Part shown: piece by piece, positions 1-38,991 of the stretch
Numbering within the stretch: the stretch's first letter is position 1
Layout: each line of letters opens with the position of its first letter
Assembly: GCA_017468385.1 (NCBI GenBank)
Contig: JAFUIQ010000012.1
Location: forward strand, 1-38,991
Reading direction: 5' to 3'
DNA: 38,991 nt
Origin: Clostridia bacterium
GTDB taxonomy: Bacteria > Bacillota > Clostridia > Oscillospirales > CAG-272
Position numbers and translations under genes: made by a program
The notes under the pieces: model-generated
Database searches by the model: none
Told to the model about the DNA's origin: nothing
What the model saw: only the letters and a program-made list of their open reading frames with translations

Positions 1-624
1 ATGGAAGCCGGCGCACACAAGGTTATTGGCGTTGAGTACGATCCTAACCGCACCGCTTACATTGCACTCCTGGAGAACGAGGCCGGCAAGAAGAGCTACA
101 TCGTTGCTCCCGTAGGCGTAACCGACGGCGATATCCTGTACTCCGGTGCAGACGCAGATATCAAGCCCGGTAACACCCTGCCCATGGCAAACATTCCTGT
201 CGGTACTTTTATTCACAACATCGAAGTGAACCCCGGTAAGGGCGCTCAGCTCGTACGCTCCGCAGGCGTGCAGGCACAGCTCATGTCCAAGGAGAACGGT
301 CTCGCCCTGGTGCGTCTCCCCTCCGGCGAAATGCGCTATGTACAGCTCAACTGCAAGGCAACCATCGGTCAGGTGGGTAACGTAGAGCACGATACCATCA
401 AGATCGGTAAGGCCGGTAAGAAGCGTCACATGGGCATCCGTCCCACCGTCCGCGGTTCCGTAATGAACCCCTGCGATCACCCTCATGGTGGTGGTGAAGG
501 TAAGTCCCCCATCGGACATGCCGGCCCGCTGACCCCCTGGGGCAAGCCCGCACTGGGTCTTAAGACGCGCGATCACAAGGCGAGAACCAACAAGTTCATC
601 GTTAAGCGCAGAAACAGCAAATAA
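1..624 (+). CDS. rplB: 50S ribosomal protein L2 (5' end outside window)
   Basis: L2 binds 23S rRNA next to the peptidyl transferase centre and helps join the subunits. The 207 visible residues match the body and C-terminal part of L2. They include the conserved loop HPHGGGEGK at visible residues 160-168, which in the family reaches the catalytic centre. Full-length bacterial L2 is about 275 residues, so roughly 70 N-terminal residues lie upstream of the window. The ATG at base 1 is therefore an internal methionine, not the start. The stop is followed 17 bases later by rpsS, in standard S10-operon order. Confidence 0.97.
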
Positions 625-641
625 GGAAGGAGGCACCGTAA

Positions 642-923
642 ATGAGCAGAAGCTTAAAGAAAGCACCCTTTGTCGAAGCGAAGTTGTACGCACGCATCTG
701 TGCGATGAACGAAAAGGGCGAGAAGAAGGTACTCAAGACATGGTCCCGTTCTTCCACTATTTTCCCGGAATTCGTGGGACACACCATCGCAGTTCATGAC
801 GGCAAAAAGCATATCCCGGTGTATGTCACGGAGGATATGGTAGGCCACAAGCTGGGCGAGTTCGCTCCCACGCGTACGTTCAAAGGCCACGCCGGCTCCA
901 AAACATCCAACAACGGTAAATGA
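642..923 (+). CDS. rpsS: 30S ribosomal protein S19
   Basis: S19 sits on the head of the small subunit, pairs with S13 and contacts the A-site tRNA region. The 93-residue product has the usual length, the family start [11 protein letters not shown] and the typical [13 protein letters not shown] stretch in the C-terminal half. An AAGGAGG ribosome site at 627-633 precedes the ATG. The gene lies between rplB and rplV as in other bacteria and is surely co-transcribed with them. Confidence 0.98.
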
Positions 924-949
924 TTCGCAAAGGGAGGATTTAAGATAAC

Positions 950-1285
950 ATGGAAGCAAGAGCAACACAAAGCTTCATTCGCATCTCCCCTCGCAAGGTC
1001 AAGGTCGTCCTCGATCTCATTCGGGGAAAGGACGCCGCTGTTGCAGCCGGTATTCTGAAGAATACGCGTAAAGCTGCCTGCGAGCCCCTGATCAAGCTCC
1101 TTGATCGCGTTGTGGCAGACGCTGAAAATAATTTCCACATGGACACCGAGAAACTGTATGTTTCCGAGTGCTTCGTAACCCCCGGCATGACGCTGAAGAG
1201 AATGATGCCCCGCGGCAAAGGCTCCGGAGATCGCATCCTGAAGCGTACAAGCCACATCACTATTGCAGTAGCAGAGAAAGAATAA
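950..1285 (+). CDS. rplV: 50S ribosomal protein L22
   Basis: L22 binds 23S rRNA, and its long beta-hairpin lines the exit tunnel. The 111-residue product shows the family features: the N-terminal [18 protein letters not shown] and the C-terminal hairpin with [19 protein letters not shown]. The Shine-Dalgarno GGGAGG is about 12 bases from the ATG, longer than usual, but no closer in-frame start fits the family. The gene lies 26 bases after rpsS and 16 before rpsC in the S10 operon. Confidence 0.97.
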
Positions 1286-1301
1286 AGAGGGAGGCTGGAA
1301 T

Positions 1302-2219
1302 ATGGGACAGAAGGTGAATCCGCACGGTCTGCGTGTCGGTGTAATCAAAAACTGGGACTCCAGATGGTACGCCAGCGACGAAAAGTTCGGCGATACTCTC
1401 GTGTCCGACTATAAAGTAAGAGAATATCTCAAGAAAAAGCTCATGGATGCCGGCATCCCGAAGATCGAGATCGAGCGCGACAACGCAGGTAAGGCAAGAG
1501 TCTTCATCCACTGCGCAAAGCCCGGTATGGTTATCGGTAAGGGCGGCTCCGAGATCGACAAACTGAGAGTTGACCTTGAGAAGATGATGGGCACCTCCGT
1601 TGCCGTTAACGTCATCGAGGTTAAGCCCGTGGATATGTGCTCTCAGCTGGTTGCCGAGTCTATCGCATCTCAGCTGGAACGCCGCGTTTCCTTCCGCCGT
1701 GCTATGAAGCTGGCGATCGGACGCACCATGCGCCTGGGCGCAAAGGGTATCAAGATCTGCCTGAGCGGCCGTCTGGCCGGCGCGGAGATCGCGAGAACCG
1801 AGCACTATCATGAGGGTACTATCCCGCTGCAGACCCTGCGCGCGGATATCGACTACGGTTTCGCTGAGGCGAACACCACCTACGGTAAGATCGGTGTTAA
1901 GGTTTGGATCTACAAGGGCGAGGTTCTCTCTGAGGTAGCTCGCACCCAGACCGGCGCAGCCGCTGCTGCCGAGGATAAGAAGAAGTTTGGTGACCGCAGA
2001 AACGGTGACCGCCGCGACCGCAGAAACGGCGATCGCAGAGACGGCGGACGCGGCTTCGGTGGTGACCGCAGAGGCGGTGGAGATCGCCGCGACGGAAATC
2101 GTAACTTCGGCGACCGCCGGAACAACAACGACCGTCCGATGAGAACTTCCGATCGCCCGATGCGCGCTCCCGTTGCTCCGGCAGCGCCGAAAGAATCTAC
2201 TGAAGGGGGCGCTAACTAA
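1302..2219 (+). CDS. rpsC: 30S ribosomal protein S3 with Arg/Gly-rich tail
   Basis: S3 forms part of the mRNA entry site and its helicase-like ring on the 30S head. Residues 1-212 are standard S3: start [15 protein letters not shown] domain with GKGG at 79-82, and the C-terminal domain ending near EVARTQTG. The protein is 305 residues, against about 210-230 in most bacteria. Residues about 215-305 (bases 1944-2216) are a low-complexity tail of repeated [17 protein letters not shown] and NFGDRR blocks, followed by a Pro/Ala end. The tail is in frame and ends at a normal stop, so it looks genuine. Its function is unknown; its composition resembles RGG-type RNA-binding disordered regions. Confidence 0.97.
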
Positions 2220-2221
2220 TT

Positions 2222-2653
2222 ATGTTGATGCCGAAAAGAGTCAAGTTTAGACGCGTCCAGAGAGGCCGTCTGAAGGGTCGCGCAACCCGCGGCAATACCA
2301 TCACCAACGGTATGTACGGTCTCGTTGCTATGGAGCCCGCTTGGATCACCAGCAATCAGATCGAGGCAGCCCGTATCGCTATGACCCGTTACACCAAGCG
2401 TGGCGGTCAGGTATGGATCAAGATCTTCCCCGATAAGCCCATCACCGAGAAGCCGGCTGAAACCCGAATGGGTTCCGGTAAGGGTTCTCCCGAGTACTGG
2501 GTAGCCGTTGTTAAGCCGGGCAGAGTAATGTTCGAGATGGGCGGCGTAAACGAGGAAGTTGCTAAGGAAGCAATGCGTCTCGCAATGCACAAACTCCCGA
2601 TCAAGTGCCGTTTCGCAACACGGGAGCAGCTCAATAAAGAAGTGGAGGGTTAA
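2222..2653 (+). CDS. rplP: 50S ribosomal protein L16
   Basis: L16 helps position the A-site tRNA and organises the 23S rRNA core. At 143 residues it has normal length and typical sequence: [16 protein letters not shown] at the N terminus, then [18 protein letters not shown] and [16 protein letters not shown]. The ATG lies two bases after the rpsC stop. The only purine-rich candidate ribosome site (GAAGGGGGC) is inside the end of rpsC, so translation is probably coupled. The ATG two codons further in is an alternative start. Confidence 0.97.
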
Positions 2654-2656
2654 GCT

Positions 2657-2845
2657 GTGAAGGCTATCGAAATGAAAAAGATGACAGATGCTGAACTGGA
2701 AGCCAAGCTCAAAGAGCTGAAGGGCGAACTCTTCAACCTCCGTTTTCAGCACGCAATCAATCAGCTTGATAATCCCCACAAGATCGCGGACGTCAAAAAG
2801 GATATCGCACGCGTGATGACCGTCATCCGCGAGAAGAACGCTTAA
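2657..2845 (+). CDS. rpmC: 50S ribosomal protein L29
   Basis: L29 is a small helical protein at the exit-tunnel rim, part of the docking site for trigger factor and SRP. The 62-residue product has the family pattern of two antiparallel helices (TDAELEAKLKELKGELFNLRFQ, then a DNPHKIADVKKDIARV-like stretch). The start is GTG at 2657, three bases after the rplP stop; its GGAGGG ribosome site overlaps the last codons of rplP. Confidence 0.95.
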   Translation: MKAIEMKKMTDAELEAKLKELKGELFNLRFQHAINQLDNPHKIADVKKDIARVMTVIREKNA

Positions 2846-2859
2846 GGGGGTACTGAGAG

Positions 2860-3120
2860 ATGGAAGAAACCCGTAATCTTAGAAAGACCAGAGTGGGTAA
2901 GGTAGTCAGCAACAAGATGGACAAGTGCATCACCGTTGCTATCGCCGACAACGTAAAGCATCCCACTTACGGCAAAATCATCAAGCGTACGATGAAGCTC
3001 CATGCACGCGACGAGAAGAACGAGTGCAATATCGGAGATACCGTCGAGGTTATGGAAACCAGACCGCTTTCCAAGACGATCCGCTGGAGACTCGTCCAGA
3101 TCATCGAGAAGGCGAAATAA
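2860..3120 (+). CDS. rpsQ: 30S ribosomal protein S17
   Basis: S17 is a primary 16S rRNA-binding protein needed early in 30S assembly, with an OB fold. The 86-residue product shows the family core [19 protein letters not shown] and the C-terminal [16 protein letters not shown]. It lies 14 bases after rpmC with a GGGGG-containing ribosome site. The following 65 bases, before rplN, include the short inverted repeat GGTACG/CGTACC. Confidence 0.96.
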
Positions 3121-3185
3121 GGTTATCCTCAATATTGGGTACGTCAAAGCGCGTACCGTAACAACACTACAGGAGGAATGCTAAA

Positions 3186-3554
3186 GTGATTCAGCAAGAG
3201 TCTAGAATGGCCGTTGCCGACAACACAGGCGCGAAAGAGCTTCTCTGCATCCGCGTTCTGGGCGGTACTGCCAGACGATATGCGAACATCGGCGACGTGG
3301 TTGTGTGTGCTGTTAAGAAGGCAGCACCCGGCGGCGTTGTGAAAAAAGGCGATGTTGTTAAGGCTGTAATCGTTCGCAGCAAGATGGGTCTCCGCCGTGC
3401 GGATGGTTCCTATATCAAGTTCGACGAGAACGCAGCCGTAATTATCAACGAAGATAAAAACCCCAAGGGAACCCGTATCTTTGGACCTGTAGCCCGTGAG
3501 CTCCGTGAGCACGACTACACCAAGATCCTGTCCCTGGCACCCGAAGTACTGTAA
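3186..3554 (+). CDS. rplN: 50S ribosomal protein L14
   Basis: L14 lies at the subunit interface and binds silencing factor RsfS in many bacteria. The product is 122 residues, with [19 protein letters not shown] at the start and the [12 protein letters not shown] signature region. The start is GTG at 3186, about nine bases after AGGAGG. A three-codon reading frame, ATG CTA AAG TGA, occupies 3179-3190 and overlaps this GTG. It may be chance, or it may tune initiation by ribosome reloading. Confidence 0.97.
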
Positions 3555-3567
3555 GGAGGAGAAAATA

Positions 3568-3885
3568 ATGGCAAACAAAATGCACGTTAAGAAAGACGAC
3601 CTTGTCATCGTTATCTCCGGTAACAGCCGCGGTACGAAGGGTAAGGTGCTCGAAGTATCTCCCAAAGAGGGCAAGGTAATCGTAGAGGGCGCCAACAAGG
3701 TTAAGAAACACGTTAAGCCCAGAAATCAGCAGGAAAAGGGTGGCATCGTCGAGACCGAAGGTGCTATGTATGCTTGCAAGGTACAGCTTTTCTGTGAAAA
3801 GTGTGGCAAGCAGACCCGTGCTTCCCATAAGATGGACGGCGACAAAAAAATTCGTGTCTGCGCCAAATGCGGCGCCGCACTGTAA
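3568..3885 (+). CDS. rplX: 50S ribosomal protein L24, zinc-ribbon form
   Basis: L24 is an assembly-initiating 23S rRNA protein. The 105-residue product starts MANKMHVKKDDLVIVISG, the KOW motif that marks the family. It ends with a four-cysteine ribbon (CEKCGKQTR, then CAKCGAAL), as in the metal-binding L24 variants of many Gram-positives. The ATG at 3568 was chosen because AAGGAGG lies just upstream; a longer reading frame runs into rplN out of phase and has no family support. Confidence 0.97.
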   Translation: MANKMHVKKDDLVIVISGNSRGTKGKVLEVSPKEGKVIVEGANKVKKHVKPRNQQEKGGIVETEGAMYACKVQLFCEKCGKQTRASHKMDGDKKIRVCAKCGAAL

Positions 3886-3901
3886 GGCGGAGGGTTAAGC
3901 A

Positions 3902-4444
3902 ATGGCAGCAAGACTGAATGATTTGTACAAGAACGAAGTTGCTCCTGCACTCATGAAGAAATTCGAGTACAAGAGCGTTATGCAGATCCCGAAGATCGAC
4001 AAGGTTGTTATCAACGTCGGTGCGGGTGAGGCAAAAGAGAATGCAAAGGCAATCGACAGCATCATGTCCGATATCGAACTGATCGCCGGTCAGAAGCCCG
4101 TTCCCACCTTTGCTAAGAAGTCCGTCGCTAACTTTAAGGTTCGTGAAGGCATGAAGATCGGTGTAAAGGTTACGCTGCGCGGTGCGCAGATGTACGAGTT
4201 CCTCGATCGTCTGTTCAACTTCGCTCTGCCCCGCGTTCGTGACTTCAAGGGCATCAATCCCGATGCATTCGATGGCCGCGGAAACTATTCCCTGGGCCTG
4301 AAAGAACAGCTGATTTTCCCTGAAATCGAGTATGACAAGGTTGATAAGATCCGCGGTATGGATATCGCAATCGTAACAACCGCACAAACCGATGCTGAAG
4401 CAAAAGAGCTGCTCGCTCTGATGGGCGCTCCGTTTGCAAAATAA
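3902..4444 (+). CDS. rplE: 50S ribosomal protein L5
   Basis: L5 binds 5S rRNA with L18 and contacts the P-site tRNA. The 180 residues match the family length. Recognisable parts are [39 protein letters not shown] and the C-terminal [31 protein letters not shown] ribosome site precedes the ATG. The gene follows rplX by 16 bases and precedes rpsZ by 15, in normal spc-operon order. Confidence 0.97.
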
Positions 4445-4459
4445 GGGGAGGAGAAGAAT

Positions 4460-4645
4460 ATGGCAAAGACATCCATGATCCTGAAGCAGCAGAAAAAGCA
4501 GAAGTTCTCCACTCGTGAGTACAACCGCTGCAAGATCTGCGGCCGCCCTCATGCGTATCTCCGTAAGTACGGCATCTGCCGTATCTGCTTCCGTGAGCTC
4601 GCATACAAGGGCGAGATTCCCGGCGTGAAGAAAGCAAGCTGGTAA
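4460..4645 (+). CDS. rpsZ: 30S ribosomal protein S14, short zinc-binding type
   Basis: S14 completes the 30S head near S3 and S10. At 61 residues this is the short type, with a Cys4 zinc site at C24, C27, C40 and C43. Long zinc-free S14 proteins have about 90-100 residues and lack these cysteines. The ribosome site is GGGGAGGAG. The 138-base spacer that follows is unusually long for this cluster. Confidence 0.97.
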
Positions 4646-4783
4646 TCAAAATACCCCGCCGGTGAGTCCGGCAAAACACGTTCCGCACCGGAAGGAAACG
4701 AATGGCGTTTAACCACCGGTGGGCGGCCACGCAAATGTGTGGCAGCAAGAAAATTTTTACTTGCATGACAGGAGGAAACTAAA
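4646..4783 (+). other. 138-base spacer between rpsZ and rpsH with hairpin potential
   Basis: This is the longest spacer in the first part of the cluster, where most spacers are 2-30 bases. It contains short inverted repeats: GCCGG/CCGGC near the 5' end, GCCAC/GTGGC around 4728-4745 and GCAAG/CTTGC around 4745-4764, just before the rpsH ribosome site GGAGG. In other bacteria S8 represses the spc operon through mRNA structure, so a regulatory or processing role is possible. No known motif was recognised. Confidence 0.35.
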
Positions 4784-5182
4784 ATGCAGATATCAGACGT
4801 TATCGCCGATATGCTGACCCGCGTAAGAAACGCAAGCAATGCTCGCCATGAGACCGTAGACATCCCCGCTTCCAACATGAAGAAGGCTATCGCAGATATC
4901 CTTCTCGCTGAGGGCTACATCAAGGGTGTTCAGGTAATCGAAGACGGCAAACAGGGTATGATCCGCATCGCACTGAAGTATGAAGCCGGCAAGCAGAAGG
5001 TTATTCACGGCCTTCGCCGCGTTTCCAAGCCCGGTCTGCGTATCTACTCCAACTACGAAGACATGCCCAAGGTTATGAACGGCCTGGGAATCGCAATCGT
5101 GTCTACTTCCAAGGGCATTATGACCGATAAGGCAGCAAGACGCGAAAAAGTCGGCGGCGAGATTCTCGCCTTTGTCTGGTAA
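4784..5182 (+). CDS. rpsH: 30S ribosomal protein S8
   Basis: S8 binds helix 21 of 16S rRNA and is a key assembly protein; in E. coli it also represses the spc operon. The 132-residue product has the N-terminal [14 protein letters not shown] and the C-terminal [20 protein letters not shown] motif that binds RNA. The ribosome site AGGAGG is about seven bases before the ATG. It follows a long structured spacer and precedes rplF by 18 bases. Confidence 0.97.
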
Positions 5183-5200
5183 GAGGAAGGAGAGAGTAAG

Positions 5201-5740
5201 ATGTCTAGAATAGGAAAAGAACCGATCGCTATCCCCGCAGGCGTTACTGTAACGATCGAAGCGGGTAATGTGGTCACTGTAAAGGGACCTAAGGGCACCC
5301 TCACCTATGCATTCTCCCCCGCACTCACCATCGAGAATGAGGCTAACATGCTGAGCGTAAAGCGCCCCAACGATGAGGCTATGAACCGCGCTCTCCATGG
5401 CACCACCCGTGCTCTTCTCAACGATATGGTGATCGGTGTTACCGCAGGCTTCGAAAGAAAGCTGGAGATCAATGGCGTAGGTTACCGTGCACAGAAGTCC
5501 GGCAAAACTCTCACTCTGAACCTGGGTCACTCCCATCCGATCGTGTTCGAAGAGAACGAGGATATCACTTTCGATGTTCCGGACTCCAACACCGTTATCG
5601 TAAAGGGTGCTGACAAGCAGAAGGTTGGTCAGACCGCAGCGGTTATCCGCTCCAAGAGACCGCCTGAGCCGTACCTGGGCAAGGGTGTTAAGTACACCGA
5701 AGAGCGTATCCGCCGTAAAGCGGGTAAGGCCGGTAAATAA
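5201..5740 (+). CDS. rplF: 50S ribosomal protein L6
   Basis: L6 lies near the factor-binding GTPase centre. The 179-residue product begins MSRIGKEPIAIPAGV and ends with the typical RPPEPYLGKGVKY and RRKAGKAGK region, with two repeated L6 domains between. The start is supported by GGAAGGAG upstream and by the family start. Nothing is unusual in length or order. Confidence 0.97.
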   Translation: MSRIGKEPIAIPAGVTVTIEAGNVVTVKGPKGTLTYAFSPALTIENEANMLSVKRPNDEAMNRALHGTTRALLNDMVIGVTAGFERKLEINGVGYRAQKSGKTLTLNLGHSHPIVFEENEDITFDVPDSNTVIVKGADKQKVGQTAAVIRSKRPPEPYLGKGVKYTEERIRRKAGKAGK

Positions 5741-5758
5741 GGAAAGGAGACGTAAGTT

Positions 5759-6118
5759 ATGGTCGCAAAGAAAGATAAGAACGCTCAGCGTCTTAAGAGA
5801 CATCTTCGCGTTCGCAGCAAGATCAGCGGAACCGCTGAGTGCCCCCGTCTCGCTGTGTACCGTTCCAACAAGAACATCTATGCACAGATCATCGACGACG
5901 TTCAGGGCGCAACCCTTGTCTCCGCTTCTTCCCTTGAGAAGGATTTCGAGGGAATCGGCTCCAACAAAGAGGCTGCTAAGAAGGTTGGCCTGATGGTGGC
6001 AGAGCGCGCACTGAAAAAAGGAATCGAGCAGGTCGTATTCGACCGCGGCGGTTATATCTATCACGGACGTGTATCGGAGCTGGCTGCAGGTGCCAGAGAA
6101 GGCGGTCTGAAGTTCTGA
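5759..6118 (+). CDS. rplR: 50S ribosomal protein L18
   Basis: L18 carries 5S rRNA into the central protuberance together with L5. The 119 residues show [21 protein letters not shown], the 5S rRNA-binding region, and the C-terminal [23 protein letters not shown]. An AAAGGAG ribosome site lies before the ATG. A 101-base spacer separates it from rpsE. Confidence 0.97.
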
Positions 6119-6219
6119 TCCTCCCGGATCCGGATTTCACCCCATCTCACCGCAGACAGAAGGCCGGTTTGTACACTGTTTAATTTCATTACAATTAAAC
6201 AATTCATAGGAGAAAAATA
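6119..6219 (+). promoter_or_regulatory. rplR-rpsE spacer with inverted repeat, possible weak internal promoter
   Basis: The spacer holds a seven-base inverted repeat, GTTTAAT (6178-6184) and ATTAAAC (6194-6200), with a nine-base loop, just upstream of the rpsE ribosome site TAGGAG. A TTGTAC and a TACAAT hexamer 15 bases apart overlap it, which would be a poor internal promoter because the spacing is short. It could equally be an mRNA structure affecting rpsE translation. Neither role is established. Confidence 0.25.
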
Positions 6220-6723
6220 ATGGCAAAGAGATTTGACCCGTCGACTGTTGAGCTTCAGGAAAAGCTCGTAGTCGTGAACCGTGTATCCAAAACCGTTAAA
6301 GGTGGTCGTATCGCTCGCTTCGCAGCTCTGATGGTTGTAGGCGATGGCAATGGCCACGTAGGTTACGGACTCGGCAAAGCAGCCGAGGTTCCGGAAGCAA
6401 TCCGCAAAGGAATTGAAGACGCAAAGAAAAATATGATCGAGGTTTCCCTCCACGGAAATACGATCCCCCACGATGTACTGGGTGAGTACGGTGCAGGCTC
6501 CGTTCTGCTGAGACCGGCCTCCGAAGGTACCGGTATCATCGCAGGTAAGACGGTTCGTGCAATCGTTGAGCTTGCAGGTATCAAGAACATTCGTGCAAAG
6601 AGCCTCCGCTCCAACAACCCCACGAACGTTGTAAAGGCTACTTTCGAGGGCCTGAAGATGCTCCGTACCGTTGAGGAAGTGGCTAAGACCCGCGGCATCG
6701 ATGCCAACAAGGTTATCGGCTAA
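6220..6723 (+). CDS. rpsE: 30S ribosomal protein S5
   Basis: S5 contacts S4 and the mRNA entry channel and influences decoding accuracy. The 167-residue product carries the double-stranded RNA-binding S5 N-terminal domain ([22 protein letters not shown]) and the C-terminal domain ([20 protein letters not shown]). Length and order are normal. Its start is supported by AGGAG a few bases upstream. Confidence 0.97.
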
Positions 6724-6736
6724 GGAGGACAATGGA

Positions 6737-6916
6737 ATGGAAAACGTAAAAATTACTCTGGTAAAGAGCCTGATCGGCACTAAGCCGAATCAGAAGGCAA
6801 CCGCAGCATCTCTGGGGCTTCGCAAGATCGGCGATACGATCGTTCATGCCGACTCCGCTGTGCTCGCAGGCAAGGTGAAGATCCTTGCGCATCTTGTAAC
6901 TGTGGAGAAGGCGTAA
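6737..6916 (+). CDS. rpmD: 50S ribosomal protein L30
   Basis: L30 is a small 23S rRNA-binding protein present in many but not all bacteria. The 59 residues fit the family (VKITLVKSLIGTKPNQKATAAS, then LGLRKIGDTI). The ATG at 6737 is chosen over upstream in-frame starts because TAAGGAGG at the rpsE stop gives proper spacing and the family start fits. It sits between rpsE and rplO as expected. Confidence 0.95.
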   Translation: MENVKITLVKSLIGTKPNQKATAASLGLRKIGDTIVHADSAVLAGKVKILAHLVTVEKA

Positions 6917-6970
6917 AGCCCTCCGACTCGCAACTACACATTTTTGAATTCATAGAAGGAGGACTTAACC

Positions 6971-7414
6971 ATGAAGCTTCATGAACTCGCCCCCGCTGAA
7001 GGTTCCGTAAAACCCGCATGGCGTAAAGGCAGAGGTCCCGGATCCGGTAACGGCAAGACTGCCGGCAAGGGTCATAAGGGTCAGAATGCGCGCTCCGGCG
7101 GTGGTGTCCGCCCCGGCTTTGAAGGCGGCCAGCTGCCGATCTACCGTAAACTTCCTAAGAGAGGTTTCAATAACTACAAGTTCGCTAAGAACTATGCGAT
7201 CGTTAATGTTAGCGATCTGAACAAGTTCAACGACGGCGATACGGTAAATCTCGCAGTTCTGATGGAGGCTGGCGTAATCCGCAAGCCCCTGTGCGGTCTG
7301 AAAGTGCTCGGCAACGGCGAACTGACCAAAAAAATTACCGTTGAAGCAGCAATCTTTTCTGCAAGCGCAAAGGAAAAGATAGAGGCAGCTGGTGGAAAGA
7401 CCGAGGTGATCTGA
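6971..7414 (+). CDS. rplO: 50S ribosomal protein L15
   Basis: L15 is a late-assembly protein that threads into 23S rRNA. The 147-residue product has the glycine-rich basic N-terminal half ([18 protein letters not shown], then [16 protein letters not shown]) and the globular C-terminal half ending in the usual [17 protein letters not shown] precedes the ATG. Its stop is one base away from the secY GTG, so the two are probably translationally coupled. Confidence 0.97.
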
Positions 7415-7415
7415 A

Positions 7416-8705
7416 GTGTTTAAGACTTTCGCGAATGCATGGAAGTTGACAGATCTGAGAAAGAAGATCCTCTTCACCCTCTTGATCATCGTCCTGTACA
7501 GAGTCGGTGTCGCAATTCCGATTCCGTACCTGAATCCGGCAATGCTCGGTGAAATCGCAAAGATGGCGGAAGGTTCGCTCTTCCAGTATCTGAACATTCT
7601 GTCCGGTAACGCATTTTCGCAGGCAACACTTTTCGCACTCGGCGTTTCCCCCTATATCACGTCGTCTATCGTTATGCAGCTTTTGACAATCGCTATTCCT
7701 GCACTGGAAAGGTTGGCAAAAGAAGGCCAGGACGGTCAGAAAGTGATCAACAAGATCACCCGTTACGTGACCGTAGGCCTTGGCCTGATCACTGCGCTCG
7801 GTTACTACGTGCTGCTGAGAAATCAGGGTATGCTGACCGACACCGGTGTGTTCGCAGCAATCGTTATGATCACTTGCTACTGCGCAGGTTCTTCCCTGGT
7901 TATGTGGGTGGCTGAGCGTGTGAACGATCACGGTATCGGCAACGGTATCTCCGTGATCCTTCTCGCAAACATCGTTTCCGGCCTGCCCGCAATGATCATG
8001 TCCGTTTGGACACACCTGGTCAGCGGCAAGATCAGCGGTATCATCATCGCAATCGTTTCTCTTATCATTGGTTTGGGTATGGTCGTTTTCGTTGTATTCA
8101 TGAACGAGAGCGAGCGCAGACTCCCCATCCAGTACGCAAAGAAGGTTGTCGGCCGTAAGATGTACGGCGGTCAGAGCTCCACTCTGCCCCTCAAGCTGAC
8201 CATGACCGGCGTTATGCCTATCATCTTTGCAAACTCTATCGTTACGATTCCCGCAACGATCGCCCTCTTCTTCCCCACTCCCAAAGAAGGTTCCTTCTGG
8301 GCTGGCTTCCTTGGCCTGTTCCAGTCCACCTCTTGGGTGTATGCACTTCTCACTTTCCTGTTGATCATCGCGTTCGCGTATTTCTATACCGCGATCTCCT
8401 TCAACCCGATTGAGATTTCCAACAACCTGAAGAAGAACGGCGGCTTCATTCCGGGTATTCGTCCCGGTAAACCCACGGCCGATTATATCACGAAGATCCT
8501 GAACCGCATCACTCTGATCGGTGCCATCTTCCTGGGTATCATCGCTGTGGTTCCGATGATCGCAAACATCATCGCGCAGGGCAACCTCGGCGCGCTTGCG
8601 TTCAGCGGTAACTCCATCATCATCGTAGTTGGTGTCATCCTGGAGACCACTCGCGAAATCGAGTCTCAGCTGACATCCCATCACTACAAGGGCTTCCTTG
8701 AGTGA
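7416..8705 (+). CDS. secY: Protein translocase subunit SecY
   Basis: SecY is the pore-forming subunit of the SecYEG membrane channel, which exports unfolded proteins and inserts membrane proteins with SecA or the ribosome. The 429-residue product has about ten hydrophobic segments. Family motifs include GVSPYITSSIVMQLL, the plug region in the N-terminal half, and IRPGKPTADYI in the large cytoplasmic loop. The start is GTG at 7416, directly after rplO. Its position between rplO and adk is the standard Gram-positive order. Confidence 0.97.
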   Translation: MFKTFANAWKLTDLRKKILFTLLIIVLYRVGVAIPIPYLNPAMLGEIAKMAEGSLFQYLNILSGNAFSQATLFALGVSPYITSSIVMQLLTIAIPALERLAKEGQDGQKVINKITRYVTVGLGLITALGYYVLLRNQGMLTDTGVFAAIVMITCYCAGSSLVMWVAERVNDHGIGNGISVILLANIVSGLPAMIMSVWTHLVSGKISGIIIAIVSLIIGLGMVVFVVFMNESERRLPIQYAKKVVGRKMYGGQSSTLPLKLTMTGVMPIIFANSIVTIPATIALFFPTPKEGSFWAGFLGLFQSTSWVYALLTFLLIIAFAYFYTAISFNPIEISNNLKKNGGFIPGIRPGKPTADYITKILNRITLIGAIFLGIIAVVPMIANIIAQGNLGALAFSGNSIIIVVGVILETTREIESQLTSHHYKGFLE

Positions 8706-8757
8706 TCTGTCCGGCCTGCTGTAAAGCAACTGAACAACGAAAACGAGGTGTGGAATT

Positions 8758-9405
8758 ATGAAAAGAACTATCCGTCTTATACTCCTCGGCGCTCCCGGTG
8801 CCGGTAAAGGAACGCAGGCAGAGAAGATCTCTGCTGAATTCGGAATCCCGGCAATTTCGACCGGCGCGATCATCCGTGAGGCGATCGCTGCCGGCACCGA
8901 AATGGGAAAAAGTGCAAAAAGTTATATCGAGCGCGGCGCTCTCGTCCCCGACGAGGTCGTGATCGGAATTATCAAGGATCGTCTCGCCGAAAGCGATTGC
9001 GAAGGCGGCTTCATCCTGGATGGTTTCCCGCGCACCGTTCCGCAGGCTGCTGCGCTGGATGAAATGGGTGTGTCTATCACCGATGTCATCTCCATCGAAG
9101 TCAGCGACGAGCGGATCATCGAGCGTATGGGCGGCCGCCGCGTCTGCAAGAAGTGCGGTGCCACCTACCACGTTGTATTCAATCCGTCTCCCAAGGGAGA
9201 AAACTGCGGCGTCTGCGGTGAGGCTCTTACGATCCGCGCCGATGACGATCCGGCAGTTGTTCGCTCCCGTCTGGACGTGTATCACGAACAGACTGAGCCC
9301 CTGAAGGACTTCTACGCGAAGAAGGGTCTCCTTAAGATCGTAGAGGGACAGGAGAAGCTGGAAGATACGACCGCTCTGACTTTCAAAGCACTCGAGAACG
9401 CTTAA
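8758..9405 (+). CDS. adk: Adenylate kinase, long zinc-binding form
   Basis: Adk interconverts ATP + AMP and 2 ADP, keeping cytoplasmic adenylate energy charge. The 215-residue product has the P-loop GAPGAGKGT at residues 11-19, the DGFPRT motif at 88-93 and a LID domain with a structural zinc site at C130, C133, C150 and C153. Such four-Cys LIDs are typical of Gram-positive enzymes. GAGGTG precedes the ATG. It lies 52 bases after secY and 27 before map. Confidence 0.97.
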   Translation: MKRTIRLILLGAPGAGKGTQAEKISAEFGIPAISTGAIIREAIAAGTEMGKSAKSYIERGALVPDEVVIGIIKDRLAESDCEGGFILDGFPRTVPQAAALDEMGVSITDVISIEVSDERIIERMGGRRVCKKCGATYHVVFNPSPKGENCGVCGEALTIRADDDPAVVRSRLDVYHEQTEPLKDFYAKKGLLKIVEGQEKLEDTTALTFKALENA

Positions 9406-9432
9406 TTAAATTTAAAGAATCCAGGCTATAAC

Positions 9433-10185
9433 ATGATTTTTGTAAAGAATTCCGAGCAGATCCGACTGATGAAGATAGCCGGCCGCATTACCGGTGAGGC
9501 ACTGGCCCGGGCAGGGGAGATGGTGCGCGAAGGCGTTACCACCAAACAACTCGATGACTGCATCCGCCGTCATATCGAGGCTGCCGGCGCCCGTCCTTCC
9601 TTCCTCGGCTACGGCGGCTTCCCCGGAAGCGCTTGCATCAGTATCAATGACGAGGTCATTCACGGAATCCCCTCCGCCAAGCGTGTCTTGCAGGAAGGCG
9701 ATATCGTAAAGATCGACGTGGGCGCCTTCATCGGCGGCTATCACGGCGACAGCGCGAATACCTTCCCCGTGGGCCGCGTAAGCGACGAGGCGCTCCGGCT
9801 GATCGAGGCCACCAAACGCAGCTTTGAGCTGGGCGTGGAGGCTGCTTCGCAGCCCGGCGCTCGTCTGGGCGATGTGGGTGCCGCCATTGACGGATATGTG
9901 ACGAAAATGGGTTACTCCACAGTGAAAAAGTTCGTCGGTCACGGCATCGGCCAGGATCTTCATGAAGATCCCAACGTTCCCAACTTCGGAACGGCCGGCC
10001 GCGGTGTCCGCTTGTGCAACGGTATGACGATCGCCATCGAGCCGATGGTCAATGCCGGCGGTGCAGGGGTGTATGTCCTTCCCGACGGATGGACAGTCAA
10101 GACTACGGACGGCTCCCTGTCGGCTCATTACGAGCATACGGTGGCGCTGACTGCGGACGGTCCCATTCTCCTGACAAAAGTCTGA
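9433..10185 (+). CDS. map: Methionine aminopeptidase, type I
   Basis: This enzyme removes the initiator methionine from nascent proteins. The 250-residue product has the full pita-bread fold and the five dinuclear metal ligands at D95, D106, H170, E203 and E234, with the substrate-contact histidine at H77. The ribosome site is weak (a CCAGG eight or so bases upstream), so translation may depend partly on coupling with adk. It lies between adk and infA as in other Bacillota. Confidence 0.96.
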   Translation: MIFVKNSEQIRLMKIAGRITGEALARAGEMVREGVTTKQLDDCIRRHIEAAGARPSFLGYGGFPGSACISINDEVIHGIPSAKRVLQEGDIVKIDVGAFIGGYHGDSANTFPVGRVSDEALRLIEATKRSFELGVEAASQPGARLGDVGAAIDGYVTKMGYSTVKKFVGHGIGQDLHEDPNVPNFGTAGRGVRLCNGMTIAIEPMVNAGGAGVYVLPDGWTVKTTDGSLSAHYEHTVALTADGPILLTKV

Positions 10186-10206
10186 GGCCGAGAGGAGGAG
10201 ATTCTT

Positions 10207-10425
10207 TTGCCAAAGGATGACGTAATCGAATTTGAAGGTACGGTTGTGGAAGTACTTCCGAATGCGACCTTCAAAGTCAAACTTCCGAACGATATGATCG
10301 TAACCGCCCATATCTCCGGAAAACTTCGAATGAACTATATTAAGATTCTGCTGGGCGATAAGGTGACGGTCGAGGTTTCTATCTACGATCCTACGAAGGG
10401 CAGAATCACCTGGCGCAGCAAATAA
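10207..10425 (+). CDS. infA: Translation initiation factor IF-1
   Basis: IF-1 blocks the A site of the 30S subunit during initiation. The 72-residue OB-fold protein has the family sequence [20 protein letters not shown] and ends in GRITWRSK. The start codon is TTG at 10207, behind AGAGGAGGAG. Length matches the family exactly. A rare start codon for such an abundant factor may help limit its level. Confidence 0.96.
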
Positions 10426-10459
10426 GCTGAGCTTATATTTCTGAAAGGTGGTAGCAACT

Positions 10460-10573
10460 TTGAAAGTAAAGCCTTCCGTTAAGAAAATCTGCGACAAGTG
10501 CAAGATTATTAAGCGCAACGGTCATGTAATGGTCATTTGCGAGAATCCGAAGCACAAGCAGAGACAGGGCTGA
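10460..10573 (+). CDS. rpmJ: 50S ribosomal protein L36, zinc-binding form
   Basis: L36 is the smallest ribosomal protein. It binds 23S rRNA near the factor-binding region through a zinc ribbon. The frame from TTG at 10460 gives 37 residues, [20 protein letters not shown] and so on, with zinc ligands C11, C14, C27 and H32. AAAGGTGG at 10444-10451 is the ribosome site. Position between infA and rpsM is standard. Confidence 0.95.
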
Positions 10574-10585
10574 TAAATCAGCCGA

Positions 10586-10602
10586 ACGCGGGATGCCCGC
10601 GT
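10586..10602 (+). other. GC-rich hairpin between rpmJ and rpsM
   Basis: A seven-base-pair stem ACGCGGG/CCCGCGT with a three-base loop lies just after rpmJ, followed by CAAAAAAA instead of a T-run. In the mRNA it could act as an RNase processing or stability element. It would look like a terminator only on the other strand, where no gene ends. Confidence 0.4.
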
Positions 10603-10632
10603 CAAAAAAACTCAAAAGAGGTGAAATAAACA

Positions 10633-11001
10633 ATGGCTCGTATATCCGGTGTTGATATTCCGAATTCCAAACGCGTCGAGATCGCGCTGACCTACATTTA
10701 TGGAATCGGTCTGAAGAGCTCCAAAGATATCCTGGCTAAAACCGGTATCAATCCTGACACCCGCGCAAAGGACCTGACTGAGGATGATATTGCGAAGCTC
10801 CGTGACGAGATCGAAAACCACTACACCGTAGAAGGCGAACTCCGCCGCGAAGTTGCGATGAACATTAAGCGCCTTGTTGAGACGAACTGCTACCGTGGTA
10901 TTCGCCACAGAAAAGGTCTGCCGGTTCGCGGACAGCGCACTAAGACGAACGCGAGAACTCGTAAGGGTCCCGCTAAGACTATCGCAAATAAGAAGAAGTA
11001 A
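10633..11001 (+). CDS. rpsM: 30S ribosomal protein S13
   Basis: S13 forms intersubunit bridges from the 30S head and contacts the P-site tRNA through its basic tail. The 122 residues start [19 protein letters not shown] and end with the conserved basic region [19 protein letters not shown] and its lysine-rich tail. AAGAGGTG precedes the ATG. It opens the alpha-type gene group rpsM-rpsK-rpsD-rpoA-rplQ. Confidence 0.97.
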
Positions 11002-11018
11002 AGGAGTGACCAAGTTTC

Positions 11019-11420
11019 ATGGCTAAGGCAACTGGCGCAAAGAAAGTAATCAAGAAACGCCGCGAGCGTAAAAATATTGAGAAGGGAACTGCTCACATCA
11101 GCTCTACCTTCAACAACACGATCGTGACCATCACGGACACTGCCGGAAACGCAATCAGCTGGGCATCTGCCGGCGAAATGGGTTTCAAGGGTTCCAGAAA
11201 ATCGACTCCTTATGCCGCACAGACCGCCGCTGAAGTAGCAGCCAAGGCTGCTGTTGAGCACGGTATGAAGACCGTTGAAGTTTTCGTGAAAGGCCCCGGC
11301 CCGGGACGTGAATCCGCAATCCGCGCTCTGCAGACTGCCGGTCTGGACATCACCTTGATCCGCGATGTCACCCCGATCCCGCACAACGGCTGCCGCCCTC
11401 CGAAGCGCAGACGTGTTTAA
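11019..11420 (+). CDS. rpsK: 30S ribosomal protein S11
   Basis: S11 lies on the 30S platform near the E site and the mRNA Shine-Dalgarno helix. The 133 residues include [20 protein letters not shown] and the C-terminal [18 protein letters not shown], both diagnostic. AAGGAG lies ahead of the ATG. It is 17 bases after rpsM and 23 before rpsD. Confidence 0.97.
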
Positions 11421-11443
11421 TTGAAAAAGGAGGATAAATCAGT

Positions 11444-12070
11444 ATGGCTAGATATACAGGACCTTCCTGCAAGCTCTGCCGCAGAGAAGGCAAAAAGCTG
11501 TTCCTGAAAGGCGATCGCTGCCTGAGCGATAAGTGTGCTGTTGCAAAGCGCCCCAATGCGCCCGGACCTCACACCCAGGCTCGTAAGTCTGTGAAGGAGT
11601 ACGGTCTCCAGCACAGAGAGAAGATGACTGCACGTCGTTACTACGGCGTACTTGAGAACCAGTTCCATGCATACTATGAGAAGGCCGACAAGCAGGAAGG
11701 CGTAGCAGGTGCAAACCTTCTGAGCCTGCTCGAGCGTCGTCTGGACAACGTAGTATACAGAATCGGCCTCGCAAGCAGCCGTAAAGAATCCCGTCAGCTG
11801 ATCCGTCACGCTCACTTCACTCTGAATGGCAAGAAGGTAGACATTCCTTCCATCATTCTGAAGGTTGGCGATGTGATCGCGCTGAAGGAAAAGTCTCGTT
11901 CTTCTGAGAAGTTCAAGGCTCTGGCTGAACAGATGGAAGCTGTAATCACTCCCAAGTGGCTGGAAGTAGACAAGGATAACTTCTCCTGCAAGGTAATCGC
12001 TATCCCGCAGAGAGACGATATCGACTTCCCGTTCGAGGAGCAGCTCATCATCGAGCTCTATTCCAAGTAA
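11444..12070 (+). CDS. rpsD: 30S ribosomal protein S4, zinc-binding form
   Basis: S4 is a primary 16S rRNA assembly protein and part of the mRNA entry helicase site; in several bacteria it regulates its own operon. The 208-residue product carries the N-terminal zinc site C9, C12, C26, C31 and a C-terminal S4 RNA-binding domain ([20 protein letters not shown]). Unlike in many Bacillus species, it lies inside the alpha cluster, between rpsK and rpoA. AAAGGAGG gives a strong start. Confidence 0.97.
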
Positions 12071-12232
12071 TAACCTGCCGGCGGTGTTTCGTACATGCCG
12101 GTGGGCACGCTCCCCTGAAGGGCAGGGCTGCGTAGCATGATCCGGACTGATCCGCACCCCATAAGGCAAAAATCCGTCTTACCCGGCAAATTTGTGGATT
12201 TGCATACAAGAATAAACGGAGGGTTATTATAG
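12071..12232 (+). other. 162-base spacer between rpsD and rpoA
   Basis: This is the longest spacer in the supercluster. It contains short GC-rich inverted segments, such as GCCGG/CCGGC-type repeats and a CCCCTGAAGGGC hairpin, and ends with CGGAGGG as the rpoA ribosome site. No convincing promoter hexamers or coding frame were found. An RNA structure for S4-mediated or processing control would fit the location but is not proved. Confidence 0.3.
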
Positions 12233-13204
12233 ATGATTGAAATAGAAAAGCCGAATATTACGACAGTTAACCTGTCGGATGATGGCCGGAACGGTAAGTT
12301 TATCGTTGAACCTTTGGAGAGAGGTTACGGGGTAACCCTCGGAAACTCCCTCCGCCGCGTACTGCTCAGTTCTCTCCCCGGTGTGGCTGTAACCAGCATC
12401 AAGATCGACGGCGTTCTGCACGAGATCTCCACCATCACCGGCGTGAAAGAGGACGTTTGTGAGATCGTTCTGAATGTAAAGGGCATCACCGCCAAACTGC
12501 ACGGTGATTCCGCCAAGATGGCTGTGATCGATATGACCGGTCCGTGCGTTGTTACGGCTGGCGATATCAATCAGGATGCCGATCTGGAGATTCTGAACCC
12601 CGATCATCACATCGCTACTCTCGGCGAGAATGTTCGTTTCTACATGGAGCTGACCTTCGACCACGGTCGCGGTTACGTTTCCCAGGATAAGAACAAGCAG
12701 ATCTATGCGCAGGTAAATCAGGGTGCATCCGCTCCTATCGGAACCATCTTCACCGACTCCATTTACACGCCTGTTTACAATGTAAACTACACCGTGGAAA
12801 ATACCCGCGTCGGTTCGAATACGGACTACGATAAGCTGACCCTGGAAGTGCTTACCAACGGCACGATCTCTGCAAAAGAAGCGATTTCACTTGGCGCCAA
12901 GATACTCAACGAGCATCTCAATTTGTTCGTCGATCTGTCCGACGAGGCAAAGAACGCTGAAATTATGGTAGAGCGTGAGGAAACCATCAAGGAAAAAGTC
13001 CTTGAGATGACCATTGAGGAGCTTGACATGTCTGTCCGCAGCTTCAACTGCTTGAAGCGCGCAGGCATCGATACGGTTGAAGATCTTACCAACCGGACGG
13101 AAGAGGATATGATCAAGGTCAGAAACCTCGGTAAGAAATCGCTGGAAGAGGTCATTCTCAAACTCCACTCCCTCGGCCTGGAACTCAAGAAAGAGGAAGA
13201 GTGA
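12233..13204 (+). CDS. rpoA: DNA-directed RNA polymerase subunit alpha
   Basis: Alpha dimers start assembly of RNA polymerase, and the C-terminal domains bind UP elements and activators. The 323-residue product has the N-terminal assembly domain ([20 protein letters not shown] at residues 29-48), a flexible linker near 228-245, and the C-terminal domain with [17 protein letters not shown] and [10 protein letters not shown]. Length is a little above the usual 314. The ATG follows CGGAGGG. It is co-transcribed with rpsD and rplQ. Confidence 0.98.
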
Positions 13205-13254
13205 TCCGCACCGGATTGGGTGCATAAATAGTTTTGCAAAGGAGGACATAGACA

Positions 13255-13632
13255 ATGCCCGGTACCAGAAAACTTGGTAGACCTACCGCCCACAGAAATT
13301 CTATGCTGCGCGGTCTGGTTACCTATCTGATAGAAAACGGTTCCATTGAGACAACTCTCACCCGTGCAAAGGAAGTTCGTTGCATCGCGGAGAAGATGGT
13401 TACTCTTGGCAAGAAGAACACTCTTGCAAGCCGTCGTGCCGCTCTCGCTTACATTACCAAGGAGGATGCAGTTGCTAAACTGTTCAACGTAATCGCTCCT
13501 AAGTATGCAGAGATCAGCGGTGGTTACACCCGCATCTACAAGCTCGGACCCCGTCGCGGTGACGGCGCTGAGATGGCTCTCATTCAGTTCGTTGAGCCCG
13601 AAGCTCCTAAGGCTGAAGAGGAAGCAAAGTAA
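13255..13632 (+). CDS. rplQ: 50S ribosomal protein L17
   Basis: L17 lies near the exit tunnel. The 125-residue product starts [20 protein letters not shown], continues with [15 protein letters not shown] and ends in the family's [13 protein letters not shown] followed by a Glu/Ala tail. AAAGGAGG precedes the ATG. It is the last gene of the supercluster; the ECF-transporter genes, truA, rplM and rpsI that often follow in Bacillota are absent here. Confidence 0.97.
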
Positions 13633-13658
13633 TTTGCGCTTCGTAGAAGCATAAGTAA

Positions 13659-13690
13659 CCTCCCCATGGTTAGCCATGGGGAGGTTTTTT
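13659..13690 (+). terminator. Terminator of the ribosomal protein supercluster
   Basis: A perfect 11-base-pair stem, CCTCCCCATGG/CCATGGGGAGG, with loop TTAG is followed by six T residues. It is a textbook intrinsic terminator 26 bases after the rplQ stop. Confidence 0.95.
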
Positions 13691-13727
13691 GTATAAGAAA
13701 AACGGGAGTGGGTTCTCACATCCCGTT

Positions 13728-13928
13728 TCATTTTTTGTATCGGATCAAATCGGATATATCGCATTCCAGCGCGTCGCACATCCGATTCAGTATGTCACTG
13801 TCGTAGCGAACCACTTTGTTCTTGTAATAATTGTCCACAATTTGAAACCGTATCCCGGTTCGCTTGGCCAATTCATAACGGGTTATGCCGTGTTCGTCTA
13901 AATATTTGTTCAGTGTCAGTTGAATCAC
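13728..13928 (-). CDS. Small XRE-family helix-turn-helix repressor
   Basis: A 66-residue protein that is almost only a Cro/C1-type DNA-binding domain. The helix-turn-helix falls around residues 18-37 (YELAKRTGIRFQIVDNYYKN), and the ending ALECDISDLIRYKK is typical. The GTG at 13928 is preceded by AAGGGAG. It is divergent from the SLOG gene at 14030. The shared gap holds two 24-base palindromes at the promoters, so it probably represses itself and its neighbour; this is inference from layout. No partner domain or sensor region is present. Confidence 0.85.
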   Translation of the reverse strand: MIQLTLNKYLDEHGITRYELAKRTGIRFQIVDNYYKNKVVRYDSDILNRMCDALECDISDLIRYKK

Positions 13929-13945
13929 TGCATCACTCCCTTTCC

Positions 13946-13969
13946 GTATATATTTTAATAAATATATAC
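13946..13969. promoter_or_regulatory. Palindromic operator 1 of the XRE/SLOG pair
   Basis: Perfect palindrome with ten-base arms GTATATATTT/AAATATATAC around TAAT. It lies just upstream of the rightward -35 and covers the candidate leftward -10 TAAAAT of the XRE gene. A second 24-base site with the same ends lies at 13994-14017, suggesting paired binding by the XRE dimer. Confidence 0.7.
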
Positions 13970-13973
13970 ATCA

Positions 13974-14002
13974 TTGACAATTACCCTGTTAAGGTATATA
14001 CT
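13974..14002 (+). promoter_or_regulatory. Consensus promoter of the SLOG gene, face to face with the XRE promoter
   Basis: TTGACA at 13974-13979 and TATACT at 13997-14002 are separated by exactly 17 bases. On the other strand TTGTCA (13980-13975) and TAAAAT, also 17 bases apart, would serve the XRE gene. The two -35 boxes share the same six or seven base pairs, so the promoters overlap and probably compete. Confidence 0.8.
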
Positions 14003-14017
14003 TATATAAATATATAC
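13994..14017. promoter_or_regulatory. Palindromic operator 2, overlapping the SLOG gene -10
   Basis: A 24-base imperfect palindrome that starts GTATATAC and ends ATATATAC, the same length and ends as operator 1. It contains the -10 TATACT, so a bound repressor would block open-complex formation. Confidence 0.65.
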
Positions 14018-14029
14018 AGAGGTGGTTTC

Positions 14030-14374
14030 ATGAAGTTACTGATTGCTGGTTCGAGGAGTATCCGGGAATGGGATATATCCAATTATGTGCCTCCTGAAAC
14101 GGATTTAATCATCAGCGGCGGTGCAAAAGGGGTGGATACACTGGCGGAGCTGTATGCGGATGAGCATGGTATTCCCAAGCGAATTATCCGTCCGCAGTAC
14201 GAGTTGTACGGGAAAGCGGCACCGTTGAAAAGAAACGAGCAAATGGTGGATCTGGCAGATCATGTACTGATCCTGTGGGATGGACAATCCCGCGGCACCC
14301 AGTATACCATGGACTATGTCGCCAAAAAAGGGAAGCCTGTGACGGTAGTCCTCTGTAAAAGTAACGAAAAATGA
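14030..14374 (+). CDS. DUF2493 / SLOG-superfamily nucleotide-binding protein
   Basis: A 114-residue Rossmann-like protein of the YspA/cpYpsA-type SLOG group (DUF2493). The motifs are KLLIAGSRSI at residues 2-11, ISGGAKGVD at 28-36, a GKAAPLKRN segment at 61-69 and SRGT at 87-90. SLOG domains are thought to bind nucleotides or nucleotide-derived ligands and occur in signalling, toxin and phage-defence contexts; the ligand here is unknown. The ATG at 14030 follows GAGGTGG. Expression is likely controlled by the divergent XRE repressor through the two palindromes. A hairpin repeat lies just after the stop. Confidence 0.85.
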   Translation: MKLLIAGSRSIREWDISNYVPPETDLIISGGAKGVDTLAELYADEHGIPKRIIRPQYELYGKAAPLKRNEQMVDLADHVLILWDGQSRGTQYTMDYVAKKGKPVTVVLCKSNEK

Positions 14375-14378
14375 TTAG

Positions 14379-14423
14379 GAAAGTTTTTGAGGGGTATGGG
14401 GAACTTTTTTCAAAAAGTTCCCC
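14379..14423 (+). repeat. Hairpin repeat family, copy A
   Basis: AAAGTTTTTGAGGGGTAT followed by a perfect 12-base-pair hairpin, GGGGAACTTTTT/AAAAAGTTCCCC (14398-14423). Related copies lie at 17965-18018 (reverse), 18069-18112 (forward) and 26548-26598 (reverse). It sits between two convergent genes and may double as a terminator. Confidence 0.75.
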
Positions 14424-14429
14424 GCCGTT

Positions 14430-15749
14430 TCATTCTCCCCACCGTTCTCTCCTCCCCAGCACCAAAAGGCATACTACATTCAGACAGGTCATCAGCGAAA
14501 TCACCAGATCGGCAATCTGCCACATGGCCCCCGGGGAAATCACCGATCCGATCAGAATCGCCCCGGCGGATAAGGTCAGATATATCCTCTTGGCCGCGGG
14601 CCCGGGTAGGAAATACCGCAGGGCTTCCACGCCGTAACAACTCTGACAGACCACGGTGGCAAAGGCGAACAGTACGATGGAAATCCGCAGAAGAATGTCC
14701 GAAAGAGACGCCAGCCACGGCCCGCCGATCTCGCCGCTCAATTGGGTGAACGCCGCCAGCGACAGCCGGATGCCGTCCAATCCCTCGCCGTCGACATACA
14801 GCAGGATCACCAATGCTGTGACGGTGCAGAGCAGCACCGTGTCCGCAAACACCTCGAAAATTCCCAGGCATCCCTGATGATGGGCGCTGGGCGTGTCGGC
14901 TGCCGCGTGGGCGGTGGGGGATGTGCCGCATCCCGCTTCGTTGGAGAATATCCCGCGCGTAATCCCAAAACGGACGGCACGGCTGACGCCAAATCCCAAC
15001 GCGCCGCCGGCCGCGGGACGAAGGGCCCATGCTTCCTCCCAGATGCGGCAGAGCACGGAGGGGATCCTCTCCCGATTGGCGGCCAGAAGGAGCAGGGAAA
15101 GGCCAATGTACACCACGCTCAAGGTGGGAATCAGATAGAGAGTCAAAGTGGACACGCGGTGCGTGCCGCCCGTGGATGCGGCGATGGCAGGAATGGCAAA
15201 GAGAATCCCGAACAGAATCGGCGGTATGGGCATGCAGGATGCGGCGGCGTGAACCTGGACGATGTTTCCTGTCAGCAGTGCGTTGGCGGCGCACAACAGG
15301 GCAAAGATCCCGCCAAGACAGATGGCAGTTCTGCTCCCGCGAGAGCCGAGCCCATCCCGAATGTAATACATGGCCCCGCCGAAATAGGCGGTTTTACCAT
15401 TCTCCGTGCGGCATCGCCGCCACCGGACGGCCAGAAACACCTCTGCGTACTTGACACTCATGGCGGCCAGTGCGCCTACGAGCATCCATAGTACCGCCCC
15501 CGGTCCCCCCGCCACAATGGCGGTGGCCACACCTGCGATGTTGCCTACCCCCAATGTGCCTGCCAGCGCCATGGTCAAAGCGGCGAGGGGCGATGTGCCG
15601 CTGTGGGACACCGATGCCCGCAGCGTTTTCAGGAAGCGGATCGGATGCTGAAAATAAAAGAAGCGAAGCCGGACGCCAAACCACACACCGGCCAGCAGAA
15701 GCAGGGCGGGAGTGAGGATGCCGCACAGCACGGACAACAGATTTTCCAC
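14430..15749 (-). CDS. Sodium:amino-acid symporter, AGCS (alanine/glycine) family
   Basis: An integral membrane transporter that probably imports alanine or glycine with sodium. The 439 residues are strongly hydrophobic with about ten segments. The AGCS signature region GTLGVGNIAGVATAIVAGG lies around residues 64-82, and GITRGIFSNEAGCGTSPTAHA around 260-280 is also family-typical. The GTG at 15749 follows AAAGGAGG. The high Arg content in the first cytoplasmic loop is ordinary. It is a single gene, convergent with the SLOG gene and divergent from groES. Exact substrate cannot be told from sequence. Confidence 0.93.
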   Translation of the reverse strand: MENLLSVLCGILTPALLLLAGVWFGVRLRFFYFQHPIRFLKTLRASVSHSGTSPLAALTMALAGTLGVGNIAGVATAIVAGGPGAVLWMLVGALAAMSVKYAEVFLAVRWRRCRTENGKTAYFGGAMYYIRDGLGSRGSRTAICLGGIFALLCAANALLTGNIVQVHAAASCMPIPPILFGILFAIPAIAASTGGTHRVSTLTLYLIPTLSVVYIGLSLLLLAANRERIPSVLCRIWEEAWALRPAAGGALGFGVSRAVRFGITRGIFSNEAGCGTSPTAHAAADTPSAHHQGCLGIFEVFADTVLLCTVTALVILLYVDGEGLDGIRLSLAAFTQLSGEIGGPWLASLSDILLRISIVLFAFATVVCQSCYGVEALRYFLPGPAAKRIYLTLSAGAILIGSVISPGAMWQIADLVISLMTCLNVVCLLVLGRRERWGE

Positions 15750-15815
15750 GCCGAAATCCCTCCTTTCCCGTGGTATATTTCATGTATATGTATATCCGGG
15801 GCGAAATAGGACGGT

Positions 15816-15842
15816 TTAGCACTCGGCGGATGAGAGGATTAA
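15816..15842. promoter_or_regulatory. Degenerate second CIRCE-like site
   Basis: TTAGCACTC, nine bases, GAGGATTAA. The left arm matches the CIRCE consensus perfectly, and the right arm matches 6 of 9 with exactly the nine-base spacer of CIRCE. It lies 120 bases upstream of the canonical site and between the divergent symporter and groES genes. It could be an auxiliary HrcA site or a decayed duplicate. Confidence 0.45.
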
Positions 15843-15893
15843 ATTCATCGGACTTTGCAAATGTTAATTAAATGTGAATATTCGAAAAAAACC

Positions 15894-15922
15894 TTGATTT
15901 TTCCATGGAAACAGTATAGAAT
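15894..15922 (+). promoter_or_regulatory. groESL promoter
   Basis: TTGATT at 15894-15899 and TAGAAT at 15917-15922 with a 17-base spacer form a sigma-A type promoter. It lies directly upstream of the CIRCE element, the usual HrcA-regulated layout. Confidence 0.8.
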
Positions 15923-15935
15923 AATACCCGTAGGG

Positions 15936-15962
15936 TTGGCACTCCAAAAATATGAGTGCTAA
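15936..15962 (+). promoter_or_regulatory. CIRCE element (HrcA operator)
   Basis: TTGGCACTC, nine bases, GAGTGCTAA: one mismatch to the consensus TTAGCACTC-N9-GAGTGCTAA. It sits downstream of the groES promoter and in the 5' leader, where HrcA represses transcription until heat shock. No hrcA gene is in the window. Confidence 0.95.
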
Positions 15963-16022
15963 TTCATTGAAGAAAAATGAATCATGTGTGCGTGTGAAAG
16001 CGCACCGTACAGGAGGTATACT

Positions 16023-16307
16023 ATGACGATTAAGCCTTTGGCAGACCGCGTTGTGGTTTGCGCTGTAGCAGCGGAAGAGACCACCAAGAGCGGCATCGTA
16101 CTGCCCGGTACTGCACAGGAGAAGCCCCAGGTAGCTGAGGTGGTTGCCGTAGGTCCCGGCGGACTGGTTGACGGCAAAGAGGTCGTAATGACCGTAAAGG
16201 TTGGCGATAAGGTAATCACCAGCAAGTACGCCGGCACGGAAGTAAAGTGCGACGGCAAAGAGTACAATATCGTTCGTCAGAGCGATATTCTCGCAATTGT
16301 TGAGTAA
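16023..16307 (+). CDS. groES: Co-chaperonin GroES
   Basis: GroES is the ten-kilodalton lid of the GroEL folding chamber. The 94-residue product begins MTIKPLADRVVVC and has the mobile loop around EETTKSGIVLPGTAQEKP, with the family ending YNIVRQSDILAIVE. The ATG at 16023 follows AGGAGGTA; upstream in-frame starts lack a ribosome site. It is co-transcribed with groEL under CIRCE/HrcA control. Confidence 0.98.
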   Translation: MTIKPLADRVVVCAVAAEETTKSGIVLPGTAQEKPQVAEVVAVGPGGLVDGKEVVMTVKVGDKVITSKYAGTEVKCDGKEYNIVRQSDILAIVE

Positions 16308-16319
16308 TCGGAGGATTAA

Positions 16320-17954
<1,635 letters not shown>

Positions 17955-17964
17955 GATACGCTAT

Positions 17965-18018
17965 CGGGGAAACCTCTTTGCAAAGAGGTTTCCCCGAACC
18001 CTTTCCAGAAAACCTAAA
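17965..18018 (-). repeat. Hairpin repeat family, copy B
   Basis: A perfect 15-base-pair stem, CGGGGAAACCTCTTT/AAAGAGGTTTCCCCG (17965-17996) with a two-base loop, followed by GAACCCTTTCCAGAAAAC. Read on the minus strand this gives GTTTTCTGG and a G-rich stretch before the hairpin, the same arrangement as copies A, C and D. Confidence 0.6.
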
Positions 18019-18021
18019 ACA

Positions 18022-18060
18022 AAAAAGAGGGATACAGTTTTTGCTGTATCCCTTTATTTA
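18022..18060. terminator. Bidirectional terminator after groEL
   Basis: Stem AGGGATACAG/CTGTATCCCT (18028-18053) with a six-base loop, then TTTATTTA on the plus strand and a T-run on the minus strand (six A residues on plus just before the stem). It can end both groESL and the minus-strand SDR gene. Confidence 0.9.
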
Positions 18061-18068
18061 TTGATTAG

Positions 18069-18112
18069 AGTTTTCGCGGGGTGTGGGGTGCCTTTTTCAA
18101 AAGGCGCCCCAC
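18069..18112 (+). repeat. Hairpin repeat family, copy C
   Basis: AGTTTTCGCGGGGTGT leading into a 14-base-pair stem GTGGGGTGCCTTTT/AAAAGGCGCCCCAC (18083-18112) with one wobble pair. It is only about 70 bases from copy B and in the opposite orientation. Confidence 0.65.
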
Positions 18113-18125
18113 GTATCCCGCTCCC

Positions 18126-18860
18126 TCAAATCACAAAACCGCCGTTTACGCCCAGCACCTGTCCGGTGATAAACTGCGCACCTTCGCTTGCTAAAAATAC
18201 ACAAGCCGCGGCCACGTCCTCCGGTGTGCCGATCCGCCCCACGGGCGTTTCCTCCGCCAGTGCCGCCAGATCCTCCTCTGTGAAGCAGTCCAGCATGGGC
18301 GTGCGGATCGCGCCGGGGGCGATACAGTTCACCGTGATCCCCGAGGGAGCCACTTCCTTGGCCAGCGCCTTCGTCAGCCCGATCACGCCCGCTTTTGCGG
18401 CGCTGTAAGCCACCTCGCAGGAGGCACCGACCTGCCCCCACATGGAGCTGATGTTGATGATCGTGCCCCGCTTTTGCCGGATCATCTCCGGCAGAGCGGC
18501 CCGGCAGGTGCGGAAAGTGCCGCTCAGATTTACGTCAATCATGGCCTGCCAATCCTCGTCCGTCAGATCGGTAAACAGTTTTTGTGCCGCGATGCCTGCG
18601 TTGTTTACCAGCGTGTCGATGAAACCGTATTCCTCGACCGCACGGGCGAATAGGGCATTCACCGCCTCCGTATCCGACAGATCGGCACACAGGGTCAGGG
18701 CAGGGATGCCGTAGGCACCCGCCAAACGTGCGGCCAGAGCCGCCGCCCGATCCTCTCCCTTGTGATAGTGCAGAACCAGGCCGTAGCCGGCGCGGGCAAA
18801 TGCTTCCGCGATGGCGGCACCGATGCCGCCGGAGGCGCCGGTGATCAAAACGTAGCGCAT
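18126..18860 (-). CDS. SDR-family NAD(P)-dependent reductase (FabG/YmfI-like)
   Basis: A 244-residue short-chain dehydrogenase with the cofactor motif TGASGGIG at 7-14, NNAG at 86-89 and catalytic S139, Y152 and K156; the fold is complete. The stretch ISSMWGQVGASCEVAYSA is characteristic of the YmfI-type branch, which in Bacillus reduces the aminopentanone modification on elongation factor P. FabG (3-oxoacyl-ACP reductase) is the main alternative. The ATG is preceded by AAGGAG. The gene follows the ispH-rpsA terminator on the minus strand, so it may need its own promoter or read-through. No fatty-acid genes are nearby, which slightly favours the EF-P role. Confidence 0.88.
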   Translation of the reverse strand: MRYVLITGASGGIGAAIAEAFARAGYGLVLHYHKGEDRAAALAARLAGAYGIPALTLCADLSDTEAVNALFARAVEEYGFIDTLVNNAGIAAQKLFTDLTDEDWQAMIDVNLSGTFRTCRAALPEMIRQKRGTIINISSMWGQVGASCEVAYSAAKAGVIGLTKALAKEVAPSGITVNCIAPGAIRTPMLDCFTEEDLAALAEETPVGRIGTPEDVAAACVFLASEGAQFITGQVLGVNGGFVI

Positions 18861-18877
18861 ATCGGTCTCCTTATGTG

Positions 18878-18911
18878 AAAAAACAGGGCTGTCGCTTTTC
18901 GCAACAGCCCT
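18878..18911 (-). terminator. Terminator after ispH-rpsA
   Basis: On the minus strand AGGGCTGTTGC/GCGACAGCCCT forms an 11-pair stem with one G-U pair, followed by GTTTTTT. It lies 12 bases after the rpsA stop and ahead of the SDR gene. Confidence 0.88.
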
Positions 18912-18922
18912 TTTTGTTTGTA

Positions 18923-20977
18923 TTACTGCTCGTCGCCCTCAAAGGACTGGTAAGCTTCCGGATTGTCGGTGGAGTACATAACAGGTGCGTTATCCTCGGC
19001 AACTTCCTCGACAACTTCCTCAACGGGAGTCTCGATCAGAGCACGGATGGACAGGCCAACCTGATGCTTCTCATCATCGATGGAAACGATCTTAGCCTCA
19101 ACCGTCTGGCCAACGGACAGAACGTCATCCGGCTTTGCGATCTTGTGATCGGCGATCTGGCTGATGTGAATCAGACCGTCCACACCGTCCACGATCTCAG
19201 CGAATGCACCGAAGGGCATCAGAGAAACCACGGTAACGGTAGCGGTGTCGCCAACGGAGTACTGGTTGTTGAATACGAACCAGGGATTGGTCTCCTCGGT
19301 CTTGTAGCCCAGGGAGATGCGGCCGCGCTCACGGTCAAAGGACTTAACGAATACGCGGAGCTGATCGCCAACCTTAACAGCATCGGATGCACGGCGAATA
19401 CGCTTCCAGGACAGCTCAGAGGTATGTACCATACCGTCTACGCCGCAGCCCAGATCCACAAATGCGCCGTAATCCATCAGGCTCTTAACCACACCGTCGT
19501 AGATCTTGCCTTCTTCGATCTCGTTCCAGAAAGCTTCCTGCTCTGCCTTCTTCGCCTCGCGGAGAATAGCGCGGATGGAGCCGTATGCTCTCTTTCTGTC
19601 TTCCTTGATTTCGATGATCTTGATCTGCTGGGTGGTGCCAACGATGGAGGACAGATCGCCATCCTTCGGAACACCGGTCTGGGAAGCAGGGATGAATACG
19701 CGAACGCTCTTTACAGAGATGATCACGCCGCCCTTAACAGCCTCAACAATGCGGCCCTCCAGGGTTTCGTTGTTCTCGTAAGCTTCAACGATCTTGCTCC
19801 AGTTCGCGTCGTTGTCCACGCGGGTCTTGTCCAGGGTGGCGATACCGTCGATATCGCTTACCTTGATAACCTTTGCCTTGATCTCATCACCGACCTTAAA
19901 CAGCTCGGAGAGCTTTGCGGAGGGATCATCGGTCAGCTTTTCGTGAACGATAACGCCCGTCGTCTTGGAACCGAGGTCCAGATGGATCTCGGTCTGCGAG
20001 ATCGAGGTGATAACACCGGTTACTACGTCTCCTGTATTTAAAGTTTTGAGTGATTTCTCGAGCAGTTCTTCAAAGTTTTCCATTTGCTCAGCCATTGTTT
20101 CTTCTACCTCCTGTATTACACTGTACGGCGTCGATGCGCCGGCAGTTATGGACACTGTTTGACATCCGGTGAAATCCAGATTGTGCAGATCCGCTGCGTT
20201 CTCGATCAGGTGCGTCCGAGGGCAGTTTTGTCTGCAGACATCATAGAGTTTCAAGGTGTTGGAACTCGCCTTGCTGCCGATGACGATCATGGTATCCGAT
20301 CGGGCGGCGAGGGCGGCGGCTTCCGTTTGCCTTTCTTCAGTCACACTGCATATTGTATCAAAAATTTGCGCGTTTGTATATACCTTTTTGAGAATTTCCA
20401 AACTTTTTTTCCATTCCGACAGTTTTTGGGTGGTTTGAGAGGCAATACTGACGGATTTATTGGTCATTTTGCCAATGCCTTCATTTGTAAGGAGCCTTTG
20501 CAAATGCTCCGCGTCGGAAAAGACGATCCCGTCCCGGGCACAACTGAGGATGCCGCGGACCTCGGGATGATCCTCCGCCCCCAGCAGATAGAACTGCTTG
20601 CCCTCGCCGGAATGCTCCCCCGCGATGCGGCGGACCTTCTCCACGAAGGGACAGGTGCAGTCCAGCACCCGCAAAGACGGGCACTCCTTCTCGCATTCGT
20701 GCAGCATCGCCAACGTGGATGCCACCTCGCCGTGGGCGCGGATCACCACGGTGATAGCCTCACCGGATCGTGCCCGCTCGCACAGGGCGGGAATGTCCTC
20801 GGATGTGATCTCACCCACGCCCGCGTCCCGCAGGGAGCGGCAGTAGCCGTCGTTGTGGATCAGTCGGCCCAATGTATAGATGCGGCTGTTGCCCTCTTTT
20901 ATGGCATTTTCCACCGCCTCGGTGGCCCGACGGACACCGAAACAGAATCCCGCATGGGATGCGACGGTGATCTTCAT
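18923..20977 (-). CDS. ispH-rpsA: Fusion of IspH (HMBPP reductase) with ribosomal protein S1
   Basis: One 684-residue frame joins two proteins. Residues 1-290 are IspH, the iron-sulphur enzyme that makes IPP and DMAPP in the MEP pathway, with cluster cysteines C12, C109 and C210 and the conserved His residues H41 and H82. Residues about 310-650 hold four S1 RNA-binding domains (DVVTGVITSISQTEIHLDLG opens the first), ending in an acidic tail. Such fusions are known in Clostridia. A strong ribosome site and ATG inside the frame (see the separate entry) may also give free S1. The gene overlaps plsC by four bases and closes the cmk operon. Confidence 0.95.
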   Translation of the reverse strand: MKITVASHAGFCFGVRRATEAVENAIKEGNSRIYTLGRLIHNDGYCRSLRDAGVGEITSEDIPALCERARSGEAITVVIRAHGEVASTLAMLHECEKECPSLRVLDCTCPFVEKVRRIAGEHSGEGKQFYLLGAEDHPEVRGILSCARDGIVFSDAEHLQRLLTNEGIGKMTNKSVSIASQTTQKLSEWKKSLEILKKVYTNAQIFDTICSVTEERQTEAAALAARSDTMIVIGSKASSNTLKLYDVCRQNCPRTHLIENAADLHNLDFTGCQTVSITAGASTPYSVIQEVEETMAEQMENFEELLEKSLKTLNTGDVVTGVITSISQTEIHLDLGSKTTGVIVHEKLTDDPSAKLSELFKVGDEIKAKVIKVSDIDGIATLDKTRVDNDANWSKIVEAYENNETLEGRIVEAVKGGVIISVKSVRVFIPASQTGVPKDGDLSSIVGTTQQIKIIEIKEDRKRAYGSIRAILREAKKAEQEAFWNEIEEGKIYDGVVKSLMDYGAFVDLGCGVDGMVHTSELSWKRIRRASDAVKVGDQLRVFVKSFDRERGRISLGYKTEETNPWFVFNNQYSVGDTATVTVVSLMPFGAFAEIVDGVDGLIHISQIADHKIAKPDDVLSVGQTVEAKIVSIDDEKHQVGLSIRALIETPVEEVVEEVAEDNAPVMYSTDNPEAYQSFEGDEQ
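20093..20113 (-). promoter_or_regulatory. Internal Shine-Dalgarno and ATG for separate S1 protein
   Basis: Within the fusion frame the minus strand reads CAGGAGGT (20113-20106), then ten bases, then ATG at 20095-20093, encoding Met295 of the fusion and MAEQMENFEELLEK. Initiation there would give a 390-residue four-domain S1, the usual Bacillota size. The spacing is somewhat long, so strength is uncertain. Confidence 0.6.
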
Positions 20978-21627
20978 TCCGTCACCTCGCCGGACGGATC
21001 GTCCTTGGCTTCGGGGAGTGCGCGATCGAATCCGCCCAGGCGGCAGATATCCGCAAAGATCCGCTCCGATGCGGCCAGGTATTCCTTCCGGCCGCCGCCG
21101 GTGTAGCCGAATTTCTCAAAGGAAATGGGCTTGCCCACGATCAGTTGGGTGCGGCAGAAGGGACGTACTCGATTGTGCTTCGTCACAATGCAGACAGGCA
21201 GTACCGTAGCCTTGGTGTGCCAGGTAATCATGCCCACACCGCCCTTGATGGGGGTGGTAGCGGGATCCACGCCGGGATGGCGTGTGCCCTGGGGGAAGAT
21301 GCCTACCATCTCGCCCTCCTCCAGAAAGGAGATGGTCCGCTTGATGGAGGACACATCCGCCCCGCCCCGGTCCACGGGATAGGCACCCAGCGCGGACAGA
21401 AACTTTCCCAAAACGGGAACGGTCATAACCTCTTTTTTCGCCATATAGCGGATCTGCCGTTTCAGACCGGCGGAGAGGATCAGCACATCCAGCATGCTGG
21501 TGTGATTGGCGCAGACAAGGCATCCGCCCTCGGTGGGGATGTTCTCCGGATTCACAACCTTAATGGGGAAAATGGCCCGCACCGGCCACACAAACAGCGT
21601 ATAAATCACACGGTAAAATTTCGTCAT
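20974..21627 (-). CDS. plsC: 1-acyl-sn-glycerol-3-phosphate acyltransferase
   Basis: PlsC acylates lysophosphatidic acid to phosphatidic acid at the membrane, an early step of phospholipid synthesis. The acyltransferase motifs are visible: NHTSMLD (HX4D, catalytic), then FPQGTRHPG (substrate binding) about 70 residues later. A hydrophobic N-terminal stretch fits membrane attachment. The ATG at 21627 is preferred because it overlaps the cmk stop as ATGA; an in-frame ATG at 21645 is also possible. That gives 217 residues. Its own stop overlaps the ispH start by four bases, so the three genes are translationally coupled. Confidence 0.93.
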   Translation of the reverse strand: MTKFYRVIYTLFVWPVRAIFPIKVVNPENIPTEGGCLVCANHTSMLDVLILSAGLKRQIRYMAKKEVMTVPVLGKFLSALGAYPVDRGGADVSSIKRTISFLEEGEMVGIFPQGTRHPGVDPATTPIKGGVGMITWHTKATVLPVCIVTKHNRVRPFCRTQLIVGKPISFEKFGYTGGGRKEYLAASERIFADICRLGGFDRALPEAKDDPSGEVTE

Positions 21628-22307
21628 GAGCGTTTGGGGGCGCATTTCTGCGCGATCAGATTCATGGCTTCCGCCACGGTTTCGGCAGGGCCGTAATCGG
21701 AGTTGTCGATGAACAAAGCGTCCTCCGCGGGAACGGCGGGGGCAATGTTGCGCTCCCGATCCGCCTCGTCCCGTCGGTTGGTTTCCTCCAGGATCTGCTC
21801 AAAGGAGCACTCGATGCCCTTGGCGCACAGCTCCAGATAGCGGCGCTTGGCGCGGGCGGCAGGGGATGCTACCAGGAACAGCTTGGCATCCGCATCGGGC
21901 ATGATCACCGTGCCGATGTCGCGGCCGTCCATAACGACGCCGCCCCGGCGGGCCATATCCTTCTGGATGCCCAGAAGGAATTCTCTCACAGCGGGGATGG
22001 CGGACACCGCCGATGCCGCCATGGAAATCTGGGGCGTGCGGATCTTCTCGCCCACATCCACCCCGTTCAGAAGAACGGACTGGGTACCGTTTTTGTAGGT
22101 CAATTCCAATTGTATATCACCGAGCCGTGCGGCTACTGCCTCACTGTCGTGGGTGTCGATGTCATGCTCCACCATAAACAGGCCGATGGTGCGGTACAAA
22201 GCACCTGTATCCACATAGATCAGTCCCAGTTCCTTGGCGAGAGCGCGGGCCAGGGAGCTTTTTCCGGCGCCGCTGGGGCCGTCAACAGCAATTTTCCAAT
22301 TTCTCAT
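21624..22307 (-). CDS. cmk: Cytidylate kinase
   Basis: Cmk phosphorylates CMP and dCMP with ATP, recycling nucleotides from RNA and phospholipid turnover. The 227-residue product has the P-loop GPSGAGKS at 10-17, YVDTGALYR shortly after, and the GRDIGTVIMPDADAKLFL region of the NMP-binding part. The ATG at 22307 follows AGGAG at good distance; the in-frame ATG 21 bases upstream has no ribosome site. It stands between the flavoprotein gene and plsC, the usual clostridial order. Confidence 0.95.
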   Translation of the reverse strand: MRNWKIAVDGPSGAGKSSLARALAKELGLIYVDTGALYRTIGLFMVEHDIDTHDSEAVAARLGDIQLELTYKNGTQSVLLNGVDVGEKIRTPQISMAASAVSAIPAVREFLLGIQKDMARRGGVVMDGRDIGTVIMPDADAKLFLVASPAARAKRRYLELCAKGIECSFEQILEETNRRDEADRERNIAPAVPAEDALFIDNSDYGPAETVAEAMNLIAQKCAPKRS

Positions 22308-22339
22308 GAGATCTCCTATCTGCCGCATCCGCGGCGGTA

Positions 22340-23605
22340 TCAGGTAGTAATATCGTATTTGGCAAGGGCATACTGCGCCGCGTTCTGTCCGGCGGCCACG
22401 CCGGTGGAAAACGCGATCTGCAGATTATACCCGCCGGTATAGGCATCCACGTCTATGACCTCCCCGGCGAAAAACAGCCCGGGTACGGTTTTGGACATCA
22501 TGGTTTTCGGGTGGATTCCGCTTACTTCCACGCCGCCGCTGGTGATGATGGCCTCATCGATGGGGCGGAAGGCAACGGGGGTCAGGGGGAATTGCTTCAG
22601 CGTGTTCCGCAAAGCGGATCGCTCCTCCCGGGTGATGGCGTTGGATTTTTTCCGGGGATCGATGCCTGTAAGGCGGATGACGGGATCGATCAGCTTCTGG
22701 GGAAGCAGATCGGAGAGGGAATTCACAAAATCCCGCTGTCCGTATTTGGCCAGATCGGCAATCAGCCGGGCATCCAGCGTGGCATCGTCCAAGGCCGGCT
22801 TCAGGTCGATGAACATCCGATACCGCTTCATATCCCCCCGCATGTGGGCGGAGGCGGACAACACCAGCGGTCCCGATACGCCGAAGTGGGTGAAGAGCAT
22901 CTCGCCCATCTCGGAGTAGATTTCTTTACCGCCATCCGTGACTGTCAGCGTCACGTTTTTCAGGGACAGCCCGCTGAGGGGCGCGGTGTCTTCTCTCGTG
23001 ATCACGGGGATCAGGGACGGGATCGGCTCGGACACCGCCATGCCCACCGATCGGGCGAAGCGGTAGCCATCCCCGCGGGAACCTGTCCCGGGGTATGACG
23101 CGCCGCCGGTGGCTACGATCACCGCGTCGGCTGTGTGATCGCCTGAGGCGGTTTTTACGCCGTATACGCCGCCATCGCCGTGGAGCAGGGAAGTTACCTT
23201 CTCCTGCGCAACTCGCACGCCCAGGCCCCGCATAACCCGCTCCATGGCGGAGGATATGTCCGCCGCCTTGTCGGATACGGGGAATACCCGGCGGCCCCGC
23301 TCGGTTTTCAGCGGTACGCCGTTTTCCTCAAAGAAAGCCATGGTGTCGGCGGGGGTAAAGCGGAAGAGAGCACCGGTGAGGAACTTGCGGTTCTTGGTCA
23401 CATTTTCCATGACTTCGGCAGGGGAGCAGTCGTTGGTCACGTTGCATCGTCCCTTGCCGGTGATCCGCAATTTCCGTCCCAAAACGGCGTTGGGCTCATA
23501 TACTGTTACGGAAGCATCGGGTGCTTCTCTGGCGGCCGCAATAGCGGCGGCCATGCCGGCGGCACCGCCGCCGATGATGATGATCGCGGCGATGGGATTA
23601 CTCAT
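22340..23605 (-). CDS. HI0933/YhiN-family FAD-dependent oxidoreductase
   Basis: A 421-residue flavoprotein of the HI0933/BaiN-like group. The dinucleotide-binding motif IIGGGAAGMAAAIAA lies near residues 10-24, followed by LGRKLRITGKGRCNVTN, a family hallmark, and by TGGASYPGTGS and the C-terminal FFAGEVIDVDAYTGGYNLQ. The reaction of most members is unknown; one relative in gut Clostridia acts on bile acids, but that cannot be assumed here. The start at 23605 gives MSNPIAAIIIIGGG and overlaps the RpiR gene by eight bases. The upstream in-frame extension lacks family sequence. Confidence 0.93.
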   Translation of the reverse strand: MSNPIAAIIIIGGGAAGMAAAIAAAREAPDASVTVYEPNAVLGRKLRITGKGRCNVTNDCSPAEVMENVTKNRKFLTGALFRFTPADTMAFFEENGVPLKTERGRRVFPVSDKAADISSAMERVMRGLGVRVAQEKVTSLLHGDGGVYGVKTASGDHTADAVIVATGGASYPGTGSRGDGYRFARSVGMAVSEPIPSLIPVITREDTAPLSGLSLKNVTLTVTDGGKEIYSEMGEMLFTHFGVSGPLVLSASAHMRGDMKRYRMFIDLKPALDDATLDARLIADLAKYGQRDFVNSLSDLLPQKLIDPVIRLTGIDPRKKSNAITREERSALRNTLKQFPLTPVAFRPIDEAIITSGGVEVSGIHPKTMMSKTVPGLFFAGEVIDVDAYTGGYNLQIAFSTGVAAGQNAAQYALAKYDITT

Positions 23606-24485
23606 CCGAGTGCTCCCGTGCCTTGGATGCGGTATTCTTGTCGTAGACGTTGAAGGTATCCCATACCGTCTCCAGCTTGGAGAGGGTGGCGGACAGCTCT
23701 GCCTGCTTTTTCTGGGCCACGGCCGCCAGCAGCGCATTGATGATGGACAGCGGCGCTACCAGAGAATCGATGAAGGAAGCCATATCGCTGCGCGCGGTCA
23801 GCACCGCATAGGCATTCCGGGCAATGGGGGAATGGGTGCTGTCCGTGATGGAGATCACGTGGGCACCGGTCTGGGCGGCGTATTCCACCGCATTTACGAT
23901 GCGGGTGGAATAGCGGGGGAAGCTGACTGCCAGCATCACGTCCCCCTCGCCGATCCGCATCAGCTGCTCAAAAATCTCGCTGCCGCTGGTGGTGCGGATG
24001 CGGTGGACATTCTCAAACATAAAGTTGAGGTAGTAATTCAAAAACTCCGCCAGAGGGGAGGAGGAACGCATGCCAATGATGTAGATGGAGCGGGCGTGCA
24101 AGAGAGCATCCACCGCCCGGTCAAAGGCACCGCGATCCATGTTTTCCATGGTGTACTTGATCTTCTCCGCGTCGGAGGCCAGCACGTGATCCAGAATGTT
24201 GGTGTCACCCAGACGGTGGTTGGCTACCTCAATGCGCTGGAGGGAAGTGAGCCGCATCCGCACGGTTTCCTGGATCATATGCTGAAGGGCGGGATATCCG
24301 TCGTATCCCAATTCCAGAGCGAAGCGGACGACGGTGGACTCCGATACACCCACCTCACTGCCCAGGCGGGAGGCGGTCATGTAAGCGGCTTTATCGTAGT
24401 GGTTCCGGATATAGTCTGCAATCAGTTTCTGTCCTTTGGAGAGGGACGGGCGCGCCGTTTCAAGAATAGTCAGTAAATCCTGCAT
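23598..24485 (-). CDS. RpiR/MurR-family transcriptional regulator
   Basis: A 295-residue regulator. Residues 1-77 form the RpiR helix-turn-helix (MTASRLGSEVGVSESTVVRF), and residues about 125-255 form a SIS domain that in the family binds phosphosugars (ARSIYIIGMRSSSPLAEFLN, VSFPRYSTR). The gene heads the minus-strand operon with the flavoprotein, cmk, plsC and ispH-rpsA, which is odd because RpiR proteins usually control sugar or amino-sugar genes. The promoter is consensus. Its effector and targets are unknown; the operon itself or divergent asd are candidates. Confidence 0.92.
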   Translation of the reverse strand: MQDLLTILETARPSLSKGQKLIADYIRNHYDKAAYMTASRLGSEVGVSESTVVRFALELGYDGYPALQHMIQETVRMRLTSLQRIEVANHRLGDTNILDHVLASDAEKIKYTMENMDRGAFDRAVDALLHARSIYIIGMRSSSPLAEFLNYYLNFMFENVHRIRTTSGSEIFEQLMRIGEGDVMLAVSFPRYSTRIVNAVEYAAQTGAHVISITDSTHSPIARNAYAVLTARSDMASFIDSLVAPLSIINALLAAVAQKKQAELSATLSKLETVWDTFNVYDKNTASKAREHSDE

Positions 24486-24563
24486 AACTTTTCATCCCGT
24501 GGATCGTGCCGCGGCACGATCGGTTCCTGTCTATATATAATATTTATGGAGAATACTCCCTAT

Positions 24564-24592
24564 ATTATATAATAAAACCCCTGCGGTGTCAA
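24564..24592 (-). promoter_or_regulatory. Consensus promoter of the rpiR-cmk-ispH operon
   Basis: On the minus strand TTGACA (24592-24587) and TATAAT (24569-24564) are exactly 17 bases apart, matching sigma-A consensus at every position. Confidence 0.85.
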
Positions 24593-24642
24593 GTCGGGGC
24601 GGGAGACGGATTTGCAAAAACGAAGAAATGAAGTTGCATTTA

Positions 24643-24671
24643 TTGACAAGGCGTGAACGGTGTGCTATAAT
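24643..24671 (+). promoter_or_regulatory. Consensus promoter of asd
   Basis: TTGACA at 24643-24648 and TATAAT at 24666-24671 with a 17-base spacer. It diverges from the equally perfect rpiR promoter about 50 bases away. Confidence 0.9.
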
Positions 24672-24687
24672 AACAAATTATAGCACA
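24661..24687. promoter_or_regulatory. Operator-like palindrome over the asd -10 and start site
   Basis: A perfect 11-base inverted repeat, TGTGCTATAAT/ATTATAGCACA, around a five-base AACAA centre. It contains the -10 box and covers the expected start site, so a bound repressor would switch the promoter off. The factor is unknown. It could alternatively form a 5' mRNA hairpin. Confidence 0.6.
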
Positions 24688-24752
24688 AATCTATAAAACA
24701 ACTTGGTTCTGCCGCAGCCTGCGGCGGACCGGATCCTGGGAGGATTGGAATT

Positions 24753-25832
24753 ATGAGAGAAAAACTGAGAGCCGGCATCGTCGGCGCAACGGGTATGGTA
24801 GGCCAGCGGTTTATTATGCTGCTGCAGAATCATCCTTACTTCACCTTGACTGCTCTGGCGGCAAGCGCACGCAGTGCAGGCCGTTCCTATGAGGAAGCGG
24901 TGGCAGGCCGCTGGAAAATGGCGGGCGATATTCCCGCAGACGTGGCCAAGATGCCCGTGATTGACGCGGCAGACATCGACACCATGAAGGAAAAGGTGGA
25001 CTTTGTTTTCTGCGCCGTTGATATGAAGAAGGATGAGATCCTCAAAATGGAGGAGGCTTACGCCCGGGCGGAAATTCCCGTAGTATCCAATAACTCCGCC
25101 AACCGCTGGACCAACGACGTTCCCATGATCATTCCGGAGATCAACGACAATCACGCGGAAGTCATCGCCAGCCAGAAGGCACGTCTGGGCACCAAGCGCG
25201 GCTTCATCGCCGTCAAGCCCAACTGCTCCATTCAGGCATACGTGGCCGCTCTGACGCCCCTGCGTAAGTATGGCATCAAGGAAGTGGTGGCTACCACCTA
25301 TCAGGCCATCAGCGGCGCGGGCAAGACTTTTAAGGAATGGCCCGAGATGATCGACAACGTGATCCCCTTCATTTCCGGTGAGGAAGAGAAGAGCGAGAAG
25401 GAACCGCTGAAGATCTGGGGCGAGGTTCACGGCGGTATCATCACGAGCGCAAAATCTCCCCTGATCACCACCCAGTGCATCCGCGTGCCCGTCACCGACG
25501 GTCACACCTGTGCGGTATTTGTGAACTTCGAGAATAAGCCCCCCAAGGAAGCAATTCTGGAGGAGTGGCGTCAGTTCAAGGGAGCACCCCAGCTCCTCGG
25601 CCTGCCCCACGCACCCGAGCAGTTCATCACCTACTTTGAAGAGGATAATCGTCCCCAGGCCAAGCTGGATCGGGACATCTACGGCGGTATGGGCGTGACG
25701 CTCGGCCGTCTGAGAGAGGACACCCTGTTTGACTACAAATTTGTGGGATTGGCACACAATACCCTCCGCGGCGCGGCCGGTGGTGCGGTTCTGACCGCAG
25801 AACTGCTTTATCGCAAGGGCTATCTGGACTGA
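24753..25832 (+). CDS. asd: Aspartate-semialdehyde dehydrogenase, archaeal/fungal type
   Basis: Asd reduces aspartyl phosphate to aspartate semialdehyde with NADPH, the branch step to lysine, diaminopimelate, threonine and methionine. The 359-residue protein has GATGMVG at 11-17, catalytic C158 in KPNCSIQ and probable catalytic H251 in PVTDGHTC. Length and motif context match the longer archaeal/fungal-type enzymes rather than the Bacillus type. The ATG follows GGGAGG. It has its own consensus promoter with a palindrome; no lysine riboswitch was recognised in the leader. Confidence 0.93.
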   Translation: MREKLRAGIVGATGMVGQRFIMLLQNHPYFTLTALAASARSAGRSYEEAVAGRWKMAGDIPADVAKMPVIDAADIDTMKEKVDFVFCAVDMKKDEILKMEEAYARAEIPVVSNNSANRWTNDVPMIIPEINDNHAEVIASQKARLGTKRGFIAVKPNCSIQAYVAALTPLRKYGIKEVVATTYQAISGAGKTFKEWPEMIDNVIPFISGEEEKSEKEPLKIWGEVHGGIITSAKSPLITTQCIRVPVTDGHTCAVFVNFENKPPKEAILEEWRQFKGAPQLLGLPHAPEQFITYFEEDNRPQAKLDRDIYGGMGVTLGRLREDTLFDYKFVGLAHNTLRGAAGGAVLTAELLYRKGYLD

Positions 25833-25877
25833 TTTTGTGAACAATCGCTAAATTTTTCAGTTTTTTGAAAAAATATC

Positions 25878-25906
25878 TGTACAAACCTACCCATATATGG
25901 TATAAT
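25878..25906 (+). promoter_or_regulatory. hpf promoter
   Basis: TGTACA at 25878-25883 and TATAAT at 25901-25906 with a 17-base spacer. The palindrome CCATATATGG lies directly before the -10. Confidence 0.65.
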
Positions 25907-25956
25907 CAAATCGGAAGCAGAAAATGCTTCCAATATATGAAAAAGGTGGGTTGTAC

Positions 25957-26487
25957 ATGAAGATTACCGTTGTCGGCAGACAGATGAGCGTGCGTGAGAG
26001 TCTCAAAACACTTGTCGAGAAGAAACTCTCCAAATTTGACCGGTTCTTTGATGATGAAGCAGAGGCGATCGTCAAATTCGGCCATGTGCGGGATCTGGAA
26101 CGTCTGGAGATCACCATCTCCGCCGGCGGTACCCTCTTCCGCTGTGAGGAAGAGGAATCCAGTTACGAAAACGCGCTGGATGAGTGTATCGAATCCATCG
26201 AGCGGCAGATCCGCAAGAACAAGACCCGTCTGGCCAAGAAACTGCGGGAGGGTGCCTTCAAACCGATGGAGGCGGCACCGGAGGCTCCGGCTGAAGTGGA
26301 AGAGGAGAACACGGTAATCCGCACCAAGGTGTTCCGCATGAAGCCTATGACGCCGGATGAGGCCATTCTGCAGATGAATCTTCTGGGACATGACTTCTTT
26401 ATGTTCCGGGATTCCGTCAGCGAGGAGACCTGCGTGGTCTATCGCCGCCGGGACGGCGCATACGGTTTGATCGTGCCGGAAAAATAA
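25957..26487 (+). CDS. hpf: Ribosome hibernation promoting factor, long form
   Basis: HPF binds the 30S decoding region and pairs ribosomes into inactive 100S dimers in stationary phase. The 176-residue protein is the long form. The N-terminal beta-alpha domain (KITVVGRQMSVRESLKTLVEKK) spans about residues 1-100, a Glu/Ala-rich linker follows, and the C-terminal dimerisation domain runs about 120-176 (VIRTKVFRMKPMTPDEAILQ, FFMFRDSVSEE). The ATG at 25957 follows AAAGGTGGG; an in-frame ATG eleven codons upstream lacks a ribosome site. Confidence 0.96.
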   Translation: MKITVVGRQMSVRESLKTLVEKKLSKFDRFFDDEAEAIVKFGHVRDLERLEITISAGGTLFRCEEEESSYENALDECIESIERQIRKNKTRLAKKLREGAFKPMEAAPEAPAEVEEENTVIRTKVFRMKPMTPDEAILQMNLLGHDFFMFRDSVSEETCVVYRRRDGAYGLIVPEK

Positions 26488-26503
26488 ACGAATAACGGAA
26501 TCG

Positions 26504-26531
26504 GCGGGGAGCGAAAGCTCCCCGCTTTTTT
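26504..26531 (+). terminator. hpf terminator
   Basis: Nine-base-pair stem GCGGGGAGC/GCTCCCCGC with a GAAA loop, followed by six T residues, 16 bases after the hpf stop. Confidence 0.95.
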
Positions 26532-26547
26532 GCGCGGGAGGGTATTT

Positions 26548-26598
26548 GGAGGAACTTTTTATAAAAAGTTCCTCCCAACCTCCTCAAAAACTTTGCAA
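26548..26598 (-). repeat. Hairpin repeat family, copy D
   Basis: A perfect 13-base-pair stem, GGAGGAACTTTTT/AAAAAGTTCCTCC (26548-26575). On the minus strand it is preceded by GCAAAGTTTTTGAGGAGG, nearly identical to the lead-in of copy A. Confidence 0.75.
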
Positions 26599-26616
26599 CT
26601 ATTTTTCTTCCCCCAG

Positions 26617-26730
26617 TATAAAGTTTTCGTCCACCTTTTTGGGGAGGTGGCGGGGATCGGGCGCGGAGCCCGAGGAGCGTTTCTTTTTATCCACTTTTTC
26701 TTTGCGCGACGGCCACAAAGAAAAAGTGGT
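26617..26730. repeat. Compound palindromic repeat element, three nested hairpins
   Basis: The element has three stems in a row. CCACCT/AGGTGG lies at 26631-26650, TCGGGC/GCCCGA at 26657-26673, and a perfect 14-base-pair stem, CCACTTTTTCTTTG/CAAAGAAAAAGTGG, at 26691-26729 with an 11-base loop. It opens with AAAGTTTTCG, like copy C of the simple repeat. No reading frame of note crosses it. It looks like a non-coding mobile or REP-like sequence. Confidence 0.6.
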
Positions 26731-26776
26731 TGGGAGCATTTTTGTTCCTCTCCCTCCCATAAAGCGACCGTGTTTC

Positions 26777-27838
26777 TCACAACTCCCGCGCCATTTCGTC
26801 CACCGCCGCTTTCGCCACGTACAGCAGAATCGGGATCAGCACCACCCCCGCCAAGCCGAACAGGCGGAATCCCGCAAACACCGCGATCAGCATAAAGAAA
26901 GGATGAACGCCGATGGTCTCCCCCACGATCCGCGGCTCCGCAAACTGCCGCACCGCGTACATGGCGATGAACAGAATCAGCAATCCCGCGCCGCGGAACA
27001 TATCCCCTCCGATGAACGCGAGGATGCTCCAGGGGATCAGCACCGTCCCTACCCCCAATACCGGCATCAGATCCACCAGCGCAATCACAAAAGCCACCAG
27101 CACCGGTCGGCCCACGTTCAGAATCAGCATTCCTGCCAATAACTCCGAAAAGGTGAGAAAGCCCAGCAGTGTGTAGGCCCGCATGCATCGCCCCACCGCC
27201 TCCCGTACCCGCACCATTCCTACCCGCAGGCGGGAGATGGAGCGCTCGCTGAGGAAAAACCGAAGCTGATCCACAATGGATCCTGCGTCAAAGAACAGAT
27301 AGAACAAGGCGATTACCCCTACCACCACTGCCAACAGCACCTTGGGCAGTCCCATGATCAGCGATGTGGCAAATCCCGTCAGCGACGCCGAGGCGGTGGT
27401 GATCGTTTCCCGCAGCATATCGGAGAGCATCTCCGACAGGGCCCGCATTTCCTGTCGGTCCGCCAGAGTGAATCCGCTCGGCCCGTCCGCCAGCGAGGCG
27501 ATTCGCCTAAGGGGATTGTTTTCGTCATCCAGTGTGGCCATCAGAGACGCAATGGTATCCCGCGCGCCGTCGTACAGGAATTCCCCCAGGGTGAAGATCC
27601 CGAAGGACAGCACCGCCACGGCGGAGAGAATCAGCACCGTCCCGCCGATCTTCTCCGGCAGATGGGTCCGCCGCCGCAGGCGGGATGCCGCCGGCTTCAG
27701 AACCGATGCCACCAGGGCCGCCGCGGCAAAGGGAAGCAGAATGCCGGAAAAATAGCGGATCAAAACGTATCCCCCCACTCCCGCGCACACCGCGCAGATT
27801 CCGATGGCCGCCAGCCGTACCCATGTTTCTGTTTTCAT
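26777..27838 (-). CDS. AI-2E/PerM-family membrane protein (YtvI-like)
   Basis: A 353-residue integral membrane protein of the AI-2E exporter superfamily. It has hydrophobic segments near the N terminus, a central soluble part (about residues 95-160) and several C-terminal helices. The family-typical stretches are FVIALVDLMPVLGVGTVLIPW and PRIVGETIGVHP. In spore-formers a relative called YtvI is sporulation-associated, and other relatives export small molecules or sodium; which applies here is unclear. The ATG at 27838 is chosen because the upstream extension is basic and unlike the family. It is divergent from the cyclophilin gene. Confidence 0.85.
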   Translation of the reverse strand: MKTETWVRLAAIGICAVCAGVGGYVLIRYFSGILLPFAAAALVASVLKPAASRLRRRTHLPEKIGGTVLILSAVAVLSFGIFTLGEFLYDGARDTIASLMATLDDENNPLRRIASLADGPSGFTLADRQEMRALSEMLSDMLRETITTASASLTGFATSLIMGLPKVLLAVVVGVIALFYLFFDAGSIVDQLRFFLSERSISRLRVGMVRVREAVGRCMRAYTLLGFLTFSELLAGMLILNVGRPVLVAFVIALVDLMPVLGVGTVLIPWSILAFIGGDMFRGAGLLILFIAMYAVRQFAEPRIVGETIGVHPFFMLIAVFAGFRLFGLAGVVLIPILLYVAKAAVDEMAREL

Positions 27839-27908
27839 ATTCGCACCGTCCCTTTCCCTCGTCCGCTTTAGTATATGCCGGGCAGGGCGGTTTAAATCGG
27901 CGAATCCC

Positions 27909-27937
27909 TTGACTTTGGGCCGTTTTTTTGATACAAT
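27909..27937 (+). promoter_or_regulatory. Promoter of the cyclophilin lipoprotein gene
   Basis: TTGACT at 27909-27914 and TACAAT at 27932-27937 with a 17-base spacer, 58 bases before the start codon. Confidence 0.75.
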
Positions 27938-27994
27938 TACCCATGCGCCCACCGGGCGTCAAAATGATTATGAACGGAAAGGAATTATTTCCGC

Positions 27995-28570
27995 ATGAAA
28001 AAACGAATCGTGTGCTTCGCTTTGGCAGTGCTCTGCCTGCTTGGATTGAGCGCGTGCGCCAATACGAACAGCGGGAATAACGGTGAACCCATTATGGTAG
28101 AAATTACGATGCGGGACGGCGGCGTGATCAAGCTGGAGCTGTACCCCGACATTGCTCCCATTACGGTGGAGAATTTTACGAAACTGGCAGGCGAGGGATT
28201 CTATGACGGCCTGATCTTCCATCGCGTGATCAACGGCTTTATGATCCAGGGCGGTGACCCCGAGGGAACCGGCATGGGCGGATCCGGTGAGAACATCAAG
28301 GGCGAGTTCGCCATCAATGGCGTGGCCAACAACATCTCCCACGTGCGCGGTGTCATCTCCATGGCCCGTGCCCGCAGCTACAACAGCGCTTCTTCCCAGT
28401 TCTTCATTGTGCATCAGGATGCTACCTACCTGGACGGACAGTATGCTGCTTTCGGCCGCGTGATCGAGGGCATGGATGTGGTGGATGCCATCGCGGCTAC
28501 CCAGACCAACGCCAACGACCGTCCCCTGACGGAGCAGGTGATCGAAACGATCCGCGTGATCGAGGATTGA
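27995..28570 (+). CDS. Lipoprotein peptidyl-prolyl isomerase, cyclophilin type
   Basis: A cyclophilin that probably helps fold exported proteins at the outer face of the membrane. The 191-residue product has a lipoprotein signal with lipobox LSAC (Cys21), a short Asn/Gly linker and a cyclophilin domain from about residue 33. The active-site region is FHRV at 75-78, QGGDP at 85-89 and SSQFFI further on. The gene has its own promoter and is followed by a hairpin. The ribosome site AAGGA is about 11 bases from the ATG. Confidence 0.93.
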   Translation: MKKRIVCFALAVLCLLGLSACANTNSGNNGEPIMVEITMRDGGVIKLELYPDIAPITVENFTKLAGEGFYDGLIFHRVINGFMIQGGDPEGTGMGGSGENIKGEFAINGVANNISHVRGVISMARARSYNSASSQFFIVHQDATYLDGQYAAFGRVIEGMDVVDAIAATQTNANDRPLTEQVIETIRVIED

Positions 28571-28612
28571 TCCTCTGATTACTCTGTGCACATTGCATAA
28601 TTTTATCATGTA

Positions 28613-28646
28613 AAAACCTGTCGGTTTGTGAAAACTGACAGGTTTT
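28613..28646 (+). terminator. Probable terminator after the cyclophilin gene
   Basis: A 15-pair stem, beginning AAAACCTGTC and ending GACAGGTTTT, with one G-U pair and a four-base loop. The trailing T-run is formed by the end of the stem, so termination may be moderate. Confidence 0.7.
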
Positions 28647-28701
28647 GCTTTGGCAATTTTACCGAAAATCAAGACAATCTCCTATAGGATGGGAAAATCG
28701 G

Positions 28702-28730
28702 TTGATTTTTTTATAAATATAGTGTATAAT
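28702..28730 (+). promoter_or_regulatory. Promoter of the SLH-ricin-M23 gene
   Basis: TTGATT at 28702-28707 and TATAAT at 28725-28730 with a 17-base spacer. The leader contains the hairpin CCGAGGG/CCCTCGG (28741-28766). Confidence 0.8.
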
Positions 28731-28809
28731 ATGTACTATGCCGAGGGCTGGCCATTTTTCCCTCGGATGGATTCATCAAAATTGTTAACAGGAGAGCAGC
28801 CATTATAGT

Positions 28810-30534
28810 ATGAGAATAACTCGTTATGTTTTGTGCTTTGCGCTCGTTTGTCTTACACTGATATCATCGGTTTGGGCCGTGCCGGCAGAGATTGCTTCCT
28901 CCGGCGGCGGATTGCGCACGGGCACCATTGCCCGTATGGCACGCACGGCGGTCAAGGTGGCTCCCGAGGTAACCCAGGAGGAGGCCGCACAGCGCCTTTC
29001 CTATCTGGGCCTTCTCAGCGGCTCCGGCTGGCGGGACGGAAAGATCGATTTCGATCTGTCGCGTGACATTACCAAATTGGAAGCCATGGTTATGGCGGCC
29101 CGTATGCTGGGCGTGGAAACGGAAATTCTGGAAGACGGCGCCACCCATCCCTTCTCGGATGTACCCGAATGGGGCGATCCCTATGTGGGATATTTCTGGG
29201 AGCGTGGGCTGTTCGGTACCACGGAAGCGAAATATTTTGCCCCCTCGGAGAGCGTGTCCACCGCGGATTTCCTCAAGTATATGTTCTATGCTCTGGGATT
29301 CGATGCCGACGGCAGTGATTACAGCCTGGCATTGACGGAGCAAAGCGGCATGCAGGCGAAGATCTGTACGGAATTGAAAGACACCATCACCCGCGGGGAC
29401 GCGGTTATGATGATGTTCCGTACGCTGAACGCACAGATGGCGGAGAGCAAGCAGCTTCTTTCCCAGCATCTTCTGGAGCGGGAGGAGCTTTCCTATCAGG
29501 ACGTGCAGTTCCTTCTGTGGGAAACGGATGCAAAAAAGGCAAATGCCTATATTGAAAAATCCGGCTACACTACGGAAAAAATCCTTCCCGACGGCAAGTA
29601 TACCATCGTTCTTTCCGGGACGGACCGCTGCCTGAATGTGGCAGTGGACGGCGGCAGGAGCGATTACGAGGGCGTAGGTGTCACCGTGTGGAAGCGCACG
29701 GGAGATGTTTCCCAGAAGTTCCGCACCGTGCGGACCGAGAAGGGAACCTATCGGCTGTATTCCTGCGCATCCAATGCCGGATTCAACCGTGTACTGGGCA
29801 TCGGCTACTATGGTACGGCCGGTCTCTACTGCACCAATTCCACCTATGCGGGTGAGTATTATATCCGCTACAGCGATACCGGGGACGGAAGCTGGTACCT
29901 GATCAGCGCCGCGGATTCCACCAAGGTTCTCGGATCGGCCAACCACCGCAACGGTGCGTCTGTTACCCTGTCTGCCTTGGGCGAGGAAAAGCAGTCGCAG
30001 CTGTGGGCCTTTGAGTTTGACGGTGTGGTCAACACCGAGGGATATGAATATGCTCTGTATCCTTCCGAAACCCTTTGCGTCACCCAGGGTGCGTATGGCA
30101 ATTACTCTCACCAGCGGCAGAACGCTTTGGATATCACCACGACCAACCGCAGTGTGTACGCGCCCTTCACGGGCAAGATCGTGCGCATCGATCGCGGCTA
30201 TTCCCGATACAACACCGTATGGCTGCAGAGCTGTGATAAGGTGGTATACGCGGACGGTTCGGTGGACTATATGACGGTCGTGTTTATGCATGACAATAAC
30301 GTAAGCGATCTTTCCGTTGGACAGATCGTCGGTCAGGGCGAGTATTTCTACGATATGGGTGTGGCCGGCGGTGCAACCGGATCCCACGTGCATATTGCCT
30401 GTATCCGTGGCAAATACAGCAGTAAAATGGCCTTGACGGGCAGTGGAGATGTCTATGTGCAGGATGCCTTCTTCCTTCCCAAAGATGTCACCGTATACGC
30501 CAGCAACGGATTGAATTGGGTTACTATGAACTGA
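28810..30534 (+). CDS. Exported SLH-ricin B lectin-M23 (LytM) domain protein
   Basis: A 574-residue cell-surface protein. Residues 1-23 form a signal peptide (cleavage near VWA). Residues about 55-205 resemble S-layer homology repeats that bind wall polymers (FSDVPEWGDPYVGYFWERG). Residues about 258-405 form a ricin B-type lectin region (DGKYTIVLSGTDRCLNVAVD), and residues about 420-560 an M23 peptidase domain with HVH at 526-528. In the first zinc motif H434 and D441 are six residues apart instead of the usual three, with Gln at the standard His place, so activity is uncertain. It could be a peptidoglycan hydrolase or a non-catalytic activator. The GGAGAG ribosome site is rather far (about 13 bases). 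Confidence 0.88.
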   Translation: MRITRYVLCFALVCLTLISSVWAVPAEIASSGGGLRTGTIARMARTAVKVAPEVTQEEAAQRLSYLGLLSGSGWRDGKIDFDLSRDITKLEAMVMAARMLGVETEILEDGATHPFSDVPEWGDPYVGYFWERGLFGTTEAKYFAPSESVSTADFLKYMFYALGFDADGSDYSLALTEQSGMQAKICTELKDTITRGDAVMMMFRTLNAQMAESKQLLSQHLLEREELSYQDVQFLLWETDAKKANAYIEKSGYTTEKILPDGKYTIVLSGTDRCLNVAVDGGRSDYEGVGVTVWKRTGDVSQKFRTVRTEKGTYRLYSCASNAGFNRVLGIGYYGTAGLYCTNSTYAGEYYIRYSDTGDGSWYLISAADSTKVLGSANHRNGASVTLSALGEEKQSQLWAFEFDGVVNTEGYEYALYPSETLCVTQGAYGNYSHQRQNALDITTTNRSVYAPFTGKIVRIDRGYSRYNTVWLQSCDKVVYADGSVDYMTVVFMHDNNVSDLSVGQIVGQGEYFYDMGVAGGATGSHVHIACIRGKYSSKMALTGSGDVYVQDAFFLPKDVTVYASNGLNWVTMN

Positions 30535-30542
30535 TAACAAAC

Positions 30543-30573
30543 GCCGCCGCCTCGTCCGAGTGCGGCGGTTTTT
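30543..30573 (+). terminator. Terminator between the M23 gene and ligA
   Basis: Stem CCGCCGC/GCGGCGG (30544-30568), with an inner CTCG/CGAG pairing, followed by five T residues; it starts about ten bases after the M23 stop. Confidence 0.88.
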
Positions 30574-30601
30574 GCCCCTGCGGAGAATCCGCATCCTATA
30601 A

Positions 30602-33696
<3,095 letters not shown>

Positions 33697-33702
33697 TTCC
33701 GC

Positions 33703-33731
33703 TTGACGGCGCGCGCGGATTGTATTATAAT
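33703..33731 (+). promoter_or_regulatory. mscS promoter
   Basis: TTGACG at 33703-33708 and TATAAT at 33726-33731, 17 bases apart, immediately after the hydrolase stop. Confidence 0.8.
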
Positions 33732-33765
33732 ATTTGTGTACATTTTACTTATTAAGGAGAATACT

Positions 33766-34572
33766 ATGACTGAGTTTTTGAATACCCTGGCGCAGGCATC
33801 CCTGGATATCGTTCTGCGTATTCTGGGCGTGGTTCTGGTTCTGGTGATCGGCCTTCGTCTGGGCAAAGTGCTGGCGAAGAAGTTCAAGGAAGCCAAAGCC
33901 AATGAAAAAATGGATGATACCGTCCGCAATCTGTTCAGCAATCTGATCCGCTGGGCAATCAATGTGCTGGTGATCGTGACGATCTGCGGCCTGCTCAATA
34001 TCCCCACCGCTTCCATCATCGCCGCCATCAGTGCGGTCGGTCTGGCGGTCGGCCTGGCTCTGCAGGGCGGTCTGTCCAACATCGCCGGCGGCATTATGAT
34101 CATTCTGTTCCGCCCCTTCCGTATCGGTGACTGCATCACCAACGGCGCCTACACCGGTACCGTGGTGGATATCGGCCTCTTCTATACCACATTGACAACC
34201 CCTGACAACAATTCCGTTGTGATCCCCAACGGATCTCTCATGAATTCCTCCATCCTCAATTATTCCCGTCACGACAAGCGCCGTGTGGATCTGGATTTCG
34301 CCGTTGCCTATGACGCGGATATGGACCTGGTGAGAAAGGTGCTGCTGGCAACCGCCGCCAACCATTCTCTGGTGCTGAAGGATCCCTCAGCCGAGGTTAT
34401 GCTGGTGGAGCAGGGCGCATCCGCTCTGAAATTCCGTCTCCGCGTGTGGTGCGAGAACGCCGACTACTGGACGGTACTCTTTGATCTGAATGAGGACGCC
34501 AAGCGGGCATTTGATCAGTTCAAGATCCAGATCCCCTTCGATCAGCTGGACGTACACGTTGTGGAGAAGTAA
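33766..34572 (+). CDS. mscS: Small-conductance mechanosensitive channel, MscS family
   Basis: MscS channels open under membrane tension to release solutes after osmotic downshift. The 268-residue protein is the minimal three-helix type. TM1 lies at about 12-35 and TM2 at about 60-80. TM3, with the small-residue pore pattern AISAVGLAVGLALQGGLSN, lies at about 83-115, followed by the beta domain (RIGDCITNGAYTGTVVDIG, VVIPNGSLMNSSI). The ATG at 33766 follows AAGGAG. The strong promoter and terminator mark a single-gene unit. Confidence 0.95.
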   Translation: MTEFLNTLAQASLDIVLRILGVVLVLVIGLRLGKVLAKKFKEAKANEKMDDTVRNLFSNLIRWAINVLVIVTICGLLNIPTASIIAAISAVGLAVGLALQGGLSNIAGGIMIILFRPFRIGDCITNGAYTGTVVDIGLFYTTLTTPDNNSVVIPNGSLMNSSILNYSRHDKRRVDLDFAVAYDADMDLVRKVLLATAANHSLVLKDPSAEVMLVEQGASALKFRLRVWCENADYWTVLFDLNEDAKRAFDQFKIQIPFDQLDVHVVEK

Positions 34573-34580
34573 TAAAAGCA

Positions 34581-34613
34581 AAAAGAGCACCCCGCGGGGT
34601 GCTCTTTTGTTTT
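34581..34613. terminator. mscS terminator, perfect palindrome
   Basis: AAAAGAGCACCCCG/CGGGGTGCTCTTTT is a 14-base perfect palindrome followed by GTTTTT. It is nearly symmetrical, so it could act on both strands. Confidence 0.9.
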
Positions 34614-34734
34614 TCAACTGTGCCAACCAATGGTTGAAAAAACTCAATGACGGGCTGTTTGCTTTTGCCCGTCGTGCATGCTATACTATACTCACGGAAG
34701 GCGCCGCCGAAATAATACAAAAGGAGAACAGACT

Positions 34735-34863
34735 ATGAATCTCGGAAATAAAATCCGTGAATTGCGCAGAGCGGGAAGTCTTACCCAGGAGCAGTTGGCT
34801 GCCGCGCTGAATATTTCCCCGCAGGCGGTATCCAAGTGGGAAATGAGGGTTTCCCAAACTTAA
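34735..34863 (+). pseudogene. Truncated XRE-family regulator
   Basis: Forty-two residues encode an intact helix-turn-helix (GNKIRELRRAGSLTQEQLAA, then ALNISPQAVSKWE) and then stop, where relatives go on for at least 20 further residues. Downstream, another frame reads PKLKDTTLKPTLALLP, resembling the usual continuation, so a frameshift is likely near 34848-34860. A promoter (TTGCTT at 34659-34664, TATACT at 34682-34687, 17-base spacing) and an AAGGAG site are still present, so a short peptide may be made. Confidence 0.7.
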
Positions 34864-34927
34864 AGATACCACACTAAAACCCACGCTTGCATTACTTCCA
34901 TAACACCAAATTTTGGAGGTAAAACCC

Positions 34928-35173
34928 ATGAAACGCCTTATATCCTGCGAATATAACTTCGAAAACTGCTGTGTGGAGCTGAAATTTACCGATGGCAGCA
35001 TGATTGCGATTGACACTATCGCAGCGGAGAACGAGGTTGCCCGTAATATGTACGAACGATCAGAACTTGATTATCTGGTCTACAACGCGCCGCTTGAATA
35101 TGCCAAACTAATTTTGAACGGCGATCCCGAAACATATCTGAAAACTGCAACGGAGTATAAACCTTTAGATTGA
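34928..35173 (+). CDS. Small DUF6061-like protein
   Basis: An 81-residue acidic protein, MKRLISCEYNFENCCVELKF and so on, with CC at residues 14-15 and a LDYLVYNAPLEYAKLILNGD core. I recognise it from memory as resembling the DUF6061 family of gut Bacillota; the function is unknown. The ATG at 34928 follows TTGGAGGT at proper distance. It stands in AT-rich sequence directly after a decayed XRE gene, which suggests an accessory segment. Confidence 0.7.
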   Translation: MKRLISCEYNFENCCVELKFTDGSMIAIDTIAAENEVARNMYERSELDYLVYNAPLEYAKLILNGDPETYLKTATEYKPLD

Positions 35174-35558
35174 AAATGGCAATATCGGCTGTATCTGCAA
35201 AAAAGGCGGATACAGCCGATAATTTTATCTCATACGATGTCCTGTACGAAAAGGGGCATATTTCACTTAACGAAAAAGCGTGAGAACACACGGAAAGATA
35301 GATACACCCACATTTTCGTGTACCGTATTCACTATACTGATAAGCACGAACTTGTAAAATGATGATTTTCTGCGGTGAAGATAATTACGAATTTCACAAC
35401 AATCTATTTTGAGATAGCAAAACAGTCACGCGCCGAAATTCCTAACCGTCCTAATGCTGTATATTTTTCAAAGAAATACTCCCTCACCTATTGAAAAAAG
35501 AGATGAAATGTGATATAATATAAATAATAATGATTAATTGTGCAAGTGAGGAGAGCAA
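35174..35558. other. AT-rich intergenic stretch without a convincing gene
   Basis: This 385-base stretch opens with an inverted repeat, ATCGGCTGTATC/GATACAGCCGAT (35184-35220), that may end the upstream gene but lacks a T-run. A 35-codon frame (35176-35283) runs through this hairpin and has no recognisable ribosome site, so it is probably not a gene. Nothing else was recognised until the promoter at 35491. Confidence 0.5.
35491..35519 (+). promoter_or_regulatory. Promoter of the XRE/LuxR membrane-regulator unit
   Basis: TTGAAA at 35491-35496 and TATAAT at 35514-35519 with a 17-base spacer, about 40 bases before the XRE start codon. Confidence 0.8.
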
Positions 35559-35777
35559 ATGAATATTAAGGAACTGAAGTTCAGCGATGCTGTTAAATTT
35601 GTCCGCATGAAGCTTGGTCTTTCGCAGACCGAGCTTGCGAACGCAATCGGCGTATCTCTGCCGACGGTAAGCCGATGGGAGAACAAAGACCGTGAGCCCC
35701 GGATGAAGACTCTCGGCAAATTTTATGCGTTCTGTCGGGAAAAAGGGATCGACTTTGAGGAGGTGGATTCGGAATGA
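35559..35777 (+). CDS. XRE-family DNA-binding protein, coupled to the membrane LuxR gene
   Basis: A 72-residue single-domain regulator with the helix-turn-helix LSQTELANAIGVSLPTVSRW around residues 20-39, and a short C-terminal part ending GIDFEEVDSE. GAGGAGAG precedes the ATG. Its stop overlaps the start of the following 731-residue gene as ATGA, so the two are made from one mRNA in fixed ratio. A joint role is inferred: it may repress the shared promoter or act with the LuxR domain. No operator was identified. Confidence 0.88.
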   Translation: MNIKELKFSDAVKFVRMKLGLSQTELANAIGVSLPTVSRWENKDREPRMKTLGKFYAFCREKGIDFEEVDSE

Positions 35778-37969
35778 ATCACAGAAAGCTTATATCACAC
35801 GCGATTTCCGTATTTTTCATGATTATGCTGATCCTCGGTGCAGTCAGCGTATGTGTTTCTGCCGCCGAACCTGATCTGATCACCACCGAAGCAGAACTGA
35901 AGGAAGCACTTCATAACGCCAAAGAGGGAGATACGATTCTTGTCGGAGATATTGAATTTGCTTACTCACCGATGGGTATGACACTTTCAAAGGGTGTGAC
36001 GGTCAAAAGCGGAAAGGACACGCCTGCGGTCTTTTCGGGCGGTGCGTTTGCCGTGATGGGCGGCGCATCCGAGCAGGATGTCATAAGTATCCGCTTTGAA
36101 GATATCACATTTTCGGGTGTGAATGATATTGACAGCATTGACTTTACGGGAAAGCAGATCATGACCGCGACCAAGATTCGTCCGGCGGTGTTTTTCTCCC
36201 GCTGTATCGATGCCGCGTTTGTTCGCTGTGATTTTTCGGGCTACAGTATGGCAAACGGCGGTGCCGTTTACGGCATATACTCATCTGCCGACAGCAAGGG
36301 ATACCGACTGTCCGTTTCCTTTGAGGACTGTTCCTTGAATTCCAATGCGGGCGGCTACGGCGGCGCAATCTATTTGTCCGGGGCAGGCAACATCTTTTTA
36401 TCCATGAAAAACTGTGAGCTGTCCCGCAATGTTGCCGGCTATGGCGGTGCAATATGGGCGGATCAGACAGCGGTCACGCTGGAGAACTGTCGGATCACCG
36501 GAAACCGCTTTGAGGATTTCTACCCCGATACGCTGACAAAGGGCGGCGGTATCTATGTGGGCCGCGGAACGCTTACGATGAAAAATTGCTATGTAACGGA
36601 TAATGAAGCGCGAAACGGCGGCGGTGTGGCTCTTTCCTATACCGAAAGCGATCTTGACGGATGTGTGATATCGTGCAATATCGCAAGAGAAAACGGCGGC
36701 GGTATCTGGAATGAGAATAACGGCAACAATCTCGTTACAATCGTCAACAGCACACTTGCGAACAATACGGCAGCGGACGGCGGCGCGCTTTACATATCCG
36801 AAAATGAAGCAGTGCTTGGCGGCGGAGGGCTCGGCAAGACCTTCCTTATTCTTTCCACCTTGTCAGGCAACACACCTGCTATGAAGGAATATGATGCCCA
36901 GCGTCTGTCCCTGTTCGGATGCGCCCTTCACGGCGAAGACCGCGGAGAGGCGATGCCGTCCGATGACAATCGGTATTGCTATGCGACCGATGTACTTCAT
37001 ACAGGTGATCCGTACGAGCATCTGGATGGAAGCATCGAGCTTGACTCCGCCGTGCTGGAGGGGGTGGCCGGTGATCGCTTTGACAACCGGTATGGCCGCT
37101 TCCTTGTCGGCAATAACGCATATTCCGATACAACCTACCGTTTTCTTGTGGACGGCGAAGTGAAGCATACCGTCACCGTGGGATACGGCGAGCAGCCGCT
37201 CCTTCCCGAATATGAAAAGACAGGCTGCACGTTTGACTGCTGGCAGTATGAGGACGGATGCGATTGGGAGCACGATTCGATGGTCTATGTGGGCAGTGGT
37301 TCGGAATTCATCGATCTGTGTGCCGTCTGGACACCGAATACCTACGAGGTCACGTTTGTATCAGGCGAAATGCAGAATAAGGTCAGCTGTGCATACGGCT
37401 CTTCGCCGGCATTCCCCGAACCGCCGGATAAAAACGGACAGGTCTTTGTCGGCTGGTTTACCATGCCGGACGGCGGAGGCGAGCCCATTGCGGACGGTGA
37501 ACCCCTTTTGCGTGCAGAAAATGTGACCTACTATGCGTATTACCGAAATAAAGTGTCCGCACTTCCCATTGTGCTGATCGCCTCCGCCGTTGTCCTCATC
37601 ATAGCTGGTGCGGCATGGTTTGTGATCTCACACAGAAGAAATGCTGCGGCTGCATCAGCCATCGAAGCCGTGGTACAGCCCACCGAAGAACCCCAGGCGT
37701 CTCCCATCATCGTCAAGACGCGATATACGGACGAGGAGATCGACCGTATCATACAGGATACAACGGAGACACACATCTTTACCGACCGTGAGCTTGACGT
37801 ATTCCGTGAGCTGCTCAAGGGTAAGAAACAAAGCGAGATCGCCTACTATCTCGGCATTACCGTCAACACCGTGAAGGAATATACGAGAAAGGTTTACGGC
37901 AAGCTCGGCGTTTCAAACAAAGGAGAAATGTTTGACCTGATCTCCGCCAAGATGAACAAAAACGAATAA
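35774..37969 (+). CDS. Membrane-spanning regulator: extracellular beta-helix and InlB-like repeats, cytoplasmic LuxR-type HTH
   Basis: A 731-residue protein with an unusual order of parts. Residues 1-30 form a signal peptide (VCVSA cut). Residues about 35-400 form a right-handed beta-helix, shown by repeats such as GGAIYLSG, CELSRNVAGYGGAIW, CRITGNR and GGGIYVGRGTLTMKNC. Two InlB/Flg_new-type repeats follow at about 455-520 and 523-592. One membrane helix lies at 596-618, with RR after it. A linker leads to a LuxR/GerE helix-turn-helix at about 669-725 (FTDRELDVFRELLKGKKQSE, ITVNTVKEYTRKVYGKLGVS). The topology is beta-helix outside and DNA-binding domain inside. It probably senses a surface ligand and acts directly on transcription; this role is inferred. 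Confidence 0.9.
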   Translation: MNHRKLISHAISVFFMIMLILGAVSVCVSAAEPDLITTEAELKEALHNAKEGDTILVGDIEFAYSPMGMTLSKGVTVKSGKDTPAVFSGGAFAVMGGASEQDVISIRFEDITFSGVNDIDSIDFTGKQIMTATKIRPAVFFSRCIDAAFVRCDFSGYSMANGGAVYGIYSSADSKGYRLSVSFEDCSLNSNAGGYGGAIYLSGAGNIFLSMKNCELSRNVAGYGGAIWADQTAVTLENCRITGNRFEDFYPDTLTKGGGIYVGRGTLTMKNCYVTDNEARNGGGVALSYTESDLDGCVISCNIARENGGGIWNENNGNNLVTIVNSTLANNTAADGGALYISENEAVLGGGGLGKTFLILSTLSGNTPAMKEYDAQRLSLFGCALHGEDRGEAMPSDDNRYCYATDVLHTGDPYEHLDGSIELDSAVLEGVAGDRFDNRYGRFLVGNNAYSDTTYRFLVDGEVKHTVTVGYGEQPLLPEYEKTGCTFDCWQYEDGCDWEHDSMVYVGSGSEFIDLCAVWTPNTYEVTFVSGEMQNKVSCAYGSSPAFPEPPDKNGQVFVGWFTMPDGGGEPIADGEPLLRAENVTYYAYYRNKVSALPIVLIASAVVLIIAGAAWFVISHRRNAAAASAIEAVVQPTEEPQASPIIVKTRYTDEEIDRIIQDTTETHIFTDRELDVFRELLKGKKQSEIAYYLGITVNTVKEYTRKVYGKLGVSNKGEMFDLISAKMNKNE

Positions 37970-37982
37970 CCGCCGCTTGATG

Positions 37983-38011
37983 AAAAGCAGTCGAGAAATC
38001 GACTGCTTTTT
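37983..38011 (+). terminator. Terminator after the membrane LuxR gene
   Basis: A 12-base-pair stem, AAAAGCAGTCGA/TCGACTGCTTTT, with a GAAA loop and a fifth T after the stem. Confidence 0.9.
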
Positions 38012-38185
38012 GTCATATTATGGAATTTTCGGCCGTACCCACCCTCCATCCCCCCTTTTTTTGTAAAAAAATTGAGGATTCCCCCCCATTTTCCCTACCA
38101 CAGGGAGGGTCACAAGATGAAAATTTTCCTGTATACTGTAGCTGCACGAAAAAACAATGACGGCTTCAGGAAAGGAGGCGGGAGA

Positions 38186-38533
38186 ATGTTAGAGCCTGTA
38201 ACCAAAAAATTTGAGGATGGCTCAACGCTTGAAACCTTCAGATTTACCTTCTTTTGTGACATCTGCGGCAAAGCGGTCAAGGAGATCACATATCCTTATA
38301 AACCGCCTTTCAAAGCCAAATTTTTCATCTCGAAGTCTGAACGCAGGGCGAGAGAGCTGCTCTGGCTGCACGATCATGACAGTGCGTATGAGCGTGCCAA
38401 CAAGGAGGTTCTGCTCCAATTCAATCGCTGTCCCGTCTGCGGAAAGCGTGTATGTGAAGATTGCTACCACGAATTGGAGGGACTCTGCCGCGAATGTGCA
38501 AGGAAAACAAGAGGAGAAAAAGATGTAGGCTGA
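38186..38533 (+). CDS. Small Cys-rich (zinc-binding) protein
   Basis: A 115-residue protein with four CxxC pairs: C24/C27, C82/C85, C90/C93 and C101/C104. This pattern suggests two or more zinc sites, one near the N terminus and a cross-brace-like group at the C terminus. The family was not recognised and no function is claimed. The ATG at 38186 follows AAAGGAGG at ideal spacing. An in-frame ATG at 38117 also has a good site (GGGAGG) and would add 23 residues. It lies downstream of the membrane LuxR gene but after its terminator. Confidence 0.75.
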   Translation: MLEPVTKKFEDGSTLETFRFTFFCDICGKAVKEITYPYKPPFKAKFFISKSERRARELLWLHDHDSAYERANKEVLLQFNRCPVCGKRVCEDCYHELEGLCRECARKTRGEKDVG

Positions 38534-38589
38534 CAGCATGACCAGGATTGCCCCCACACCAAAACAAACAGAAACAGGAGGATTTACAC

Positions 38590-38991
38590 ATGGCATTCTT
38601 TGATAAGATCGGTGATTTCGCAAAAAACATCGGCGACAAGACCGGTGATGCAATCGAAATCAGCAAGCTCAATTCCAAAATCAACACGGAGAAAAATCTC
38701 GCCGCCGAACAGTGGAAGAAGATCGGCGAGTTTTACTACAATCTGTATATAAACGGCGGTGAAGTTGATCCCGGCGTGCTGGAGTTCTGTGAAGCCGCAA
38801 AATCACATCTGAATACGGCTGAGGAAGCGAAGGCAGAGATCGAACGCATCAAGGCCGAGAACGAAGCCGAAGCACAGGCAGCGGCTGAGGCAAAAGCAGC
38901 GGCGGAAGCTGCATCAGCGATACCGGTCGCCGAAGCAGCAGACAATCAGCAGACAGGCGGACTTACCTGTACCGAATGCGGTGCGGAAATC
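38590..38991 (+). CDS. Coiled-coil protein with C-terminal zinc ribbon (3' end outside window)
   Basis: The frame starts with ATG at 38590 behind AGGAGG and stays open to the window edge, giving 134 residues without a stop. Residues 1-65 are amphipathic (MAFFDKIGDFAKNIGDKTGD), about 70-112 form an Ala/Glu-rich predicted coiled coil, and C127 and C130 in LTCTECGAEI start a zinc ribbon whose second Cys pair lies beyond the edge. Function is unknown. It is 56 bases after the Cys-rich gene, so the two probably form one unit. Confidence 0.8.
   Translation, partial: MAFFDKIGDFAKNIGDKTGDAIEISKLNSKINTEKNLAAEQWKKIGEFYYNLYINGGEVDPGVLEFCEAAKSHLNTAEEAKAEIERIKAENEAEAQAAAEAKAAAEAASAIPVAEAADNQQTGGLTCTECGAEI

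Follow-up and report, generated by a model that had tools for sequence, protein, structure and literature searches.

A putative single-pass membrane LuxR regulator with a β-helix ectodomain and its gene cassette in gut Clostridia

In ToxR and CadC the DNA-binding domain, a winged helix, lies at the N terminus. LuxR regulators of Eggerthella lenta with 12 transmembrane helices instead carry a C-terminal helix-turn-helix (HTH) and activate neighbouring genes; DadR, CadR and HcdR are examples among the 10–12-helix proteins of E. lenta/Coriobacteriia (PMC9734109). A survey of transmembrane transcription regulators (TTRs), which combine a DNA-binding domain with at least one transmembrane helix in one protein, counts 50,302 of them, single-pass forms being the commonest (about 56%), and includes TTRs with extracellular Y_Y_Y domains; no β-helix ectodomain appears in the portions covered here (PMC10269533). 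The RsgI factors of Clostridium thermocellum, which are cut within the transmembrane helix by RseP, work through a sigma factor and proteolysis (PMC12203970). An earlier note on the DNA described here had treated an outside-first order, with the DNA-binding domain at the C terminus, as unprecedented. Since a C-terminal HTH already has precedents among membrane LuxRs, and the E. lenta proteins and the Y_Y_Y TTRs precede this one (PMC9734109 and PMC10269533), that argument for novelty falls; what is new is the variant with a β-helix sensor. Neither a β-helix/LuxR membrane regulator nor an XRE–LuxR–DZR cassette was found in the open-access literature searched.

The window, by which we mean the whole stretch of 38,991 nucleotides analysed, contains a LuxR gene (35774–37969; ORF call, Pfam and hydropathy; this and all features below lie on the + strand) encoding a protein of 731 residues. 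Pfam, hydropathy and an AlphaFold2 model agree with the earlier note in giving this protein a signal sequence, a β-helix, InlB repeats, one transmembrane helix and a C-terminal LuxR domain. The signal sequence (residues 1–31, 35774–35866), apparent in the hydropathy profile from about residue 10, is modelled as a helix over residues 2–25, the cleavage site being placed by eye. It is followed by the β-helix (residues 33–408, 35870–36997), with a match to Beta_helix (PF13229) over residues 167–341 (E 1e-10), and by an InlB/Flg_new B-repeat region of approximate limits (residues about 452–592, 37127–37549), in which two stretches match Flg_new (PF09479; best 524–588, E 2.7e-12). The transmembrane helix, which the note had placed at residues 596–618, was confirmed by hydropathy, at 599–617 (37568–37624, mean 2.74), and the HTH (residues 668–719, 37775–37930) scores as LuxR/GerE (PF00196, E 1.8e-11), all of these Pfam matches being above cut-off. 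The AlphaFold2 model, built from six sequences with a mean pLDDT of 69.8, comprises a β-solenoid and an HTH domain, with a pLDDT under 50 for residues 595–646; the linker joining the transmembrane helix to the HTH is variable in the family. Lysines and arginines after the transmembrane helix outnumber those before it in nine of 11 homologs, the remaining two, including the window protein with two on either side, being ties. In the predicted topology the C terminus with the LuxR domain would be intracellular and the β-helix extracellular. Judged from its sequence, then, one protein of a gut bacterium appears to carry a large β-helix domain outside and a gene-switching LuxR domain inside, and the one-protein membrane regulator proposed in the note is supported as a prediction.

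By this prediction the window protein is a TTR, having a DNA-binding domain and at least one transmembrane helix in one chain. It resembles ToxR and CadC as a single-pass membrane one-component regulator, but its HTH is C-terminal and of the LuxR type, and its N terminus, unlike theirs, consists of a signal sequence and a β-helix. Pfam searches up to E 1 gave no match to an N-terminal winged-helix domain, to the receiver domain of NarL-type response regulators, to the autoinducer-binding domain of quorum-sensing LuxRs or to the RsgI-type N-terminal anti-sigma domain, a signal sequence standing in the place of the last. With DadR, CadR and HcdR the protein shares an N-terminal membrane sensor and a C-terminal LuxR HTH, the latter confirmed by Pfam; the Coriobacteriia proteins have 10–12 transmembrane helices and no large ectodomain, whereas the window protein has, apart from its signal sequence, one transmembrane helix by hydropathy, together with a β-helix, an XRE partner and a DZR operon (PMC9734109). 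RsgI is likewise a transmembrane substrate sensor of a Gram-positive bacterium, whereas the DNA-binding domain of the window protein would sit on the same chain as its sensor (PMC12203970). The fold of residues 33–408 is that of β-helix polysaccharide lyases and epimerases and also resembles phage tailspikes and adhesins; AlgE6, RbmB and PfbA have a similar fold but no DNA-binding domain. A fold common to enzymes, tailspikes and adhesins names no ligand, and the host glycans or cell wall suggested in the note are conjectural candidates. A single acidic residue, E109, is invariant in the ectodomain across nine diverse members. The β-helix, predicted to lie outside the cell, is probably non-enzymatic.

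A first search of genome contigs returned six loci, five of them related over nearly their whole length and belonging to MAGs of gut Clostridia from sheep, goat, roe deer and water deer; at the sixth (L006) the match was confined to the InlB part. Wider searches covered 295 genomes of the family, 394 of the order and 391 of the class, each an even draw, with some overlap possible; the class search, run at E 1e-18, gave no further locus with the ectodomain. The raw tallies (47/295 in the family, 27/394 in the order) include InlB-only, β-helix-only and HTH-only matches, and membership was defined by an ectodomain match plus an HTH wherever the C terminus is present on the contig. On this definition the same domain order, which the note had suggested seeking in other genomes, is found at 15 loci in 13 genomes, 11 in the family of the window and two in a second family, most of the sequences being MAG contigs. 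All 13 homologs with an intact C terminus retain the HTH; at L060 and L063 the contig stops short of it. None of the outcomes that the note had named as refuting its model (no GerE/LuxR score, no membrane-spanning segment, homologs lacking the HTH) was observed. Whole-gene dN/dS is 0.09–0.14 (five pairs); comparing the window with L001 or L003, the last 85 codons give 0.09–0.11 at a saturated dS. The most divergent member, L028 (G015, 3165–7185), has a lipoprotein-like signal and lacks InlB repeats; it adjoins GH3-like and AraC-like genes, named by eye, which hint at a carbohydrate setting.

Upstream of the LuxR gene lies a gene for an XRE-family protein of 72 residues (35559–35777; ORF call, HTH_3 E 1.5e-12 and homologs), and the two ORFs overlap by four bases, ATGA. 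A sigma-70-like promoter for the pair (35491–35519, TTGAAA-17-TATAAT) has 11 of 12 consensus matches; the promoter scan gave seven promoter-like sites in the region against 3.5 expected by chance, and a similar sequence precedes other loci (by eye). The note had proposed 35480–35560 as a LuxR target, a segment that holds this promoter of the cassette itself; from the sequence, a better candidate target is 38103–38137, outside the interval 35559–37969 to which the note was confined. Its further claim, that the overlap points to joint function of XRE and LuxR, is supported for part of the family. An XRE homolog lies just upstream of the LuxR gene at all six DZR-linked loci with a seven-transmembrane (7TM) sensor, L091 and L095 repeating the four-base overlap and L093 having a stop that interrupts the beginning of the XRE frame; in four 7TM loci the homologs are 50–54% identical to the XRE protein of the window over the aligned length. 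Among 13 β-helix loci with upstream DNA, however, only four (the window, L001, L005 and L059) have the XRE gene, and at L062 and L063 a different, divergent HTH_3 gene is found instead. Being present at only part of the β-helix loci, the XRE protein is dispensable.

The unit is in fact wider than the pair recognized earlier, comprising a small XRE gene, the membrane LuxR gene and a small cysteine-rich gene, here called DZR. In the window DZR, the candidate target gene, encodes 115 residues (38186–38533; ORF call, profile searches and neighbourhoods) and is followed by a further operon gene whose end carries a cysteine pair and which is truncated by the contig end (38590–38991). The DZR protein has no Pfam or NCBIfam match above cut-off, and Foldseek found nothing significant for its model (mean pLDDT 79; lowest E 0.4). 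DZR lies near ten of the 13 β-helix loci for which that flank is available and is absent from the stretch at L059, L061 and L028; at L004 it is cut by the contig end, at L083 it stands one gene further on and at L084 it is on the opposite strand. The genes 3′ of DZR vary, with zinc-ribbon proteins, DUF4870 membrane proteins (E 6.6e-8 in the L115 operon) and lipoprotein-like ORFs recurring, and the L092 operon has additional TPM-domain and SLH-domain genes. From this gene content an envelope role of the DZR operon is plausible, and because TPM and DUF4870 genes occur near some copies we considered whether the cassette might connect with the PSP envelope-stress network. At L002 and L003 (7940–12391) DZR is followed by a lipoprotein-like, repeat-filled ORF of more than 1,480 residues that runs off the end of the stretch and differs in repeat content between the two loci; this ORF may be another target under cassette control.

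A DZR profile matched in 14 of 290 family, 20 of 381 class and 11 of 179 phylum genomes. We inspected 31 neighbourhoods, namely all 15 family matches and 16 of the 21 other class-level matches; of the phylum-level matches, the G000 neighbourhood was covered. A LuxR-HTH gene lies directly upstream of DZR in 16 of the 31 (in G298 only its HTH end is on the contig), 14 have no LuxR gene in that position, most of these being longer DZR forms, and in G082 DZR begins at the contig edge. In G045 DZR follows a soluble response regulator and in G907 there is a convergent two-transmembrane LuxR gene. Besides the β-helix, the sensors beside DZR are of other kinds: 7TM at six loci, counting L091 and L092 from the order-level search, all with XRE (L098, the one 7TM locus tested, matches HisKA_7TM, PF16927, at E 5.5e-14); two-transmembrane in G979 and G962, with an ectodomain that has no Pfam match; and about ten transmembrane helices in G988, resembling the 10–12-helix LuxRs of Coriobacteriia. 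G151, G298, G979, G962 and G988 were outside the alignment of the profile, and their LuxR neighbours are therefore independent support; in G151 (7TM), G979, G962 and G988 DZR directly follows the LuxR gene. Among family genomes, eight have the sensor and a strong DZR match (E 1e-30), two DZR only, three the sensor only and 277 neither (Fisher p 6e-12, with draws of 295 and 290 genomes merged and shared ancestry ignored). Related bacteria appear to have retained the same kind of switch with different outside sensors. We tentatively extend this, as a possibility in which our confidence is limited, to a plug-and-play signalling chassis in gut Clostridia, made up of XRE, a membrane LuxR and a DZR operon with its own operator; unrelated sensors would have been mounted on it by evolution and recombination, the β-helix form being a surface-contact or polymer receptor that would write directly to one promoter. 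An assignment of the 534-residue sensor as a Cache protein was dropped, Pfam giving only GerE in L114 at E 0.01. At L114 and L115 an ORF resembling an extracellular solute-binding protein (by eye) precedes the two-transmembrane LuxR gene and is perhaps part of sensing. Another LuxR of about 560 residues, with two hydrophobic segments, occurs in G000 and relatives (L010, L013 and L024, the last at G000:C3:7460), with no DZR in the approximately 3 kb examined.

The LuxR gene is followed by a terminator-like hairpin (37978–38015; −24.4 kcal/mol, z −8.6, reached in 0/200 shuffles), which is absent from the list of a separate terminator scan. Beyond it lies a candidate operator, GGGAGGGTCACA (38103–38114), whose last six bases form the weak −35-like element GTCACA of a putative DZR promoter, GTCACA-17-TATACT (9/12), with its −10 box at 38132–38137. 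The box adjoins a weak −35 with a spacer of 17 at the DZR promoter in the window and in L001–L005, with one mismatch in L001; it is identical in the window, L002 and L003, the 17-bp spacer differing. An exact search of six genomes found one copy in each of five, always before DZR, and none in G171, the reversed control giving zero matches. As about 0.4 chance copies (0.3–0.6) of an exact 12-mer are expected per genome, the single occurrence is only mild evidence, and as the 12-mer was derived from these loci, its presence at them is no independent test; what the genome search adds is the absence of a second exact copy against the 0.3–0.6 expected. Two mismatches allowed, the window has two matches against 3.4 expected, which is no enrichment. 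In L001 and L002 the distance from the end of the box to a −10-like hexamer is 21 bp, and repeats occupy similar positions in other loci: one like TAGCCYTARGGCTA ends 24 bp before such a hexamer in five of the six 7TM loci, and a ATCACCCT..GGGTGAT repeat ends 22 bp before it in both two-transmembrane loci. The AAAGTAGCCCTARG pattern is present in five of six 7TM genomes (not in G416) and absent from G000 and G134; its reversed control matched twice in G000 and twice in G726. A classical inverted repeat is supported by shuffling at L114 and L115 (2/500 each) and L098 (9/500) and weak at L093 (26/500), L095 (34/500) and L058 (43/500); at L062 no shuffle of 500 reached the score, but the repeat resembles a terminator. 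For the box itself a classical inverted repeat is not supported, its score being reached by 238/500 shuffles in the window, 375 at L001 and 345 at L002, and such an operator is also unsupported at L091, L094, L092 and L099.

We favour, with moderate confidence, a transmembrane one-component regulator that acts locally and whose sensor can be exchanged; a ligand would lead it to activate the DZR operon through the box. The β-helix and InlB repeats would lie outside the membrane and the LuxR domain inside; binding of a ligand, most plausibly a polymer or surface glycan, would alter how the tethered LuxR domains pair or are positioned, and these would bind the box overlapping the weak −35 and activate, presumably rather than repress, the DZR operon. 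The promoter of the cassette is near consensus (11/12); in the simplest model a membrane activator would be made steadily and would act on a single neighbouring target. The co-translated XRE protein would have an accessory regulatory role, perhaps at the promoter of its own cassette. The favoured model is supported by the palindromes that precede DZR at comparable positions in 7TM and two-transmembrane loci, and by the activation of neighbouring genes by the E. lenta 12-transmembrane LuxRs (PMC9734109). The single transmembrane helix, large ectodomain and variable linker would suit a release model like Notch or RsgI, in which a ligand or pull leads to a cut in or near the membrane and a freed LuxR fragment diffuses to the promoter; the cleavage of C. 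thermocellum RsgI factors in their transmembrane helix provides a precedent (PMC12203970). We consider release unlikely, as the presence of 7TM and approximately ten-transmembrane members on the same chassis makes one such mechanism for all less likely.

The constant pairing at DZR-linked 7TM loci, and the four β-helix loci that share it, could instead mean that it is XRE which binds and regulates at the DZR box, with the membrane LuxR mainly controlling XRE. This seems to us more improbable still: G134 and G302 keep GGGAGGGTCACA with no XRE homolog detectable at E 1e-10, which points to LuxR as the reader, and the two-transmembrane loci have DZR and palindromes with no XRE match in the stretch examined. 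We infer from these sequence comparisons that LuxR, not XRE, reads the box. A role for the protein as a surface adhesin or structural component, its HTH vestigial or serving another purpose, accords with a fold common to adhesins and tailspikes, but the retention of the HTH in every homolog with an intact C terminus and the low dN/dS over the last 85 codons, saturated dS notwithstanding, make it very improbable. If the favoured model of a tethered, locally acting LuxR is correct, bacteria would rewire sensing by swapping a receptor's outer half while its DNA-binding output stays fixed, the loci would offer matched sensor/promoter pairs for testing transmembrane signalling by a rigid single-pass β-helix receptor, and an unannotated family of small cysteine-rich proteins would acquire its first functional setting.

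L005 looks, on its sequence, like a natural sensor swap, with an ectodomain from another lineage on a window-like output half. Over the first 150 bases it shares 94% identity with L001 and 84% with the window, its ectodomain is 79–94% identical to L062 and, from about base 2100 to the end, DZR included, it is 95–100% identical to the window, the switch in identity sitting in an InlB repeat; as L005 is one 3.2-kb MAG contig, it may be an assembly chimera. L002–L004 are 97–98% identical across two genera, for which lateral spread is likely from sequence and MAG binning error possible (G270 is 64% complete). A mobile or viral origin was considered and rejected, P0001 matching nothing among phages or plasmids at E 1e-5 and none of 195 pattern matches in viral contigs being confirmed. 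At L059 (G299:C148, 3664–4900) the β-helix LuxR gene lies beside a relaxase gene (PF03432, E 2.9e-33) and a MobC-like ORF, and this copy may therefore be part of a mobilizable element. At L003 the gene just upstream of the LuxR locus (3808–4674) encodes a recombinase zinc-ribbon protein (PF13408, E 2.8e-11). In the window itself, a short XRE-like ORF of 42 residues that ends after its HTH (34735–34863) is followed by a DUF6061 gene (34928–35173; PF19537, E 6e-39).
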